Shown here: in pieces, positions 1 through 64,000 of the stretch
Layout of the letters: every line of letters begins with the position of its first letter
How positions within the stretch are numbered: the stretch's first letter is position 1
From: Pararhodobacter marinus
GTDB lineage: Bacteria; Pseudomonadota; Alphaproteobacteria; Rhodobacterales; Rhodobacteraceae
Direction: 5' to 3'
Assembly (NCBI RefSeq): GCF_003122215.1
Contig: NZ_QEYD01000005.1
Coordinates: 124,001 to 188,000, forward strand
DNA length: 64,000 nt
The notes under the pieces: generated by a model
What the model was told of the DNA's origin: nothing
Seen by the model: the letters and a program-made list of their open reading frames with translations, nothing else
Databases searched by the model: none
Program-made: the position numbers and the translations under genes

Positions 1-1118
1 GCGCCGCGTTGCAGGCGGTCGAGGACGCCCATGCCGCCCATCCCGGACTGGTCCGCGTGGCGGTGGATATACCCTCGGGGCTTTGTGCCGATAGCGGTCG
101 GGTGCTGGGGGCCGCCTGTCACTGCGATCTGACCGTCACCTTCCATACCGCAAAGCCCGGCCACTACCTGCAGGACGGGGCGACCTATTGCAGTGCGCTC
201 GAGATCGTCGATATCGGTCTTGACGCGGCGCCGGCTCCGGATAGCGCCCGCCTTGTCCTGTCGCCGCGCGATGTCGCCAAGCGGGCCGGGCACAAATACG
301 ACCACGGACATGCGGTGATCCTGTCGGGCCCGATGGGCCGGACCGGCGCCGCGCGGCTTGCGGCCCGGGCGGCGCTGCGGATCGGCGCGGGGCTGGTGAC
401 ACTGGCCGCGCCGGGCTCGGCAATGATGGAATGCGCGGCGCAGCTGACAGCGATCATGCTGCGGCGCTGCGACGATGCCGGGGCGCTGGCCGAGATCCTG
501 TCCGACGAGCGGCTGAACGCTGTCTGCCTTGGCCCCGGTATGGGGGCGGGCGAGGAGACGGTTGCGCGCGTCTCGGCGGCGCTTCGGATGGCTGAAAGGG
601 GGGCGCGCGGCGTGGTTCTGGACGCCGATGCGCTCAGCGCCTTTCAGGCGGATCCCGATGCCTTGTTCGCGCTGACGGCAAACGCATCCCGCACCATTCT
701 GACTCCGCATTTCGGCGAGTTCCAGCGCCTTTTCCCGGATCTGGCCCGGCACCTGTCCGGCACGCCCGAAACCGGCCCGGCCTATTCCCGGCTTGATGCC
801 GCGCGCGCGGCGGCAAAGCGGGCGGGATGCGTCGTGCTGCTTAAAGGCGCCGATACCGTGATCGCCGCCCCCGACGGGACCGCGCGGATCCACGCCGCGC
901 TCTACGACCGCGCGGCGCCCTGGCTGGCCACGGCGGGGGCGGGGGATGTGCTGTCGGGGCTGATTGCCGGGCTTCTGGCGCGGGGTTTCGCGCCGCTCGA
1001 CGCCGCCTGCATGGCGGCCTGGCTGCATGTCGAGGCGGCGCGTCATTTCGGTCCCGGCCTGATCGCCGAGGATCTGCCCGATGCGTTGCCGCCGGTTCTG
1101 CGCGCGCTCGGCGTCTGA
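1..1118 (+). CDS. nnr: Bifunctional NAD(P)H-hydrate epimerase/dehydratase, 5' truncated by window edge
   Basis: The reading frame is already open at the first bases, so the N-terminal part of the epimerase (YjeF_N) domain lies outside the window. What remains starts in the end of YjeF_N (VAVDIPSGLCADSG, then TVTFHTAKPGHY) and continues through a full ADP-dependent dehydratase domain. The dehydratase shows KYDHGHAVILSGPMGRTGAARLAARAAL, the CLGPGMGAGEET loop, the LTPHFGEF motif and the catalytic-site motif ATAGAGDVLSGL near the C terminus. The enzyme repairs damaged NADHX/NADPHX in the cytoplasm. In this family the two activities are commonly fused in bacteria. The stop codon is at 1116-1118 and the next gene runs convergently. 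Family assignment is secure; the true start cannot be seen. Confidence 0.93.
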   Translation, partial: AALQAVEDAHAAHPGLVRVAVDIPSGLCADSGRVLGAACHCDLTVTFHTAKPGHYLQDGATYCSALEIVDIGLDAAPAPDSARLVLSPRDVAKRAGHKYDHGHAVILSGPMGRTGAARLAARAALRIGAGLVTLAAPGSAMMECAAQLTAIMLRRCDDAGALAEILSDERLNAVCLGPGMGAGEETVARVSAALRMAERGARGVVLDADALSAFQADPDALFALTANASRTILTPHFGEFQRLFPDLARHLSGTPETGPAYSRLDAARAAAKRAGCVVLLKGADTVIAAPDGTARIHAALYDRAAPWLATAGAGDVLSGLIAGLLARGFAPLDAACMAAWLHVEAARHFGPGLIAEDLPDALPPVLRALGV

Positions 1119-1179
1119 TCCCGTGGCCGTCCCGGGCCGGACGCGCCGGCTGCCGGTCGTCGGAATCCGGCGCCTTCGA

Positions 1180-1698
1180 TCAGTGCAGGGCGCGCAGGGG
1201 CTCGGGGCGACGCGGTGTCGCGCTGCGGGCGCAGGCCAGATCCAGCCCGCCCGCGCGCACGACCTGGGGCGTGTCGAAATGCAGCCGGATCAGCCGTTGG
1301 GATGCCCGCGTCTCGCGCCGGACCAGCACATCATCGACCAGCGAAAGCGCGGGGGTCAGCATCTGCGCCTGCCCGTGCAGGATCATTGCCCGCCAGTCGC
1401 GCACCAGCACTTTCTGATGCGCGGGCACCACCACGGGGGCGCCGCTGCGTTGCTGTTCGCCCACCGGTGCCCCGGCCGCGATCACCACCATGTCCGCGTC
1501 AAGCGCTTGCAGGGTGGACACCCCGCGCAGCTCGACCAGGCCGTGCGCCGTGCGGATCCGGTCTCCGGCCAGCAGGAATTCCACCGGCATTTCGCCGCTC
1601 TCGGTTTCCACCAGCGTCCCGGGAACAAGGCCGGTGGGACGCGACCGGCCGGTGGCGCGGGGCAGGGGGGCAAGATGCGGAACAAGCTGCGGATGCAT
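1180..1698 (-). CDS. Small Hint-domain (Hedgehog/intein-type) protein
   Basis: A 172-residue protein whose block LVPGTLVETESGEMPVEFL.AGDRIRT (from about residue 24) matches the start of the Hint domains very common in Rhodobacterales. In those proteins the block normally reads C-F-T-P-G-T followed by G-(x)-PVE-L-GD. Further Hint-like segments are VVVPAHQKVLVRD and the C-terminal LIRLHFDTPQVVRAGGLDL. The residue that should be the autocatalytic Cys or Ser is Gly here (position 23), so self-splicing or self-cleavage is doubtful. Most family members are larger and carry an adhesin or calcium-binding region, whereas this one is only the Hint core. It stands alone and points away from the tRNA-Leu gene. 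The function is unknown. Confidence 0.72.
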   Translation of the reverse strand: MHPQLVPHLAPLPRATGRSRPTGLVPGTLVETESGEMPVEFLLAGDRIRTAHGLVELRGVSTLQALDADMVVIAAGAPVGEQQRSGAPVVVPAHQKVLVRDWRAMILHGQAQMLTPALSLVDDVLVRRETRASQRLIRLHFDTPQVVRAGGLDLACARSATPRRPEPLRALH

Positions 1699-2012
1699 GA
1701 CGGGACCTCGTTAAAACCTGACTGTTTCCAATCTGGGATCAATCGTGGTGAGATTGTGGCATTGTCCGCGTTTTTTCACGATTTCGCGCCCCGCTCTCGC
1801 CCCGAAGGAAGCGTCGACACCCAGGTCCTGAGCGTCAGGTTGCAGTTCTGCGCGTTTCCGACGCGAGGTCAAGCAACCGGATGAGAACAATTCAACGGAA
1901 AACCGATTTGGGCCCTGCGGCCTGCCCGAATGCTGGGCGCCAAAAGCGCAAGGCGCCCAAACTTTGCCCTCGCGCTTGCCCCGCAGCGTTGCTACAAGCG
2001 GGCCGCTGGCTG
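1699..2012. other. Non-coding gap between Hint gene and tRNA-Leu
   Basis: This 314-base stretch holds the upstream region of the minus-strand Hint gene and the promoter region of the tRNA. It is less GC-rich near 1710-1790. An open frame crosses it on the minus strand and runs antisense through the tRNA, but it has no coding character. I see no convincing hairpin or operator here. Confidence 0.5.
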
Positions 2013-2096
2013 GCGGGTGTGGCGGAACTGGTAGACGCACCAGATTTAGGTTCTGGCGCCTTTGGCGTGGGGGTTCGAGTCCCTTCACCCGCACCA
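2013..2096 (+). tRNA. tRNA-Leu (anticodon UAG)
   Basis: A complete type II tRNA. The acceptor stem is GCGGGTG (2013-2019) paired with CACCCGC (2086-2092), followed by discriminator A and an encoded CCA. The anticodon stem CCAGA/TCTGG encloses loop TTTAGGT, giving anticodon TAG (UAG). The long variable arm expected for leucine tRNA is present, and the T-loop GGTTCGAGT is visible. It is read by itself and no other tRNA is adjacent. Confidence 0.97.
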
Positions 2097-2246
2097 GCTT
2101 GTTATTGCGGGGAAATATCCGCCACGCGCGGCGGCGGTGTCAGCCTGTCGGCGAAGGTTTCCCGCACCATTTCCCGGAATCAGCCCCGCCGCATCGCGCG
2201 TGCCCTGTGCGGGCGCCCTGTCCTGTCCCTTTTCCGGCGCCGCCTG

Positions 2247-2930
2247 TCAGAGCACGTTCAGGCCCAGTTGCGACAGCAGATCGCCGGCCTGCCGTTTCGA
2301 GATGACGGCACCTTTGAACCGGCTCGCATCCGTCAGCCGGATCCCACCCAAATCGGCCCCCCGCAAATCGGCGCCCTGAAACCGGCAATCGACGATATGG
2401 GCGTCGCGCAGCGAACTCGCGGAAAAGACCGCGTCGCGGAAATCGCAGCCGCGCAGATCCGCCTCGGTGAAATCCACGCCGTTCAGGATGGCTTTGCGGA
2501 ACGGAAAGTTCGGCAGCATCCCCAGGACCAGCAGCACCTCCTCGAAGGTCACGTTGATCGCCGAGACGCCGGTCATGTCGGTTCCGGTCATCTTGCAGCG
2601 CCGGAACGCCACGCTCGACAGGGTGGCATCCAGGAAATTCGTGTTCCCGAAATCGCCGCCATCCACCACGACATCGGAGAGCGTGGCGGCAACGAACCGC
2701 GCCCCCGGCGCGCGGCAATGATCGAAGGTCACCTCTTCCAGTCGTGCCCCGGTCAGCCCCGCGCGCGCAAGGTTGCAGGTGTCGAAGCGCCACTCGATCA
2801 TTTCTAGACCGCCCAGATCGAGCTCTTCGAAATCGCAGCCCCGGAAGAGGACGGGCTCGCCCTCGTCGCTCAGGCGCTCCAGCATGGCGCGGGTGGGCGT
2901 CATGTCTTCGAGAAGGGTTTCACCGGGCAT
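2247..2930 (-). CDS. Pentapeptide-repeat protein
   Basis: A 227-residue protein made largely of A(D/N)Lxx-type pentapeptides. Runs such as CDFEELDLGGLEM, CNLARAGLTGARL, ADLRGCDFRDAVFSASSLRDAHI and GADLRGADLGGIRLTDASRF should fold into a right-handed quadrilateral beta helix. The C-terminal tail (SKRQAGDLLSQLGLNVL) is non-repetitive and resembles the tail of other stand-alone pentapeptide proteins. No signal peptide is visible, so it is likely cytoplasmic. Some family members mimic DNA and protect gyrase from quinolones, but this cannot be inferred for this protein. It is a single gene, with the trigger-factor gene divergent upstream. Confidence 0.85.
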   Translation of the reverse strand: MPGETLLEDMTPTRAMLERLSDEGEPVLFRGCDFEELDLGGLEMIEWRFDTCNLARAGLTGARLEEVTFDHCRAPGARFVAATLSDVVVDGGDFGNTNFLDATLSSVAFRRCKMTGTDMTGVSAINVTFEEVLLVLGMLPNFPFRKAILNGVDFTEADLRGCDFRDAVFSASSLRDAHIVDCRFQGADLRGADLGGIRLTDASRFKGAVISKRQAGDLLSQLGLNVL

Positions 2931-3072
2931 CTCGGACCTCTGCAGTCGGGGCGGGCCGTCAGGGTTGCCCGCATGCGCCGTCGCGGCCTAGCAGAGCGGG
3001 TGCCGCCCCGCAACGACGGCGATGCGGCGCCCTGCGGTTGCGGGCCGCCTTGCCTGCCCCGCGGATTCAGGG

Positions 3073-3101
3073 TTGATCCGCCTCTACGCGCACTCTAGTA
3101 A
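3073..3101 (+). promoter_or_regulatory. Sigma70-type promoter of tig
   Basis: A TTGATC -35 element (3073-3078) is separated by exactly 17 bases from TAGTAA (3096-3101). This arrangement precedes the trigger-factor start at 3159 and leaves a leader of about 50 bases. Confidence 0.5.
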
Positions 3102-3115
3102 GACGCAGATTTTCT

Positions 3116-3137
3116 CAGGCCGCCACCGGGCGGCCTG
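3116..3137 (+). promoter_or_regulatory. Stem-loop in the tig 5' leader
   Basis: CAGGCCGCC (3116-3124) pairs perfectly with GGCGGCCTG (3129-3137). It lies between the predicted promoter and the AGGACAAGG ribosome-binding region just before the tig ATG. There is no U-tract, so it is more likely an mRNA-stability or translation element than a terminator. Confidence 0.4.
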
Positions 3138-3158
3138 TCAGCTTATGCGAGGACAAGG

Positions 3159-4493
3159 ATGCAAGTCATCGAAACCCAGAAGGACGGCCTGAAGCGTGGC
3201 TACACGATCACCGTCACGGCCGCCGAACTGGCCGAGAAGGTGGACGCGAAACTGCGCGAAGCCCAACCCGAGGTCGAACTCAAGGGCTTTCGCAAGGGCA
3301 AGGTGCCGCTGGCGATGCTGAAAAAGCAGTTCGGCCCGCGCCTGATGGGCGAAGCCATGCAGGAAGCCGTCGACGCGGCGATGCAGCAGCATTTCGAAGA
3401 GACCGGCGACCGCCCCGCGATGCAGCCCAAGGTCGAGATGCAGAACGGCGAAGAGTGGAAAGAGGGCGACGATGTCGTCGTCGATCTGTCCTACGAAGCG
3501 CTGCCCGAAATCGCCGAGCCGGACTTCTCGGGCATCACGCTCGAGCGCATGGTCGTGAAGGCCGACGAGGCTGCCGTGGACGAGGCGCTGGAAAACCTCG
3601 CCAAGCAGGCGCAGAACTTCGCCGACAAGGACGGCGCGGCCGAAATGGGCGACCAGGTCGTGTTCGACTTCACCGGCCGTATCGACGGCGAAGCCTTCGA
3701 GGGCGGCGCGGCCGAAGGTCACGCGCTGGTTCTGGGCTCGGGCCAGTTCATCCCCGGCTTCGAAGAGGGCCTCGTGGGCGTGAAGGCCGGCGACAAGAAA
3801 GACGTCAGCGTCACCTTCCCCGAGAATTACGGCGCCCAGCACCTGGCGGGCAAGGAAGCCGTGTTCGAATGCGACGTCAAGGAAGTGAAAGCCCCGGAAG
3901 CGGCGGAACTGAACGACGAGCTGGCCTCGAAATTCGGTGCGGAATCGCTGGAAGCCCTGAAGGGCCAGATCCGCGAAGGGCTCGAAGGCGAATATGCCCA
4001 GGCTTCGCGCGCGATCGTGAAGCGTGGCCTGCTCGACAAGCTCGACAGCGACGTGACCTTCGATCTGCCCGAAAGCCTGGTCGAGGCCGAGGCCAGCCAG
4101 ATCGCGCACCAGCTGTGGCACGATGAGCATCCGGAAGTGCACGATCACAACCACGATTCGATCGAGCCAACCGAGGAGCATCGCAAGCTCGCCGTGCGCC
4201 GCGTGAAGCTGGGCCTCCTGCTGGCCGAAGTCGGCCGCAAGGCCGAGGTGCAGGTCTCGGATGCCGAGATGACGCAGGCGATCCTGCAGCAGGCGCGCCA
4301 GTACCCGGGCCAGGAACGCGAATTCTTCGAATTCGTGCAGAAGAACCCGCAGATGCAGCAGCAGCTGCGCGCGCCGATCTTCGAAGACAAGGTCGTCGAC
4401 ATGATCCTCGGCAAGGCCGCGGTGACCGAGAAGGAAGTCAACAAGGACGACCTGAAATCGGCCCTCGACGCGCTGGAAGACGAGCCCGCGTAA
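3159..4493 (+). CDS. tig: Trigger factor (ribosome-associated chaperone and prolyl isomerase)
   Basis: A 444-residue protein with the three-domain layout of the family. The N-terminal ribosome-binding domain contains the signature [20 protein letters not shown] (about 43-60), which docks to ribosomal protein L23. The middle FKBP-type isomerase domain (about 155-240) includes [20 protein letters not shown] and [12 protein letters not shown] long helical C-terminal substrate-binding domain runs to [12 protein letters not shown]. Length is typical of alphaproteobacteria. It folds nascent polypeptides at the ribosome exit tunnel. The usual clpP/clpX neighbours do not follow; a terminator lies directly downstream, so it is monocistronic. 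Confidence 0.97.
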
Positions 4494-4517
4494 TCGCGCC
4501 TGGCTGACTGACACAGA

Positions 4518-4549
4518 AACCCCCGCTCCGGCCCCGGAGCGGGGGTTTT
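4518..4549 (+). terminator. Rho-independent terminator of tig
   Basis: A strong hairpin of the form AACCCCCGCTCCG / CGGAGCGGGGGTT with a short GCCC-type loop is followed by TTTTG. It lies about 25 bases after the tig stop codon. Confidence 0.85.
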
Positions 4550-4643
4550 GCTTTGCCCAGCCAGCTTTGCCCAGCCAGCGCGGGGACGGCGACCTTGCGC
4601 GTGGATACCGGGCGAACAGGATGGGGCATCGGTCCGCGTGAAC

Positions 4644-4732
4644 CGCGCGTCTTTGTTCAGCAAATATCCTCGGGGGGTGAGGCCGCAGGCCGAGGGGGGC
4701 AGACAGCCCCCCGACGCGGCTTGCAACGCGCG
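4644..4732. repeat. Dispersed intergenic repeat, family A copy 1
   Basis: Contains CAAATATCCTCGGGGGGTG (4661-4679), a GAGGCCGCAGGCCGAG block and the palindrome GGGGGGCAGACAGCCCCCC (4694-4712). The same three blocks recur at 61652-61805, with the GGCC block inverted. Related GAGTATTTGA elements occur at 19094 and 51390. The element lies between tig and radA. Confidence 0.7.
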
Positions 4733-4754
4733 CGGCGGCGGGGGATAACGCCGC

Positions 4755-6113
4755 ATGGCCAAGGCATCCCCCCAGTTCACCTGCAGCGAATGCGGCGCGG
4801 TCCACAAGAAATGGGCCGGGCGCTGCGATGCCTGCGGGGCGTGGAATTCGATCGTCGAAGAGGCGCCGATGGGCGCGGGCCCCAAGGGACCGCTCGCCAA
4901 GGGGCGTTCGATCGCGCTCAGCACGCTGCAGACGGACGAGGCGCCGCCGCCGCGCACCCTGTCGGGCATGGACGAGCTCGACCGTGTCCTGGGCGGCGGG
5001 CTGGTCCCTGCCTCGGCGATCCTGGTCGGCGGCGATCCGGGCATCGGCAAGTCGACCCTGCTTTTGCAGGCGACCGCCGCTTTCGCCCGCAAGGGCCTGA
5101 CCACGCTCTATATTTCCGGCGAGGAAGCCGCCGCGCAGGTGCGGATGCGCGCGCAAAGGCTGGGGCTGGGCGATGCGCCCGTGCAGCTGGGCGCCGAGAC
5201 CAATCTGCGCGACATCCTGACCACGCTCGACACCGAGCGTCCCGATCTGGTGATCATCGATTCGATCCAGACCATGTGGCTCGACAGCGTCGCCTCGGCG
5301 CCCGGCTCGGTCGCTCAGCTGCGCGCCGCCGCGCACGAACTGGTGACGCTGGCCAAGCGCCGCGGGATCAGCGTCATCCTGGTCGGTCACGTCACCAAGG
5401 AAGGCCAGATCGCCGGCCCCCGCGTGATCGAGCACATGGTCGATTGCGTGCTCTATTTCGAGGGCGAGCGCGGGCACCAGTTCCGCATCCTGCGCGCGGT
5501 CAAGAATCGCTTCGGTCCCGCCGATGAGATCGGCGTGTTCGAGATGACCGGCGGCGGCCTGTCCGAGGTCCCCAACCCCTCGGCGCTGTTCCTGTCCGAA
5601 CGCGGCCAGCCCTCGGCCGGATCGGTCGTGTTCGCCGGGATCGAGGGCACGCGCCCCATGCTGACCGAGATCCAGGCACTCGTCGCGCCCTCGCCGCTGT
5701 CCAACCCGCGCCGCACCGTGGTCGGGCTCGACAGCGGGCGGCTGGGGACGATTCTGGCCGTGCTGGAAGCGCGCTGCGGCATTCCCTTCACCGGGCTCGA
5801 CGTGTTCCTCAACGTCGCGGGCGGGATGCGCGTGAGCGAGCCCGCCGCCGATCTCGCCGTCGCTGCCGCGCTTCTGAGCGCGCGCGAGGATGTGGCCCTG
5901 CCCGCCGATACCGTGGTGTTCGGGGAAATCTCGTTGTCCGGGGCACTTCGCCCTGTCAGCCAGAGCGAAAACAGGTTGAAAGAAGCGGCAAAACTTGGTT
6001 TCACCACGGCCATGCTGCCGAGGGGTGGCAAGACCGGCCCCGGCATCGGCGTCAGGTTGCGCGAATTGGGCGATCTGACCGGCTTCGTGGGTGATGTATT
6101 CGGCGCGGGCTGA
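4755..6113 (+). CDS. radA: DNA repair protein RadA
   Basis: A 452-residue RadA/Sms protein. It has an N-terminal C4 zinc finger (C10, C13, C24, C27), then a RecA-like ATPase with Walker A GGDPGIGKST (92-101). It carries the RadA-specific KNRFG motif (250-254) and a C-terminal Lon-protease-like domain (about 280-452), including SLSGALRPVSQSENRLKEA. It is a DnaB-type helicase that promotes branch migration of recombination intermediates. The gene is followed at short distance by cvpA, as in many Rhodobacterales. Domain order and length are normal. Confidence 0.96.
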   Translation: MAKASPQFTCSECGAVHKKWAGRCDACGAWNSIVEEAPMGAGPKGPLAKGRSIALSTLQTDEAPPPRTLSGMDELDRVLGGGLVPASAILVGGDPGIGKSTLLLQATAAFARKGLTTLYISGEEAAAQVRMRAQRLGLGDAPVQLGAETNLRDILTTLDTERPDLVIIDSIQTMWLDSVASAPGSVAQLRAAAHELVTLAKRRGISVILVGHVTKEGQIAGPRVIEHMVDCVLYFEGERGHQFRILRAVKNRFGPADEIGVFEMTGGGLSEVPNPSALFLSERGQPSAGSVVFAGIEGTRPMLTEIQALVAPSPLSNPRRTVVGLDSGRLGTILAVLEARCGIPFTGLDVFLNVAGGMRVSEPAADLAVAAALLSAREDVALPADTVVFGEISLSGALRPVSQSENRLKEAAKLGFTTAMLPRGGKTGPGIGVRLRELGDLTGFVGDVFGAG

Positions 6114-6132
6114 CGCGCGAAGGAGCTTGGGC

Positions 6133-6693
6133 ATGGACAGCTTTACCCTGATCGACGCGGCCGTCGCGCTGGTGATCATCATCTCGGCGATCCTGGCCTA
6201 TTCGCGCGGTCTCGTGCGCGAGGCGCTCGCCATTGCCGGCTGGATCGTCGCCGCCATCGCCGCCTTCGTGCTGGCCCCCACGGTCGAACCGCTGGTGCGC
6301 GAGATCCCCTATATCGGCGATATTCTGGGGGATAGCTGCGAGTTGACGATCATCGCCGCCTTTGCCGCCGTCTTCGCCATCATGCTGGTCATCGTCGCGC
6401 TGTTCACGCCGCTGTTTTCCAGCCTGATCCGCAATTCGGCGCTGGGCGGCATCGATCAGGGGCTGGGATTCTTCTTCGGCGTGCTGCGCGGCATCCTGCT
6501 GATCGCCGTGGCCCTGATGGTGTTCCAGACCGCCGTGCCCGAGGGCACGGTGCCCATGGTCGACAATTCGCGCTCGGTCGCGCTGTTTGCCCGCGTGCAG
6601 ACCGCCATCACCGAGACCCTGCCCGCCGATGCGCCCAACTGGGTGGTCGACCGGTACGAGGATCTGACCGCAAGCTGCACGGCGGCCAACTGA
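6133..6693 (+). CDS. cvpA: CvpA family inner-membrane protein
   Basis: A 186-residue protein starting MDSFTLIDAAVALVIIISAILAYSRGLVREAL. The phrase AYSRGLVREALAIAGWI is the family hallmark. Four hydrophobic segments (about 5-25, 33-52, 70-92 and 108-128) fit the CvpA fold. I chose the ATG at 6133 because AAGGAG lies at 6120-6125, eight bases upstream; an in-frame ATG at 6091 would overlap radA without such a site. CvpA is needed for colicin V production in E. coli and linked to envelope homeostasis, but its molecular role is unclear. purF, the usual downstream neighbour, is absent here. Confidence 0.88.
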   Translation: MDSFTLIDAAVALVIIISAILAYSRGLVREALAIAGWIVAAIAAFVLAPTVEPLVREIPYIGDILGDSCELTIIAAFAAVFAIMLVIVALFTPLFSSLIRNSALGGIDQGLGFFFGVLRGILLIAVALMVFQTAVPEGTVPMVDNSRSVALFARVQTAITETLPADAPNWVVDRYEDLTASCTAAN

Positions 6694-6757
6694 TCTGCCG
6701 GGCGCGCTGAATCCCGATCTTGACGACATCCTCGCCGGGCTGAGCGAGCGGCTCTTC

Positions 6758-7357
6758 GTGCAATGCGTGGGCGGGCGCTGGACGGCGTCGCTGGGCCAGC
6801 GGATGGTGCCGGTCCCTGCCGTTCCAGGCGCGCGGCTGGTCTGCGCGGATGCGGGCGATCTGGGTCGGGCGCTGGCGGGGCTGCAGGGCGGGTCGGGCCG
6901 ACCCGAACCCGACGCGTTGTACCGCGCCTATGCGGATGAGAAACCTCTCCTGGCCCGGATCCGGGCGCGGGAAGGCGTGGCCGATCCCTGCGCCGCCCCC
7001 GAACGCTCCCCGCTTCAACCGCCCCGGGCCCCCGCGCTGTTGCTCAGTGCGGCCTCGGTCCCGCTGTCGCGGATCATGGGGTTGCTCGTGGCGCTGGCGC
7101 CCGGTGGCGTCGTTTGGAAGCCCGCGCCGGGGGCGGCGGCCAGCGCGCATCTGCTGATGCGCGTGCTGGTGCCCCATGCGGGCGGGCGGCTGGCCTTGTT
7201 GCAGGGCGATCATGCCACAGGCGGGCTGCTGGCGAAGGCGATGACAGAGGGGCAGGGGACGCTGATCTGGGCCTCGGATGCCGCGCCACCCGACGGCATG
7301 GACGCCTGCACGCGGGTCAGCGCGCGTGGCCCGGCCACAGATCCACGCCGCCGGTGA
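6758..7357 (+). CDS. Short aldehyde-dehydrogenase-like protein, possibly degenerate
   Basis: The frame is open from just after the cvpA stop; the first plausible start is GTG at 6758. Two regions resemble aldehyde dehydrogenases: VQCVGGRWTASLGQRMVPV (the family's xGGxWV...R...PV opening) and ALAPGGVVWKPAPGAAASAHLLMRVL (like the ALDH ALAAGNxVVxKPA block). The catalytic Cys and Glu and the C-terminal half are absent. At about 199 residues it is well under half the usual 480. It may be a decayed ALDH or a diverged small protein using only the NAD-binding half. Its 3' end overlaps the convergent ppk2 gene by 41 bases. Confidence in expression is moderate and in function low. Confidence 0.45.
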   Translation: MQCVGGRWTASLGQRMVPVPAVPGARLVCADAGDLGRALAGLQGGSGRPEPDALYRAYADEKPLLARIRAREGVADPCAAPERSPLQPPRAPALLLSAASVPLSRIMGLLVALAPGGVVWKPAPGAAASAHLLMRVLVPHAGGRLALLQGDHATGGLLAKAMTEGQGTLIWASDAAPPDGMDACTRVSARGPATDPRRR

Positions 7358-8195
7358 TGGCCGGATCGGGGCTTCCCACAGCGTCGGGATACTTTCGGTC
7401 GTAATCGAAGGCGCTGAGGATCCGCTGCAGGGCGCCGATCCGCGCGCGGTACTTGTCGTCGCCGCGGATGATCGTCCAGGGCGCGAAGCCGAAATCCGAG
7501 CGTGCGAAGGTCTCGCCGATCGCCTGGGTATACTCGTCCCACAGGCCCAGCCCCTTCACGTCGATCGAGGAAAGCTTCCATTGTTTCAGCGGGTGGCTTT
7601 CACGCGCCAGCATCCGCCGCAGCTGCTCGGCGCGGCCCACGTTGAACCAGAGCTTGATGAGCTGAATACCGTCATCGACCAGGGCCTGTTCGAAGCCCGG
7701 CAGCTGATCGAAGAATTGCCGCCGCTCCATATCCGAGCAGAAGCCGAACACCTTCTCGACCACGCCGCGATTGTACCAGCTGCGGTCCATGAGGGCGATC
7801 TCGCCCGCCGCCGGCATATGGGCGACATAGCGCTGGAAATACCATTGTGTCCGCTCGCGCTCGCTGGGTTTGGACAGCGCCACGATATGCGCGCCGCGCG
7901 GGTTCAGGTTCTCGCGCACCCGCTTTATGGCTCCCGACTTGCCGGCAGTGTCGCGGCCTTCGAACACGACGACGATGCGCTGGCCGGTGGCTTCGATCCA
8001 GCGTTGCAGTTTCACCAGCTCGACCTGCAGCGCGTCCATCCGGTCCTGGTAGTCGGATTTCTTCATCCACTGATCGTAGGGATAATCGGGCGCCAGGATA
8101 TCCTTCTTCCCGCCCTCGGCAATCGCCTCGCGGATATCCTTGGGGGCTTCGGTTTCGTAGTACTGCGAGATCGCGCCGTCGAAGGGCAGGTCCAT
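7317..8195 (-). CDS. ppk2: Polyphosphate kinase 2 (PPK2)
   Basis: A 292-residue PPK2 with Walker A GRDTAGKS (80-87), the PPK2 lid and Walker B region MDRSWYNRGVVEKV (about 136-149), and the WKLSSID segment. It transfers phosphate between polyphosphate and nucleoside di- or monophosphates in the cytoplasm. Length and the single kinase domain fit class I PPK2 (NDP-phosphorylating), but class cannot be fixed by eye. The start at 8195 is preferred because GGAG lies six bases upstream; an in-frame ATG at 8246 would add 17 residues. The gene stands alone and ends convergent with the ALDH-like ORF. Confidence 0.93.
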   Translation of the reverse strand: MDLPFDGAISQYYETEAPKDIREAIAEGGKKDILAPDYPYDQWMKKSDYQDRMDALQVELVKLQRWIEATGQRIVVVFEGRDTAGKSGAIKRVRENLNPRGAHIVALSKPSERERTQWYFQRYVAHMPAAGEIALMDRSWYNRGVVEKVFGFCSDMERRQFFDQLPGFEQALVDDGIQLIKLWFNVGRAEQLRRMLARESHPLKQWKLSSIDVKGLGLWDEYTQAIGETFARSDFGFAPWTIIRGDDKYRARIGALQRILSAFDYDRKYPDAVGSPDPAITGGVDLWPGHAR

Positions 8196-8694
8196 GAGGT
8201 TCTCCGCGTTTTTCCACAGGCTAGGGCGCGGGGCAGGTCCGAACAAGCGGAAAGGCGCTTCTGAATGTATGGCATATATAGGTCAGACATTTAGCGGGCG
8301 GATATGACGAGATGTTCGGGGGCGCTTCCGGCGGCGAAGCGGGCTGTTCAGCGCTCTCCACTCATTTGCAGAGAACCGAAGCAAAAACGGCGGAACGTTA
8401 TTTAATACGTTGGAAAAATTAAATGTCAGTCAAAATAGGGCCGTGACGCCCACTGCTGAATTCCTGCCCGATCCCGTGCTGTGGTAGCGGTTGCGCCCTC
8501 TCAGTTGCTGATGCTGGCCGCGGCCATAGGTAAGACCGTCCAAGGGAAGATTTTGTCGCCACGCCGGCCTCCGGAATGCGCCGGGAAACCCGGTTTGGCC
8601 GCTCTCTGCACCGCTCATTCGACGAAAGCCAGACATTCCATGCCGCAACGTCTTCCCCTTGCCAAAAATCCGGTCGGCGCGCAAAACAGGGGCC
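8196..8694. other. 500-base gap with an AT-rich core; possible decayed repeat
   Basis: No convincing gene. The part near 8260-8300 probably holds the ppk2 promoter. The segment 8370-8440 is markedly more AT-rich than the surroundings. The stretch 8470-8660 is open on the minus strand for a low-complexity product including PAWRQNLPLDGLTYG, which looks like spurious ORFs I associate with dispersed intergenic repeats in Roseobacter-type genomes. That association is from memory and uncertain. Confidence 0.3.
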
Positions 8695-9066
8695 ATGTCG
8701 AACCCTGTTTCCTCGCTTCCCAATCTCGGCCCGGCCAGCGACGCGTCCTTTGCGCGGGCAGGGATCCACAGCGCCGACGAGCTGCGCGCCCTGGGCGCCG
8801 ATGCCGCCTATGCGAAGCTGCTCGAAACCGGCACGCGCGCGCATTTCATCAGCTACTATGTTTTGCACATGGCGCTGCAGGGACGACCGTGGAACGATTG
8901 CAAGGGCGCCGAGAAGGACGCCCTGCGCGTCCGCTTCGATGCGCTGAAATCCGCGCATGTCGCGAAAGGCGGGATTGTCGGAATCGAGGCTATCCTTGAT
9001 GAGATCGGCGTGATCGACCCTGCCCGGCGGAAGACCCGCCCGGCGCGTAAACGGAGCCCCGTATGA
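8695..9066 (+). CDS. TfoX C-terminal-domain protein
   Basis: A 123-residue protein. LPNLGPASDASFARAGIHSADELRALGADAAYAKLL is the opening of the TfoX C-terminal helix-hairpin-helix-like domain. That domain is found at the end of the competence regulator Sxy/TfoX and as small stand-alone proteins. The N-terminal TfoX domain is missing, as in other stand-alone members. A basic tail (RRKTRPARKRSPV) ends the protein. The ATG at 8695 is chosen because it begins the conserved domain. The stop overlaps the start of the downstream transglycosylase by four bases (ATGA), suggesting translational coupling. Function is unproven. Confidence 0.8.
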   Translation: MSNPVSSLPNLGPASDASFARAGIHSADELRALGADAAYAKLLETGTRAHFISYYVLHMALQGRPWNDCKGAEKDALRVRFDALKSAHVAKGGIVGIEAILDEIGVIDPARRKTRPARKRSPV

Positions 9067-9539
9067 AGACCTGGTTCGCACTCGCCGCGCTTGCGGTTCT
9101 TACGGCCTGCGGCGGTGGTGGCGACGACCATGTTCAGGTCGAGCGGCTCTATCCCGGCGAGACGGTCGAGATGCGGCTGCTGATCGAGGACGCGGCGGAC
9201 GAGCTCGACATTCCCGAGGCGCTTTTGCACCGCGTGATCCAGCGCGAATCCGACTACCGCGCGAATGCCCGGAACGGACCCTATTACGGCCTGATGCAGA
9301 TCCTGCCGCAGACGGCGCGGACAATGGGCTTTCGCGGCGAGCCGCGCGAGCTGCTCGATCCCCGCGTGAACCTGCGCTATGCGGGCCGCTATCTGCGCGG
9401 CGCGTGGCTGGTGGCCGATGGCGACATGGACGACGCGGTGATGCATTACGCGCGCGGCTACTACTACACCGCCCGCGACCGCTGCATGCTGGTAGAGACC
9501 GGGCTGGCGCAGCGCGAGGTCAATCGCCGCTGCCGGTGA
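9063..9539 (+). CDS. Lipoprotein lytic transglycosylase (SLT domain)
   Basis: A 158-residue lipoprotein with a hydrophobic signal and lipobox LTAC (Cys16). An SLT-type lysozyme-like domain follows. RVIQRESDYRANARN contains the catalytic Glu (E62), and YYGLMQILPQTARTMGF is the family's GLMQI motif. The AGRYLRGAW and HYARGYYY segments complete the fold. It should cleave peptidoglycan glycan strands from the inner face of the outer membrane. It is short for the family, being just the catalytic domain. It is coupled to the TfoX-domain gene by an ATGA overlap. Confidence 0.9.
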   Translation: MKTWFALAALAVLTACGGGGDDHVQVERLYPGETVEMRLLIEDAADELDIPEALLHRVIQRESDYRANARNGPYYGLMQILPQTARTMGFRGEPRELLDPRVNLRYAGRYLRGAWLVADGDMDDAVMHYARGYYYTARDRCMLVETGLAQREVNRRCR

Positions 9540-9585
9540 TCCCGGGCGGTGATCCCAAACCGCGCCGCAACAGGCGGGCAAAACA

Positions 9586-9611
9586 AAAGGGCGGGGAAAT
9601 CCCCGCCCTTT
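9586..9611. terminator. Bidirectional terminator between the transglycosylase gene and ndk
   Basis: A perfect 11-bp stem AAAGGGCGGGG / CCCCGCCCTTT with loop AAAT lies between convergent genes. A-rich and T-rich flanks allow termination in both directions. Confidence 0.85.
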
Positions 9612-9633
9612 CGCATTCCGTGACGCGGACAGG

Positions 9634-10056
9634 TCAGCCGACCAGTTCCAGCCCCGAGAAGAAGAACGCGATTTCCTGCGCGGCGGTTTCCGGCGCGTCC
9701 GAGCCGTGGACCGAGTTCTCGCCGACCGACAGCGCGAATTCCTTGCGGATCGTGCCTTCGTCGGCATTGGCGGGGTTGGTCGCGCCCATCACTTCGCGGT
9801 TCTTCGCGATCGCGTTCTCGCCTTCCAGCACCTGCACGACGACCGGGGCCGACGCCATGAATTCGCACAGTTCGCTGTAGAACGGACGCTCTTTGTGGAC
9901 TTCGTAGAACTGGCCCGCTTGCGCCGGGGTCAGGTGGATGCGCTTTTGCGCGATGATGCGCAGGCCCGCATCCTCGAACTTGGCGTTGATCTTGCCGGTC
10001 AGGTTGCGGTTGGTGGCGTCGGGCTTGATGATCGACAAGGTGCGTTCGGTGGCCAT
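9634..10056 (-). CDS. ndk: Nucleoside diphosphate kinase
   Basis: A 140-residue enzyme with the usual bacterial length. It has the N-terminal [11 protein letters not shown] motif and the active-site NSVHGSD with the phosphorylated His117. It balances NTP pools by phosphate transfer from ATP. The start at MATERT (10056) is supported by the conserved N terminus; an upstream in-frame ATG would add 22 uncharacteristic residues. It is monocistronic and ends at the bidirectional terminator at 9586-9611. Confidence 0.97.
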
Positions 10057-10164
10057 GATCGTCTCTTTCGGTGCGCGGCGGGGCCCCATGCCCGGCCGCC
10101 TCTGGTCAAAACTGACGCGCACTTAACATGCAGGAGAAAGCTTGAAAAGCCGCCATTGCCGCGC

Positions 10165-11349
10165 TCAGCCGGCGTTTCCGGCGCGGCGTTCAAGCCACAC
10201 CGCCGCGATCCCCGCCGCCAGCGCCAGCATCAGAACCGTCAGGATCACGCCCAGCAAAAGCCCGGGCGTGGGATGGGCGGCCACCGCCTGCAGCGTCAGC
10301 GCTGTCAGCGCCGCGCCCATTCCCATGCCGAAGGCGCCGAACAGGCTGGAAGCGGTGCCCGCCAGATCGGGACGCACCGACACCGCGCCCGTGGCTGCGT
10401 TCGCGACCGTCAGCCCGTTGCCGAATCCCGCGCTCAGCGTGCAGCCGAACAGTACCAGCGGCGAGGTCGCACCGCCCCAGAACAGCAGGAAACCGAGCCC
10501 CACGCCCAGAACCGCCACGCAGCGCCCGGCGATGATCAGCGGCCCCAGGCCCAGCCTCGGGGCCATGCGCGCGGTGATCAGCGCGCCCAGGATGAAGCCC
10601 GCGGTGATCGACCCGGTGCCCAGCCCGATCCACAGGCTGGACAGGTGCCAATAATCCACCGCGACAAAGGACACGCCCGAGATGAAGACGTAAAACGATC
10701 CCAGCGACAGGCCCCCCGTCGCGGTATAGGCCCAGAACCGCGCCGAGCGCAGGAGCGCGCCGTAATCGCCGGCCCGCAGGCGTCTTTTGCCGGGCTTCAG
10801 CGTCTCGCCCAGATCGAGCCAGCACAGCACCAGGCCCGCCGCCCCCAGCGCCGCGTAGAGCCCGAAGATCGCGCGCCAGCCGATGACGCTATCCAGAAGC
10901 CCGCCGATCGTCGGCCCCAGCATCGGCGCCAATGCCATCGAGGCGCTGACCGTGCCCATGCGCCCGGCCGCGTGGCGCGGGTCGAACAGGTCGCGGATGA
11001 TCGCCGCCGACAGGACCGTTCCCGCCGCAATTGCTCCCTGTAGCAGGCGAAAGGCGATGAAAAGGTTCGCGTCCCGGGCCAGGACACAACCGAGCGAGGC
11101 CAGCGTATAGACCCCCAGCGCGCTCAGGATCACGGGCCGCCGCCCGATCCGGTCGCTGAGCGGCCCGAGCGCCAGCTGCATCAGCGCCGTCAGCACCATG
11201 TAGCCCGACACGACCCAGGCCATGCGCGCCTCGGTGGCCTGCAGGGCCCGGGTCATCGCCGGCAGCGACGGCAGGAACATGTTGAGCGTGACGACGGGCA
11301 GGGCGGTCAGCAGAACCAGCGTCGCAAGATGGGGAGGCGTTCGTGTCAT
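10165..11349 (-). CDS. Bcr/CflA-type multidrug MFS transporter
   Basis: A 394-residue inner-membrane protein with 12 predicted hydrophobic segments. Motif A of the drug:H+ antiporters is visible as GPLSDRIGRRPV, and the motif C-like stretch APMLGPTIGGLL follows in TM5. The PxLPAM segment after TM1 (FLPSLPAMTRAL) is typical of Bcr/CflA transporters. The start MTRTPPH at 11349 is chosen because the preceding in-frame residues are not hydrophobic or conserved. The substrate is unknown. The gene is divergent from the ABC-F ATPase, separated by about 160 bases. Confidence 0.9.
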   Translation of the reverse strand: MTRTPPHLATLVLLTALPVVTLNMFLPSLPAMTRALQATEARMAWVVSGYMVLTALMQLALGPLSDRIGRRPVILSALGVYTLASLGCVLARDANLFIAFRLLQGAIAAGTVLSAAIIRDLFDPRHAAGRMGTVSASMALAPMLGPTIGGLLDSVIGWRAIFGLYAALGAAGLVLCWLDLGETLKPGKRRLRAGDYGALLRSARFWAYTATGGLSLGSFYVFISGVSFVAVDYWHLSSLWIGLGTGSITAGFILGALITARMAPRLGLGPLIIAGRCVAVLGVGLGFLLFWGGATSPLVLFGCTLSAGFGNGLTVANAATGAVSVRPDLAGTASSLFGAFGMGMGAALTALTLQAVAAHPTPGLLLGVILTVLMLALAAGIAAVWLERRAGNAG

Positions 11350-11507
11350 GGGCGTTCCAACGGGACGCGCCAATGAACGCGCGCGGAGGCGTCCTGGCAA
11401 GCCGAAATGGCGTCCGACCTTGCGACTGTGCGCAGGTTGTCGCGGGCGGGGGCCTTCGTGCCTGCGCCCGCTGGTGCAGCGCGCGGGCTTCTGCTAAGCG
11501 GCGCCTC

Positions 11508-13358
11508 ATGTTGACCATTTCCGATCTCACCTATTCCGTCGATGGCAAGCCTCTGATCGTCGAGGCCTCGGCGCGCATCCCGACCGGGCACAAAGTCGGT
11601 CTTGTCGGGCGTAACGGCTCGGGCAAGACCACCCTGTTCCGGCTGATCCGGGGCGAGCTGGTTTCCGAGGGCGGCACGATCAGCCTGCCCAACCGCGCGC
11701 GCATCGGCGGGGTGGCGCAGGAGGTGCCGTCCTCGTCGACCTCGCTGCTCGATACCGTGCTGCAGGCCGATACCGAACGCGCGGCCCTCATGGCCGAGGC
11801 CGAAACGGCGACCGACGCGCACCGCATCGCCGACGTGCAGGCGCGTCTGGCCGATATCGACGCGTGGTCGGCCGAGGGGCGGGCGTCGGCGATCCTGAAA
11901 GGGCTGGGCTTCACCGCCGAGGAACAGCTGATGCCGTGTTCCGATTTTTCGGGCGGCTGGCGGATGCGGGTGGCGCTGGCCGGCGTGCTGTTCGCGCAGC
12001 CTGACCTTTTGCTGCTGGACGAACCGACCAACTATCTGGACCTCGAAGGGGCGCTGTGGCTGGAAAGCTACCTGGCGAAGTATCCGCATACGGTGATCGT
12101 GATCTCGCACGACCGGGGGCTTCTGAACCGGGCCGTGGGCGCGATCCTGCATCTCGAGGACAAGAAGCTCACGCTCTATTCCGGCGGCTACGACACCTTC
12201 GCCAAGACCCGCGCCGAACAGCGCGCGGTGCAGGCGGCCGAGGCGAAGAAACAGGATGCCCGCCGCGCGCATCTGCAAAGCTTCGTCGACCGCTTCAAGG
12301 CCAAGGCGTCGAAAGCCCGGCAGGCGCAGAGCCGGGTGAAACAGCTTGAGAAGATGACGCCCATCACCGCCCCGCATGAGGCGGCAAAACACGTCTTCAC
12401 CTTCCCCGCACCCGAGGAACTTTCGCCGCCCATCATCGCCATGGAGGGCGTTTCGGTGGGCTATGGCGATCATGTGGTCCTGCGCAAGCTGTCGCTGCGC
12501 ATAGATCAGGATGACCGCATCGCGCTGCTGGGCCGCAACGGCGAAGGGAAGTCCACACTGTCGAAACTGCTGGCCGGCAAGCTCGACAAGATGGCCGGGT
12601 CGATGACCGTCGCGGGCAAGCTGCGCGTCGGCTATTTCGCCCAGCATCAGGTCGATGAACTGCATCTCGACGAGACACCGGTGCAGCATGTCCGCCGCCT
12701 GCGCCCGACCGAGGGCGAGCCGCGCCTGCGCGCGCGACTGGCCGGTTTCGGGCTGATGGCCGATCAGGCCGAGACCGTGGTGGGGCGGCTTTCGGGTGGG
12801 CAGAAGGCGCGGCTGTCGCTACTGCTGGCCACGATCGACGCGCCGCATCTTCTGATCCTCGACGAACCGACCAACCACCTCGATATCGAGAGCCGCGAAG
12901 CGCTTGTCGAGGCGCTGACCGCCTATTCGGGCGCGGTGATCCTGGTCAGTCACGACATGCATCTGTTGTCGCTGGTGGCCGACCGGCTGTGGTTGGTCAA
13001 GGATGGCGGCGTCGCGCCGTACGAGGACGATCTGGACAGCTACCGCGCGTTGCTGCTGGGCGGTGACGAGTCCGAGAAGAAGCCCAAGGCTGAGAAACCC
13101 GCCAAGCCCAAGGCCACGCGCGAGCAGGTTCAGGCGCTGAAATCCGAGCTGCGCAAATGCGAACAGCGGGTCGAGAAGCTGGAAGAGATGCGCGAGAAGC
13201 TGGCCAAGAAACTGGCCGATCCCGCGCTCTACGAAGACGGGCGCAAGGGCGATCTGGATGTCTGGAATCGCAAGTATGCCGAGGTCATGGAGGGTCTTGA
13301 CCGGGCCGAGGCGCTTTGGATGAAGGCAACGGAAGCGCTTGAAAACGCTCAGGAATGA
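11508..13358 (+). CDS. ABC-F family ATPase (Uup/YheS-like)
   Basis: A 616-residue soluble protein with two ABC ATPase domains and no membrane segments. The first Walker A is GRNGSGKTT (34-42); the second is GRNGEGKST. Both domains carry LSGG-like signatures (CSDFSGGWRMRVALA and RLSGGQKARLSLL) and LLDEPTNYLDLE / ILDEPTNHLDIE Walker B motifs. The linker between domains is the P-site tRNA-interaction motif region, and the C-terminal tail is a lysine-rich coiled coil (about 510-616). ABC-F proteins act on stalled ribosomes. The length and C-terminal extension fit the Uup/YheS type. ATG at 11508 begins the conserved MLTISDLTYS. Confidence 0.92.
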   Translation: MLTISDLTYSVDGKPLIVEASARIPTGHKVGLVGRNGSGKTTLFRLIRGELVSEGGTISLPNRARIGGVAQEVPSSSTSLLDTVLQADTERAALMAEAETATDAHRIADVQARLADIDAWSAEGRASAILKGLGFTAEEQLMPCSDFSGGWRMRVALAGVLFAQPDLLLLDEPTNYLDLEGALWLESYLAKYPHTVIVISHDRGLLNRAVGAILHLEDKKLTLYSGGYDTFAKTRAEQRAVQAAEAKKQDARRAHLQSFVDRFKAKASKARQAQSRVKQLEKMTPITAPHEAAKHVFTFPAPEELSPPIIAMEGVSVGYGDHVVLRKLSLRIDQDDRIALLGRNGEGKSTLSKLLAGKLDKMAGSMTVAGKLRVGYFAQHQVDELHLDETPVQHVRRLRPTEGEPRLRARLAGFGLMADQAETVVGRLSGGQKARLSLLLATIDAPHLLILDEPTNHLDIESREALVEALTAYSGAVILVSHDMHLLSLVADRLWLVKDGGVAPYEDDLDSYRALLLGGDESEKKPKAEKPAKPKATREQVQALKSELRKCEQRVEKLEEMREKLAKKLADPALYEDGRKGDLDVWNRKYAEVMEGLDRAEALWMKATEALENAQE

Positions 13359-13385
13359 ATGTCAGGCAAAATAATGCCTGACATT
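13358..13385. terminator. Perfect inverted repeat at the end of the ABC-F gene
   Basis: AATGTCAGGCA (13358-13368) and TGCCTGACATT (13375-13385) form an 11-bp perfect stem with a six-base AT-rich loop. It overlaps the last base of the ABC-F stop codon and faces the convergent gene at 13424. There is no clear T-tract, so it could be a weak bidirectional terminator. Confidence 0.5.
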
Positions 13386-13423
13386 CGTATTTCCAATGTA
13401 TGATGAATGGACGCCCGCCTGTG

Positions 13424-14281
13424 TCACTCGGCACAGTCGGGCGGGGTCAGGGCGTCCGGCGATGCGATCATCGGCGCTTCGGTGAGACGGGTCAGGGCAG
13501 CCTCGGACAAGCCTTCGTCGACGGGCAGGCACTGGTCGGACAGGAAGGCGCGCAAGGCCGCGTCGGTCGCGTCGCCCGGCCTGCCATCCATGCGTCCCGG
13601 CTCGTAGCCCCTGAGGGTAAGCGCGATCTGCAGCGCGCGCAGGCTGCCGGCTTTCAGCCCCTCGGCCAGCCCTTCGGTCGCGTCGTCGGCCAGCCAGCCC
13701 AGCGGCTCGACCCGCTCCAGCACCCCGTCCCGGAACACCATCGCCGACAGCGCCTGTCCCAGCAGGGCGCAGGCGCGGCAGCCATCGGTGATCTGGTCCG
13801 AGACGACGAACCGTTGCACCGCGCCGGTCCGCCGATGGCCGACGACCGTCATGCGGAACGCGGGCATCGCGTCTGGATACTCCCGCATCAGCGCCCGGCT
13901 TTGCGGATCCTCGGGGCGGGGGCCAAGCTGCGGTTGCACGGGGCCGCCCGCGCCGTTGAGCAACAGCGACTGGTCGTTTGTATTGGCGAGGAAGGGAAAC
14001 ACCACGTCGCCCAGATCCACGGGACCCAGCTCCGTGAAGCCCAGCAGGAAACCGGGCCCCGGCAACGTGTCCGAGGCGGCAAGCTGCCGCGCGAAGGTCA
14101 GGGCGCCGGGGCTCATTCCGGAGGCGTCGAGACAGGCCCAGTAGGCCGCATCCGGTCCCCGGTCGCGGGGGCAGGCCATCACCGTTTCGATCTGTGCGAC
14201 ATTAGCCGGTCCCAGATCCTGCGCCGCTGCGGGCAGGGCCGACAGCGCGACCAGCGCGGCGAACGGAAATCGCGGATTCAT
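13424..14281 (-). CDS. Exported protein with C-terminal peptidoglycan-binding-like domain
   Basis: A 285-residue protein with a classical signal peptide (MNPRFPFAALVALSALPAAAQ, cleavage after about residue 20). The C-terminal region AGSLRALQIALTLRGYEPGRMDGRPGDATDAALRAFL matches the PG_binding_1 repeat (LQ..L...GY..G..DG..G..T..AL..F). The middle 150 residues include two cysteine pairs and an LDLGD segment but match nothing I recognise. It is probably periplasmic and associates with peptidoglycan. It is alone, convergent with the ABC-F gene and divergent from marC. Confidence 0.7.
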   Translation of the reverse strand: MNPRFPFAALVALSALPAAAQDLGPANVAQIETVMACPRDRGPDAAYWACLDASGMSPGALTFARQLAASDTLPGPGFLLGFTELGPVDLGDVVFPFLANTNDQSLLLNGAGGPVQPQLGPRPEDPQSRALMREYPDAMPAFRMTVVGHRRTGAVQRFVVSDQITDGCRACALLGQALSAMVFRDGVLERVEPLGWLADDATEGLAEGLKAGSLRALQIALTLRGYEPGRMDGRPGDATDAALRAFLSDQCLPVDEGLSEAALTRLTEAPMIASPDALTPPDCAE

Positions 14282-14411
14282 CGGGGGCTCCTTGCGTCGC
14301 TGCTCGCAGCCACCCTTGCGCCCGATGCCCGCCGCGTCAAATCACGGCCGATTGACGGGGAAAGCGGTTTGACGATTGACTCGGGGCCCCGCAGCCGGAA
14401 AGCCTTGGATC

Positions 14412-15029
14412 ATGCCCGATATCGCCTTTCTCACCACGGCCTTCGTCACGCTTTTCGTGATCATCGACCCGGTCGGGCTTGCGCCGCTTTTCATTCCGCT
14501 CACGGCGGGGATGGATGCGCGCCAGCGCCGCATCGTCGGCGCGCGGGCCTGTATCATCGCCGTCGCGCTGCTGTCGGTCTTCGGTCTGGCGGGCGAGACG
14601 ATCCTGTCGACCATCGGCATCTCGATGCCCGCTTTCCAGATCTCGGGCGGGGTGTTGTTGTTCCTGACCGCGCTCGACATGCTGTTCGACCGCCGCCAGC
14701 CCCGGCGCGAGGGCCATGCGCAGCAATCGCCCGACCCGTCGGTCTTCCCGCTGGCGATGCCGCTTCTGGCGGGGCCGGGGGCGATGGCCTCGATGATCCT
14801 GCTGGTCAACCAGACCGAGACGACGACCGGCGTGCTGGCCGTTCACGCGGTGATGCTGCTGGTCGTGGCCGCGGCTTTCGGCTTTTTCCTGCTGGCGCCG
14901 GTGCTCGAGCGGCTTCTGGGCCGGGTGGGCGAGATGGTGGTGACGCGGCTCATGGGCCTGCTTCTGGCCGCGCTGGCCACGCAATTCGTGCTAAACGGGG
15001 CACGCGCCGCCGGGGTCATACCCGTCTGA
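14412..15029 (+). CDS. MarC family integral membrane protein
   Basis: A 205-residue protein with six hydrophobic segments and the family features FVIIDPVGLAPLFIPLTAGM near the N terminus and FPLAMPLLAGPGAM in the middle. MarC (UPF0056) proteins were once linked to multiple antibiotic resistance, but that link was not upheld and their substrate is unknown. ATG at 14412 begins the conserved MPDIAFLTTAFVTLF. It reads alone, about 95 bases before the retropepsin-like gene in the same direction. Confidence 0.92.
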   Translation: MPDIAFLTTAFVTLFVIIDPVGLAPLFIPLTAGMDARQRRIVGARACIIAVALLSVFGLAGETILSTIGISMPAFQISGGVLLFLTALDMLFDRRQPRREGHAQQSPDPSVFPLAMPLLAGPGAMASMILLVNQTETTTGVLAVHAVMLLVVAAAFGFFLLAPVLERLLGRVGEMVVTRLMGLLLAALATQFVLNGARAAGVIPV

Positions 15030-15125
15030 GGCGCCCGTCGCTGACGCCGACGTGACAGCGCGCCCTCTGTCATACAGGCGCCACGCCCCCTACATTCAGG
15101 GCATCCCGTACACGGAAAGGCCCGG

Positions 15126-15734
15126 ATGGACGCCCTGCCACAGCTCTCTGACGACGACATCGCGCGCCTTGTCTATCTGGGGGTGCTGGGCGTTGCGCTG
15201 ATCGGTTACGCGCTGGTCGCGACCCAGGGGCGGCTTCTGACCTTTCTGCGTCACGCAATCCTCTGGGCGCTGATCTTCGTCGGCGCGGCCGCGGCTTACG
15301 GGCTCTGGGACAGCACGCAATTCTCGCGCTCGGCCGTGCAGACCGCCGAGGGCGACGGCATGGTCCTGCGCCGCGGTTTCGACGGGCAATATCATGTCAC
15401 GCTGGACATTACCGGCCCCAACGGCGTGCCGACGCCCGTGCGCTTCATCCTCGATACCGGGGCCACCGACATGGTCCTGACGCAAGAGGATGCCGCCAAG
15501 CTGGGCTTTGCCGAGGACGACCTGCGCTATCTGGGGCTGGCCAGCACCGCCAACGGGATGACGCGGACCGCGCAGGTCACGCTGGACCGGGTCGCGCTGG
15601 AAGGCCATGTCGCCAGCGGCGTGCGCGCGCTGGTGAACGAGGGCGCGCTGCATGCCTCGCTTCTGGGGATGCGCTATCTTGAACGCTTCTCGCGCATCGA
15701 GATCATGCGCGACCGGCTGCGCATCACGTTCTGA
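15126..15734 (+). CDS. Membrane-anchored retropepsin-like aspartic protease (TIGR02281 type)
   Basis: A 202-residue protein with two N-terminal transmembrane segments (about 14-32 and 42-60) followed by a periplasmic clan AA domain. FILDTGATDMVLT (108-120) contains the catalytic Asp110 in the DTGA motif. The second family element is LLGMRYLERF near the C terminus. The family is widespread in alphaproteobacteria as single-domain dimeric proteases. Targets are unknown. The gene ends 16 bases from the convergent Rrf2 regulator. Confidence 0.88.
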   Translation: MDALPQLSDDDIARLVYLGVLGVALIGYALVATQGRLLTFLRHAILWALIFVGAAAAYGLWDSTQFSRSAVQTAEGDGMVLRRGFDGQYHVTLDITGPNGVPTPVRFILDTGATDMVLTQEDAAKLGFAEDDLRYLGLASTANGMTRTAQVTLDRVALEGHVASGVRALVNEGALHASLLGMRYLERFSRIEIMRDRLRITF

Positions 15735-15750
15735 GCTGTTCGAGTGATCG

Positions 15751-16239
15751 TCAGGCGGGGACTGCTTGCGCCTGCGCGCAGCGTGCTGTGCTGACGCGGC
15801 GCGTGCAGTCTTCCAGGGACAGGATCGCCTCGAGCCCCTCGTTGCAATCGGTCAGCTCGCCCAGCGTCACCGGATCGAGCGAGGCATAGAAGCTTTCGAC
15901 CGCACGGGTCAGGTGCTGGGACATCCGGCAGACACCCTTGAGCGGGCAGGTATTGTCCTCGGAGAAACACTCGATAAAGGGCAGCTCGGCCTCGAAGGCG
16001 CGAAACACCGCGCCGACCGAGATTTCCGCCGCCGGACGCGCCAGCGAGAAGCCGCCGTGGCGTCCGCGCAACGTGGTGATGAAGCCCGATTGCCCAAGTT
16101 GGTTGACGACCTGCGCCAGGTGGTTCTCGGAGGCGTTGATCGCCTTGGCCACGTCGCTCTTGCGGACGATCCGCTCGGGATTGACGGCGCAGACCATCAG
16201 GGTGCGCAGGGCAAGATTGGTTCGGGTGGTCAGACGCAT
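15751..16239 (-). CDS. Rrf2-family Fe-S regulator, NsrR-like
   Basis: A 162-residue winged-helix regulator. The N-terminal MRLTTRTNLALRTLMVC and ENHLAQVVNQLGQSGFITTLRGRHGGFSLARP match Rrf2 DNA-binding domains. Three cysteines, C91-x6-C98-x5-C104, match the cluster ligands of NsrR and IscR, and the overall sequence is closest to NsrR. NsrR represses nitric-oxide detoxification genes and is derepressed when NO destroys its cluster. The start at 16239 is favoured because GGAG lies just upstream, inside a longer in-frame start at 16251. A perfect FNR box lies 82 bases upstream, suggesting oxygen or NO control of the regulator. No NO-detoxification gene is adjacent. Confidence 0.85.
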   Translation of the reverse strand: MRLTTRTNLALRTLMVCAVNPERIVRKSDVAKAINASENHLAQVVNQLGQSGFITTLRGRHGGFSLARPAAEISVGAVFRAFEAELPFIECFSEDNTCPLKGVCRMSQHLTRAVESFYASLDPVTLGELTDCNEGLEAILSLEDCTRRVSTARCAQAQAVPA

Positions 16240-16320
16240 CGCATTCTCCAAAACACCGGACAGGGCGCGGCCGGGACCGCTTTGATACGTCCAGGGGACA
16301 GGTTAATCGGCGCTGCCGCC

Positions 16321-16334
16321 TTGATTGAGATCAA
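16321..16334. promoter_or_regulatory. Perfect FNR/FnrL-type box
   Basis: TTGATTGAGATCAA is an exact match to the TTGAT-N4-ATCAA consensus of FNR/FnrL/Dnr regulators. It sits between the divergent Rrf2 regulator (start 16239) and the EamA transporter (start 16492). It is closer to the regulator (82 bases). Confidence 0.7.
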
Positions 16335-16491
16335 GTTCGCGCAACCGATGCGGGCAAATGAGGCGCTTTTCAGCGGAAAATGGGCCTTTGCGCGCGGCGA
16401 GCGGCCCTTTGGCATGTCGCATTGCGCGCGGGCTTTCCTTTCGCCTGTTAACGACCTAGATCCGTCGGGCACCTTTCGGACGGATCCGCCC

Positions 16492-17430
16492 ATGCGCTCG
16501 ACCCTTCTTGCCGCCGTCTTCGCCATGCTCGGCTGCACGATGCTGGTTGCGGGCACTACGCTGATTGCCAAGGCGCTGGGCAGCGGCGCGCTGGGCCAGC
16601 AGGTCCATCCGCTGATGATCAGCCAGTCGCGCTTTCTGTGGGGCTTCATCGCGGTTGCGTTGTTCCTGGGGCTGCGCCGGGCTACCGGACGCCAGCCATG
16701 GCGCCAGAGCGCGGATACACCGCGCCCGCATTACCGCCGCCACCTGATCCGCACGATGCTGGGCTATACCGGCGGCGGGCTGATGTTCGCGGCCTCGGCG
16801 CATCTGCCGCTGGCCGATGCCAACGCGCTGAGCTTTACCAGCCCGGTGGCGACGATGGCATTCGCGATCCTGGTTCTGGGTGAAAGGGTCGGGCCGTGGC
16901 GCTGGGCGGCGGCCTGCATCGCCATGGCGGGTGCGGCCATCCTGCTACGGCCCGGCGCGGGCGTGATCCAGCCTGCCGCGCTCTTGGCGCTGGGGGCGGC
17001 CGTCTGCATGGGGATCGAGAACATCTTCATCAAGCGGCTTGCCACCTCGGAACCCTTCGGACGCACGATGCTGATCAACAACGCGATGGGGATGGGGATC
17101 TCGGCGGTGATCGCCACGCCGGTGCTGACCTGGCCGGAAAGCCCGCAGGTCTGGGCCGCCCTTGTCGGGATCGGCGTCGTCATGGTCAGCGCGCAGATCC
17201 TGCTTCTGACCGCGAACAGGCTGGCCGATGTCAGCTTCGTCGCGCCCTTCTTCTACATCACGCTGGTCTGGGCGGCGTTCTACGATATCGCCGTATTCGG
17301 TCTGTGGCCCGATGCGGTCAGCATCACCGGCGCCTGCATCGTCGTGGCGGGCGGGCTGCTGATGACATGGCGCGAGGTGCGTGCAGGCCGCCGCACGCTG
17401 CCCGGCGCCACCGGCAACGCGCTGCGCTGA
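16492..17430 (+). CDS. EamA (DMT) family transporter
   Basis: A 312-residue inner-membrane protein with about ten hydrophobic segments arranged as two EamA halves. Recognisable blocks are LPLADANALSFTSPVATMAFAILVLGERVG in the first half and RLADVSFVAPFFYITLVWAAFYDIAVFGLWPD in the second. These match the S-adenosylmethionine/permease-like RhaT branch of the DMT superfamily; the substrate cannot be deduced. The ATG at 16492 is chosen because it directly precedes the first hydrophobic segment; the frame is open upstream but not conserved in character. A perfect FNR box lies about 160 bases upstream. Confidence 0.87.
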   Translation: MRSTLLAAVFAMLGCTMLVAGTTLIAKALGSGALGQQVHPLMISQSRFLWGFIAVALFLGLRRATGRQPWRQSADTPRPHYRRHLIRTMLGYTGGGLMFAASAHLPLADANALSFTSPVATMAFAILVLGERVGPWRWAAACIAMAGAAILLRPGAGVIQPAALLALGAAVCMGIENIFIKRLATSEPFGRTMLINNAMGMGISAVIATPVLTWPESPQVWAALVGIGVVMVSAQILLLTANRLADVSFVAPFFYITLVWAAFYDIAVFGLWPDAVSITGACIVVAGGLLMTWREVRAGRRTLPGATGNALR

Positions 17431-17470
17431 ACGCTTGCGCGAGGCCCGCGCCGGTGCTATCCGACCTGCC

Positions 17471-17512
17471 ATGACCACGCTGCGCATCATCATCTGCTGC
17501 ATTACCCGCTGA
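17471..17512 (+). CDS. Candidate cysteine leader peptide of cysS
   Basis: A 13-codon ORF, MTTLRIIICCITR, ends 99 bases before cysS. It has tandem Cys codons (17495-17500) preceded by three Ile codons. Tandem rare-amino-acid codons in a short ORF just upstream of the matching tRNA synthetase are the hallmark of ribosome-mediated attenuation. The following RNA can form competing hairpins (see 17522-17579). There is no strong ribosome-binding site in front (ACCTGCC), which weakens the call. It is too short to be recognised by composition. Confidence 0.6.
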   Translation: MTTLRIIICCITR

Positions 17513-17521
17513 GCTTTGGCT

Positions 17522-17579
17522 CGCGCGGGGCGTTGTCTTTTCCTCATGAGAAGCGCATAGCCCACCCCGCGCGGGGGTG
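17522..17579 (+). promoter_or_regulatory. Candidate attenuator with mutually exclusive hairpins before cysS
   Basis: CGCGCGGGG (17522-17530) is perfectly complementary to CCCCGCGCG (17565-17573), a long-range 9-bp stem. The same C-rich strand can instead form the local hairpin CACCCC (17563-17568) / GGGGTG (17574-17579). The two structures cannot coexist. The local hairpin is followed by CCCGATTTGT, only a weak U-run, so control may be by transcription termination or by RBS access (GGGGAGACGACC just before the cysS ATG). Confidence 0.5.
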
Positions 17580-17611
17580 CCCGATTTGTCGCGATCAGGG
17601 GAGACGACCAC

Positions 17612-19027
17612 ATGACGGCTATCCGCCTCTACAACACCCGCACCCGCGCGAAGGAAGACTTCGCGCCTTCGGATCCGGGCAATGTGCGGATGTATGTCTG
17701 CGGCCCGACCGTCTATGACCGCGCGCATCTGGGCAATGCCCGGCCCGTGCTGGTCTTCGACACGCTGTTCCGGCTTCTGCGCCATGTCTACGGCGAGGAT
17801 CACGTCACCTACGTGCGCAACTTCACCGACGTCGACGACAAGATCAACGCGACCGCGCTGGCGCGCAAGGAGGCGGGCGCCGAGGGCACGCTGGAAGAGC
17901 TGATCCACCAGCGCACGCAGGAAACCATCGGCTGGTATCACGCCGATATGGGCGCGCTGGGCGCGCTGACGCCCACGCATGAGCCGCGCGCGACCGCGTA
18001 TATCGGCGCGATGATCGCGATGATCGAGGACCTGATCGCCAGAGGCCACGCCTATGCGGTCGACGGGCATGTGCTGTTCAAGGTCCGCTCGTATCCCGAT
18101 TACGGCAAGCTGTCGGGCCGCTCGGTCGATGACATGATCGCGGGCGCCCGCGTCGAGGTCGCTCCCTACAAGGACGACCCGATGGATTTCGTGCTGTGGA
18201 AGCCCTCGGATGCCGGGCTGCCGGGCTGGGACAGCCCGTGGGGCCGGGGGCGTCCGGGCTGGCATATCGAGTGCTCGGCCATGTCCTACGAGTTGCTGGG
18301 CCCGTCCTTCGACATCCATGGCGGCGGGATCGACCTGCAATTCCCCCACCACGAGAACGAGATCGCGCAAAGCTGCTGCGCCCATCCGGACGGCGGCTTC
18401 GCGCGGGTCTGGATGCATAACGAGATGCTGCTGGTCGAGGGCAAGAAGATGTCCAAGTCGCTGGGCAACTTCTTCACCGTGCGCGAGCTGCTGGACCAGG
18501 GCTATCCGGGCGAGGTGATCCGCTTCGTCATGCTGTCCACGCATTACCGCAAGCCGATGGACTGGACGGCCGAGCGCGCGCGCGAGGCCGAGGGCATCCT
18601 GCGCGGCTGGCGCGCCATGGTCGCGGAGGCCGAGCCCACCGGACCCGACGCCGAGATCGTCGAGGCGCTGGCTGACGACCTGAACGTCGCCGGTGCGATG
18701 GCCCGGCTGCACGCACTGGCCAAGGCGATCGCTGCCAACCCGCAAAAGGACTGTTTCTACGAGAAAGGCGTCTTCCTTGCCTCGGCCCGTCTTCTGGGCC
18801 TGTTGGAGGACGGGATGGGCGACTGGGCGCGGGGCGTGGACCTGTCGGGCCTTGCCGACAAGCTGGCGCGACTGCGCGCGGCCGCGATGGAGACCAAGGA
18901 TTTCGCCCCGGTGGATGCGCTGAAAGCGGCGCTGATCGCGGCGGGGGTCGAGGTGCGGATGTCGAAAGCGGGGGTCGAGCTGGTCCCTGGCGCAGGGTTC
19001 GACCCGGCCAGGCTGGAGGGGTTGTGA
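17612..19027 (+). CDS. cysS: Cysteinyl-tRNA synthetase
   Basis: A 471-residue class I synthetase. [19 protein letters not shown] holds the zinc ligand Cys30 and the HIGH-type motif HLGN (39-42). The remaining zinc ligands sit in HIECSAM (Cys221) and FPHHENE (about 245-250). KMSKS is at 279-283, and the DALR-type anticodon region forms the C-terminal third. It charges tRNA-Cys. It is a single gene with a leader ORF and candidate attenuator upstream and a dispersed repeat between it and cimA. Confidence 0.97.
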
Positions 19028-19059
19028 GATGAGCCTGATGGCGGCGCTTTTGGCCCGTG

Positions 19060-19135
19060 GCGAACCGGGGGTTTCACACCCCCGGACCCCCGTGGAGTAT
19101 TTGAGGCAAGGTGAAAGGGGCGCGGCGGGCCGGGC
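19060..19135. repeat. Dispersed intergenic repeat, family A copy 2 (half element)
   Basis: CACACCCCCGGACCCCC followed by GGAGTATTTGAGGCAAGG (from 19094) matches the left arm of the element at 51390 (GAGTATTTGAAGCAAAGTG) and the reverse complement of the CCTCAAATATCC arm at 61752. No right arm is present in this copy. It fills the gap between cysS and cimA. Confidence 0.6.
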
Positions 19136-19204
19136 CCCGGGGAGCGGGGGGGCGGCGATTTTCCTGCCGGCCTGCGGTGTTTGCGATGTGAAAGGGGGTG
19201 CGGC

Positions 19205-20827
19205 GTGACCGAGCGGCTCTATCTCTATGACACCACCCTGCGCGACGGGCAGCAGACGCAGGGGGTGCAGTTCTCGACCCCCGAGAAGCGGGTGATTGCC
19301 GCCGCGCTCGACGAGCTGGGCGTGGACTACATCGAAGGCGGCTGGCCGGGTGCGAACCCGACCGACAGCGAGTTCTTCGAGGCCAGGCCCGATCTGCGCG
19401 CCACCTTCACCGCCTTCGGCATGACCAAGCGCGCCGGGCGCTCGGCCGGGAATGACGAGGTGCTGGCGGCGGTGATGAATGCGGGCACGCGCGCGGTCTG
19501 CCTGGTGGGGAAGACGCATGATTTCCACGTCACAACGGCCCTGGGCATCACGCTTGAGGAAAACCTGGAGAATATCCGCGCCTCGGTCGCGCATATGGTC
19601 GCGCAGGGGCGCGAGGCGCTGTTCGATGCCGAGCATTTCTTCGACGGCTACCGGGCCAGTCCCGGTTACGCGCTGTCCTGCTGCAAGGCGGCTTACGAGG
19701 CGGGCGCGCGCTGGGTGGTCCTGTGCGACACCAATGGCGGCACCTTGCCCGCCGAGGTCGGGCGCATCGTGAGCGAGGTGATCGCTGCGGGCATACCGGG
19801 CGAGCGGCTGGGCATCCATTGTCACGACGATACCGGCAATGCGGTGGCCTGTTCGCTGGCGGCGGTCGATGCGGGCGCGCGGCAGATCCAGGGGACGCTC
19901 AACGGTCTGGGCGAGCGTTGCGGCAACGCCAACCTGACCAGCCTGATCCCGACGCTGTTGCTGAAGGAACCCTATGCCAGTGCCTATGAGACCGGCGTCA
20001 CGCGCGAGGGGCTGACGGGCCTTGTGCGGCTGTCGCGCAAGCTCGACGATATCCTGAACCGGGTGCCGCTGCGTTCGGCGCCCTATGTCGGGGCGTCGGC
20101 CTTTGCCCACAAGGCGGGGCTGCATGCCAGCGCGATCCTGAAGGACCCGACCACCTACGAGCATATCGCCCCCGAATGGGTCGGCAATACCCGGCTCATC
20201 CCGATGTCGAACCAGGCCGGGCAGTCGAATCTGCGCGCGCGGCTGCAGGCGGCGGGGATCGAGGTTGCGGCGGGCGATCCGCGGCTGGCGCAGATCCTGG
20301 ACGAGGTCAAGCTGCGCGAGGATCAGGGCTATGCCTATGACGGCGCCCAGGCCTCGTTCGATCTGCTGGCGCGCGAGCAGCTGGGCCTTCTGCCGCGTTT
20401 CTTCGAGATCAAGCGCTACCGCGTCACGGTCGAGCGGCGCAAGAACCGCTATGACCAGATGGTCAGCGTCTCCGAGGCTGTGGTCGTGGTGAAGATCGGC
20501 GACACCAAGACGCTGTCGGTCAGCGAAAGCGTCGATGAAAGCGGCACCGACCGGGGCCCGGTCAACGCGCTGTCCAAGGCGCTGGCGAAGGATCTGGGGC
20601 CGTACCAGGCGTCGATCGACGACATGAAGCTGGTCGATTTCCGCGTGCGGATCACGCAGGGCGGGACCGAGGCCGTGACCCGCGTCATCATCGACAGCGA
20701 GGACGGCAAGGGTCAGCGCTGGTCGACGGTGGGGGTGAGCCCGAACATCGTGGACGCGTCCTTTACCGCGTTGCTGGACGCGATCCGCTGGAAGCTGTTG
20801 CGCGACGGGGTCGAGCCGCAGATGTGA
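19205..20827 (+). CDS. cimA: (R)-citramalate synthase
   Basis: A 540-residue LeuA-like enzyme. The N-terminal HMGL-like TIM barrel opens with YLYDTTLRDGQQTQGVQFS (metal-binding Asp9), and HCHDDTGNAVA and NGLGERCGNANL are the other catalytic blocks. The C-terminal part contains a LeuA dimerisation/regulatory domain (about 400-535). The DGQQTQG motif and YIEGGWPGANPTD separate CimA from 2-isopropylmalate synthase (which has DGEQ). It condenses pyruvate and acetyl-CoA to citramalate, a threonine-independent route to 2-oxobutanoate for isoleucine. The GTG start at 19205 has AAAGGGGG seven bases upstream. Confidence 0.9.
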   Translation: MTERLYLYDTTLRDGQQTQGVQFSTPEKRVIAAALDELGVDYIEGGWPGANPTDSEFFEARPDLRATFTAFGMTKRAGRSAGNDEVLAAVMNAGTRAVCLVGKTHDFHVTTALGITLEENLENIRASVAHMVAQGREALFDAEHFFDGYRASPGYALSCCKAAYEAGARWVVLCDTNGGTLPAEVGRIVSEVIAAGIPGERLGIHCHDDTGNAVACSLAAVDAGARQIQGTLNGLGERCGNANLTSLIPTLLLKEPYASAYETGVTREGLTGLVRLSRKLDDILNRVPLRSAPYVGASAFAHKAGLHASAILKDPTTYEHIAPEWVGNTRLIPMSNQAGQSNLRARLQAAGIEVAAGDPRLAQILDEVKLREDQGYAYDGAQASFDLLAREQLGLLPRFFEIKRYRVTVERRKNRYDQMVSVSEAVVVVKIGDTKTLSVSESVDESGTDRGPVNALSKALAKDLGPYQASIDDMKLVDFRVRITQGGTEAVTRVIIDSEDGKGQRWSTVGVSPNIVDASFTALLDAIRWKLLRDGVEPQM

Positions 20828-20898
20828 CGGGTGGCCGGGGCGTGCCCCGAGCAGCGATTGCGCTATGTCTTGACCCGCGCGAACGAACAGGAGCCGCC

Positions 20899-21582
20899 AT
20901 GTCCATCATCGACCTTTTCCTCACCCTCGACCGCGCCGGGCCGGGCGACGCCGAAAGCCTGCGCTGGGCGCTCGATGTGGCGCAGACGCCCGCCGATGCG
21001 CGGGTGCTGGATGCGGGCTGCGGCACCGGGGCGGATACCGGGACGCTGATCCATGCGGTGCCGCGGGGGCGGGTGGTGGCGCTCGATGCGGCCGAAGCCT
21101 TCATCGACGTGGTTGCCGGGAAATACCCGCAGGCCGAGGCGGTCGCGGGCGACATGCTGGTGCCGCCGCCCGGGCCTTATGACCTGATCTGGTCGGCGGG
21201 CGCGGTCTATAACACGGGCGTCGCGGCGGCGCTGTCGGCATGGCGACCGCATCTGGCCCCGGGGGGGCGGGTCGCGTTCTCGGACCTGCGCTGGACCGGC
21301 ATGGAGCGCCCGCAGGCGGTGGTCGATTTCTTCGCCAGCGAGGGGGTGACGCTGTCCGATTGCGACGCGCTGGAGGACGAGATCGCGCAGGCGGGCTGGC
21401 GGGTTCTCGGCGCGCGCTGGGTCGGACGGGCCGGCTGGGCCGCCTATTACGAGCCGCTCGAAGCGCAGCTGGCCAATGAGCGCGACCAAGCGCTGGTCGA
21501 AGCCTTCAAATCCGAGATCAATTGCTGGAAACTGCACGGCGACAGTTACGATTACCGACTCGTTGTCGTGGAGCCTGAATGA
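20899..21582 (+). CDS. Class I SAM-dependent methyltransferase
   Basis: A 227-residue protein with the motif I glycine loop VLDAGCGTGADTG (36-48), an acidic strand-2 end (VVALDAAEAF) and a post-I GDMLVPPPGPYDLIWSAGAVY block. It belongs to the Methyltransf_25/11 type; the substrate is unknown. ATG at 20899 is preceded by AGGAG at six bases. Its stop overlaps the start of the next gene (ATGA), so the two are translationally coupled. Confidence 0.87.
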   Translation: MSIIDLFLTLDRAGPGDAESLRWALDVAQTPADARVLDAGCGTGADTGTLIHAVPRGRVVALDAAEAFIDVVAGKYPQAEAVAGDMLVPPPGPYDLIWSAGAVYNTGVAAALSAWRPHLAPGGRVAFSDLRWTGMERPQAVVDFFASEGVTLSDCDALEDEIAQAGWRVLGARWVGRAGWAAYYEPLEAQLANERDQALVEAFKSEINCWKLHGDSYDYRLVVVEPE

Positions 21583-22562
21583 GTTTGCTTGCCAAGATTG
21601 CCGTCTCTGCCGCTTTGTGCGTGGCCATTCCCGCAACGCTGGCGCTGGGTCTGATCGCCAGCGACCGGCCCCAGCGCGATCTGAGGGCCGAGGGGGAGGG
21701 GCTGGATTTCTCGGTTTTGCAGCGCGCGGAACTGCCCGAGCTTCAGGCTTACACGGCGCGCGACGGGACCGGGCTGGGCTACCGGCAATGGCTGTCAGGG
21801 CGCGACGACGCGCCGCTTCTGGTGGCGGTGCACGGTTCGGGCTGGCATTCGGCGCAGTTCGCGGGTCTCGGGCCGGCCCTGGCTGAAGCGGGGATCGACG
21901 TGATCGCGCCCGATCTGCGCGGTCACGGCCCCGACCCGCAGCGGCGCGGGGATGTGGATTACATCGGCCAGTTCGAGGACGATCTCGCCGATCTCATCAC
22001 CCGGACCGCGCGCGCGGGGCAGAGCGTCGTGATGCTGGGCCATTCCTCGGGCGGGGGGCTGGTCATCCGCTTTGCCGGCGGAGAGCACGGCGCGATGATC
22101 GACCGCGCGGTGCTGCTGGCGCCTTTCGTGCAATACGACGCGCCGACCGCGCGGCCCGCTTCGGGCGGCTGGGCGCATGTGCTGACGCGGCGGGTGATCG
22201 GGCTGTCGATGCTGAACATGGCGCATGTCACGGCGCTGAACCACCTGACCGTGATCCAGTTCCGCTTTCCGTCCTCGGTGCTGGACGGGCCGCTGGGAGA
22301 GACCGCGACGCGGGCCTATTCCTATCGCCTGAATACCGGCTTCGCCCCGCGCCGGGACTGGCAGGCCGATATCGCCGCGCTGCCGCCCTTCCTGCTGATC
22401 GCGGGCGCGCGGGACGAGGCCTTTGTGGCCGAGGCCTACGAGCCGACCTTCGCGGCCATCACGGATCGCGGGGACTACGCGCTGACCGGGGCCACGCATC
22501 TGTCGGTGGTCGACGATCCCGAGACGCTGCAACGCGTCATCGACTTTATGGGCACAGACTGA
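21579..22562 (+). CDS. Alpha/beta hydrolase, membrane-anchored or exported
   Basis: A 327-residue protein with an N-terminal hydrophobic segment (about 5-27) that could be a signal anchor. The hydrolase fold shows the oxyanion-loop VHGSGWHS (84-91), the nucleophile elbow GHSSGG (Ser156), a DEAF acid region and the late His in TGATHLSVVDD. It looks like a serine aminopeptidase/monoacylglycerol-lipase type (Hydrolase_4). The substrate is unknown. It is coupled to the preceding methyltransferase. Confidence 0.85.
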   Translation: MSLLAKIAVSAALCVAIPATLALGLIASDRPQRDLRAEGEGLDFSVLQRAELPELQAYTARDGTGLGYRQWLSGRDDAPLLVAVHGSGWHSAQFAGLGPALAEAGIDVIAPDLRGHGPDPQRRGDVDYIGQFEDDLADLITRTARAGQSVVMLGHSSGGGLVIRFAGGEHGAMIDRAVLLAPFVQYDAPTARPASGGWAHVLTRRVIGLSMLNMAHVTALNHLTVIQFRFPSSVLDGPLGETATRAYSYRLNTGFAPRRDWQADIAALPPFLLIAGARDEAFVAEAYEPTFAAITDRGDYALTGATHLSVVDDPETLQRVIDFMGTD

Positions 22563-22602
22563 GACTCTGGCCATCGCGCCTGCGCCGCGCTATGGCGCTC
22601 TG

Positions 22603-23382
22603 ATGGACGCGCCCGCTCTGACAGCCCCGCAAATCAACGCCTGTGCGGCCCTTGTTCAAAAGGGCGACCCCGACCGTTTCCTAGCGGCCATGGCGGCGCC
22701 GGTGGCGGCGCGGGGGCCGCTCTTCGTGCTCTATGCGTTCAATCTTGAAGTCGCCCGCGCCCCCTGGGTGACGAAAGAGCCGATCATAGCGCAGATGCGG
22801 CTGCAATTCTGGCGCGACGTGCTGGATCTGGAAGAACACAAGGCGCACGAGGTCGCGGCCCCGTTGCAGGCGCTGGTGCGCGCGGGCCTCGATCCGGCGC
22901 CGCTGGCCGAGATGATCGACGCGCGCGAGGCCGAGATCGGCACGCAGGCCCCGTTCCCGGACGAGGCCGCGCTGTTGCGTTTTCTGGACGCGACGTCCGG
23001 TGCCCTGATGGTGGCAAGCGTGCGGGCGCTGGGCGGACCCGACAGCCGGGCGGCCCGCGTCGCGGGGCAGGCGCAGGGGCTGGCCAATTATCTGCTGGCC
23101 GTGCCTCAGATCGAAGCGGCGGGGCGCCGGGCGCTTCCGCAGGACGATGCCGACAGCATCGCCCGGCTGGCGGGCGGGATGCGCGACAGGCTGCGGGCGG
23201 AACGAGGGGCACTGAAGGCGCTGCCGCGTGCTGTGCGTCCGGCTTTGCGCGCGGGCTGGCGCAGCGATGCCCTGCTGCGACAATCTGCCACCTTTCCCGG
23301 CAGGGTCCGGGCCGGGCAACTGGCGCAGTCGGAATTCATGCGCCGGGGCGGCATCTTATTGCGCCAGATCCTGGGTCGCTGA
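22603..23382 (+). CDS. Squalene/phytoene synthase-family protein (NDUFAF6-like)
   Basis: A 259-residue protein with the all-helical trans-isoprenyl diphosphate synthase fold. FVLYAFNLEVARAPW and MRLQFWRDVL are the usual first blocks, and GQAQGLANYLLAVP follows. The two DxxxD metal-binding motifs of true phytoene synthases are not intact, as in the mitochondrial complex I assembly factor NDUFAF6 and its alphaproteobacterial relatives. It is therefore more likely an assembly factor or orphan homologue than a carotenoid enzyme, and no carotenoid genes are nearby. Confidence 0.8.
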   Translation: MDAPALTAPQINACAALVQKGDPDRFLAAMAAPVAARGPLFVLYAFNLEVARAPWVTKEPIIAQMRLQFWRDVLDLEEHKAHEVAAPLQALVRAGLDPAPLAEMIDAREAEIGTQAPFPDEAALLRFLDATSGALMVASVRALGGPDSRAARVAGQAQGLANYLLAVPQIEAAGRRALPQDDADSIARLAGGMRDRLRAERGALKALPRAVRPALRAGWRSDALLRQSATFPGRVRAGQLAQSEFMRRGGILLRQILGR

Positions 23383-23482
23383 TTTCATCACGGCAGAAAA
23401 GCAGCGTGGCGCGGTTGATAAGCCGTGAAACCGTCCTACGCTCTTTGTGTTTTCGGGTTCAGGGGATTTTTGACAGACGCGT

Positions 23483-23501
23483 GCAGGTCCGGGCGACCTG
23501 C
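23483..23501 (+). promoter_or_regulatory. Leader hairpin before the SRPBCC gene
   Basis: GCAGGTC / GACCTGC form a perfect 7-bp stem with loop CGGGC, 21 bases before the start codon at 23522. A TTGACA -35-like hexamer precedes it. Confidence 0.35.
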
Positions 23502-23521
23502 CTTTACGATTCGAGGTCACG

Positions 23522-23977
23522 ATGATCGGTCATGGCGTGCCGGGGCTGGATATCCGGCAAGAGCATGAATACCCGGTAGCCGCCGCCGGCGTTTTTGCCG
23601 CCCTGACGCTGGGTCTGGATGCCTGGTGGCCCGTCGATGAGCGCGTCATCGGACCCGAGGGGCATTTGTCCCTGACCGCGCAACTGGGCGCGCCGCTGGT
23701 CGAAGAGGCGCCCGGCGGTCAGGCGGCGATCTGGGCGGTGGTCGATCTGGTCGAACCCGACCGGCGGCTCTACCTCAGCGGCTGGTTCGGCGTGAACGGC
23801 GTGGTTGCCGGGCGGGTCCATTTCGACCTGACCGATCTTGAAACGGGCTCGCGGCTGAAACTGTCGCATCAGGCGATCGGGCCGGTCTCGGAGGACGTGC
23901 ATTCGCGGCGTCGCGCGCAATGGCGGCGCATTCTGGACAGGTCGCTGCGCGAGCATCTGTCGGGCCTTTCGGTCTGA
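23522..23977 (+). CDS. SRPBCC/AHSA1-like domain protein
   Basis: A 151-residue protein that appears to be a single START/Bet v 1-like (SRPBCC) domain. The opening DIRQEHEYPVAAAGVFAALT corresponds to the first strand and helix, and the C-terminal helix is WRRILDRSLREHLSGLS. No catalytic residues can be assigned. Family members bind hydrophobic ligands or activate chaperones. It is a single gene. Confidence 0.65.
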   Translation: MIGHGVPGLDIRQEHEYPVAAAGVFAALTLGLDAWWPVDERVIGPEGHLSLTAQLGAPLVEEAPGGQAAIWAVVDLVEPDRRLYLSGWFGVNGVVAGRVHFDLTDLETGSRLKLSHQAIGPVSEDVHSRRRAQWRRILDRSLREHLSGLSV

Positions 23978-24075
23978 TCCGCGACGCTCCGGTCGGGTCC
24001 GATCTGGCGAGAGCCGCTCTGCGCCGTGTATGAAGGCTCAAGGAGCCGGTCACACAGGCTCGGGGGAGGGGCCGC

Positions 24076-24738
24076 ATGGATGTGGAATTGATCGTCGCGC
24101 AGGTTCTGGCGCGTCTCGGGGCGCCCCAGGGCCGGGTGTTCGTGGCCCTTGCCGGGCCTCCCGCCAGCGGCAAGTCCATGCTGGCCGACGCGCTGGCGCA
24201 GGGGTTGGGCCACGCGCTGGATTGCGGGGCGGCGGTCATGCCGATGGACGGCTATCACCTGGACAATGCGGTGCTGGACCAGCGCGGGGATTCCGGCCAT
24301 TGGCGGCGGCGCAAGGGGGCTCCCTGGACCTTCGATGTGGACGGAATGCTGCGCGATCTGCAGCGGCTCAGGGCCGATGACGGCCCGGTCTGCGTGCCGG
24401 TTTTCGACCGCGACCTGGACCTGTCGCGCGCCGCCGCGCGCGAGATCCCGCCCGAGGCCCGGGTCATCGTGGTCGAAGGCAATTACCTGCTGCTCGATCA
24501 CCGCCCCTGGGACGCGCTGGCGGCGTTCTGGAATGCCAGCGTCTGGCTCGATGTCGATGAAAAGGTGCTGACAACGCGGCTGATCCGCCGCTGGCAGGGG
24601 CACGGATTCGAACAATCGGCGGCCCGCGCGCGGGCGATGGTCAACGATCTGCCCAATGCCCGGCTGGCGCAGCAATGCTCGCACGCCGCCGATGTGGTGA
24701 TCCGTCAGCCCCGCGATCCGGTGCCCGGCGGCAGATAA
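24076..24738 (+). CDS. P-loop sugar/nucleoside kinase (phosphoribulokinase/uridine-kinase fold, FrcK-like)
   Basis: A 220-residue cytoplasmic kinase with Walker A GPPASGKS (27-34), the substrate loop MPMDGYHLDN and VVEGNYLLLDHRPW, matching the PRK/URK superfamily. In rhizobia the FrcK protein of this type sits in the fructose ABC-transporter operon. Here the next gene, 76 bases downstream, is a PfkB fructokinase, which fits a carbohydrate role. The exact substrate is not known; pantothenate- or uridine-kinase roles are less likely. Confidence 0.78.
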   Translation: MDVELIVAQVLARLGAPQGRVFVALAGPPASGKSMLADALAQGLGHALDCGAAVMPMDGYHLDNAVLDQRGDSGHWRRRKGAPWTFDVDGMLRDLQRLRADDGPVCVPVFDRDLDLSRAAAREIPPEARVIVVEGNYLLLDHRPWDALAAFWNASVWLDVDEKVLTTRLIRRWQGHGFEQSAARARAMVNDLPNARLAQQCSHAADVVIRQPRDPVPGGR

Positions 24739-24760
24739 ATCAACAAGTGTTATTTATTGA
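24733..24760. promoter_or_regulatory. AT-rich imperfect palindrome upstream of the fructokinase
   Basis: ATAAATCAACA and TGTTATTTAT are complementary apart from one bulged base. They flank a two-base centre in an otherwise GC-rich gap between the two kinase genes. The AT-rich dyad looks like an operator for a sugar regulator, but no regulator is adjacent. Confidence 0.35.
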
Positions 24761-24814
24761 CAGGACGGCGGTTTCGCGCTTCTGTGCCGCCCATCTGCGA
24801 GAGGGGGAGAGCCG

Positions 24815-25735
24815 ATGATCCTGTGTTGTGGGGAAGCCCTGATCGACATGCTGCCCGACGCGGCCGGCGGCTTCGTGCCGCATCCCGGCGGCGCGGTGTT
24901 CAACACCGCCATCGCGCTGGGCCGGCTGGGCGCGCCCACCCGCTTCCTGTCGGGGCTGAGCGCGGATTTCTTCGGCGACATGCTGCGCGACAGGCTGACG
25001 GCCTCGCAGGTCGATACCGCGCTTTGTGTGACCTCGGACCGGCCCTGCACGCTGGCTTTCGTGCGGCTGGTGGACGGTCACGCCACCTATGCCTTCTACG
25101 ACGAGAATACCGCCGGGCGGATGCTGTCGCCCGGGGATCTGCCCGACGCGCTGAGTGCGCTCAAGCCTCAGGCGCTGTTCTTCGGGGGGATCTCGCTGGT
25201 GGTCGAGCCCTGCGGCACCACCTATGAGGGGTTGATGACCCGCGCCGCGCGCGACGGGCATGTGACGATGGTCGACCCCAATATCCGCCCCGGCTTCATC
25301 CGGGATGAAAGCGCCTATCGCGCCCGGCTCGACCGGATGCTGGCGCGGGCCGATATTGTGAAGATCTCGCTCGAGGATCTCGACTGGCTCGCGCGCGGGG
25401 ACGGAGAGGCCTATGTCGCGCGTCTTCTAAAGGGCGCGACATCGGTCGTGTTCCTGACGGATGGCGGGGTGGGCGCCACGGCGGTCACGCGCCGGGGCCG
25501 GGTTTTCGAACCCGCGCGGCGTGTCAGCGTGATCGACACGGTCGGCGCGGGCGATACGTTCAACGCGGGCGTGCTGGCCAGCCTGCGCGACCAGGGCGTG
25601 CTGAGTCGCGACTCACTGCCGCAGATCGGCGAATCGGCCCTGACCCGCGCGTTGAAGACCGGCGCCGCGGCGGCGGCGGTCACGGTCAGCCGGGCAGGGG
25701 CCAATCCGCCCTGGGCCTCGGAGCTGTCGCTTTAA
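24815..25735 (+). CDS. PfkB-family carbohydrate kinase, probable fructokinase
   Basis: A 306-residue ribokinase-like enzyme. The N-terminal PfkB signature region is GGAVFNTAIALGRLGAPTRFLSGLSADFFG, and the C-terminal signature DTVGAGDTFNAG (241-252) holds the catalytic Asp247. CGEALIDM at the start is typical of fructokinases. It phosphorylates a sugar such as fructose at O-6. It follows the FrcK-like kinase, suggesting a small sugar-processing unit without its transporter. Confidence 0.87.
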   Translation: MILCCGEALIDMLPDAAGGFVPHPGGAVFNTAIALGRLGAPTRFLSGLSADFFGDMLRDRLTASQVDTALCVTSDRPCTLAFVRLVDGHATYAFYDENTAGRMLSPGDLPDALSALKPQALFFGGISLVVEPCGTTYEGLMTRAARDGHVTMVDPNIRPGFIRDESAYRARLDRMLARADIVKISLEDLDWLARGDGEAYVARLLKGATSVVFLTDGGVGATAVTRRGRVFEPARRVSVIDTVGAGDTFNAGVLASLRDQGVLSRDSLPQIGESALTRALKTGAAAAAVTVSRAGANPPWASELSL

Positions 25736-25819
25736 CCTTCTGATAACGGGGCATCTTGCCGGGGCCGCGCGCAGATCCGCCGCGGCCCTCGGCGTGTTTT
25801 GCGTGCCGAGGACCGGTGC

Positions 25820-25863
25820 CTGTTACAGAAGTGTCATGCAGACGTGACAGAAGCGTCATGCAA
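25820..25863 (+). promoter_or_regulatory. Pho box array upstream of pstS
   Basis: Four heptamers at exact 11-base spacing: CTGTTAC (25820), GTGTCAT (25831), ACGTGAC (25842) and GCGTCAT (25853), each followed by AGAA or GCAG/GCAA. The 11-base periodicity and TGTCA-type core are those of PhoB sites. The second pair looks like a 22-base duplication of the first. It lies about 70-110 bases before the pstS start. Confidence 0.72.
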
Positions 25864-25929
25864 CGGGCGTACCCGGTGCACAGCCTCAAAAGAGGGGCTG
25901 GACCCCGAACCGACCCAGGAGTGAACCTT

Positions 25930-26937
25930 ATGTTCGTCAAAACCACGAGCCGCCTCGCGATCATCGCTGCCGCCGGTGTCATGGTCGCCGCGCCCGCCTT
26001 CGCGCAGAGCCGCACCAACATCCAGATCGCCGGCTCGTCGACCGTGCTGCCCTTCGCCTCGATCGTGGCCGAGGAATTCGGCCAGATGTTCCCCGAATTC
26101 GAAACCCCGGTCGTCGCTTCGGGAGGTTCGTCGGGCGGTCTGCGCCAGTTCTGCGCCGGTGTCGGCCCGGAAACCATCGACATCGCCAATGCCTCGCGCG
26201 CGATCCGCAGCTCGGAAATCGAAGCCTGCGCCGCCGCCGGTGTAAGCGACATCCGCGAGATCCGCATCGGCTATGACGGCATCGTCTTCGCTTCGGCCGC
26301 CGAAGGCCCGGAATTCGTGCTGGAGCCGCAATTCGTCTACCAGGCGATCGCCGCGAACCTGCCCGAAGGCACCGAAGCGCCGACCCTGTGGTCGGATATC
26401 GACCCCTCGCTGCCCGAACAGCCGATCATGATGGCGATCCCCGCCTCGAACCACGGCACCCGCGAAGTGTTCGAAGAGAAAGTCATCTTCCCGGGCTGTG
26501 AAGCCGTCATGGGCGAAGACACCGACCACGAAGTCTGCGGCGAACTGCGTCAGGATAACGTGATCGAGATCGCCGGCGACTACACCGAGACGCTGGCCCG
26601 CCTGTCGTCGGATGCCAACACCGTCGGCGTGTTCGGCCTGTCCTTCTACGAGCAGAACACCGACACCCTGCGCGTCGCCACCATGTCGGGCGTCACGCCC
26701 TCGCTGGAAACCGTCGCGTCGGGCGAATACCCGGTTTCGCGCCCGCTGTTCTTCTACGTGAAGGGCGAGCATATCGGCGTCATCCCCGGCATCGAGGAAT
26801 ACGTCCAGTTCTTCCTGTCGGACGCCATGGCCGGTGCCGGTGGCCGTCTGGAAGAAGCCGGCATGATCCCGGCGCCCGCCGAAGAAACCGCCGAAGTTCT
26901 GGAGAACTTCATGAACGGCGTGACCGTCAGCCAGTAA
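25930..26937 (+). CDS. pstS: Phosphate ABC transporter substrate-binding protein
   Basis: A 335-residue periplasmic protein with a signal peptide ending in APAFAQ (about residue 25). The mature start NIQIAGSSTVLPFASIVAEEF and ASGGSSGGLRQFC form the phosphate-binding loops, and DIANASRAIRSSEI is also characteristic. It captures phosphate for PstCAB. ATG at 25930 immediately precedes the signal peptide. A Pho box array is upstream and a stem-loop separates it from pstC, consistent with higher expression of the binding protein. Confidence 0.95.
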   Translation: MFVKTTSRLAIIAAAGVMVAAPAFAQSRTNIQIAGSSTVLPFASIVAEEFGQMFPEFETPVVASGGSSGGLRQFCAGVGPETIDIANASRAIRSSEIEACAAAGVSDIREIRIGYDGIVFASAAEGPEFVLEPQFVYQAIAANLPEGTEAPTLWSDIDPSLPEQPIMMAIPASNHGTREVFEEKVIFPGCEAVMGEDTDHEVCGELRQDNVIEIAGDYTETLARLSSDANTVGVFGLSFYEQNTDTLRVATMSGVTPSLETVASGEYPVSRPLFFYVKGEHIGVIPGIEEYVQFFLSDAMAGAGGRLEEAGMIPAPAEETAEVLENFMNGVTVSQ

Positions 26938-26953
26938 TGGCCAGCCTGTGACG

Positions 26954-26983
26954 ATGGCGCCCCGGAATCCTCCGGGGCGCCAT
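26954..26983 (+). terminator. Stem-loop between pstS and pstC (attenuator)
   Basis: ATGGCGCCCCGGA (26954-26966) pairs with TCCGGGGCGCCAT (26971-26983) in a 13-bp perfect stem with loop ATCC, followed by TCCCTTG. It lies 16 bases after the pstS stop and 30 before pstC. Such intergenic hairpins typically stabilise the upstream mRNA and reduce read-through. Confidence 0.7.
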
Positions 26984-27012
26984 TCCCTTGCCCCAGATGT
27001 GAAGCCGCGCGC

Positions 27013-28380
27013 ATGACCAGCGTCCTGATCGCCGCCCTTGCCCTGATCCTGATGGGCGTCGCCTATCAACAGGGCGTTTCCCGTAGCCGCGCCCTGTCAG
27101 GCGCCTCCCGTCTGCACAGCCGACCGCAATATCACGGCGCCTTTCTGGCGCTCTGGGCCACGGTGCCGCTGCTGCTCGTCCTTCTGATCTGGGTCGTGAC
27201 CTCGGGCATGATCCAGGACTGGTACATCGCCCGTCAACTTCCCGCCGACATCCTGCCCGGGACGACCGACTATGCCAGCGCCGCCTCCCGGCTGCGCAAC
27301 ATCGCCTCGGGCTTCGGCGTCGCGGGCGAGGTCGCGGCGTGGGAAACCGAAGCGGGCGAAGGCCTCGCGCGGTTCATGACCATCCTGCGGCTCAGCATCG
27401 TGGCGCTGGGTGCGCTGGTCGGCATCGCCTGCCTTCTGGTGATGCGCGCCCGGCTCAGCCCGCGGCTGCGCGCGCGCAACCATGTGGAAACCGTCATCAA
27501 GACGGTGCTGATCTTCTGCTCGGTCGTGGCCATCCTGACCACGATCGGTATCGTCCTGTCGCTGGTGACCGAGACGATCCGCTTCTTCACCTATGTCTCG
27601 CCGGTCGATTTCTTCTTCGGCACGGTCTGGAACCCCGGCTATTCGACCACCTCGAACGAGGCTTCGGGCAGCTACGGAATGCTGCCGCTCCTGGTCGGGA
27701 CGATCATGATCTCGGCGATCGCGATGCTGGTGGCGCTGCCCGTCGGGCTGATGTCGGCCATCTGGCTCACGCAATATGCCTCGCCCCGGCTGCGCAATGT
27801 CATCAAGCCGGTGATCGAGGTGCTGGCCGGCATCCCGACCATCGTCTACGGTTTCTTCGCGCTGGTCACCGTCGGTCCCGCGCTCGCCGGATTCGGCGAG
27901 ATGATCGGGCTTGATATCAACGCGACCTCGGCCCTGACGGCGGGGATCGTGATGGGGATCATGATCATCCCCTTCATCAGCTCGCTGTCCGACGACATCA
28001 TCCGGCAGGTGCCGCGCGCGATGCGCGACGGCTCGCTGGGGCTGGGCGCGACGAAGTCGGAAACCATCCGCATGGTCATCGTGCCCGCCGCGCTGCCGGG
28101 GATCGTCGGTGCCATCCTGCTGGCCGTCAGCCGCGCCATCGGCGAGACGATGATCGTCGTGCTGGCTGCCGGTAACGCGCCGATCCTGCGGTTTGACCCG
28201 ACCGAACCCGTCTCGACCTTTACCGTGACCATCGTAACCGCCCTGACCGGCGACGCCGATTTCGCCTCGCCGCAATCGCTGGTCGCCTTCGCGCTGGGCC
28301 TGACGCTGTTCGTCATCACCCTCATGCTGAATATCGGCGCGCTGGCCATCGTGCGGAAATACCGGGAGCAATACGAATGA
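27013..28380 (+). CDS. pstC: Phosphate ABC transporter permease PstC
   Basis: A 455-residue permease, longer than the E. coli protein (319). The extra N-terminal part contains two or three hydrophobic segments (1-20, 42-65 and about 123-145). The conserved permease region begins near residue 160, and the EAA loop is VPRAMRDGSLGLGATKSETIRMVIVPAALPGIVGA. The long form is common in alphaproteobacteria. Its stop overlaps the pstA start by four bases. Confidence 0.94.
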   Translation: MTSVLIAALALILMGVAYQQGVSRSRALSGASRLHSRPQYHGAFLALWATVPLLLVLLIWVVTSGMIQDWYIARQLPADILPGTTDYASAASRLRNIASGFGVAGEVAAWETEAGEGLARFMTILRLSIVALGALVGIACLLVMRARLSPRLRARNHVETVIKTVLIFCSVVAILTTIGIVLSLVTETIRFFTYVSPVDFFFGTVWNPGYSTTSNEASGSYGMLPLLVGTIMISAIAMLVALPVGLMSAIWLTQYASPRLRNVIKPVIEVLAGIPTIVYGFFALVTVGPALAGFGEMIGLDINATSALTAGIVMGIMIIPFISSLSDDIIRQVPRAMRDGSLGLGATKSETIRMVIVPAALPGIVGAILLAVSRAIGETMIVVLAAGNAPILRFDPTEPVSTFTVTIVTALTGDADFASPQSLVAFALGLTLFVITLMLNIGALAIVRKYREQYE

Positions 28381-29750
28381 CCGAGATCCTGGAAACCGAG
28401 GCCGAGGCCAATACCCGCCGTCGCGCGCAGGTCCGCAACTCGCTCTCGCGCCGCAACCGCGCCGAGCAACGCTTCAAGCTTCTGGGCCTTGGCTCGGTAC
28501 TGGCGGCGATGGCCTTCGTCGCGGTGCTGTTCGGCAATATCCTGACCAACGGCCTGCCCGCCTTCTGGCAGTACAACGTCGACGCCGAGGTCTATTTCGA
28601 CCCCGAGGTCATCAATGTGCCCGACGTCCCGGTGCATCAGGCCGGGCAGTCCGAGGCCGATTTCCAGGCCGAGATGCTGGGCTGGCAGCGCCGTCTGGCG
28701 ATGGTGAACTGGAACCGCATCCTGGTGGCCTCGGTCGAGGGCGCGCTGGCCGAGGCCGGGGCCGACACCGAGATCGACGCCCGCTCGGCGCAGTCCATCA
28801 TCGATTCCGGGGCGCGTTTCGTGCTGCGCGACATGGTGCTGGCCGATCCCGCGATCATTGGCGAACGGCGCGAGATGCAGCTTCTGCTGTCCGCGGATGG
28901 CGATAACTGGGCCAAGGGCAAGCTGTCGCGCGACCTGCCAGACGACCGCCAGCAGCTCAGCCGCCCGGCGCGCGACGCGATCGACCGGCTGGAAGAGGCG
29001 GGCATCGTTCACCGGGCCTTTGCCTGGCACATCTTCACCAATGTCGACAGCCGCTCGTCGCCCGCTTCCGCCGGTCTGGCCGGTGCCTTCGTGGGCTCGT
29101 TCTACATGATGCTGGTGGTGATCCTGCTGGCGGTGCCGATCGGCGTGTCCTCGGCCATCTATCTCGAGGAATTCGCGCCGAAGAACCCGTTCACCGACCT
29201 GATCGAGGTGAATATCAACAACCTTGCCGCGGTGCCGTCCATCGTCTTCGGCCTGCTGGGGGCTGCGGTGTTCATCAACATCTTCCACCTGCCGCTGTCG
29301 GCGCCGGTGGTCGGTGGTCTGGTGCTGACGCTGATGACGCTGCCCACGGTGATCATCGCCACGCGCTCGGCCTTGCGCGCGGTGCCGCCCTCGCTGCGGC
29401 AGGCGGCTTTGGGGATCGGTGCGTCGAAGACGCAGATGGTGTTCCACCACGTCCTGCCCGTCACCTATCCCGGCATCCTGACCGCCTCGATCCTGGGGGT
29501 CGCGCAGGCGCTGGGCGAGACCGCGCCGCTTCTGCTGATCGGCATGAACGCCTTCGTGGCCAATGTCCCGGCCACGCCGATGGATCAATCCGCCGCTCTG
29601 CCCGTGCAGATCTACCTGTGGCAGGGCAACGAGAACCGCAATTTCTTCGAAGAACGCACTTTCGCGGCTATCATCGTGCTGCTGGCCCTGATGATCGTTC
29701 TGAACGCCCTGGCCATCTGGCTGCGCGGCCGCCTGGAAAGGAAAGCCTGA
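28377..29750 (+). CDS. pstA: Phosphate ABC transporter permease PstA
   Basis: A 457-residue permease, also extended relative to E. coli PstA. After TM1 (about 38-62) there is a large soluble region (65-220) before the remaining membrane segments. The EAA motif is [35 protein letters not shown]. It pairs with PstC to form the channel. It is coupled to pstC by an ATGA overlap and is followed one base later by pstB. Confidence 0.94.
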
Positions 29751-29751
29751 C

Positions 29752-30585
29752 ATGAACGCGACCTCCGATACCTCGCCCATGGGCGCAAACCGCATCGTCC
29801 CCTCGGCCCCGGCATCGAGCGCGGGCGCGGAAAGCCGGATCTCGGCCCGGGACGTCACCGTCCATTACGGCGAGAAACAGGCGATCTTCGGCGTGTCGAT
29901 GGACGTGCCCGAGAAATCCGTCACCGCCTTCATCGGTCCGTCGGGCTGCGGGAAATCGACCTTCCTGCGCTGCTTCAACCGGATGAACGACACGATCGAG
30001 GGCTGCCGCGTCGGCGGCGAGATCACCATCGACGGCGAGGATATCCACGATCCCGCTCTGGACGTTGTGGAACTGCGCGCGCGGGTGGGGATGGTGTTCC
30101 AGAAGCCCAACCCGTTCCCGAAATCCATCTACGACAACATCGCCTATGGCCCGCGCATCCACGGTCTGGTCAAGTCCAAGGCCGAAACCGATGCGCTGGT
30201 CGAAAGCTCGCTGAAGAAGGCGGGGCTGTGGAAAGAGGTCTCGGACCGTCTGGACCAGCCGGGCACCGGGCTGTCGGGCGGCCAGCAGCAGCGTCTGTGC
30301 ATCGCCCGCACCATCGCCACGGGGCCCGAAGTGATCCTGATGGACGAGCCCTGCTCGGCGCTCGACCCGATTGCCACGTCGATCGTCGAGGACCTGATCC
30401 ACGAGCTGCGCGAGCAATACACGATCATCATCGTCACCCACTCGATGCAGCAGGCCGCCCGCGTGTCGCAGAAGACCGCGTTCTTCCACCTGGGCAAGCT
30501 GATCGAGTACGGCGAGACCGAGCAGATCTTCGTCAATCCGAAGGAAAAGCAGACCGAGGCCTATATTACCGGCCGTATCGGCTGA
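29752..30585 (+). CDS. pstB: Phosphate ABC transporter ATPase PstB
   Basis: A 277-residue ATPase with Walker [10 protein letters not shown], the PstB-specific CFNRMND segment, signature [16 protein letters not shown] and Walker [17 protein letters not shown]. It powers the PstCA channel. The operon ends here: the usual phoU and phoB genes do not follow, and a terminator-like hairpin faces the convergent ggpS-like gene. Confidence 0.96.
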
Positions 30586-30608
30586 GCGGGTCCGCGCGGG
30601 ACGGGTGA

Positions 30609-30715
30609 GCGGTTTCGCCCTTGCCCGCGCCGCCTCCGGCGCCGAGGTCTCGGGCGACCGGAAGGGGGGCTCTGCCCCCCACGGGCCCTGCGGGCCGTTC
30701 CCCCCGGAAACCCGT
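30609..30715. repeat. Dispersed intergenic repeat, family B copy 1
   Basis: GCGGTTTCGCCC at 30609 followed after about 25 bases by AGGTCTCGGGCGAC, ending near 30658. The same two blocks at nearly the same spacing recur at 52698-52747. A further palindrome-rich stretch (GGGGGGCTCTGCCCCCC) follows in this copy only. Confidence 0.5.
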
Positions 30716-30726
30716 CACGCCAGAAA

Positions 30727-30757
30727 AACACCCCCGCGCCGCAAGGCCGGGGGTGTT
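30727..30757. terminator. Terminator between convergent pstB and the ggpS-like gene
   Basis: AACACCCCCG (30727-30736) pairs perfectly with CGGGGGTGTT (30748-30757). A-rich sequence precedes it and TGTT follows, so it can serve both directions. Confidence 0.75.
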
Positions 30758-30785
30758 GTCTTGGCGGGCCGGCCGTTGTCCCGGG

Positions 30786-32285
30786 TCAGCCCGCCGCCCA
30801 GCTGTCCGACGTCATGTCATGGCCGAACGCCTTCATCTGGTCCTCGGCCCAGAAGCGCACGTCGTGGCGGCGCACGATCTCGCGGTTGGCCTTCATGCGG
30901 CCATGCCGCTCGGTATCCGGCAGGGACAGCGCATACTGGATCCCCTGATCCATGGATTTGTGCGAGAACGGGTTGGTATGGACGGCGAAACCCAGCTCGA
31001 CCGCCGCGCCCGCGAATTCCGACAGAACCAGCACGCCGTCATTATCCATCCGCGCCGCGCAATATTCCTTGCACACAAGGTTCATCCCGTCGGCCAGGGG
31101 CGTGATCCACGCCACGTCGGCGGCCTGATAATAGGCGACCAGATCGCGGAACGGGACCGGGCGCGAGATCAGCGAGACGGGCTGCCAGTCGAAGGTCCCG
31201 TAGCGCCCGTTGATCATGCCGGCCAGATGCTCGAGATCGTGCTGGATCTCTTCATAGGCCGTCATGTTGGCGTTCGCCGCCGCCGAGACATGCATCAGCC
31301 GGATCTTGCCGCGCAGGTCGGGCCGGGCCTCCATCAGCCGCTCGAAGCTTTGCAGCTGTTCGATCCCGCCCTTGGTGTAGTCGGTGCGGCCGACCGACAG
31401 GATCAGCTTGCGCTCGCCCAGCTCTTCCTTGATGCGCGCCAGACGCTCGGCGGTTTCGGCGCTGGTGGCGACCTTTTCGATGTAATCGACATCGACGCCG
31501 ACCGCGCTGGCCTGCAGCCGGATGACCCGGCCCTCGTACCCGATCTCGGTGACGACCGATTGCTCGGACAGGGCCGTGGTCTGCGCCGAGAGTTCGTCAT
31601 GGACCTTCTCGCGCTTGAGCGTCTCGACTTCCAGAAGCGAGCGCGCGGCCGAGACGAAGTTGTTGGCATAGCGCGGGATGTGGAAGCCCACGACGTCGCA
31701 GGCGAGCAGGCTTTCAAGGATCTCCTTGCGCCAAGGCAGCACGTTGAACATGTCGGCCGAGGGGAAGGGCGTGTGGTGGAAGAAGCTGATCTTCACATCC
31801 GGCCGCAGCGTGCGCAGATAGCCCGGCACCAGCCACAGATTGTAGTCGTGCACCCAGACCACCGCGCCCTCGGCCGCCTCGGCGGCGGCGGCTTCGGCGA
31901 AGGCCCAGTTCACCTCGCGGAAGGTGGGCCAATCGACGGGGTCGTAATTGTAGCGTTCCTTGAAGCCGTGCAGGATCGGCCAGAAGGCCTCTTTCGACGA
32001 GATATGGTAAAAGCTCGTTACCTGTTCGGGTGTCAGCGGCAGCCGGGTCACGGTGTATTTGCCGTATTGGTCGTCGATCTCGATCACCCGCTCGAAATCG
32101 GGGTTCGAGGGGTCTTCGGCATGTTTCCACGCGACCCAAGCCCCCTTGTCGAACCGTCCGAAGAAGCTTTTCAGCGTCGGCACGATGCCGTTGGGGCTTT
32201 TGTTCTCATGGTACTCGATCTTCCCGTCGACCTCGACCTCTTCATAAGGCTGGCGGTGGTAGACGATCACAAGATTGGAGGACAT
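30786..32285 (-). CDS. ggpS: Glucosylglycerol-phosphate synthase-like GT20 glycosyltransferase
   Basis: A 499-residue GT20 enzyme. It is related to trehalose-6-phosphate synthase OtsA but has the GgpS-type N terminus SSNLVIVYHRQPYEE and SPNGIVPTLKSFF (30-42) instead of the OtsA VSNR...GGLA. Conserved catalytic blocks are HDYNLWLVP (146-154), FFHHTPFPS (168-176), SVGRTDYTKGGIEQL and DGMNLVCKEY. GgpS transfers glucose from ADP-glucose to glycerol-3-phosphate. The two genes upstream in the same tight operon are a phosphatase and gpsA, which makes glycerol-3-phosphate, so GgpS is preferred over OtsA. ATG at 32285 begins MSSNLVIV; it sits one base from the HAD stop. Confidence 0.82.
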   Translation of the reverse strand: MSSNLVIVYHRQPYEEVEVDGKIEYHENKSPNGIVPTLKSFFGRFDKGAWVAWKHAEDPSNPDFERVIEIDDQYGKYTVTRLPLTPEQVTSFYHISSKEAFWPILHGFKERYNYDPVDWPTFREVNWAFAEAAAAEAAEGAVVWVHDYNLWLVPGYLRTLRPDVKISFFHHTPFPSADMFNVLPWRKEILESLLACDVVGFHIPRYANNFVSAARSLLEVETLKREKVHDELSAQTTALSEQSVVTEIGYEGRVIRLQASAVGVDVDYIEKVATSAETAERLARIKEELGERKLILSVGRTDYTKGGIEQLQSFERLMEARPDLRGKIRLMHVSAAANANMTAYEEIQHDLEHLAGMINGRYGTFDWQPVSLISRPVPFRDLVAYYQAADVAWITPLADGMNLVCKEYCAARMDNDGVLVLSEFAGAAVELGFAVHTNPFSHKSMDQGIQYALSLPDTERHGRMKANREIVRRHDVRFWAEDQMKAFGHDMTSDSWAAG

Positions 32286-32286
32286 G

Positions 32287-33069
32287 TCAGGCTCCCTTGG
32301 GGATGTCGTGAAGCGAAAGCGCGTCGATGGCTTCCAGGATGCCGGCCGCGCCATGGGCCTTGGCGTGATAGACGCTGTCCACGCCGTCGAGCTGATGAAC
32401 CAGAAGCGGCTCGGAATTGCCGACCGCCACCGCGTTCAGCCCCGAGGCCAGCATCGACAGGTCGTTGAGCGTGTCGCCCGCGCACAGCACGCGGCCCTCG
32501 GGGATGCCCAGATGCTCGACCAGCCGGCGGATCGACGGTCCCTTGGACACGCCCTTGGGCAGCACGTCGAAAAACCTGTTGTCCGAGATCAGCCAGTCGA
32601 GCCCCAGCGCCTCGACCCGCGCCTCGGCTGTGGCGTCATAGGAGGACGGCGTCAGGTCATAGCTGACGCGGTAGCGGAAATCGGTGGGCTGCAATGCCAG
32701 CCCCGGATGGCCATCCAGTGCCGCGCGCACATCGCCGCCCTTGTCGCCCCAGCGTTGGGCGATGTCCTCTTCCAGAGCCTCGATCGGCGCGATGGAGCCG
32801 TCGGGCTGCACCTCGGCAATCGTCGTGCCCACGTCACCCACAACGTATTCGGGCCAGGGCAGGCCGCGCTCGCGGCACATTTCCATGATGAATTCCGGGT
32901 CGCGGCCGGTGACGAAGATCAGCCCGACCGAATCGCGGTTTTGCTCGATCCAGCCATACAGCGTGGCGCGGTCGACATCGCTGCCACCCAGGAAGGTGCC
33001 GTCCAGATCGGTCGCCAGCGTGAAGCGGCGCGCGGCGATGGCGGGGCGCGGTTCGGTATGTACGTTCAT
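32287..33069 (-). CDS. HAD-superfamily sugar-phosphate phosphatase (sucrose-phosphatase-like)
   Basis: A 260-residue HAD phosphatase with motif I DLDGTFLGG (Asp21, Asp23), motif II FVTGRDPEF, a lysine in LPKGVSKGPSI and motif IV CAGDTLNDLSML (Asp199, Asp203). It resembles the S6PP/Cof type that removes phosphate from sugar-phosphate solutes. Placed three bases after gpsA and one base before the ggpS-like gene, it is the obvious candidate for dephosphorylating glucosylglycerol-3-phosphate. It does not resemble the cyanobacterial GG-phosphate phosphatase StpA family by length or opening motif. Substrate is inferred from context only. Confidence 0.82.
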   Translation of the reverse strand: MNVHTEPRPAIAARRFTLATDLDGTFLGGSDVDRATLYGWIEQNRDSVGLIFVTGRDPEFIMEMCRERGLPWPEYVVGDVGTTIAEVQPDGSIAPIEALEEDIAQRWGDKGGDVRAALDGHPGLALQPTDFRYRVSYDLTPSSYDATAEARVEALGLDWLISDNRFFDVLPKGVSKGPSIRRLVEHLGIPEGRVLCAGDTLNDLSMLASGLNAVAVGNSEPLLVHQLDGVDSVYHAKAHGAAGILEAIDALSLHDIPKGA

Positions 33070-33072
33070 GTC

Positions 33073-34236
33073 TCAGCTCGCTCCGAAAGGCAGCGGAAGG
33101 TTGGGGGCGGGATGGGCCAGCGACAGGTCCAGCGCGAAGGGCTCGGCCTCGATCGGGCGGGCCCAGAGCGCGCGGAAGGCTTCCTGCAGATCGGCGCCCT
33201 TGTGCAGCACGGCATGGACCGTCTCGCAGATCGGCATCGGTACCTTGACCCGATGCGCCAGATCGGTGACCGAGACGGCGTTGACCTCGCCCTCGACCAC
33301 GACCGGGCGGCCGTCGAAGCAGTTGGGGCGCGGGATGCCCTGACCCAGCTGCGTGCCAAGGCTCATGTTGCGCGAGGTGGTGGACGAACAGGTCAGCGTC
33401 AGATCGCCCGCGCCCGACAGGCCGGTCACGGTCTCGCGCCGCCCGCCCAGGGTCTGGGCCAGAAGCTTCATCTCGTCGATGCCCCGGGTGATCAGCGCGG
33501 CGCGGGTATTCTCGGCAAAGCCCGCGCCCGACATCATGCCGCAGGCGATGGCGATCACGTTCTTGACCGCGCCGCCCACTTCGACGCCGACCAGGTCATC
33601 CGACACATAGGGCCGGAATCCCCCGCCCGACAGCGACAGCGCCAGCCGCGCGGCGGGGCTGGATTCCGGGTGCAGCCGGTCCTTGTAGCGGAAGGGGAAG
33701 GCGACGGTCGCGGCGGTCGGGTGGTCAAGCGCGGTTTCGCGCGCAAAGGTCGGGCCGCTGACCGCGCCGACGACATGGCCGGGCAGTTCCTCGGACGCGA
33801 CCTCGGACAACAGATAGCCCGTATCCCGTTCGACCCCCTTGCAGGCCAGCGCGATCGGCACGCCCTTCGGCAAATGCGGCGCCATCGCCTGGCACATCTG
33901 GCGCAGGGTCGGCGAGGGGGTGACGATCAGGACAGCTTCGGTGTCGCTTAGCGCGTCGGCCAGATCGGATGTCGCCGTCAGGCCCGCGGGCAGCGGAACA
34001 CCGGGCAGATAATCGGCATTCTCGCGCGTGGCGTTGATCGCCTCGGCCTGATCGGGTCTGCGCGACCACAGCCGGACCCTGCGCCCGTTGCGGGCCAGAA
34101 CGATGGCCAGGGCGGTGCCCCAGCTGCCGGCGCCCAGAACCGTCAGGCGCTCATAAGGGGAAGAGGGGGCGGAACGGGACACGGTATCCTTGATGGCTGG
34201 CTCCTCGGGACGTGTTTCTTCTGACACTGGTTCACT
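33073..34236 (-). CDS. gpsA: NAD(P)H-dependent glycerol-3-phosphate dehydrogenase
   Basis: A GpsA with the Rossmann motif TVLGAGSWGTALAIVLARNG, CKGVERDTGYLLSEV, SGPTFARE, the catalytic-lysine block VEVGGAVKNVIAIACGMMSG and LTCSSTTSRNMSLG. It reduces dihydroxyacetone phosphate to glycerol-3-phosphate. A hydrophilic extension of about 30 residues precedes the Rossmann fold with the GTG start at 34236 (387 residues); ATG at 34308 or 34290 would lengthen it. It heads the operon gpsA-phosphatase-ggpS, so it may supply the acceptor for solute synthesis as well as phospholipid precursors. Confidence 0.92.
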   Translation of the reverse strand, partial: SEPVSEETRPEEPAIKDTVSRSAPSSPYERLTVLGAGSWGTALAIVLARNGRRVRLWSRRPDQAEAINATRENADYLPGVPLPAGLTATSDLADALSDTEAVLIVTPSPTLRQMCQAMAPHLPKGVPIALACKGVERDTGYLLSEVASEELPGHVVGAVSGPTFARETALDHPTAATVAFPFRYKDRLHPESSPAARLALSLSGGGFRPYVSDDLVGVEVGGAVKNVIAIACGMMSGAGFAENTRAALITRGIDEMKLLAQTLGGRRETVTGLSGAGDLTLTCSSTTSRNMSLGTQLGQGIPRPNCFDGRPVVVEGEVNAVSVTDLAHRVKVPMPICETVHAVLHKGADLQEAFRALWARPIEAEPFALDLSLAHPAPNLPLPFGAS

Positions 34237-34563
34237 CACGATCTGGGCGTCTCCACGCCGGGGCAGGGGCCTTGCGGCGTCTGCAGACATCCGGGCACAC
34301 GCCCTCACCCGCCAGGGGCGGGAGCGGAGCGGTTCAAGACCTGCGCGGCGCCGCTATGTTGCTAACGCCCGACCGCGCGACCGGATCCGAACAAACTTGC
34401 GTATGATGACCATGTTAGCGTTCGGGGGCGACAGATCAAGCAAGCGTTGCCGCACTGCGGCGAAAGCTATTGAGGCAAAAGGGAAAGTTTTTCAGAACAC
34501 TGCGCGGCAACGCTGTTCCCGGCGGCACATCGGTCGTGCCGGCGCGGGATCCGGCGGGCGCGG
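34237..34563. promoter_or_regulatory. Intergenic region with probable gpsA operon promoter
   Basis: On the minus strand TTGATC (34439-34434) is followed after 16 bases by TAACAT (34417-34412), a plausible sigma70 promoter. GTTAGCG (34414-34420) overlaps the -10 and an inverted GCTAACG lies at 34361-34367, a possible operator pair. A weak hairpin CGGCAC/GTGCCG (34523-34541) may end the upstream lactonase operon. Confidence 0.4.
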
Positions 34564-35583
34564 TCAGGCGCGCCCGGCCCAGTGCGCCATCGGCAAACCG
34601 GCGACCGGGCTGCGAAACGCCGGGATCCGCGTGCCCCTGAGCGAGCCGATATATACCGTTTTCAGATCCGCCCCGCCGAACGTGACCGAGGCGAACCACG
34701 GCGCGATCGTGCCGCCGCAGGCCAGCATGTGGTTGGGGGTCAGCGCGTCGCGTTCGAAGGCTTCGTAGAGGGCTGCCGAGGGGCCGGGATTGTCGTCATC
34801 CAGGATCACCCGAAACTCGCCTTCGGGCGTCAGCGCGAAGACCCGGTCGGACATCACATGCGTGCCCCACAGATTGCCGTAAGCATCGAAGGCGATTCCG
34901 TCGATGAAGCCGCCGGTATCCTCGGGGCCGAAGGTTTCGCGCGCCTCGACGGTTGCGCCCGCACCGATCTTCAGCCGGGTGATGCGCCGCGCCGAGGTCT
35001 CGACGACATAGAGCCATTCCTCGGCCGCATCGAAGCGGATCTCGTTGGTGAACATGAACCCGTCCGCGACGATCCGCGCGCCGTCATTGTCCAGCACGGC
35101 GACATAGCCGTCGCGGATCTTCGGGCTGATCGCCGCCATCCAGTTGGTGATCCGGGTCGAGATCGTCAGCCATATCCGGCCCTGCCGGTCGCGCAGCACG
35201 AAATTCACCTTGCCGATCGGGGTGCCGTCGATCGTGTCCAGGACCACGCTGGTGCGTCCGTCGCGGGTCATCCGTTCCAGCCGGTCGGTGCCGAAATTCG
35301 AGATCAGCACCGAGCCGTCGGTATCGAAGGCCAGCCCGTTGGGCAACGTGCCCTGCGTGAAACGCTGCGCCTCGTCCCCGGTCGCGCCGAAGCGGTCGTC
35401 GAGCGCCTGCGCGATCAGCGCCTGCGAGCCGTCGGGCCGGATATGCACCACGCCGCCCCGCGCATCCGCCGACCAGAGCGAGCCGTCGGGTTCGGCAAGG
35501 ATGCATTCGGGACGCTGAAGATCCTCGCCGACATACCAGATGTCCTGCTTCGAGACGGTGAAACCGTCGATCGGGTTGGTCAT
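34564..35583 (-). CDS. SMP-30/gluconolactonase family lactonase
   Basis: A 339-residue predicted six-bladed beta-propeller. Blade motifs include ECILAEPDGSLWSADARGGVVHIRPDG, NGLAFDTDGSVLISNFGTDRLERM and IDGIAFDAYGNLWGTHVMSDRVFALTPEG. FTNEIRFDAAEEWLYVVETSARRI resembles the metal-binding N-x-D region of SMP-30 lactonases. Such enzymes open sugar or other lactones. It is the last gene of the TRAP operon, 58 bases after the SDR. ATG at 35583 is supported by AAGGGG upstream. The substrate is unknown. Confidence 0.86.
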   Translation of the reverse strand: MTNPIDGFTVSKQDIWYVGEDLQRPECILAEPDGSLWSADARGGVVHIRPDGSQALIAQALDDRFGATGDEAQRFTQGTLPNGLAFDTDGSVLISNFGTDRLERMTRDGRTSVVLDTIDGTPIGKVNFVLRDRQGRIWLTISTRITNWMAAISPKIRDGYVAVLDNDGARIVADGFMFTNEIRFDAAEEWLYVVETSARRITRLKIGAGATVEARETFGPEDTGGFIDGIAFDAYGNLWGTHVMSDRVFALTPEGEFRVILDDDNPGPSAALYEAFERDALTPNHMLACGGTIAPWFASVTFGGADLKTVYIGSLRGTRIPAFRSPVAGLPMAHWAGRA

Positions 35584-35641
35584 GGCGTTCCCCTTCCTGA
35601 TGGGCATGATCTGGCGCGCCTTCGCGCCCGGTCCAGCCGGA

Positions 35642-36517
35642 TCAGCCGCGCCGCCGTTCCGCCATCTCGACAAACTTCCGCGTCTGCGCCCAGGCGGCAT
35701 CAAGCGGTTCGGCGCCGCGCTGGGTGGCGATCCGGTCAAAGGCCTCGGCCACGTCCTCGGGGCGCGGGGCAGGGCCCAGATCCACCCCCGGCGTCTCGGT
35801 GATGGCGGGAAGCGCGACGATGCCCGCGCCCGCGGCAAGGATCGTCTTGGTGGGCGCGTTCCTGCTCACCAGAAACAGCGCGGCGGGCGACACGGTTTCC
35901 GGGGCCAGCAGGTCCAACGCCTCGGGCGGGAGCAGGTCGCGGGTCATCTGAGTCGCTGCGGCGGGGCTCAGCGCGTTGACGCGGATGTTGTGCTTGGCGC
36001 CTTCGATGGCGAGCGTGTTCATCAACCCGACCACCGCGCCCTTCGCGGCGGCGTAATTGGCCTGTCCGAAATTCCCGTACAGCCCCGAGGACGAGGTCGT
36101 CATCAGCACCCGCCCGTAACCCTGCGCGCGCATGATTTCCCACACCGCCTGCGTGCAGATCCACGACCCGCGCACATGCACGTCCATCACTGCGTCGAAC
36201 GCATCGAGCGGCGTCTTGGCGAAGCTCTTGTCGCGCAGGATCCCCGCATTGTTGATCAGGATGTCGATCCGGCCCCAACTGTCCATGACCGCCGCGACCA
36301 GCGCCGCGACGGCCCCGGCATCGCTGACCGAGCCGTCCCAGCCCATCGCCTCGCCCCCGGCGGCGGCGATTTCGTCGACCACCGGCTGCGCCCCGCCCAG
36401 GTCCATGACCACCACCCGCGCGCCGCGACCTGCCAGAGCCAGCGCATGGGCGCGGCCCAGACCGCCTCCCGCGCCGGTGACGATGGCGACCTGACCGTCG
36501 AAGCGGATCTCAGACAT
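35642..36517 (-). CDS. SDR-family dehydrogenase (multifunctional-enzyme-2-like)
   Basis: A 291-residue short-chain dehydrogenase. It has the cofactor motif TGAGGGLGRAHALALAGRGA, the NNAGILRD motif, catalytic Ser in TSSSGLYGNFGQ and the YxxxK motif in YAAAKGAVVG. The combination TGAGGGLGRAHAL and NNAGILRDKSFAK is characteristic of the dehydrogenase part of peroxisomal MFE-2-like 3-hydroxyacyl-CoA dehydrogenases. It overlaps the OsmC gene by eight bases. In this operon it may oxidise a hydroxyacyl intermediate. Confidence 0.9.
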   Translation of the reverse strand: MSEIRFDGQVAIVTGAGGGLGRAHALALAGRGARVVVMDLGGAQPVVDEIAAAGGEAMGWDGSVSDAGAVAALVAAVMDSWGRIDILINNAGILRDKSFAKTPLDAFDAVMDVHVRGSWICTQAVWEIMRAQGYGRVLMTTSSSGLYGNFGQANYAAAKGAVVGLMNTLAIEGAKHNIRVNALSPAAATQMTRDLLPPEALDLLAPETVSPAALFLVSRNAPTKTILAAGAGIVALPAITETPGVDLGPAPRPEDVAEAFDRIATQRGAEPLDAAWAQTRKFVEMAERRRG

Positions 36518-36989
36518 CGACCCATCCTTCCTGCGTTTTCAGCCTGTACCGGATCTCGTTCTGGTGCCCCAGCGTCTGGCTGATGAAACAGCCCCGCCGG
36601 GCCTGCGTGACCAGCGTCTCGATCTCGGCCTTTGTATGGGGGCTGTCGATCAGCACGTCGATCTCGAAGCTCTTGGGCGCGGATTCGTAGCCCCGCCCGA
36701 CCGCGACCCACGACCATTGCACGCGGGTTTCGACCCGCAGATCCAACAGGGTCAGCGCCATTCGTGACGCGAAGGACCGGATCTGCGTCATGATGCAGCC
36801 CGTCAGCCCGCCCACGAACAACGCCAGCGGCGGCGGCGCGCTGGCATCGCCGCCATGGAAGGTGCCTTCGTCGGTGGCCATTTCCCACGGCCCCTCGGCA
36901 AAGGGGCGCGACATGCTGACCACCAGATCGTTGCGCATCTTGCCCTGCGCCGTTCCCGTGGCATCGTATTGAATGACCGCGCCGTCCAT
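36510..36989 (-). CDS. OsmC-family protein
   Basis: A 159-residue OsmC/Ohr-fold protein. The two cysteines expected for peroxide reduction are seen in GGLTGCIMTQIRSFA and RRGCFISQTLG. The SAPPPLALFVGGLTGC block is typical of OsmC-like proteins that take part in catabolic operons as well as stress-type peroxidases. The start at 36989 overlaps the cyclase stop (TGATG). Its role in this operon is not clear; it might detoxify a peroxide or act on a thioester. Confidence 0.85.
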   Translation of the reverse strand: MDGAVIQYDATGTAQGKMRNDLVVSMSRPFAEGPWEMATDEGTFHGGDASAPPPLALFVGGLTGCIMTQIRSFASRMALTLLDLRVETRVQWSWVAVGRGYESAPKSFEIDVLIDSPHTKAEIETLVTQARRGCFISQTLGHQNEIRYRLKTQEGWVDV

Positions 36990-37771
36990 CAGTCGAGGAT
37001 CGCCACGCATCGGGTGAACCCGGCCGAGGCTGCCTTGATCTTGAACGGGAAGCACGAGACCTTGAACTCGGTCGCGGGCAGCTGGTCGAGATTGGCGAGC
37101 TTCTCCATATGGCAATAGCCGATCTCCATCGAGGCGCGGTGCCCCTCCCAGATGATCGACGCATCCCTGGTCTCGGCATAGCGCTGGGCGGTATGGATGA
37201 AGGGCGCGTCCCACGACCACGCATCCGTCCCCGTCACCCGCACCCCGCGTTCCAACAGGTAGAGCGTCGCGTCGCGGCCCATGCCGCAGCCCTTGGCCAG
37301 ATATTCGGGATTGCCATAGGCCGCCCCGGCCGAGGTGTTGACGACCACGATCTCCAGCGGGCTCAGCGTGTGGCCGATCCGCGCGAGCTCGGCTTCGACA
37401 TCCTCGGGCGTGACAACGTAGCCGTCCGCGAAATGGCGGAAATCCAACTTCACGCCGGGCTGAAAGCACCATTCCAGCGGCACCTGGTCGATGGTGATCG
37501 CGGGGCGTCCGCCGGGCACCAGCGCCCGGTCCATGGTCGAATGGTGGTGATAGGGCGCGTCCAGATGGGTGCCGTTATGGGTGCTCAATTGCACCCATTC
37601 CACCGCCCAGCCTTCGCCCTCGGGCAGCTCGGCATTGGTCATGCCCGGAAAGAAGCCGGTGATCTGGTCGGGCGTATCGGCATGGCCCTGATACTGGATC
37701 TTCGGCGCCATCATCGGCGGGTCCGAGGCGATGCCGGTCTCAAGGGCGACGGACAGGTCGATGATCCGCAT
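36989..37771 (-). CDS. Cyclase-family metal hydrolase (kynurenine formamidase/isatin hydrolase-like)
   Basis: A 260-residue protein with the cyclase signature HNGTHLDAPYHH (65-76), which provides metal ligands His65, His69 and Asp71, and the downstream TGTDAWSWDAPF and EGHRASMEIGYCHMEKL blocks. Family members include kynurenine formamidase, isatin hydrolase and carbinolamide hydrolases, all metal-dependent amide or lactam hydrolases. It follows the TRAP large permease by 11 bases and precedes OsmC, so the transported compound is probably its substrate or gives rise to it. The specific substrate is unknown. Confidence 0.87.
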   Translation of the reverse strand: MRIIDLSVALETGIASDPPMMAPKIQYQGHADTPDQITGFFPGMTNAELPEGEGWAVEWVQLSTHNGTHLDAPYHHHSTMDRALVPGGRPAITIDQVPLEWCFQPGVKLDFRHFADGYVVTPEDVEAELARIGHTLSPLEIVVVNTSAGAAYGNPEYLAKGCGMGRDATLYLLERGVRVTGTDAWSWDAPFIHTAQRYAETRDASIIWEGHRASMEIGYCHMEKLANLDQLPATEFKVSCFPFKIKAASAGFTRCVAILD

Positions 37772-37782
37772 GGAAGGTCCTT

Positions 37783-39096
37783 TCAGAGCAGGCCCGTGGA
37801 AATCACGGGGAAGGCGATAAGCAAGAGCAGCACCAGAAGCATGATGGCCGCGAAGGGCAGGGCCCCGCGAAACACGTCGCCCAGCGAGATCGCGGCATCG
37901 TCCAGCGCGCCCTTGATGACGTAGACCGACAGGCCGAGCGGGGGCGTCAACAGCCCGATCTCGACCGCCAGCACGGTGACGATGCCGAACCAGATCAGGT
38001 CGATCTGCATCGCCGTGGCGATGGGCAGGACCAGCGGCAGGGTGATCAGCAGGATGGACGAGCTGTCCAGAATCGTGCCCAGCACGATCAGGATCGCGCA
38101 GAAGAGCAGCACGAAGCCGGTCGGTCCCAGATCCTGCGCGATGGCCCATTCGGTGACGAAGGCGGGCAGACCCGACAGCGACAGGAAGCGCGAATACATC
38201 GTCGCGGCGATGATGAGGAAACAGATCGAGGCGGTGATATGCCCGGTTTCCAAGGTCACCTGCCACAGCACGCGCGGTCCGATCCGGCGCTTGATCCCGG
38301 CGATGACGATGGCACCCAGCGCGCCGATGGCGCCTGCCTCGGTCGGGGTGAAGACGCCGCCATAGATCCCGCCCAGCACCAGCGCGATCAGCGCCGCGAT
38401 GGGCGCGAGCTTGGTCAGGGTGTCGACGGCGAGCGAGCCTTCATGGCTTGCGGCGGGCGCGGGTTGAGGCACGCCGGTGAAGCCCGGCGCGAAGCGCACC
38501 ATCAGCGCGATGCCGACGATATAGGCCAGCGTCAGAACCAGCCCCGGGCCAATCCCCGCGACGAATAGGAAGCCCACCGATTGCTCGGCGATGATGCCGT
38601 AAAGGATCAAGAGCAGCGACGGCGGGATCAGCATCCCCAGCACCGACGACCCGGCCACGACCCCCGTCGCGAACCGCGCGCTATGGCCGATGCGCATCAT
38701 CTCGGGCACCGCGACCTTGGTGAAGACAGCCGCCGAAGCGATGGAAATTCCGGTGATCGCCGCGAAGATCGCGTTGGCGCCCACCGTGGCCATGCCCAGC
38801 CCGCCCTTCAGCCGTCCCAGCGCGCGGTTGGCCACGTCGAACGTATCGCGCCCAATATCGGCGCGGCTGACGACCAGTCCCATCAGCACGAACAGCGGCA
38901 CAACGCCGAACAGGTAGGAACTGATCGATTCCCGCGTTGCCAGCGCCAGCATCCGCGAGGCGTATTGCGGGTCGTCCCTGAGCGCCCAGATCCCCACGAA
39001 CGAGGTCAGCGCCAGCGCGATCGACACATGCATCCCCAGCCAGATAAGGCCCAGAATGCCCACGAGCGACCACAGTCCGATCTCGACGCCGCTCAT
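37783..39096 (-). CDS. dctM: TRAP transporter large permease (DctM)
   Basis: A 437-residue permease with about 12 hydrophobic segments. Characteristic blocks are GVPLFVLMGLVVSRADI (as FGVVPLFVLMG), GGLGMATVGANAIFAAITGISIASAA and EAGAIGALGAIVIAG. It forms the substrate channel and uses a sodium gradient. ATG at 39096 overlaps the end of dctQ by four bases. The open frame continues upstream through dctQ in another register, which is not coding. Confidence 0.95.
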   Translation of the reverse strand: MSGVEIGLWSLVGILGLIWLGMHVSIALALTSFVGIWALRDDPQYASRMLALATRESISSYLFGVVPLFVLMGLVVSRADIGRDTFDVANRALGRLKGGLGMATVGANAIFAAITGISIASAAVFTKVAVPEMMRIGHSARFATGVVAGSSVLGMLIPPSLLLILYGIIAEQSVGFLFVAGIGPGLVLTLAYIVGIALMVRFAPGFTGVPQPAPAASHEGSLAVDTLTKLAPIAALIALVLGGIYGGVFTPTEAGAIGALGAIVIAGIKRRIGPRVLWQVTLETGHITASICFLIIAATMYSRFLSLSGLPAFVTEWAIAQDLGPTGFVLLFCAILIVLGTILDSSSILLITLPLVLPIATAMQIDLIWFGIVTVLAVEIGLLTPPLGLSVYVIKGALDDAAISLGDVFRGALPFAAIMLLVLLLLIAFPVISTGLL

Positions 39097-39647
39097 GCCC
39101 GCGCCCCCCGGACCGCGCGGATCGCCAGCATCAGCGCCATCAGCGCGAAGACCAGCACCATCAGCGCGGCGCCGGTCACGACGATGCCGTGAACGGGCCA
39201 GATCGGCGCGCGGAACTGGCCGACCGTGCCCACAATGTCGCCCCGCCCGTAGGAGCGCAGGAATTGCGGCCAGAAGGCCGACAGAAGCGCCGCCATCAGC
39301 ACCGCGCCCGCCAGATGCAGCACCGCATCGGCGGCCTGTCCCAGTCGCGCGCTGCGGCGGGTCAGAAAGGACAAGGCCGCGTCCGACCGCGTCAGCTTGC
39401 CGCGCGCGGTGGTGTTGGCGACCTGCAGGAAGACGATGGCCAGGATCGACATCGCCACCATCTCGGGCACGCCGGCAATCGGCGCACCGAAAAAGAAACG
39501 CCCGATCACGTCGACCGAGATCAGCAGCATGACGCCCAGAATCAGCGCGGTGCCAAGCGCCGATAACAGCGCGGTCACGCGGTCGACGATCCGGGCGAAG
39601 GCATCGAGCGGGCCGATGCCCGTGGTCAGGGTGGCAAGCGAGGCCAT
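39093..39647 (-). CDS. dctQ: TRAP transporter small permease (DctQ)
   Basis: A 184-residue protein with four hydrophobic segments (about 28-50, 62-80, 108-128 and 148-175). It carries the DctQ hallmark LLISVDVIGRFFFGAPIAGVPEMV. It partners DctM. It is separated from the binding-protein gene by 71 bases containing a stable hairpin. Confidence 0.92.
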   Translation of the reverse strand: MASLATLTTGIGPLDAFARIVDRVTALLSALGTALILGVMLLISVDVIGRFFFGAPIAGVPEMVAMSILAIVFLQVANTTARGKLTRSDAALSFLTRRSARLGQAADAVLHLAGAVLMAALLSAFWPQFLRSYGRGDIVGTVGQFRAPIWPVHGIVVTGAALMVLVFALMALMLAIRAVRGARA

Positions 39648-39683
39648 GAAAGCTCCGGTCGTCTCGGGATCGTGTCGGAAAGG

Positions 39684-39707
39684 GCGGGGGCCGGGCTCGG
39701 CCCCCGC
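39684..39707 (-). terminator. Stem-loop between dctP and dctQ
   Basis: GCGGGGGCC pairs with GGCCCCCGC in a perfect 9-bp stem with loop GGGCTC, 12 bases beyond the dctP stop. It is likely a partial terminator or mRNA stabiliser that raises binding-protein levels over the permeases. Confidence 0.6.
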
Positions 39708-39718
39708 TGAAGGTCAGC

Positions 39719-40795
39719 TCAGCGCTGCGACCAGTCGCGGCCCAGATCGGCGCCCGCGTCCTGCAGCGTGCGGACATAGGTGGTCAACACCTCGGTCCCC
39801 GGCAGCCCGGCCTCGTCCGCCGCAGCCGCCCAGGTCCCGGCGATGTCGGGCAGGGCGGCGGCCCAGCGGGCGCGCTCTTCCGGCGAGAGCACGTGCAGGT
39901 TCTCGTCATTGGGCGCAATCGTCGCCATGGCCGCGGTGATCCGCTCGGCCTGTTCGGCGATATAGGCCTCCTGGAACGCCGTGGCGCCCGCGCGCAGCGC
40001 GTCCTGCACTTCCTGCGGCTGGCCTTCCAGCCAGCTTTGCGAGGCGACGACACCCCCCGCCGATTGCGCACCGAAATTGGTGATCGTCACATAGGGCGCG
40101 ACCTCGTGCAGCCGGGCCGGGGCGGCGGCGGTCGGGAAGACGATGACGCCGTCGAAGACCCCGGTCTGCAGATCGTTGTAATAGGTCGTCAGGTTGCCCG
40201 CGACGCCCACGGCGCCGGTGCCTTCCAGCCAGTTCACCGCCGGTCCCGGCGCGGCGATGCGGTGGCCTTCCAGATCGTCGATCGAGGTGACGGGGAAGTT
40301 GGTCATCAGCAGATAATTGTCCAGCGCGAAGCCGCCGCCCAGATATTCGGCGTCATAGGCGTTCCAGCTTTCCGCCATGCCGGGGATCTGGTCATAGAGC
40401 GCTTCCATCGCGTCCATCACCTGCTGCGCGTCGGCCGGACCAAAAGGCGTGTTATAGGTGACGTTCTGCAACATCAGCTTGTTGGGCATGAAGACCGTGG
40501 GGATCACCGCGATCTCGGCCAGCCCGTCCTCGATCGCGTCCAGCTCGCCGCCCACCGCCGCCAGCGATCCGCCATAGGCTTCGGTCCAGTCGATGCTGTA
40601 TTCGGTCCCTTCCAGCGCCGCATCGACGGCGGGGATGAAGGTTTCCGACAGGTGCTTCACCCACAGGAAGATCGGCGGATGGCCGTTGACCACCGTGATC
40701 GAAATCGTCTCGGCCATCGCCGGGGCCGCCAGCGCGCTCCCCATCGCCCCGGCAAGCGCGGTGCCCGTCATCAGGCGTCTGATCGTGCGTGTCAT
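39719..40795 (-). CDS. dctP: TRAP transporter substrate-binding protein (DctP)
   Basis: A 358-residue periplasmic protein with a signal peptide ending APAMA (about residue 28). The family landmarks PGPAVNWLEGTGA and VFDGVIVFPTAAAPARLHEVAPYVT (ligand-binding and dimer regions) are visible. The arginine expected to bind the carboxylate is not obvious in the G-x-K/R-x-R position (EGHRIAAPG). It should bind an organic acid. The start at 40795 has a GGAGGAGG ribosome-binding site. It is the first structural gene of the operon. Confidence 0.9.
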   Translation of the reverse strand: MTRTIRRLMTGTALAGAMGSALAAPAMAETISITVVNGHPPIFLWVKHLSETFIPAVDAALEGTEYSIDWTEAYGGSLAAVGGELDAIEDGLAEIAVIPTVFMPNKLMLQNVTYNTPFGPADAQQVMDAMEALYDQIPGMAESWNAYDAEYLGGGFALDNYLLMTNFPVTSIDDLEGHRIAAPGPAVNWLEGTGAVGVAGNLTTYYNDLQTGVFDGVIVFPTAAAPARLHEVAPYVTITNFGAQSAGGVVASQSWLEGQPQEVQDALRAGATAFQEAYIAEQAERITAAMATIAPNDENLHVLSPEERARWAAALPDIAGTWAAAADEAGLPGTEVLTTYVRTLQDAGADLGRDWSQR

Positions 40796-40862
40796 GTCTT
40801 TCCTCCTCCTCAGTTGTGCCGCGCCCGTCGCTGCGGGCGGGCGTGTCATTGTCCCCGGCGCC

Positions 40863-41543
40863 TCAGGCCGCCGGGCGCGCCAGGGCACGGATACCGGCGG
40901 CGATGAACCGCACCGCGCCGTCGAGCGTGTCGTCGACATCCTCTGCATCCTCCGCGCGCGAGACGCCCCCCGACAGCACCTGCCGCCGTCCCGTCGGCGC
41001 CATCAGCGAGATGCCGATGGCGACTGCGTTCAGATAGCCCCGCACCGCCGCCGCCCGGTCGAGCCCCGGCACCACGGCCCTCAATTCGTCGATGAAGACC
41101 CGCGCGATCGCGTCGTAATAAGTGCTGGTGATGCGGACCGAGCGTTCATCCGTCCCCGACGCCACATGGCTGAGGAGCCGGGTGAAATGCGCGCCGCCGC
41201 GCGTGGAATCGTGGCCCAGCGTGATCGTCGGGCGCAACAGCGCGTCGATCACCGCTTCGAGCGTCACGTTCCCCGCCGCGTGCAGCGCGGCCAGCCGGTC
41301 GCGGCGCTCATCGTTGATGGCGCCCGAGCGGCGGGCGATCACCGCCTCGAACAGCGCTTCTTTCGAGCCGAAATAGTAATGGATCAGCGCGGCATTGGCG
41401 CCGGCCCCCTCGGCAATCGCGCGGGTCGTCGCGCCGTGAAAGCCGCTGGCGGCAAAGGCGATCTCGGCCGCGTCGAGGATCGCATCCTGCGCCTCGCCAC
41501 GCTCGAAGACGCGCTCGCTCCGCTGGGTCGCGGCTTTCGTCAC
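40863..41543 (-). CDS. TetR-family regulator of the TRAP operon
   Basis: A 226-residue regulator. The N-terminal HTH reads AILDAAEIAFAASGFHGATTRAIAEGAGANAALIHYYFGSKEALFEAVI. The C-terminal half is a helical ligand-binding domain similar to TetR_C regulators of catabolic genes. The GTG start at 41543 has GGGAGGAG six bases upstream. It lies 67 bases before dctP in the same direction and has a dyad operator just upstream, so it probably autoregulates and controls the operon. Confidence 0.88.
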   Translation of the reverse strand: MTKAATQRSERVFERGEAQDAILDAAEIAFAASGFHGATTRAIAEGAGANAALIHYYFGSKEALFEAVIARRSGAINDERRDRLAALHAAGNVTLEAVIDALLRPTITLGHDSTRGGAHFTRLLSHVASGTDERSVRITSTYYDAIARVFIDELRAVVPGLDRAAAVRGYLNAVAIGISLMAPTGRRQVLSGGVSRAEDAEDVDDTLDGAVRFIAAGIRALARPAA

Positions 41544-41572
41544 GGCGGGCTCCTCCCTGAAACAACCGTTAA

Positions 41573-41588
41573 TTAATCGCCTGATTAA
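41573..41588. promoter_or_regulatory. Dyad operator upstream of the TetR gene
   Basis: TTAATC-GCCT-GATTAA is a perfect 16-base dyad, and flanking GTTAA extends it on the left. It is AT-rich in a GC-rich setting and lies 30 bases before the GTG start, the right place for a TetR-type autoregulatory site. Confidence 0.55.
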
Positions 41589-41649
41589 CTCTGCCCAGAA
41601 TACGCCGCCTGTCAAGCGTGCCGTGAATTTCTGCAGCGCAGAAAAGGGG

Positions 41650-44235
41650 TTAGGCCACCGGGACGATCTCTTCGAATCCCAGCTTCGTGCCGCCCAGTTG
41701 ACGCAGCGCGCGGTTCCGGCAGCTCAGGACGAGGATCTGCAGATCGCCCGCCTGCGCATGCAGCGCGTCGAACATCGCCTCCATCCGCTCGTCATCGGTG
41801 AAGACCAGCGCATCGTCCAGGATCACCGGCGCGTGCTGTCCCTGCCGCGCCAGAAGCCGGGCAAAGGCCAGCCGGACCAGCAGCGCGATCTGCTCGCGCG
41901 TGCCGCCCGACAGCGTGCCGATGGCCTCGGCCCGGCCGTCGCGGATCAGCTCGACGGGCAGCAGGCTGTCGCCGTCGAATCGCAGCTCGGCACCGGGCCA
42001 CAGCAGCCGCAGCATCGGCCTGAGCTCGGCCAGAACCGGCTCGAAATAGCGATCACGGGCCGAAGACTGCGCCTCTTCCAGCGCCCCGATCAGCGCGTTC
42101 AGCACGTCAACCTCGTGGCGCAGCGCGTCGCGCATCCGTTCGGCCCGGCCCAGCCGCGCCTGCGTATCGACCAGCGTTTCCTCGATGCCTTCGCCCGACA
42201 GCGTCCCCACCGTCGCATCCAGAGCGGCCAGTTCGCGTTGCAACGCGTTCGCTTCCTCCTCGGTCCCGCGCATCACCGATTGCGCGCGGGCCAGCGCGGC
42301 GCGGCTGGCGTCGAGATCGGGGGCCGCGTCGCGCAGGGCGTCGCGCGCTGTCCGGGCTTCGGAAAGCGCCGCGCGCGCGGCCTCGAGCGCGTCATCCATG
42401 CCCGCGCCCTCGGGCAAGGTCGCCAGATGGGCGCGCGCTTCCTCCAGCCGACGCGCCAGCGAGTCGCGGTCGTGGCGCGCCCCGATGGCTGCTTCGCGCG
42501 CATGGTCGCGGGCGGTCCGCGCGCCTTCGGTGGCGATCTGTGATACAGCTTCGGCCCGGCGCGCGGTGTCGCGTGCCGCCTGCGCATCGGGCAAAGACGG
42601 GGCGTCGGCGGGCGCATCGTCGGCGGGTGCCAGGCGCGCGATCTCTGCCTTCAGCGCGTCGATCCCCTCGGGCGCAAGGCGGCGCAGGTCGTCGCTGGCC
42701 GCGCGCAGGGATTGCCCGGCCTCGATCCGCGCTCGCGCCGCCGCCCGCGCGCCCTCGGCCGCCTCGGCGCCCGCGCGCTGCAGGGCCGCAGCGAGGGCCG
42801 CGCGCGCCCGCGCCACGCGGGCGCTCGGATCGCCCGAGGCCGGCAGGATCCTGAGACGCCCCAGACCCGGCAGATCGAGCGCGGTGTCGCGCGGCACGCT
42901 GCGCGGCTCGGGTCCCAGCGGCGTGCCGTCGAGATGCAAATCGGGCGCCCCGGGTGCGGCGTCGAAAGCGATGCGCGGCGCGGCGGCCTCGGCCAGATCC
43001 TGCGCCACGGCCAGCTCGCGCGCGGCCTTGTCGATGGCGTCAAGCTGTGCCGCATCCGGGCCGGTTTCCGCCGCCTTGCGCAAATCCGGCAGCCTCTTGG
43101 CCAGCGCTTCGGCCTGCGCAAGATCGGCCTGCAACGCGGCGCGCCGCCTGTCGTTCTCCTGCCGGATCAGCGCGTCCTGCGCGGCCTGAACCTGCGCCTC
43201 GGCGCGTTGCAGATCCGCGCGCGCGGCCTGTTCCGCCTTCCCGGCATCGGTGAGCGTGGCCTCGGCGGCCGCGGCCTTGGCCTGCGCCGCGTCGGCCCGC
43301 GCGCCCGCCTCGTCCAGAGCGCGCGCCAGTTGCGCGACCTGTGCTTCGGTCTTTTCCCGGCCCGCGCGCTGATCTTCCAGTGTCCGGCAGGTCAACGCGG
43401 TATTCTGCAGGCGCTGTTCGGCCATCTGCAATTGCGCGGCGTGGCGGTCGGCGGCCTCGAACGCGGCCTGCGCCTGTTCCAGCCGCTGCTTGCGCAAGGC
43501 GACTTCGTCGGGCTCGGTCAGGGCCTGCAGCGACCGGCGCTTGGCGCGCCGCGCCTCCAGCGCCTCGCGCAGCCTTGCGGCGCGGGCCGAGAGCGCTTCG
43601 GCTTCCGACGACAGCGCCGCGACCTCTTTCTCGGCCGTGTCCAGAGGCCCGCCCGCCTTCGCGCCCCGCGTCGTCACCAGCCGGTCGCGGTCTTCGCGGG
43701 CGCGGGCCAGCGCGCGGTCCATCCGTTTGCCGCCGGTCATCGTCTCGATCTCGTCGGTGACCGAGGACAGAAGGTTCGCGCGCGAGGACTTCTCCTGCGC
43801 GTCCTTCTCGGCGAATTCCGTCAGGCCCTGCCGCACCCACAGCAAGCCCGTTGGCCCGCCCTTTTCCGGCGGCGTGGTCAGCGCGGCGATCCGGGCCTCG
43901 GCCTCGTCGGCCTTGGCCACCAGCGCCCCGTTGCGCCAGACCTCGGCATGGGCCTGCCGGCCCCAACGCTTGCGGATCTCCAGCCGCGCGCCGTCCTGCT
44001 CGATTTCCAGCGTGACCTCAGGATTGCCGCCCACATCGGGGGTCAGCGTGAAGCTCTTGTTCGTCGGGCGCGTCGTATGCTTGACGAACAGCGCGTACTG
44101 GATCGCCTCGAACAGCGTCGACTTGCCGCTTTCATTGGGCGCCGACAGCACGTTGACGCCGTCGCCGATGCCGTCCACCCGCACCGGGCGGGTGAACTGG
44201 CGCACATCGTTGAGCGTGACCGCGCGGATCTTCAT
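41650..44235 (-). CDS. SbcC/Rad50-like AAA ATPase (YhaN-type)
   Basis: An 861-residue SMC-like protein. The Walker A APNESGKST (32-40) lies in a head domain starting MKIRAVTLNDVRQF. A long Ala/Arg/Glu-rich coiled coil follows (about 160-700), and the C-terminal head holds signature TLSGGTREQIALLVRLAFARLL and Walker B PVILDDALVFTDD. It is shorter than E. coli SbcC (about 1,050) and lacks a visible zinc-hook CxxC, matching the YhaN subgroup. It probably forms a nuclease complex with the adjacent SbcD-like protein, whose stop overlaps its start by four bases. Confidence 0.87.
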   Translation of the reverse strand: MKIRAVTLNDVRQFTRPVRVDGIGDGVNVLSAPNESGKSTLFEAIQYALFVKHTTRPTNKSFTLTPDVGGNPEVTLEIEQDGARLEIRKRWGRQAHAEVWRNGALVAKADEAEARIAALTTPPEKGGPTGLLWVRQGLTEFAEKDAQEKSSRANLLSSVTDEIETMTGGKRMDRALARAREDRDRLVTTRGAKAGGPLDTAEKEVAALSSEAEALSARAARLREALEARRAKRRSLQALTEPDEVALRKQRLEQAQAAFEAADRHAAQLQMAEQRLQNTALTCRTLEDQRAGREKTEAQVAQLARALDEAGARADAAQAKAAAAEATLTDAGKAEQAARADLQRAEAQVQAAQDALIRQENDRRRAALQADLAQAEALAKRLPDLRKAAETGPDAAQLDAIDKAARELAVAQDLAEAAAPRIAFDAAPGAPDLHLDGTPLGPEPRSVPRDTALDLPGLGRLRILPASGDPSARVARARAALAAALQRAGAEAAEGARAAARARIEAGQSLRAASDDLRRLAPEGIDALKAEIARLAPADDAPADAPSLPDAQAARDTARRAEAVSQIATEGARTARDHAREAAIGARHDRDSLARRLEEARAHLATLPEGAGMDDALEAARAALSEARTARDALRDAAPDLDASRAALARAQSVMRGTEEEANALQRELAALDATVGTLSGEGIEETLVDTQARLGRAERMRDALRHEVDVLNALIGALEEAQSSARDRYFEPVLAELRPMLRLLWPGAELRFDGDSLLPVELIRDGRAEAIGTLSGGTREQIALLVRLAFARLLARQGQHAPVILDDALVFTDDERMEAMFDALHAQAGDLQILVLSCRNRALRQLGGTKLGFEEIVPVA

Positions 44236-45359
44236 GCGTCGTCCGCCAGATAGGAATAGAGCCGGTTGAGCGCCCCCGACGCGATCCGCCGCTCGGACTC
44301 GGCCAACGCCGGATCGCCCGCTTGCGCGGCCAGCCGGTCGGCGGCAGCCCTGAGCGCGCCGCCATGGTCAAGCTGATCAAGATCGGCTTCGGTGATCTCG
44401 GTATCCAGCATCGCGGTCTCCAGCCGGAAATGCGCGAAATCGGGTTCCGCCTGACGCGCGGCGGCGCGCAGGGCCTGCTGGGCTTCCAGCGTCGCCCGCC
44501 CGCGCGCATGGATGCGCAACAGATGATCGCGCCGCGCCGCGCCCGGGGGCGGCAGCAGCGCATCCAGAACGCCGGGCGCGTCCTGTCCCGGCACAAGGTC
44601 CAGTTCGGCCTCGGCCCAGTGGAAAGTCCCTGTTTCGACCGTCTTCACCACGGGCGCTTCGCCCCTCAGCGTGACGGCCAGACAGGCGCCGCGCCCGGTG
44701 TGGCGGAATTCCTCGAATTCCGGGGTGCCGCTATAGGCGGTGCGGGGGCCGACCTGTTTCTGCCCGTGCCAATCCCCAAGCGCCAGATAGGCGAGACCCG
44801 CGCTTTGCGCGCGGTCGGGCGGGATGATGCCCTCGTCGCGGGTATCTTCTGAAAAGCTCTGGATCCCGCCATGCGCCAGCCCCAGCCGCAGATCACCCTC
44901 GGGCGTGGCGGCGCCGGTCATCCATTGGGTCAGGTCGCGCCCGGCGTGGCGGCGGGGCAGGGGGGCGGGCAACAGCGTCACGCCCGGCGCGATCCGCTCG
45001 GGCGCCTCGCGCGTCAGGAGCCGCAGATTGCCCGGCGCCTGCCGCGCCAGATCTTCCCACAAGGCCTCGGCCCCCAGTGAATCGTGGTTGCCGGGCAAAA
45101 GCCACCATGTCAGCGACGCGTCGTCGGCCATCGCGTGCAGCGCCTGCCTGAGCGTGGCCTCGGCCGGAGTTTCGGTGTCGAACGTGTCACCCGCCAGCAG
45201 GATGTCGCGCGCGCCGTGATCGCGCGCGGCCTGCGCCAGCCGGGCGATGATCTGGTGGCGGGCCTCGATCAGCCGCCCGCGCAGCGCCTCGGGCAGATTG
45301 CCGAAACGGCGCCCCAGATGCAGGTCGGCGGAGTGCAGGAAGGTAAAGGCGTCGGCCAT
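44232..45359 (-). CDS. SbcD-like metallophosphoesterase (YhaO-type exonuclease)
   Basis: A 375-residue calcineurin-like phosphoesterase with FLHSADLHLGRRFG (Asp12, His14), LAGDTFD (Asp58), PGNHDSLG (90-96) and LGLAHGGI and ALGDWHGQ downstream. This is the Mre11/SbcD metal-binding set. The C-terminal third is a capping region. It is the nuclease partner of the ATPase encoded next, the pair being equivalent to YhaO/YhaN of Bacillus. The genes are coupled by a four-base overlap. Confidence 0.88.
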   Translation of the reverse strand: MADAFTFLHSADLHLGRRFGNLPEALRGRLIEARHQIIARLAQAARDHGARDILLAGDTFDTETPAEATLRQALHAMADDASLTWWLLPGNHDSLGAEALWEDLARQAPGNLRLLTREAPERIAPGVTLLPAPLPRRHAGRDLTQWMTGAATPEGDLRLGLAHGGIQSFSEDTRDEGIIPPDRAQSAGLAYLALGDWHGQKQVGPRTAYSGTPEFEEFRHTGRGACLAVTLRGEAPVVKTVETGTFHWAEAELDLVPGQDAPGVLDALLPPPGAARRDHLLRIHARGRATLEAQQALRAAARQAEPDFAHFRLETAMLDTEITEADLDQLDHGGALRAAADRLAAQAGDPALAESERRIASGALNRLYSYLADDA

Positions 45360-45727
45360 GAATCGCGGCGTGTCCGGGCGGTGACTGGATCAGGCCGCAC
45401 GGTGGGCGAAATCGCGCCCGGCGACAAGGTCCGGGCCTCGTGGCTGAACATGATTCTGCAAATCACCGAGCCGTCAGGGCAATCAATTCCGCGCGATGGC
45501 ATGATTTGCGCGCCCAGAATTGCCGCGACGTAAGGCCGCGTGCGCCCAAGGATTGGGCAAAGCCGGCCTGACGCGGGAAATGCGACCAATAAATCGCCAC
45601 ATCCGACAGGACCCGGTCCTAGCGTTGCGCAGGGCGGTGCGCCGTCCGACCACGGTTTCCGCCCCGCGCAGGCCCTGCGCCGCAACGGGTTCAACAACGG
45701 TAAAAAACACAACAGGACTGGGGACTT
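45360..45727. promoter_or_regulatory. Divergent intergenic region upstream of urtA
   Basis: 368 bases between the SbcD-like gene and urtA. TGATT-CTGCA-AATCA (45451-45465) is a perfect 5-bp-arm dyad that could be an operator. I looked for sigma54 elements, expected for nitrogen control, and found near misses only, with wrong spacing. Confidence 0.3.
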
Positions 45728-47005
45728 ATGAAAAAGTTGCTGCTTACCACCGCTTTGTGCGCGGGTGTCGCCACCGGGGCTGTCGCGCAGGAGGATCCGA
45801 TCCGCGTCGGTATCCTGCATTCGCTGTCGGGCACGATGGCGATTTCGGAAACCACGCTGCGCGACGTCATGCTGATGCTGATCGAGCAACAGAACGAGGA
45901 AGGCGGCGTGCTGGGCCGTCCGCTGGAAGCCGTGGTCGTCGATCCGGCCTCGGACTGGCCGCGTTTCGCCGAACTGGCGCGTGAACTGATCGAGGGCGAG
46001 GGCGTCGCCGCCGTGTTCGGCTGCTGGACCTCGGTGTCGCGCAAATCCGTGCTGCCGGTCTTCGAAGAGCTGAATTCGATCCTGTTCTACCCGGTCCAGT
46101 ACGAGGGGCAGGAATCGCAGCGCAATGTCTTCTACACCGGCGCCGCGCCCAACCAGCAGGCGATCCCGGCGGTCGATTACCTGCTTGAGAACGGGGTCGA
46201 GCGCTTCTACCTCGCCGGCACCGACTACGTCTATCCACGCACCACGAACCAGATCCTCGAAGCCTATCTGATGGCGCAGGGCGTGGCGGCGGAAGACATC
46301 ATCATCAACTACACCCCGTTCGGCCATTCCGACTGGCAGACCATCGTGTCGGAAATCCGCGACTTCGGCTCGACCGGCCGTCCCGCCGCCGTGGTCTCGA
46401 CCATCAACGGCGACGCCAACGTGCCGTTCTACAACGAGCTGGCCGCGCAGGGCATCTCGGCCGAGGACATCCCCGTCATCGCCTTCTCGGTGGGTGAAGA
46501 GGAACTCGCGGGCATCGATACCGGCCCGCTGGTCGGCCACCTCGCCGCGTGGAACTACTTCATGTCGGTCGATACCGATGAAAACCTGGACTTCATCGAT
46601 GCGTGGCACGCCTATATCGGCGACGACAGCCGCGTGACGAACGACCCGATGGAAGCCCATTACATCGGCTTCAACATGTGGGTCGAAGCGGTCGAGGCCG
46701 CCGGCACCACCGATGCCGATGCCGTCATCGACGCGATGATCGGCGTGGCGGTGCCGAACCTGACGGGCGGTATCAGCTCGATGGGCGCGAACCACCACAT
46801 CACCAAGCCCGTGCTGATCGGCGAGATCCAGGATGACGGTCAGTTCGACGTCGTGTGGGAAACCCCGGGCCTTGTGCTGGGCGACGAATGGTCCGACTTC
46901 GTCGAGGATTCCGCCCCGCTGATCGCGGATTGGCGCGCCCCGCTGTCCTGCGGCAACTTCAACACCGAGACCGGCACCTGCGGCGGCTCGGAGATGGCCC
47001 AGTAA
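45728..47005 (+). CDS. urtA: Urea ABC transporter substrate-binding protein
   Basis: A 425-residue Leu/Ile/Val-type binding protein with signal peptide ending AVAQ (about residue 21). UrtA landmarks are IRVGILHSLSGTMAISE, FGCWTSVSRKSVLPVFE, FYPVQYEGQE and the C-terminal PGLVLGDEWSDF. It binds urea in the periplasm. It begins the urtABCDE operon and is followed by a 195-base gap that holds a bulged hairpin. Confidence 0.95.
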   Translation: MKKLLLTTALCAGVATGAVAQEDPIRVGILHSLSGTMAISETTLRDVMLMLIEQQNEEGGVLGRPLEAVVVDPASDWPRFAELARELIEGEGVAAVFGCWTSVSRKSVLPVFEELNSILFYPVQYEGQESQRNVFYTGAAPNQQAIPAVDYLLENGVERFYLAGTDYVYPRTTNQILEAYLMAQGVAAEDIIINYTPFGHSDWQTIVSEIRDFGSTGRPAAVVSTINGDANVPFYNELAAQGISAEDIPVIAFSVGEEELAGIDTGPLVGHLAAWNYFMSVDTDENLDFIDAWHAYIGDDSRVTNDPMEAHYIGFNMWVEAVEAAGTTDADAVIDAMIGVAVPNLTGGISSMGANHHITKPVLIGEIQDDGQFDVVWETPGLVLGDEWSDFVEDSAPLIADWRAPLSCGNFNTETGTCGGSEMAQ

Positions 47006-47028
47006 CTCCCTGTGACCGGGGGAGGTTC
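47003..47028 (+). terminator. Bulged stem-loop at the 3' end of urtA
   Basis: AACTCCC and GGGAGGTT pair with one bulged G around TGTGACC at the urtA stop codon. It may limit read-through into urtB. The structure is imperfect, so confidence is low. Confidence 0.35.
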
Positions 47029-47200
47029 GTGCGCCTTCCCCGGATTTTTCCTCACAGCCCGACACCGCGCCGCGCGGCCTTCCGCCCGGCGCCCCTGACC
47101 AGACCTCGCGTCGGAACGCCCCTCGGCGGACCGGCCCAGACCTACCGGGTGCCCGCGCCGTCGCCCCGCCGACACCGCCGCACCGTATTCCGGGGACTTC

Positions 47201-48811
47201 ATGCTTTTGCGCCCTTATCTGCGTCTTCTGGCGCTGTGCCTGGCGATGCTCACGCCCCTCGCAGCCTCTGCCCAGACCCTTGACGAGCTGGTCGCCCGGC
47301 TGCCCGATGGCAGCTATGACGACCGCGCCGCCGTGGTGGCCGAGATCGCCGCGACCGGCGATCCGCGCGCGCTGGCCGTGCTCGAGGCGCTGCTCGAAGG
47401 CGAGCTCGAGCAACGCAATTCCGACGGCCGGATCGTCATCGTCGGGGGCACCCGACGCGCGCCCACCGGCACCGATGCGCTGACCGGCGAAGAACTGGGC
47501 GAGCTGGGGCGCCGCGCGACCGAGCGTATTCGCGTCAATAACAGCCTGCGCCGGACGATCCGTACCGCGATGGGCGTGATGACCCTGCGCGACCCCGACC
47601 CCGCGCGCCGTCTCGCCGCCGCCGAAGCCGCGTTGCGCAGTCCCGCCGTCGAACAGCTCGACGCGCTCGACGCCGCGATGCAGGCCGAGGAACTGGACTA
47701 TATCCGCGAGGCGCAGACGCTGGCCCATGCCGCGACGATCCTTGCGTCCGACGCCGATACCGAGACCAAGATCGAGGCTGTCGGCGTGATCGCCGGTGCG
47801 CCCGCGCTGACCGTGCAATCGACCCTCAACGCCTACCGCGCCGCCGAGGACCCTGCGCTGGCCGAAGCCGTCGCCGATGCCATCGACGCCGCCGAGCGCC
47901 GTCAGGCACTCTGGGGACAGGCGCAGAACCTGTGGTTCGGCCTGTCGCTGGGATCGGTGCTGCTGCTCGCCGCCATCGGGCTTGCGATCACCTTCGGCGT
48001 GATGGGCGTCATCAACCTTGCCCATGGCGAGCTGGTGATGCTGGGCGCCTACACGACCTTCGTGGTGCAGGAAACGATCCGCACCCATGCCCCCGAATAT
48101 TTCGGCTGGTCGCTGGCGATCGCTGTGCCGCTGGCCTTTCTGTTCGTTGGCGCGGTCGGGGTCGCCATCGAACGCGGCATCGTGCGCCATCTCTATGGCC
48201 GCCCGCTGGAGACCCTGCTGGCGACATGGGGCGTCAGTCTGATCCTGCAACAGGCGGTGCGCTCCGTTTTCGGCCCCACCAACCGCGAGGTCGGCACGCC
48301 CGACTGGATGTCGGGCGCCTTCCAGCTGGGCGAGATGACGGTGACCTGGCCGCGCGTCGCCATTGTCGTCTTTTCGCTTACCGTGTTCTTCGGCCTGCTT
48401 CTGACCATGCGCTATTCGGCCATGGGGCTGCAGATGCGCGCGGTCACGCAAAACCGCGCCATGGCCGCCAATCTGGGCATCCGCACTGGCCGCGTCGACG
48501 CGCTGACCTTCGGTCTTGGCGCGGGGATCGCCGGGCTTGCGGGCGTGGCACTCAGCCAGATCGACAACGTCTCGCCCAATCTGGGGCAGGGCTACATCAT
48601 CGACAGCTTCCTTGTCGTTGTGTTCGGCGGCGTGGGCAACCTGTGGGGCACGCTGGCTGCCGCGATGAGCCTCGGCGTGGCGAACAAGTTCCTCGAACCC
48701 TGGGCGGGCGCCGTGCTGGGCAAGATCCTGATCCTGATCTTCATCATTCTCTTCATCCAGAAACGTCCGCGCGGCCTGTTCCCGCAACGCGGCCGCGCCG
48801 CCGAGGGCTGA
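47201..48811 (+). CDS. urtB: Urea ABC transporter permease UrtB
   Basis: A 536-residue protein with a cleavable signal (LAASAQ), a periplasmic N-terminal region of about 220 residues, then a LivH-type permease beginning around residue 245 (LWFGLSLGSVLLLAAIGLAITFGVMGVINLAHGELVMLGAY). The extra N-terminal domain is typical of UrtB and absent from LivH. It forms the channel with UrtC. It lies five bases before urtC. Confidence 0.95.
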   Translation: MLLRPYLRLLALCLAMLTPLAASAQTLDELVARLPDGSYDDRAAVVAEIAATGDPRALAVLEALLEGELEQRNSDGRIVIVGGTRRAPTGTDALTGEELGELGRRATERIRVNNSLRRTIRTAMGVMTLRDPDPARRLAAAEAALRSPAVEQLDALDAAMQAEELDYIREAQTLAHAATILASDADTETKIEAVGVIAGAPALTVQSTLNAYRAAEDPALAEAVADAIDAAERRQALWGQAQNLWFGLSLGSVLLLAAIGLAITFGVMGVINLAHGELVMLGAYTTFVVQETIRTHAPEYFGWSLAIAVPLAFLFVGAVGVAIERGIVRHLYGRPLETLLATWGVSLILQQAVRSVFGPTNREVGTPDWMSGAFQLGEMTVTWPRVAIVVFSLTVFFGLLLTMRYSAMGLQMRAVTQNRAMAANLGIRTGRVDALTFGLGAGIAGLAGVALSQIDNVSPNLGQGYIIDSFLVVVFGGVGNLWGTLAAAMSLGVANKFLEPWAGAVLGKILILIFIILFIQKRPRGLFPQRGRAAEG

Positions 48812-48815
48812 GACC

Positions 48816-49922
48816 ATGAGCAAACTCATCGACCTGCGCATGGGCCTGTTCCTGGCCGCGCTTTTCATCGTCACCGTTCTGGTGCCCATCGCCTCGACGC
48901 TGGACGAAGGCTCGGCCGTCGCGATCCCCAGCTACCTGATCCCGCTGATGGGTAAATACCTGTGCTACGCGATCCTCGCCGTCGCGCTCGATCTGTGCTG
49001 GGGCTATGCGGGCATCCTGTCGCTGGGCCACGGCGCCTTTTTCGCGCTGGGGGGCTATGCCATCGGTATGCACCTCATGCGCGAGATCGGCGCGCGCGGC
49101 GTCTATGCCAACCCGGACCTGCCCGATTTCATGGTGTTCCTGGGCTGGGACGAATTGCCGTGGTTCTGGTACGGCTTCGACTGGTTCCCCTTCGCCGCCG
49201 TGATGGCGCTGCTGGTGCCCGGCGCGCTGGCCTTCGTCTTCGGCTGGTTCGCTTTCCGCTCGCGCGTGTCCGGGGTCTACCTGTCGATCATCACCCAGGC
49301 GCTGACCTTCGCCCTGCTCCTGGCCTTTTTCCGCAACGAGATGGGCTTTGGTGGCAATAACGGACTGACCGATTTCCGCGACGTGCTGGGCTTTTCTCTG
49401 TCCGCCCCCTCGACCCGCATCGCGCTTTTCGTGCTGACGGCCCTCGCGCTGGCGGCCTGTTTGGTGATCGCCAAGGCGATCACCGTCTCGAAGGCGGGCA
49501 AGGTGCTGGTCGCGGTACGTGACGCCGAAAGCCGCACGCGTTTCATGGGCTACCGGGTCGAGAATTACTCGGTCTTCGTCTTCACCGTCTCGGCGATGAT
49601 GGCGGGGCTTGCGGGCGCGCTCTACGTGCCGCAGGTCGGCATCATCAATCCCGGAGAATTCGCGCCCGCCAATTCCATCGAGATCGTCGTCTGGGTGGCT
49701 CTGGGTGGACGCGGCACGCTGGTCGGCGCGGCCATCGGCGCGCTGGTCGTGGTGGCGGTCGAAAGCTGGCTCACCGCCAATTTCCCCGACCTTTGGCTCT
49801 TCGCGCTGGGCGCGCTGTTCATCGTGGTCGTGCTGTGGATGCCGAACGGCATCCTCGGGCTCGTTGAAAAGCTCAGATTCCGGCGCGCGAAAGCCCCGGC
49901 AAAGACGGAGGCCCCGGCATGA
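48816..49922 (+). CDS. urtC: Urea ABC transporter permease UrtC
   Basis: A 368-residue LivM-type permease. Key blocks are YAILAVALDLCWGYAGILSLGHGAFFALGGYAIGMHLMR, FGGNNGLTDFRDVLGF and the C-terminal LGALFIVVVLWMPNGILGL. It pairs with UrtB. Its stop overlaps the urtD start by four bases. Confidence 0.95.
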   Translation: MSKLIDLRMGLFLAALFIVTVLVPIASTLDEGSAVAIPSYLIPLMGKYLCYAILAVALDLCWGYAGILSLGHGAFFALGGYAIGMHLMREIGARGVYANPDLPDFMVFLGWDELPWFWYGFDWFPFAAVMALLVPGALAFVFGWFAFRSRVSGVYLSIITQALTFALLLAFFRNEMGFGGNNGLTDFRDVLGFSLSAPSTRIALFVLTALALAACLVIAKAITVSKAGKVLVAVRDAESRTRFMGYRVENYSVFVFTVSAMMAGLAGALYVPQVGIINPGEFAPANSIEIVVWVALGGRGTLVGAAIGALVVVAVESWLTANFPDLWLFALGALFIVVVLWMPNGILGLVEKLRFRRAKAPAKTEAPA

Positions 49923-50656
49923 GCGCGCAACTCTTCCTCGACGGCGTGCATCGCAGCTTCGACGGCTTCAAGGCGATCAACAACCTGACCCTGTCGGTGG
50001 ACAAGGGCGACCTCAGGGCGGTGATCGGCCCCAACGGCGCGGGCAAGACGACGATGATGGACATCATCACCGGCAAGACGCGACCGGATGGCGGCGAGGT
50101 CTTGTGGAACATGTCCACCGACCTGACCCGGCTTGACGAGGCCGCGGTCGCCAATCTCGGCATCGGGCGCAAGTTCCAGAAACCCACCGTGTTCGAAACC
50201 CATTCGGTCGAGGACAACATCCGCCTTGCCCTGAAGGCGCCGCGCGGGGTCTTCGCCACGCTGTTCCACCGCTCGGACAAGGCCGAAGAGGCGCGGGTGA
50301 CCGCGCTTCTCGACCAGATCCGACTCACGCATCTGCGGACCGAGGACGCGGCCAATCTCAGCCACGGCCAGAAGCAATGGCTGGAAATCGGGATGCTGCT
50401 GGCGCAGGAACCCGACCTGCTTCTGGTCGACGAACCGGCGGCGGGGATGACCGATGCCGAAACGATGGAAACCGCCGAGCTGCTGAAATCCATCGCCGGC
50501 CAGCGCACCGTGATCGTGGTCGAACACGACATGGATTTCGTCCGCGCGCTCGATTGCCGGGTCACGGTGCTGCATCAGGGCTCGGTGCTGGCCGAAGGCT
50601 CGCTCGACCATGTCTCGGCGCGCGACGATGTCATCGAAGTCTATCTGGGGCGCTGA
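49919..50656 (+). CDS. urtD: Urea ABC transporter ATPase UrtD
   Basis: A 245-residue LivG-type ATPase with Walker A GPNGAGKTT, signature NLSHGQKQWLEIGMLLA (the LSHGQ form typical of this group) and Walker B LLLVDEPAAGMTD. It is one of two ATPases driving urea uptake and is followed three bases later by urtE. Confidence 0.95.
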   Translation: MSAQLFLDGVHRSFDGFKAINNLTLSVDKGDLRAVIGPNGAGKTTMMDIITGKTRPDGGEVLWNMSTDLTRLDEAAVANLGIGRKFQKPTVFETHSVEDNIRLALKAPRGVFATLFHRSDKAEEARVTALLDQIRLTHLRTEDAANLSHGQKQWLEIGMLLAQEPDLLLVDEPAAGMTDAETMETAELLKSIAGQRTVIVVEHDMDFVRALDCRVTVLHQGSVLAEGSLDHVSARDDVIEVYLGR

Positions 50657-50659
50657 GAG

Positions 50660-51361
50660 ATGCTGGAAATCAAGGACCTGACGCTTCATTACGGCGCAGC
50701 CCAGGCGCTCAAGGGCATCTCGCTCACCGCAGAAGAGGGCAAGATCACCACCGTTCTGGGGCGCAACGGCGTGGGCAAGACGTCGCTCATGCGCGCCATC
50801 GTCGGGCGACACCCGGCCTCGGGCGGGACGATCACCTGGAAGGGCGAGACGATAGGCCGGCTCTCGCCGCCCGAACGCGCCAAGCGCGGCATCGCCTATG
50901 TGCCGCAGGGGCGCGAGATCTTCCCCCTCCTGACCGTGCGCGAGAATCTCGAAGCCGCCTATGCCACCCTGCCGCGCGGGCAGCGCAAGACACCCGACGC
51001 GGTGTTCGAACTCTTCCCGGTCTTGTTGCAGATGATGAACCGGCGGGGCGGCGACCTCTCGGGCGGTCAGCAACAACAACTCGCCATCGGCCGCGCCATG
51101 GTCATGCAACCCCGCCTCCTGGTGCTGGATGAGCCGACCGAAGGCATCCAGCCGTCGATCATCAAGGATATCGGCCGCGCCATTGAATACCTGCGCGACC
51201 AGTTCGGCATGGCGGTGGTTCTGGTGGAACAGTATTTCGACTTCGCCAGCGCGCTTGCGGACAGCTTCGTGGTGCTGGACCGGGGCGAGGCCGTCATGGC
51301 CGGCGACAAAGCCGACATCGCCGCGAAGGACGCCGAGCTCCGCCGCTGGCTCACCGTCTGA
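50660..51361 (+). CDS. urtE: Urea ABC transporter ATPase UrtE
   Basis: A 233-residue LivF-type ATPase with Walker A GRNGVGKTS, signature LSGGQQQQLAIGRAMV and Walker B LLVLDEPTEGIQPS, where EGIQPS is the UrtE/LivF hallmark. It is the last gene of the operon. Urease structural and accessory genes, which follow urt in many relatives, are absent; the next gene is nagA. Confidence 0.95.
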   Translation: MLEIKDLTLHYGAAQALKGISLTAEEGKITTVLGRNGVGKTSLMRAIVGRHPASGGTITWKGETIGRLSPPERAKRGIAYVPQGREIFPLLTVRENLEAAYATLPRGQRKTPDAVFELFPVLLQMMNRRGGDLSGGQQQQLAIGRAMVMQPRLLVLDEPTEGIQPSIIKDIGRAIEYLRDQFGMAVVLVEQYFDFASALADSFVVLDRGEAVMAGDKADIAAKDAELRRWLTV

Positions 51362-51389
51362 GGACATGCGCCCGGCGTCGTGGTCGGCT

Positions 51390-51478
51390 GAGTATTTGAA
51401 GCAAAGTGAAGCAGCGCGGGGCGCATGGGCGCGAATGATCTGACAAAGATCGGCGCCTTCATTCTGCTTCAAATACTC
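51390..51478. repeat. Dispersed intergenic repeat, family A copy 3 (full palindrome)
   Basis: GAGTATTTGAAGCA (51390-51403) and TGCTTCAAATACTC (51465-51478) are perfect 14-bp inverted arms enclosing about 60 bases, with partly complementary inner sequence (GTGAAGCAGCGC versus GCGCCTTCATTC). A half copy is at 19094 and a related full copy at 61652. It lies just after urtE and could also act as its terminator. Confidence 0.7.
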
Positions 51479-51567
51479 ACGGCGCGCGTTCCCCGCCGGG
51501 CGCTCCCCCCTGTGACAAGGCACCGATTTCGTGATTAGCTCCGCGCGACGCAAGGGCAGGAGCTTTC

Positions 51568-52674
51568 ATGCAACAGATCTGGCGCGGCGCGCGCGTCTTC
51601 GATGGCTGGTGCCTGCGCGACGGGGTCGCCGTCGTGGTCGAGGGCGGGCGCATTGCCGGCCTGCGCGCGGATGACGGGCAGGGCGAAGATCTCGGCGGCG
51701 GGATCCTTGCGCCCGGTTTCATCGATCTTCAGGTCAATGGCGGCGGCGGGGCGTTGTTGGGGCAGGGCGATCCCGACGACGCGTTGCGCCGGATCTGCGC
51801 GGCCCATCGCGGATTGGGAACGACCGGACTTCTGCCGACGCTGATCACCGCCGATCCGGCCACGACCGAAGCGGTGATCGCTGCGGGGATCCGCGGGGCG
51901 CGCGCCGGTTTGCCGGGGTTTCTGGGGCTTCATCTGGAGGGGCCGCATCTCGATCCCAGGCGGCATGGCGCGCATGATCCCGCGCTGATCCGGCCGATGA
52001 CGGACGGGGACCTGGCGCTGTTGCGGCAGGCCGCCCGCGCGCTGCCCGCCCTGATGGTGACGCTGGCGCCCGAAGCCGCGACGCCGGGGCAGATCGCGAC
52101 GCTGGCCGAGTCGGGCATCCTGATTGCGATCGGTCACAGCGATGCCCCGGAAAGTGCGGCGCGCGCGGCCTTCGAGGCGGGGGCTGGGGCCGTCACGCAT
52201 CTCTACAACGCCATGTCGCCGCTTTCGCATCGTGCGCCGGGACTGGTGGGCGCGGCGCTCGACAGCGGGGTCGGGCTGGGCATCATCCCTGACGGTATCC
52301 ATGTCGCGCGCACCCCGTTCCGGCTGGCCGCACGGCTGGCGGGCGAGCGACTCTTCGCCGTCACCGACGCGATGGCCGTCGCGGGCACCGATCTGACCCG
52401 GTTCACGCTGAATGGCCGCGACATCCATCGCCGCGACGGACGGCTGACGCTGGCCGACGGGACGCTGGCGGGGGCGGATATCTCGATGCCCGAGGCATTG
52501 CGCTGGATGATCCACGAGGCCGGGCTCGACCCGTCCGAGGCGCTGGCGATGACCACGCGCCGCCCGGCGGCGCTGCTCGGACGGCACGATCGCGGCGTGA
52601 TCGCCGAGGGCGCGCGGGCCGAGATGGTCCATCTGTCGGACGGGTTCGGTTTGCTTGCGGTCATCGACGGCTGA
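51568..52674 (+). CDS. nagA: N-acetylglucosamine-6-phosphate deacetylase
   Basis: A 368-residue amidohydrolase. PGFIDLQVNGGGG (49-61), LHLEGPHLDPRRHGAHDP (metal ligand Glu124), AIGHSDAP, THLYNAMSPLSHRAPG and FAVTDAMAVAG (catalytic Asp) are the NagA set. It deacetylates GlcNAc-6-phosphate during amino-sugar or peptidoglycan recycling. It is a single gene with no nagB or transporter nearby; the palindromic repeat separates it from urtE. Confidence 0.92.
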   Translation: MQQIWRGARVFDGWCLRDGVAVVVEGGRIAGLRADDGQGEDLGGGILAPGFIDLQVNGGGGALLGQGDPDDALRRICAAHRGLGTTGLLPTLITADPATTEAVIAAGIRGARAGLPGFLGLHLEGPHLDPRRHGAHDPALIRPMTDGDLALLRQAARALPALMVTLAPEAATPGQIATLAESGILIAIGHSDAPESAARAAFEAGAGAVTHLYNAMSPLSHRAPGLVGAALDSGVGLGIIPDGIHVARTPFRLAARLAGERLFAVTDAMAVAGTDLTRFTLNGRDIHRRDGRLTLADGTLAGADISMPEALRWMIHEAGLDPSEALAMTTRRPAALLGRHDRGVIAEGARAEMVHLSDGFGLLAVIDG

Positions 52675-52697
52675 CGGGAGAGGGTGGCGACGGGCGC

Positions 52698-52747
52698 GCG
52701 GTTTCGCCCTCGTCCGGCAGGGCTGCGCCCTGCAGGTCTCGGGCGAC
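52698..52747. repeat. Dispersed intergenic repeat, family B copy 2
   Basis: GCGGTTTCGCCCTCG followed by AGGTCTCGGGCGAC, matching 30609-30658 in both blocks and spacing. The block between is different (GGCAGGGCTGCGCCCTGC here), but in both copies it is a local palindrome. Confidence 0.5.
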
Positions 52748-52823
52748 TCACGCGCGCCTGCGGCGCGCGGCATCCGCCCCTGCAGTCAGAGGAAATGCGC
52801 GTCCCTGTGCTCAGGCCAAACGC

Positions 52824-52855
52824 AAAAGGCCGGATCCTGAAGGATCCGGCCTTTT
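52824..52855 (-). terminator. Terminator of tRNA-Gly copy 1
   Basis: AAAAGGCCGGATCC / GGATCCGGCCTTTT is a perfect 14-bp stem with a four-base loop, just downstream of the minus-strand tRNA. Reading on the minus strand it ends in TTTT. Confidence 0.88.
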
Positions 52856-52859
52856 GTTC

Positions 52860-52934
52860 TGGAGCGGGCGATGAGATTCGAACTCACGACCCTAACCTTG
52901 GCAAGGTTATGCTCTACCCCTGAGCTACGCCCGC
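52860..52934 (-). tRNA. tRNA-Gly (anticodon GCC), copy 1
   Basis: Acceptor stem GCGGGCG / CGCCCGC, discriminator U, encoded CCA. The anticodon loop within CCTTGCCAAGG gives GCC, and the T-loop is GTTCGAATC. It is identical over 75 bases to the copy at 55926-56000 and has the same orientation. Confidence 0.97.
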
Positions 52935-53015
52935 TCGATGGCCGCCGTTTAGCACCGGGTGCCGGGGGCTGCAAGGGGCGCGCGCCCTCTCGGCGCGAAA
53001 ATCCTGTTCCGGCGC

Positions 53016-53660
53016 TCAGGCTCCCAGCCGGAACGCATCGACGACATGCTGCGCGGTCTCTGCATCGCCGCTCAGCCCGATCGTTCCCGCCGCGGCGAGC
53101 TGGGCCACGGGCACGGGGCCATAGACCGCGATGGCGAGGCTGTTGCCGGTTCCGGTGAAGGTGAGATCGGGCAGGGCCCCCGCTGCTGGCACCGGCGCAA
53201 AGCCCTGCGCGTCGAGAAGGGCTGTAAACCGTTCGTCGCCCATGACGAACCCCACCTGTTGCGGCACCTGTCCCTTGTCTGGCCGCACCATCACCCGCAT
53301 CGACAGCATCAGCGCGGTGGGCGAGATGAATTTCGTCGGATCATGCCCCGGCTGCTGCACCCCCCAGCGGCAGAGCGCGTCGATCACGTCGCGCGTGCCA
53401 AGCCCGGCTTCGGTCAGCTCGTAGACCGGGACCGAGGCGGGGGAAGGCAGGCGGTGATGGCGCAGCAGTCCCGAGGCTTCCAGCGCGTCGAGCCGTTGCG
53501 TCAGGATATTCGTGGCGATGCCCGGCAGCCCGGCGCGGATCAGCCCGAACCGCTTGGGGCCGAGCATCAGCTCGCGCAGCACCAGAAGCGCCCAGCGGTC
53601 GCCGATCAGGTCGAGCGCATGGGCCGCCAGGCAGCCTTCGTTATAGCCTTTGCGCGTCAT
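53016..53660 (-). CDS. HxlR-family regulator with C-terminal extension
   Basis: A 214-residue regulator. The N-terminal HxlR winged helix reads CLAAHALDLIGDRWALLVLRELMLGPKRFGLIRAGLPGIATNILTQRLDALEASGLL. A C-terminal domain of about 100 residues (from about 115) is larger than in minimal HxlR proteins and resembles a sterol-carrier-like domain; this is tentative. ATG at 53660 has AGGAGA upstream; an in-frame ATG seven codons earlier is less well placed. It is divergent from the VOC gene, 161 bases away, its likely target. Confidence 0.85.
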   Translation of the reverse strand: MTRKGYNEGCLAAHALDLIGDRWALLVLRELMLGPKRFGLIRAGLPGIATNILTQRLDALEASGLLRHHRLPSPASVPVYELTEAGLGTRDVIDALCRWGVQQPGHDPTKFISPTALMLSMRVMVRPDKGQVPQQVGFVMGDERFTALLDAQGFAPVPAAGALPDLTFTGTGNSLAIAVYGPVPVAQLAAAGTIGLSGDAETAQHVVDAFRLGA

Positions 53661-53821
53661 CACCTCTCCTGTAGTTTTCATTTTACAATTGTTCAGTTGC
53701 TTTTTGCAAGCACTTGTCGCAGCCTTGATCCGGGCGAGTCGGGGGAGCCGTCGGCGGCCTTGCGAAACCCGGTCGAAACCCTGCCAAAACTCGAAACCCT
53801 GCCAAAACAAGGAGCGCAACG
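53661..53821. promoter_or_regulatory. Divergent HxlR/VOC control region with palindromes and an 18-bp tandem repeat
   Basis: The AT-rich part near the HxlR gene (about 53683-53720) holds palindromic ACAATTGT and TTGC-T5-GCAA dyads, likely operator and promoter sites. Nearer the VOC gene, TCGAAACCCTGCCAAAAC occurs twice in tandem (53773-53790 and 53791-53808), directly before the AAGGAG ribosome-binding site. A partial third copy (GCGAAACCC) precedes it. Confidence 0.5.
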
Positions 53822-54583
53822 ATGACCCGATCCGTTCAGGGCCTTCCCTGCTGGTATGAACTGACGACCTCCGATCCTGCCGCGTCGGGGGCTTTCTACG
53901 GCTCGCTTCTGGGCTGGGAGACGACCGAAGTCCCGATGGGCGAGCAGAGCTATTTTCTGAACACGCGCGACGGCAAGAATGTCTCGGGCATGATGCGGCC
54001 GCCCGCGCCCGACATCCCCCCCAACTGGTGCCCCTATTTCGGCGTCGAAAGCGCGGATGATACCGTGGCGGGGATGCTTGCCGATGGCGGCCAGCAGATC
54101 GTCGCGCCCACGGATGTGCCGGGCACCGGGCGTTTCGCGATCATGGCCGACCCGCAGGGCGCGGTCTTCGGCCTTCTGCAGCCGCTTCCGGGCGATACCG
54201 ACGAGGCCTATGCGCCGGGCCAGGCGGGTCATGGCGCGTGGCACGAATTGATGACCTCGGACCCGGTGGCCGCGTTCGGGTTCTATCGCAAACATCTGGG
54301 CTGGGCGCCCGGCGAGGCGATGGATATGGGCGCGATGGGCACCTATCAGCTGTTCGCCGCAGGCGGTGGCGATGCGGGCGGTATCATGGGACAGCCCCAA
54401 CAGGGCATGCCGTCCTTCTGGGGCTGCTATTTCGGCGTGCCGGGGATCGATGCCGCGCAGGCGCGGATCGTCGAGCTGGGTGGAAAGGTGGTCAACGGCC
54501 CGATGTCGGTGCCGGGTGACGCGTGGATCGTGCAGGCGATGGATCCGCAGGGCGCCTATTTCGCGCTGACCGGACCCAAGTGA
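53822..54583 (+). CDS. Two-domain VOC (glyoxalase-like) protein
   Basis: A 253-residue protein with two vicinal-oxygen-chelate domains. The first opens GLPCWYELTTSDPAASGAFYGSLLGWE and the second HGAWHELMTSDPVAAFGFYRKHLGWA, both followed by FGV and DPQGA.F strands. Such proteins bind a metal at the domain interface and may be glyoxalases, dioxygenases or resistance proteins. Its divergent HxlR regulator suggests response to an electrophile. The 3' end overlaps the convergent TetR gene by 28 bases. Confidence 0.86.
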   Translation: MTRSVQGLPCWYELTTSDPAASGAFYGSLLGWETTEVPMGEQSYFLNTRDGKNVSGMMRPPAPDIPPNWCPYFGVESADDTVAGMLADGGQQIVAPTDVPGTGRFAIMADPQGAVFGLLQPLPGDTDEAYAPGQAGHGAWHELMTSDPVAAFGFYRKHLGWAPGEAMDMGAMGTYQLFAAGGGDAGGIMGQPQQGMPSFWGCYFGVPGIDAAQARIVELGGKVVNGPMSVPGDAWIVQAMDPQGAYFALTGPK

Positions 54584-55158
54584 TCCGGGCGGTCGGGCAC
54601 GATCAGCCGTAGCAGCGCGCGGAACGGGGGCGGATTTTCGCCCCCGGCCTGTCCGCGCTTGCGGGTGAAGCCCAGCGTGGCATAGCCGTGGACCGCGCTC
54701 CAGACCGCGCCCTCGAAGACCAGATCGGCGCCGCCGGTGAAGGGCGCGCAGCCCGCGCGCAGCAGGCCGTAGGCGCGTGTTGCCCCGGCGCGGAAATCGG
54801 GATCGTCGCGGTCGACTTCGGCTGCGGTGAACATCAGGTGAAAAAGGCCCTCCTGTCCCTCGACAAAGGCCAGGTAGCCGTCGCAGATCCCCGCCAGCCG
54901 CTCGAACGGCGTGTCGGCGGCGGCATCCCGGTGGGTGATCATCGCGCGGTTGAAATCGGCGAAGGCGCGGATGGCGATCGCGGTCTGAAGCCCGCGCAAT
55001 CCCTTGAAATGATGGGCAGGTGCGGCGTGGGACACGCCTGCACGGGCGGCTGCGCGGCGCAAGGTCAGCGCCTCGGGCCCGCCTTCGGCGAGCAGGGCCA
55101 TTCCGGCCTCGATCAGGGCGTCGCGGGTCGAGACTTCAGGAGGGGTGTCTTGGGTCAT
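54556..55158 (-). CDS. TetR-family regulator
   Basis: A 200-residue regulator with HTH ALIEAGMALLAEGGPEALTLRRAAARAGVSHAAPAHHFKGLRGLQTAI. The APAHHF variant of the TetR recognition helix end and the C-terminal LFHLMFTAAEVDRDDPDF block match the TetR_C_13/WHG subgroup. It is divergent from the DUF2306 gene, 104 bases away, with prominent dyads in between, so it most likely represses that gene and itself. Confidence 0.88.
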   Translation of the reverse strand: MTQDTPPEVSTRDALIEAGMALLAEGGPEALTLRRAAARAGVSHAAPAHHFKGLRGLQTAIAIRAFADFNRAMITHRDAAADTPFERLAGICDGYLAFVEGQEGLFHLMFTAAEVDRDDPDFRAGATRAYGLLRAGCAPFTGGADLVFEGAVWSAVHGYATLGFTRKRGQAGGENPPPFRALLRLIVPDRPDHLGPVSAK

Positions 55159-55179
55159 GCCCCGTTCTGACCGTGTTCC

Positions 55180-55251
55180 CTGACAGTGTCAAGATTCAAG
55201 CTTGACAGTGTAAAGCTTCGCCGAATATTGGGGGTGGCTTTACACTGTCAA
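55180..55251. promoter_or_regulatory. Triple TGACAGTGT operator with a 15-bp inverted repeat
   Basis: Three copies of a TGACAGTGT core: TGACAGTGTCA (55181-55191, itself a dyad), TTGACAGTGTAAAGC (55202-55216), and its exact reverse complement GCTTTACACTGTCAA (55237-55251). The last abuts the AAGGAG ribosome-binding site of the DUF2306 gene. The dyads fit a TetR-family site, and the 15-bp arms could also form an RNA hairpin next to the ribosome-binding site. Confidence 0.72.
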
Positions 55252-55262
55252 GGAGTCTTCCC

Positions 55263-55862
55263 ATGCCTCGTTCCTTCGCCTGGTTCTTCTGGACCCTTTC
55301 GATGATCATCGCGCTCGCTTCGCTTCGGATCCTCGCGCTGCCGATGGCCGAGGCGATGCCGCATATGCTGCATTACCTCGATAGCGCACCGGTCGGGACG
55401 TGGGTCCACATGACCGCAGGACCGCTCGCGCTGGGTCTTGCGCCCTTCCAGCTGTGGCAGGGATTGCGCCGCCGCCGTCCGGCGCTGCATCGCTGGACCG
55501 GCCGGATCTATGCACTTGCCATTCTTGCCGGCGGGGTGGCGTCGCTGGCGATGTTGCCGGGGTTCCAGGGATCGACTTTTGCGCAGGCGGGATTCGGCGT
55601 GCTGGCGGTGCTGTGGATCGGCACCACGTTCCTGGGCGTCGCCCGCGCGCGGACCGGAGACATGGCCGCGCATCGCCGCTGGATGCAGCGCTCGGTCGCG
55701 CTGACCTTCGCCGCCGTCACGCTGAGGCTGATCATGGGGCCGCTGATGGCGCTGGGCTGGACGGTGACGGAAACCTTTGACGTGACGGCCTGGGGCAGCT
55801 GGCTGATCAACCTGGCGGTCCTGGAATATTGGCAGCGGTGCCGGGTGCTGAAGCCCGCGTGA
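55263..55862 (+). CDS. DUF2306 integral membrane protein
   Basis: A 199-residue membrane protein with five or six hydrophobic segments. WVHMTAGPLALGLAPFQL, HRWTGRIYALAILAGGV and HRRWMQRSVALTFAAVTLRL are typical of DUF2306, with histidines that could bind haem. The function is unknown. It is controlled, by position, by the divergent TetR regulator. Confidence 0.84.
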   Translation: MPRSFAWFFWTLSMIIALASLRILALPMAEAMPHMLHYLDSAPVGTWVHMTAGPLALGLAPFQLWQGLRRRRPALHRWTGRIYALAILAGGVASLAMLPGFQGSTFAQAGFGVLAVLWIGTTFLGVARARTGDMAAHRRWMQRSVALTFAAVTLRLIMGPLMALGWTVTETFDVTAWGSWLINLAVLEYWQRCRVLKPA

Positions 55863-55886
55863 CGGCGCAAGACGCGGTGCCACAAA

Positions 55887-55919
55887 CCAAAACGGCGGCC
55901 CGAAGGCCCCCGCGTTTGG
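55887..55919 (-). terminator. Terminator of tRNA-Gly copy 2
   Basis: CCAAAACGGCGGCC and GGCCCCCGCGTTTGG form an imperfect stem with loop CGAA just downstream of the minus-strand tRNA. Confidence 0.6.
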
Positions 55920-55925
55920 TCCAAT

Positions 55926-56000
55926 TGGAGCGGGCGATGAGATTCGAACTCACGACCCTAACCTTGGCAAGGTTATGCTCTACCCCTGAGCTACGCCCGC
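55926..56000 (-). tRNA. tRNA-Gly (anticodon GCC), copy 2
   Basis: Same 75 bases as the copy at 52860-52934, including the encoded CCA and the GCC anticodon. The two genes are in direct orientation, 3,066 bases apart. Confidence 0.97.
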
Positions 56001-56205
56001 ACCCGTTTGGTAGGCGCTGATTTAGGGGAAGGCGGCGCGGGCCGCAAGAGGAAAAATACCGGGCACGCGGATTTTGTGCGCGCCGCCGTCCCCGGAACCC
56101 AAGAAGTGCGTTTCTCCTTGAAAAACCGCGATTATTCGGTGGTGGGCGCGATTTTTTCTGCCGCGCGCCTTGCTGCTGACATTCCCGTGAGCGCCGCGCC
56201 GCTCA

Positions 56206-56230
56206 GGAACCCAAAGCCGGGCTGCGCGTT
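56206..56230 (+). promoter_or_regulatory. Candidate EcfG-type stress promoter of the CsbD gene
   Basis: GGAAC (56206-56210), a 16-base spacer and CGTT (56227-56230) match the GGAAC-N16/17-CGTT consensus of alphaproteobacterial general-stress sigma factors. It lies about 50 bases before the CsbD start. A near-duplicate, GGAACCCAAG followed by GCGTTTC, lies about 115 bases further upstream with shorter spacing. Confidence 0.5.
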
Positions 56231-56281
56231 TCATTGTCAAACCGCGGATGCTCCGCGGCGGCAACCAGAAGGAGTTGTTCC

Positions 56282-56479
56282 ATGAACAGCGACACCGTCG
56301 AAGGCAAATGGAAACAGATCAAAGGCGAAGCGAAAGTCCAGTGGGGCAAGCTCACGGATGACGATCTCGACGTCGCCGCCGGTCACAAAGACAAGCTCTC
56401 GGGCAAGATCCAGGAGCGCTACGGCAAGTCCAAGGAAGAGGCCGACCGCGAAGTCGACGCCTTCTATTCGAAGTACTGA
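56282..56479 (+). CDS. CsbD-family stress protein
   Basis: A 65-residue hydrophilic protein. EGKWKQIKGEAKVQWGKLTDDDLDVAAGHKDKLSGKIQERYGKSKEEADREVDAFYSKY is essentially the whole CsbD domain. Members are induced by general stress in many bacteria, but the biochemical role is unknown. ATG at 56282 follows AAGGAG. The candidate EcfG-type promoter upstream supports stress induction. Confidence 0.93.
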   Translation: MNSDTVEGKWKQIKGEAKVQWGKLTDDDLDVAAGHKDKLSGKIQERYGKSKEEADREVDAFYSKY

Positions 56480-56541
56480 CACCCGTTTTGACGACCCGGA
56501 CGCGCCGACCTGTCCCGGCGCCGATATGGGCCAAAGACGGC

Positions 56542-56568
56542 AAAGGGGGCGCTTGGCGCCCCCTTTTT
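56542..56568. terminator. Bidirectional terminator between CsbD gene and pyc
   Basis: AAAGGGGGCGC / GCGCCCCCTTT with a three-base loop and a following T-run, between two convergent genes. Confidence 0.88.
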
Positions 56569-56584
56569 CGTGTCTCGAACCCGC

Positions 56585-59500
56585 TTACTCGAACTCGATC
56601 AGCAGGTCATGCGCTTCGATCTGCGCGCCGGGCTGGACATGCACGGCCTTCACCGTCGCCGCGCGTTCGGCATGCAGGCCGGTTTCCATCTTCATCGCTT
56701 CGATGGTCAGCAGGAGGTCGCCCGAATTGACCTTCTGCCCCACGCTGACCCCGACCGAGGCGACCGAGCCGGGCATCGGCGCGCCGACATGGTTCTCGTT
56801 CGTATCCTCGGCCTTGGGGCGGGCGGCCTGCGTGGCCTTGGCCTTGCGGTTGGGCACCCGGATCGTGCGCGGCTGGCCGTTGAGTTCGAAGAATACCCTC
56901 ACTTCTCCGTCATCCTGCGTCTCGCCCACGGCGATCAGCCGTATTTCCAGCGTCTTGCCGGGGTCGATCTCGGCGGTGATCTCTTCGCCCGGCTCCATGC
57001 CGTAGAAGAAGTTCCACGTCGGCAGGGTACGCACCGGCCCGTAGGTCAGGTGACGCTCCATGTAATCGGTGAAGACCTTGGGATACATCAGGTAGCCGTT
57101 GAGATCCTCGTTGTCGAACTCGACATCGTCGAGCTTCGCCGACAACTCGGCCCGGACCTCGTCGAAATCGACGGGTTTCAGATGCTTGCCCGGCCGCTCG
57201 GTCGAGGGTTTCTCACCCTTCAGCGCCTTCAGCGTGATCCCCTCGGGCCAGCCGCCCTCGGGCTGACCCAGATTGCCTTTGAGCATGTCGATCACCGAAT
57301 CGGGGAAGGACATCTCGCGCTTGGGATCCTCGACATCCTTTCGGCTCAGGCCCTGGCTGACCATCATCAGCGCCATGTCGCCCACTACTTTGGACGACGG
57401 CGTCACCTTGACGATATCGCCGAAGATCTGGTTCGCGTCGGCATAAGCGCGGGCCACGTCGGGCCAGCGCTCTTCCAGCCCCAGCGAACGGGCCTGCGCC
57501 TTGAGGTTGGTGAACTGACCGCCCGGCATCTCGTGCAGATAGACCTCGGACGAGGGCGCCTGCTGGCCGGTCTCGAAGGCGCCGTAATGCGCGCGCACCT
57601 GTTCCCAGTAATCCGAGATCTCGCGCACCGCGCCCATGCTGATCCCGGTATCGCGGTCCGTATGGCGGAAGGCCTCGACGACCGAGCCCAGCGTCGGCTG
57701 GCTGGTATTGCCCGACAGCGCGTCCATCGCCGCATCGACGCAATCGACGCCCGCATCGGCGGCGGCGATGATCGTGGCGATGGCCGCGCCCGAGGTATCA
57801 TGCGTGTGGAAATGGATGGGCAGGTCGACCGCATCCTTCAGGGCCGAGAACAGGACCTTGGCCGCCGGGGCTTTCAGCACGCCCGCCATGTCCTTCACGC
57901 CCAGCACCTGCGCGCCGGCCGCTTCCAGCTCTTTCGCCATTTTGACATAATAATCAACGGTGTACTTCTGCTGGCCCGGGTCCAGAAGATCCGAGGTATA
58001 GCAGATCGTCCCCTCGCAGATCTTGCCCGATTCGATCACCGCATCCATCGCGACGCGCATGTTCTCGACCCAGTTCAGGCTGTCGAACACGCGGAACACG
58101 TCGACCCCGGTCTCGGCCGCTTGCGCCACGAAGCTCTGCACGACGTTGTCGGGGTAATTGGTATAGCCCACCCCGTTCGACGCGCGCAGCAGCATCTGCG
58201 TCAGCAGGTTGGGCATCGCCTTGCGCAGGTCGCGCAGGCGCTGCCACGGGCATTCCTGCAAGAAACGGTACGCCACGTCGAAGGTCGCGCCGCCCCAGCA
58301 TTCGACCGAGAACAGCTCGGGCAGGTTCGCGGCATAGGCCGGCGCCACGCGGATCATGTCGATCGACCGCATCCGGGTGGCCAGCAGCGACTGGTGCGCG
58401 TCGCGCATCGTCGTGTCGGTGATCAGCAGCTTCGACTGGTCCTTCATCCAGTCCGCCACCGCCTTGGCGCCTTTCTCCTGCAGCAGGGTGCGGGTGCCGG
58501 GCGGGGGCGTATCGACGCGCGTTGCAGGCGCCACCGGCGGGCGCGGCTGCGCGGCAGGCCGGGCGCGACCCGCCGTCTCGGGGTGGCCGTTGACGGTGAT
58601 GTCGGCAAGATAGGTCAGAACCTTCGTGCCCCGGTCGCGCCGGGTCTCGAAGTTGAACAGCTCGGGCGTGGTGTCGATGAACTTGGTCGTCGCCTGATCG
58701 GCCAGGAAGGTCGGGTGCTTGAGCAGGTTCTCGACAAAGGCGATGTTGGTCGACACGCCCCGGATCCGGAACTCGCGCAAGGCCCGGTCCATCCGCGCGA
58801 TGGCTTCCTGCGGGGTGGGCGCCCAGGCCGTCACCTTGACCAGCAGCGAATCGTAGAACCGGGTGATGACCCCGCCCGCATAGGCGGTGCCCCCGTCCAG
58901 ACGGATCCCCATCCCGGTGGCCGAGCGATAGGCGGTCAGGCGGCCGTAATCGGGGATGAAGTTGTTGAGCGGGTCTTCGGTGGTGATCCGGCATTGCAGC
59001 GCGTTGCCCGAAAGCGTGACGTCCGCCTGGCTGGGCGTGCCCGTGGCCTCGGCCAGCGTCGCCCCCTCGCAGACGCGGATCTGCGCCTTGACGATGTCGA
59101 TGCCGGTGACTTCCTCGGTGACGGTGTGTTCGACCTGAACGCGGGGGTTCACCTCGATGAAATAGAACTCGCCCGAATCCATATCCATCAGGAACTCGAC
59201 CGTGCCCGCGCATTGATAACCGACCGACTGGCCGATCTTCAGCGCCAGCGCGCAGACTTCTTCGCGCTGCGCATCGGTCAGATAGGGGGCAGGGGCGCGC
59301 TCGACGACCTTCTGGTTGCGGCGCTGCACGGTGCAGTCGCGCTCGTACAGGTGATAGAGATTGCCATAGGTATCGCCCAGCAGCTGCACCTCGACATGGC
59401 GCGCGCGCTGGATCATCTTTTCCAGATAGCCCTCGCCATTGCCGAAGGCAGCCTCGGCCTCGCGACGGCCCTCGCGCACCTTCGCTTCCAGCTCGTCAGG

Positions 59501-60028
59501 GCCCATGATAGGGCGCATGCCGCGCCCGCCGCCGCCATGGCTGGCCTTCAGCATCAGCGGATAACCCACCGCGTCGGCCATGCGCCGGATCTCGGCCATG
59601 TCGTCGCCCAGAACCTCGGTCGCGGGGATCACCGGCACGCCCGCCTCGATCGCCACCTTGCGCGCGCTCGCCTTGTCACCCAGAGCGCGCATCGTCTCGG
59701 CCTTGGGTCCGATGAAGGTGATGCCCGCCTCGACGCAGGCATCGACCAGCGCGGGGTTCTCCGACAGCAGGCCATAGCCCGGATGGATCGCATCCGCGCC
59801 CGCCTTCCTGGCGACGCGGATGATCTCGGGGATCGAGAGATAGGCCGCGACCGGGCCCAGCCCCTCGCCGATGCGGTAGGCCTCGTCCGCCTTGAAGCGG
59901 TGCAGGCCCAGCTTGTCCTCCTCGGCATAGACCGCCACGGTTTTCTTGCCCAGCTCGTTCGCCGCCCGCATGATGCGGATGGCGATCTCGCCACGGTTGG
60001 CAATCAGTATCTTGTTGAAACCGGGCAT
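56585..60028 (-). CDS. pyc: Pyruvate carboxylase
   Basis: A 1,147-residue single-chain enzyme. Domains in order: biotin carboxylase (1-460; KILIANRGEIAIRI, HGGGGRGM, EVNPRVQVEHTVTEE), carboxyltransferase (about 530-850; TDTTMRDAHQSLLATRMR, ECWGGATFDVA, GVKDMAGVL, HTHDTSG), and the C-terminal biotin carrier with EAMKMET (biotinyl Lys about 1113). It makes oxaloacetate from pyruvate and bicarbonate for anaplerosis. The full-length alpha-4 type is typical of alphaproteobacteria. It is monocistronic and the biotin-carrier end faces the bidirectional terminator. Confidence 0.97.
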   Translation of the reverse strand: MPGFNKILIANRGEIAIRIMRAANELGKKTVAVYAEEDKLGLHRFKADEAYRIGEGLGPVAAYLSIPEIIRVARKAGADAIHPGYGLLSENPALVDACVEAGITFIGPKAETMRALGDKASARKVAIEAGVPVIPATEVLGDDMAEIRRMADAVGYPLMLKASHGGGGRGMRPIMGPDELEAKVREGRREAEAAFGNGEGYLEKMIQRARHVEVQLLGDTYGNLYHLYERDCTVQRRNQKVVERAPAPYLTDAQREEVCALALKIGQSVGYQCAGTVEFLMDMDSGEFYFIEVNPRVQVEHTVTEEVTGIDIVKAQIRVCEGATLAEATGTPSQADVTLSGNALQCRITTEDPLNNFIPDYGRLTAYRSATGMGIRLDGGTAYAGGVITRFYDSLLVKVTAWAPTPQEAIARMDRALREFRIRGVSTNIAFVENLLKHPTFLADQATTKFIDTTPELFNFETRRDRGTKVLTYLADITVNGHPETAGRARPAAQPRPPVAPATRVDTPPPGTRTLLQEKGAKAVADWMKDQSKLLITDTTMRDAHQSLLATRMRSIDMIRVAPAYAANLPELFSVECWGGATFDVAYRFLQECPWQRLRDLRKAMPNLLTQMLLRASNGVGYTNYPDNVVQSFVAQAAETGVDVFRVFDSLNWVENMRVAMDAVIESGKICEGTICYTSDLLDPGQQKYTVDYYVKMAKELEAAGAQVLGVKDMAGVLKAPAAKVLFSALKDAVDLPIHFHTHDTSGAAIATIIAAADAGVDCVDAAMDALSGNTSQPTLGSVVEAFRHTDRDTGISMGAVREISDYWEQVRAHYGAFETGQQAPSSEVYLHEMPGGQFTNLKAQARSLGLEERWPDVARAYADANQIFGDIVKVTPSSKVVGDMALMMVSQGLSRKDVEDPKREMSFPDSVIDMLKGNLGQPEGGWPEGITLKALKGEKPSTERPGKHLKPVDFDEVRAELSAKLDDVEFDNEDLNGYLMYPKVFTDYMERHLTYGPVRTLPTWNFFYGMEPGEEITAEIDPGKTLEIRLIAVGETQDDGEVRVFFELNGQPRTIRVPNRKAKATQAARPKAEDTNENHVGAPMPGSVASVGVSVGQKVNSGDLLLTIEAMKMETGLHAERAATVKAVHVQPGAQIEAHDLLIEFE

Positions 60029-60090
60029 TCCGACATCTCCCTGTGCATCGGCCGTCAGGCTGGGCCGATTTCTGCAATGCGGCGGCAGGA

Positions 60091-60115
60091 TTGCAAGATT
60101 TTGTTACAATGCAAA
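60091..60115. promoter_or_regulatory. TTGCA/TGCAA dyad upstream of pyc
   Basis: TTGCA (60091-60095) and TGCAA (60110-60114) flank an AT-rich spacer about 65 bases before the pyc start. TTTGCAA-type sites are used by the ScfR/PccR/RamB regulators of central carbon genes; the resemblance is partial. Confidence 0.3.
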
Positions 60116-60129
60116 GGGCCTATTTTTCC

Positions 60130-60549
60130 TCAGTATTCCATCTGCGGAACGCCTTCAGGATCATAGACTTGGACCAGCAGACATTCGATCAGATCGGGCC
60201 TTTCGCCGCGATCGCACAATGTTTGCGCCACCATCTCTCCCATGGCGCGCGTGGGCAGCCCGCAGACCACTTCGTGCCAGTGCAGCCCCTCGCGATGCTG
60301 GGCAAAAATGTCGACCGACCAGCCCGCCGGCGAACACCAGTTGGTAACGATGCAATCCTCTGCCATCGCGCCGCCCGCGACGCATTCGGCCATCGCCGCG
60401 TCGATCGCTTCGGCCGGCGAGGCCCCGACGGCCATGCCCGACGACATCTCGGGCGCCTGCACGAAGGCGATCCCCGTCTCGGCCAGGGCGGACAGGGGGG
60501 CCAGGGCGGGTAGGGGGGCCAGGCAGGCGAGGATTAGAAAAGCACGCAT
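60130..60549 (-). CDS. Small secreted protein of unknown function
   Basis: A 139-residue protein with a signal peptide (MRAFLILACLAPLPALAPLSALAE). The mature part (about 115 residues) has five cysteines and the segment SPAEAIDAAMAECVAGGAMAEDCIVTNWCSPAGWSVDIF, which resembles periplasmic DUF4189-like proteins only loosely. I do not recognise the family with confidence. It lies between pyc and the oxidoreductase in the same direction. Confidence 0.7.
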   Translation of the reverse strand: MRAFLILACLAPLPALAPLSALAETGIAFVQAPEMSSGMAVGASPAEAIDAAMAECVAGGAMAEDCIVTNWCSPAGWSVDIFAQHREGLHWHEVVCGLPTRAMGEMVAQTLCDRGERPDLIECLLVQVYDPEGVPQMEY

Positions 60550-60622
60550 GAATCAACTCCGTCGCTAACGATGCGACCGAGCCTAGCGGTTCCGACCCGC
60601 CCTGCCTATGCCCGTGATCCGC

Positions 60623-61579
60623 CTACAACCCGCCTGCCGCACGTATCGCGTCGATCATCGCCGCATTCCCGCGCGAGACTTCTAGAGGGCAGTCGAAGGG
60701 CACCCCGTCCAGCGCGCTGCGCTCGAAGGCCTCGACCATCAGCCGGTACTGATCGACGGGCTCGAACCGCTCGATCCGCGTCTCGTCATAGCCGCGCCGC
60801 ACCACCACCTCGGCCGCCGCCGCCACCCCGGCATTGAACGGCGCGCGCAGCTCGATCACGCCCTCGGTGCCGTGAAAGGCGATGCGTTGATGGGGCGCCA
60901 TCCGGGTCGAGCAATAGAAGGACAGGCTGAAATCCCCGAAATCGGCCCAGACCCGCGCGGTGGTATCGACGCCGTTCTCGACCTCGAGCGCGGCACGGAT
61001 CTCGCCCGGCTCGCGCCCGGTGGCGAAGCGCGTGGCGATGCAGGGATAGACGCCGATATCGTAAAGCGCGCCGCCCCCGGTTTCGGGCCGGTTGCGGATA
61101 TTCGCCGGGTCGTCGTTGTGGAAACTGAACGCCGCCTCGACCTGGCGCAGGACACCGATCGCGCCATCGGCCAGCAATTGGCGGACCCGGTGCCACTGCG
61201 GATGATGGCAGACCATGAAGGTTTCGGCACAAAGCAGCCCCGAGGCGTCGCGTGCGGCGATCAGCCTGTCGATCTCGGGCGCTTCCAGCGCGACAGGCTT
61301 TTCGCACAGCACATGCTTGCCCGCCGCCAGCGCGCGCAGCGACCAGTCGACATGCAGATGATTGGGCAGGGGAATATAGACCGCGTCGATATCGGGATCG
61401 GCGAGCAGCGTCTCATAGCTGTCATGGACCCGCAGATGCGGCGTGACCCCGGTGAAAGCCTGCGCCTTGCGCGGCGTGCTGGTGGCGAGGGCGGCAAATT
61501 CCGCCCCCCGCGCCGCATTCAGGGCAGGCATCAGCGCCGTGCGCGCGATCTTCGCCGCTCCGAGTATTCCCCACCGCAT
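60623..61579 (-). CDS. Gfo/Idh/MocA-family oxidoreductase
   Basis: A 318-residue NAD(P)-dependent dehydrogenase. The N-terminal Rossmann motif is WGILGAAKIARTALMPAL, the EKP motif reads HVLCEKPVALEAPEI, and the C-terminal domain has GGGALYDIGVYPCIATRFATG. It acts on a sugar or inositol-type polyol, but the substrate is not identifiable. It reads alone. Confidence 0.9.
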   Translation of the reverse strand: MRWGILGAAKIARTALMPALNAARGAEFAALATSTPRKAQAFTGVTPHLRVHDSYETLLADPDIDAVYIPLPNHLHVDWSLRALAAGKHVLCEKPVALEAPEIDRLIAARDASGLLCAETFMVCHHPQWHRVRQLLADGAIGVLRQVEAAFSFHNDDPANIRNRPETGGGALYDIGVYPCIATRFATGREPGEIRAALEVENGVDTTARVWADFGDFSLSFYCSTRMAPHQRIAFHGTEGVIELRAPFNAGVAAAAEVVVRRGYDETRIERFEPVDQYRLMVEAFERSALDGVPFDCPLEVSRGNAAMIDAIRAAGGL

Positions 61580-61651
61580 CGCCGCCTCCTGTCGTTTGCG
61601 CTAACGGGTTCTTGATGCCAAAACCCCGGCGCAAAGGCGAGCGGAAATGAA

Positions 61652-61805
61652 AAAAAGGGGGCGTTGCCCCCTCGGCCTTGCGGCCTCACCCCCAGGATAT
61701 TTTCAGAACAAAGATGCGCGGTTCAGAAGAAGCGCGTGCTTCATCTTTGCGCCTCAAATATCCTCGGGGGTGTCCAGAGGGGGCAGACAGCCCCCTCTGG
61801 CCCCG
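61652..61805. repeat. Dispersed intergenic repeat, family A copy 4 (largest)
   Basis: Arms CACCCCCAGGATATTT (from 61687) and AAATATCCTCGGGGGTG (61756-61772), with inner CAAAGATG / CATCTTTG, make an extended palindrome. It is followed by GGGGGCAGACAGCCCCC (61778-61795), as in copy 1, and preceded by a GGCCTTGCGGCC block that is the reverse complement of one in copy 1. It lies between typA and the oxidoreductase. Confidence 0.75.
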
Positions 61806-61858
61806 GCCTGCCACAGGCGCGGCGGGTCGATGCCCGGGCCCGCGACGGAACCGGCGCG

Positions 61859-63679
61859 TCAGCCCTCGGTCTTCGCCTTGCGCTTGCGCTCGTGCGGATC
61901 GAGATAGCGTTTGCGCAGGCGGATCGATTTCGGCGTGACTTCGACCAGTTCGTCGTCGTCGATATAGGCGATCGACTGTTCCAGCGACATGATGACCGGC
62001 GGCGTCAGGCGCACCGCGTCATCGGTGCCCGAGGCGCGCACATTGGTCAGTTTCTTGCCCTTGAGCGGGTTCACTTCCAGATCGTTGTCGCGCGAATGCT
62101 CGCCGATGATCATGCCCTCGTAGATCTGTTCCTGCGCGCCGATGAACATCTTGCCGCGATCTTCGAGGTTCCACAGCGCGTAGGCCACCGACACGCCGTT
62201 CTCCATCGAGATCAGCACGCCCTGGCGGCGCCCCTGGATCGGCCCCTTGTAGGGCGCCCAGGAATGGAAGATCCGGTTCAGCACGCCGGTGCCCCGGGTA
62301 TCGGTCATGAACTCGCCCTGATAGCCGATCAGCCCGCGCGAGGGGACATGCGCTACGATCCGGGTCTTGCCCGCGCCCGCCGGTTTCATCTCGACCAGAT
62401 CGCCCTTGCGGGGACCCGTCAGCTTCTCGATCACCGCGCCCGAATATTCGTCATCGACATCGATGATCGCTTCCTCGATCGGTTCCATGCGCTGGCCGCC
62501 CTCGTCGCGGAAGATCACGCGGGGCCGCGAGATCGACAGCTCGAAGCCTTCGCGGCGCATGTTCTCGATCAGCACGCCCATCTGCAATTCGCCGCGACCC
62601 GAAACGACGAAGGCCTCGCCGCCCGGCGTGTCCTCGATCTTGATGGCGACGTTGGATTCGGCCTCTTTCATCAGCCGCTCGCGGATCACGCGCGACTGCA
62701 CTTTCGAGCCGTCGCGCCCGGCCAGCGGGCTGTCATTGATACCGAAGGTGACCGAGATGGTGGGCGGGTCGATGGGCTGCGCGTCGATCGGCGTTTCCAC
62801 CGAGGGGTCGCACAGCGTGTCGGCCACCGTGGCCTTGGTCATGCCCGCAAGCGAGACGATGTCACCCGCGACGGCCTCGTCGATGGGTTGCTGGCCCAGA
62901 CCGCGGAAGGCGAGGATCTTGGTCACGCGGAACTGCTCGACCCGCTCGCCGGTGCGCGAGAGCGCCTTGAGCGTCGTGCCGACCTTCAGCGTGCCCGCTT
63001 CGACCCGGCCGGTCAGGATGCGGCCGATGAACGGGTCCGCGCCCAGAGTGGTGGCCAGCATGCGGAACGGTTCATTCGCGGCGGCGATCTGCTTGGGCGG
63101 CTCGACATGGCGCACGACCATCTCGAACAGCGCGGTCATGTCCTTGCGCGGCCCGTCCAGCTCGTCATCGGCCCAGCCGTTGATCCCCGAGGCATAGAGC
63201 ACCGGGAAGTCGAGCTGTTCGTCCGAGGCGCCGAGATTGGCGAAGAGGTCGAACACCTCGTCGAGCGCGCGATCGGGCTCGGCGGCGGGTTTGTCGACCT
63301 TGTTGAGCACGACGATGGGTTTCAGCCCCAGCGCCAGCGCTTTCGAGGTCACGAATTTCGTCTGCGGCATCGGCCCTTCGGCCGCGTCGACCAGCAGGCA
63401 CACGCCGTCGACCATCGACAGGATGCGCTCGACCTCGCCGCCGAAATCGGCGTGGCCGGGCGTGTCGACGATATTAATGCGCGTGCCCTTCCATTCGACC
63501 GAGGTCGCCTTGGCAAGGATGGTGATCCCGCGCTCGCGTTCGAGGTCGTTGGAATCCATGGCGCGTTCGGTGACGGCCTGGCCTTCGCGATAGACGCCGG
63601 ATTGTTTCAAAAGCTCGTCGACGAGCGTGGTCTTGCCGTGGTCGACATGCGCGATGATCGCAATATTGCGAAGGTCCAT
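61859..63679 (-). CDS. typA: Translational GTPase TypA/BipA
   Basis: A 606-residue GTPase with G1 HVDHGKTT (11-18), the G2 switch ERERGITI, G3 [15 protein letters not shown] and G4 NKVDK. The EF-G-like domains and the TypA C-terminal domain (including [11 protein letters not shown]) follow. It acts in 50S ribosome assembly and stress adaptation. ATG at 63679 begins [16 protein letters not shown]; the frame is open further upstream but not conserved. Confidence 0.96.
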
Positions 63680-63761
63680 GGAACTGTCCTGTTTGCTGCG
63701 CTGCCGCGCATACAACAGCTTTGGGGCTTTGGCGAGTCGCGTTCGCGGCCCCGGGGCTGCA

Positions 63762-64000
63762 TCAGCGCATGACGTACCAGTCACGGCGGTGGTTGAGCGC
63801 GATGACCCCGTTCAGGATCGCCGCGCCCAGAAGCGACCACAGCACGCGGTCGAGGGGCAGGATCGCCGCCGCAGCGGCGAACAGCGCCAGATCGTGGACC
63901 AGCTGCGTCACGCCGGCGCGGATGCCGTAGCGGTCCTGCAGGATCATCGCGATGATCGACACGCCCCCCAGGCTGCCGGAATGGCGAAACAGGCCCAGAA
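63762..64000 (-). CDS. YitT-family membrane protein, 5' truncated by window edge
   Basis: The visible C-terminal end reads LGLFRHSGSLGGVSIIAMILQDRYGIRAG, then two hydrophobic segments and RRDWYVMR. RHSGSLGGVSI matches the R-x-GGS-x-GG motif of YitT/DUF161 membrane proteins, whose function is unknown. The start lies beyond 64000. Confidence 0.75.
   Translation of the reverse strand, partial: LGLFRHSGSLGGVSIIAMILQDRYGIRAGVTQLVHDLALFAAAAAILPLDRVLWSLLGAAILNGVIALNHRRDWYVMR

Follow-up and report, generated by a model that had tools for sequence, protein, structure and literature searches.

A predicted leaderless cysteine attenuator ahead of cysS in Pararhodobacter marinus and its relatives

The 64,000-nucleotide stretch of Pararhodobacter marinus DNA analyzed here (hereafter the window; contig NZ_QEYD01000005.1, positions 124,001 to 188,000) carries on its forward strand the gene for cysteinyl-tRNA synthetase, cysS (17612-19027; Pfam tRNA-synt_1e, E 6e-110), the nearest named relative of whose product comes from Gemmobacter, a genus of the order Rhodobacterales. 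Just before it, as the original prediction had stated and as direct reading bears out, lies a short ORF on the same strand (17471-17512, MTTLRIIICCITR; called by scripted reading and family alignment), which runs ATG ACC ACG CTG CGC ATC ATC ATC TGC TGC ATT ACC CGC TGA and places two tandem cysteine codons (TGC TGC, 17495-17500), kept in relatives and the putative stall site, at the 9th and 10th of its 13 codons. The preceding ORF stops at 17430, so that the leader would have its own intergenic start. By themselves, short ORFs with tandem cysteines are not rare (in the window, 5 of the 265 ATG ORFs with 8-20 codons have them), and the fold stability of the whole leader is ordinary (z -0.71, with 44 of 200 shuffles equally good); what lifts the leader above chance is conservation, namely its covariance-model matches in the genus and the order, rather than the fold or the ORF alone. 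A scan of 17300-17750 against Rfam at E<=1 returned a single chance-level match to a microRNA family, scoring far under the gathering threshold (21.2 versus 80 bits), and no T-box or other Rfam element. Elsewhere in the neighborhood, an Rrf2-family regulator (15751-16251, reverse strand; PF02082, E 3e-31) is encoded upstream of the gene preceding the leader, and the first long ORF past cysS (19181-20827, forward strand) encodes a LeuA/homocitrate-synthase-like enzyme with HMGL-like and LeuA_dimer domains.

To place the leader among its relatives, we pooled the cysS upstream regions of 100 family genomes, each from another genus (100 of the 187 in which a match was present, for the most part the top-scoring ones), with those of 80 named cysS loci and the window, for a total of 181 regions, 178 of which are distinct once three duplicates are dropped. 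A leader was called where an ATG ORF of 10-18 codons carries a cysteine among the four codons before the last and its stop falls 60-190 bases before the cysS match. By this rule the ORF is conserved together with its cysteine codons, a comparison that the original prediction had itself proposed: 144 of the 178 distinct regions have a leader, and six of the remaining 34 also bear a leader-like ORF by eye (L048, L074, L089, L098, L106 and L123). Tandem cysteines are found in 104 of the 144 leaders and missing from the other 40, at least two cysteines are present in 131, and 13 have a single one. The codons themselves are exchanged silently, at a TGC:TGT ratio of 371:31 and with cysteine retained, and the peptide outside its Cys/Ile-rich end is highly variable. 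The five least similar named loci (L077-L081) gave no leader by the rule, L078 offering merely 71 upstream bases.

A covariance model of the leader finds a single strong site in its own genome (E 3e-15, the runner-up at E 0.2), and the four best further matches (L183-L186), considered as extra copies, show no cysteine leader; one of these weak matches, L185, precedes a groEL-like ORF (named by eye). The model matches 17 of 18 same-genus genomes at E<=0.01, the weakest being L361, in which no leader is recognized by sequence pattern, and 107 of 121 genomes drawn at the level of the order, the listed ones among them being without exception from the same family. In a class-wide search 14 of 190 genomes were matched, three of them from the window's own family; among the nine loci examined outside that family, only L203 and L204 precede cysS, and L204 is unconvincing. 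Within the genus, 16 leaders were compared, counting that of the window; 14 of them have tandem cysteines, and L358 and L360 have a single cysteine. The best match of genome G524 (L346) was set aside as being of a different type and on a small contig. One same-genus genome features an identical-scoring leader twice on one contig in opposite orientation (L353 and L362; G525:C43:1232-1340 and 10777-10885), which would reflect either an inverted duplication or an assembly artifact.

When the 144 leaders are aligned on their ATG, they feature TTG at -36 to -34, TA at -12/-11 and C at -1 (86%), with no Shine-Dalgarno signal before the ATG across the alignment. In the window the corresponding layout is TTGCGC-N17-TATCCG-ACCTGCC-ATG, that is, a putative promoter P1 with its -35 element at 17435-17440, its -10 element at 17458-17463, a 17-nt spacer and 7 nt between the -10 element and the leader ATG. 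Ordinary sigma-70 geometry would place the RNA start on or next to the leader AUG. TTG-N16-18-TA in the P1 register precedes 105 of 143 leaders and none of 523 other ATGs in the same regions (125 and 3, respectively, with a looser -35), and a Shine-Dalgarno-like core precedes 5 of the 143 leaders versus 111 of 143 cysS genes. L040, mis-called by the ORF rule with its true leader further on, was left out of both the promoter-register and the terminator counts. A stricter E. coli-type consensus scan of 17300-17700 returned no site for P1 or for the second promoter described below, and the assignment of P1 therefore rests on the alignment and not on a match to the E. coli consensus. Overall, the leader ORF looks leaderless, with transcription predicted from the promoter position to start at 17471.

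Downstream of the ORF, a G-rich arm 2 (17519-17530) can pair either with arm 1 at the end of the ORF, through 17519-17529, or with a distal arm 3 (17565-17575), through 17520-17530. The core of the latter pairing is the 9-bp long-range stem that had been claimed at the outset, and the claim is exact: 17565-17573 (CCCCGCGCG) is the precise reverse complement of 17522-17530 (CGCGCGGGG). Folding of 17518-17575 lengthens the 2:3 stem to 11 pairs at -29.6 kcal/mol, matched by 1 of 200 shuffles; the longer stretch 17518-17595 folds ordinarily (80 of 200 equally good). The covariation suggested earlier as a check is likewise present. In the leader alignment, the strongest corrected mutual information among column pairs with >80% occupancy falls on 17524:17571, within the 2:3 stem (GC in 52 sequences, CG in 43). 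A 118-row alignment, obtained from the 144 leaders by removing two by length and 24 by hand (near-relatives and irregular ones), underlies the shuffle-based covariation analyses of the 2:3 and 1:2 stems as well as the second-promoter spacing and absence counts. In it, across the 2:3 stem, 84.6% of cells are paired versus 79.7% after shuffling (0/500), and the covariation score is 0.117 versus 0.063 (0/500), with a slid partner reaching 0.055 at best. Weaker signals come from the two measures that relatedness affects least, with five pairs altered on both sides versus 3.3 in shuffles (21/500) and 13 further pair types versus 10.5 (33/500). In 51 of 80 cases the outermost pair does not form, and RNAalifold returned no consensus structure for the 118 sequences.

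Swap tests, in which each arm is folded with its own or with exchanged partners, point the same way. Own 2:3 arms average -17.35 kcal/mol versus -15.73 with swapped partners (0/2000), and the result holds for all 144 leaders (-17.12 versus -15.40; 0/2000) and for the 26 leaders outside the alignment (-16.38 versus -14.69; 0/2000). Departures in one arm are matched on the opposite side, as in L181 (GGCGCC/GGCGCC) and L110 (CGCGGAC/GTCCGCG). The control pairing of arm 1 with arm 3 also leans in this direction (44/2000), which indicates that relatedness inflates the swap tests. On these comparative grounds, the long-range 2:3 stem coevolves and acts as an evolutionary unit.

The competing structure was unnoticed in the original prediction. 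Arm 1 (17505-17514; assigned from the fold and swap test) comprises the last codons and the stop of the leader, and the resulting 1:2 hairpin (17505-17529) has 10 pairs at -17.9 kcal/mol, with 5 of 200 shuffles equally good; the minimum free energy fold contains it as the second of two stems, after a small one at 17481-17501 that includes the cysteine codons. Across the family, the lower five pairs of the 1:2 hairpin reach 90.3% pairing, and the swap test favors own arms (0/2000); among the 118 sequences the lower stem shows no more covariation than shuffles do. Judging from these comparisons, it is this hairpin, in which the last part of the ORF takes up the G-rich arm 2, that is the conserved rival of the 2:3 stem. 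Past arm 2 comes a U-rich tract (17533-17543, TTGTCTTTTCC), which starts 4 nt beyond the stem, is interrupted, and in relatives overlaps the -35 element of the second promoter; in 132 sequences T reaches 82% at +5 and 40-65% from +6 to +15 past arm 2, against a background of 21%. A terminator-like site is found in the window at 17513-17531, where 0.1 would be expected. Rule-based terminators are matched in 42 of 141 sequences versus 17 in shuffles (19 of 141 versus 8 under a stricter rule), and with a wider permitted gap in 57 versus 31 (stricter, 38 versus 11.7), L040, L069 and L094 being left out of these counts. Such sites are therefore about two- to threefold above shuffles and absent by rule in most sequences, which makes a terminator after 1:2 plausible, though not a textbook one.

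The local hairpin originally proposed to use the same C-rich strand does exist in the window (3:4, 17563-17579, CACCCC.....GGGGUG), but its role as a conserved alternative does not hold up. The stretch 17556-17590 folds no better than chance (63 of 200 shuffles), and own 3:4 pairing is about as good as that with swapped partners both family-wide (621/2000), where the hairpin is rejected as a general alternative, and in the genus, where the signal is weak (492/5000). These values weigh against a classical four-arm attenuator close to the one first envisaged, with 1:2 as pause hairpin, 2:3 as antiterminator and 3:4 (17563-17579) as terminator, and so does the absence of a T run after 3:4 in most genus members, the window itself having just cccgatttg. 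A hairpin starting in arm 3 does fold in about 10 of 16 genus sequences (by eye), and T-rich DNA follows it in four of them (L348, L349, L357 and L359); we nonetheless regard this four-arm arrangement as improbable.

In relatives, the bases of the switch also spell out what resembles a second promoter, P2, of the form TTTTCC-N17-GCTAAGCC (TAAGCC, with GC ahead of its TA), which coincides with the U tract and arm 3. The T-to-T distance is exactly 23 nt in 99 of the 118 aligned sequences, with both TT and TA present in 83. Of 15 genomes that lack the leader ORF and were scored for P2, nine have it at p<0.005 with a spacer of 17 nt (L129, L024 and L050 lack it, and L022, L053 and L151 are marginal). 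Both observations would suit a reading in which there are only two ordinary promoters, P1 and P2 account for the conservation, and the short ORF arises incidentally. Such a reading leaves the cysteine codons and the coevolution of arms 2 and 3 unexplained, and it sits poorly with cysteine leaders in other families (see below) and with the 29 of 118 leader-bearing sequences, window included, that lack P2 by a simple rule and still keep 2:3 coevolution (0/2000); we give it very little credence. Conversely, in 14 genomes without the ORF, whose sites were set by hand-copied sequence tags, the 10 bases before the P2 -35 are less T-rich (0.25 versus 0.41) and 2:3 pairing reaches p<0.05 in only one. 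As each occurs without the other, promoter and switch are separate things sharing bases. The use of P2 as a promoter in relatives is itself something we infer from this layout. In the window, the alignment position of the P2 -10 block (17560-17567) reads GCCCACCC and P2 has no match, so that expression of cysS in the window is probably governed by P1 together with the switch. Among the 16 genus leaders, arm 2 is followed by TTTTCC in eight, TTTCC in five and only TTCC in three, and by eye P2 looks lost in most of them. At L111, L142, L163 and other cysS loci the second promoter is present and the leader absent, and to judge from these sequences there may have been several separate losses of the leader.

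We consider it probable, reasoning from sequence comparison, that the leader is a ribosome-mediated transcription attenuator of cysS responding to cysteine starvation on a leaderless transcript. Transcription from P1 would begin at the first base of the leader AUG, and a ribosome would translate the 13 codons. With ample Cys-tRNA it would reach the UGA and leave, upon which arms 1 and 2 would form their GC-rich hairpin next to the U-rich tract and most P1 transcripts would stop before cysS. With scarce Cys-tRNA, the ribosome would halt at the two cysteine codons with its front edge over arm 1, leaving arm 2 to be captured by arm 3; the 1:2 hairpin would thereby be locked out, and read-through into cysS would yield more synthetase. 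In most aligned relatives, P2 would supply a basal level. The front edge of a ribosome lies about 15 bases beyond its P site. By geometric estimate, an A site on the first or second cysteine codon thus puts that edge at about 17508-17511, and stalling would favor 2:3 because the stalled ribosome covers arm 1 and leaves arm 2 free; a ribosome at the stop codon would by the same estimate keep arm 1 and the first bases of arm 2 covered as long as it is not released.

Because termination at the U tract would precede the synthesis of arm 3, the conservation of arm 3 is not fully explained by this scheme. It would be accounted for if the same sensor had a Rho-dependent output, for which tnaC is a precedent: Rho would load on the C/U-rich segment that separates arm 2 from arm 3, and the 2:3 loop would protect the transcript, so that arm 3 would matter after the U tract. 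The 10 bases before TTTTCC are 72% pyrimidine in sequences with a leader versus 49% in the 14 without, the canonical terminator is weak, and Rho has been proposed for the cysteine leaders of Actinobacteria, mycobacteria included (PMC1262725). A U-rich run past a GC hairpin resembles an intrinsic terminator just as well, and we hold the Rho-dependent variant to be unlikely, if the most credible of the departures from attenuation as set out above. The 2:3 stem acting as a lock after a pause is rated somewhat higher than Rho-dependent termination further downstream.

The original prediction knew of no established cysteine leader for cysS in this group; such a motif is in fact already in print. 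The uORFC-8-2 motif (RNA Biol 2021, PMC8632094) is described there in 145 examples upstream of cysS in Rhodobacterales and read as ribosome-mediated attenuation, and the present locus is, going by that description, an instance of it. Common to both are an AUG uORF with tandem cysteines upstream of cysS and a 3' run of U. In its text uORFC-8-2 has two stems, the first with the cysteine codons, which are "usually at positions 14 and 15" as against the 9th and 10th in the window; in our leaders the first tandem pair falls at codons 9-10 in 52 of 104, at 10-11 in 32 and at 14-15 in one. This mismatch with the published positions is perhaps a matter of counting, and we do not take it as excluding membership. 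An extra GC-rich hairpin seems by eye to lie between leader stop and arm 2 in L097, L100, L105 and L127; these may represent the rare form with three stems to which PMC8632094 refers. The main text of that paper contains neither "leaderless" nor "anti-termin", its lone "antitermin" being in a reference title, and its description, figures aside, includes neither a second promoter nor the arm 2:arm 3 stem. What the present analysis adds to the uORFC-8-2 text is thus the leaderless start, the covarying 2:3 stem, P2 and further families, for which we claim no priority. Within the open-licence literature, the name uORFC-8-2 was found only in PMC8632094, and no experiment on a Rhodobacterales cysS leader was found.

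Three known systems are close in parts. In the alphaproteobacterial trpL attenuator of S. meliloti, according to the text of PMC7298713, transcription starts on the ATG of the leader ORF, which encodes 14 aa; a start on the ATG is predicted here too. Unlike the present case, it has Trp codons, serves a biosynthetic gene and has been studied experimentally. This likeness, a short leader RNA beginning at the AUG (PMC7298713), also lends something to the idea that terminated leader RNA or peptide acts in trans, besides or instead of in cis, as has been reported for S. meliloti rnTrpL/peTrpL. The peptide varies widely outside its Cys/Ile-rich end, and such a trans role seems to us remote. Leaderless polycysteine ORFs of mycobacteria (Canestrari 2020, cited by PMC13236596 and PMC9031893) resemble the window leader in their consecutive cysteine codons and in the cysteine-responsive attenuation predicted for it; they differ in serving cysteine biosynthetic genes, and the citing papers describe control of translation. 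The leader peptides of Actinobacteria (PMC1262725) are likewise short ORFs with runs of cysteine codons near the stop, but they stand before the cys operon and cbs and lack conserved terminator hairpins, and the word cysS does not occur in the main text of that paper.

PMC8632094 gives uORFC-8-2, in its text, as occurring exclusively in Rhodobacterales. Beyond this order, we sampled 100 cysS upstream regions from other alphaproteobacterial families (100 of the 179 with a cysS match, two of the regions being incomplete), and ORFs with CC or CxC were present in 18 of them versus 6.55 in shuffles. By eye, five of the 18, as well as two from a looser list, are likely out-of-frame reads of the upstream coding region. 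On closer sampling, two families of the same class as the window and of a different order, f146 and f121, hold up at the sequence level with differing cysteine-rich cysS leaders. In f146, 9 of the 30 genomes giving the locus have a cysteine-rich short ORF, that of L334 looking accidental. In its genus g392 such an ORF is present in all five genomes (e.g., MFVRAFSPCCCACCCR and MNLPAFTVSCCWTCCR), each time behind TTG-N17-TA, and 6-7 bases separate the end of the -10 hexamer from the ATG (for L330, counted to the inner one of its two ATGs); L337, from another f146 genus, has the same promoter-ORF arrangement, and L340, also of f146, has a Shine-Dalgarno-like core in addition. In f121 the peptide pattern M..AAT..CICC.IIIS recurs in 4 of 4 genomes; TTGATT is spaced roughly as required, but TA is missing from the -10, so that a leaderless start can be proposed no more than tentatively for these leaders. 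As the peptides differ and share mainly their cysteine codons, the decoding of cysteine would be what counts.

Taken together, we give roughly even chances to the full picture, in which a leaderless three-arm cysteine attenuator is nested in P2, with the U tract serving as -35 and the antitermination arm as -10/discriminator, some lineages retain the promoter alone, some the switch alone and some the two together, and cysS acquired cysteine leaders several times over in Alphaproteobacteria, including outside the order of the published motif. If the attenuator is borne out, an aminoacyl-tRNA synthetase would be controlled by its own charged tRNA via a leaderless leader in Alphaproteobacteria. 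A motif from a computational survey becomes a testable design, with a start, stall codons and three arms for which the effects of single and compensatory mutations are predicted, and the overlap of switch and P2, each also found alone, would offer a natural experiment on attenuators added to or replacing promoters. Finally, in L316 and L328 of f146 the cysteine-rich ORF ahead of cysS has a Shine-Dalgarno-like core and lacks a promoter of the leaderless type.
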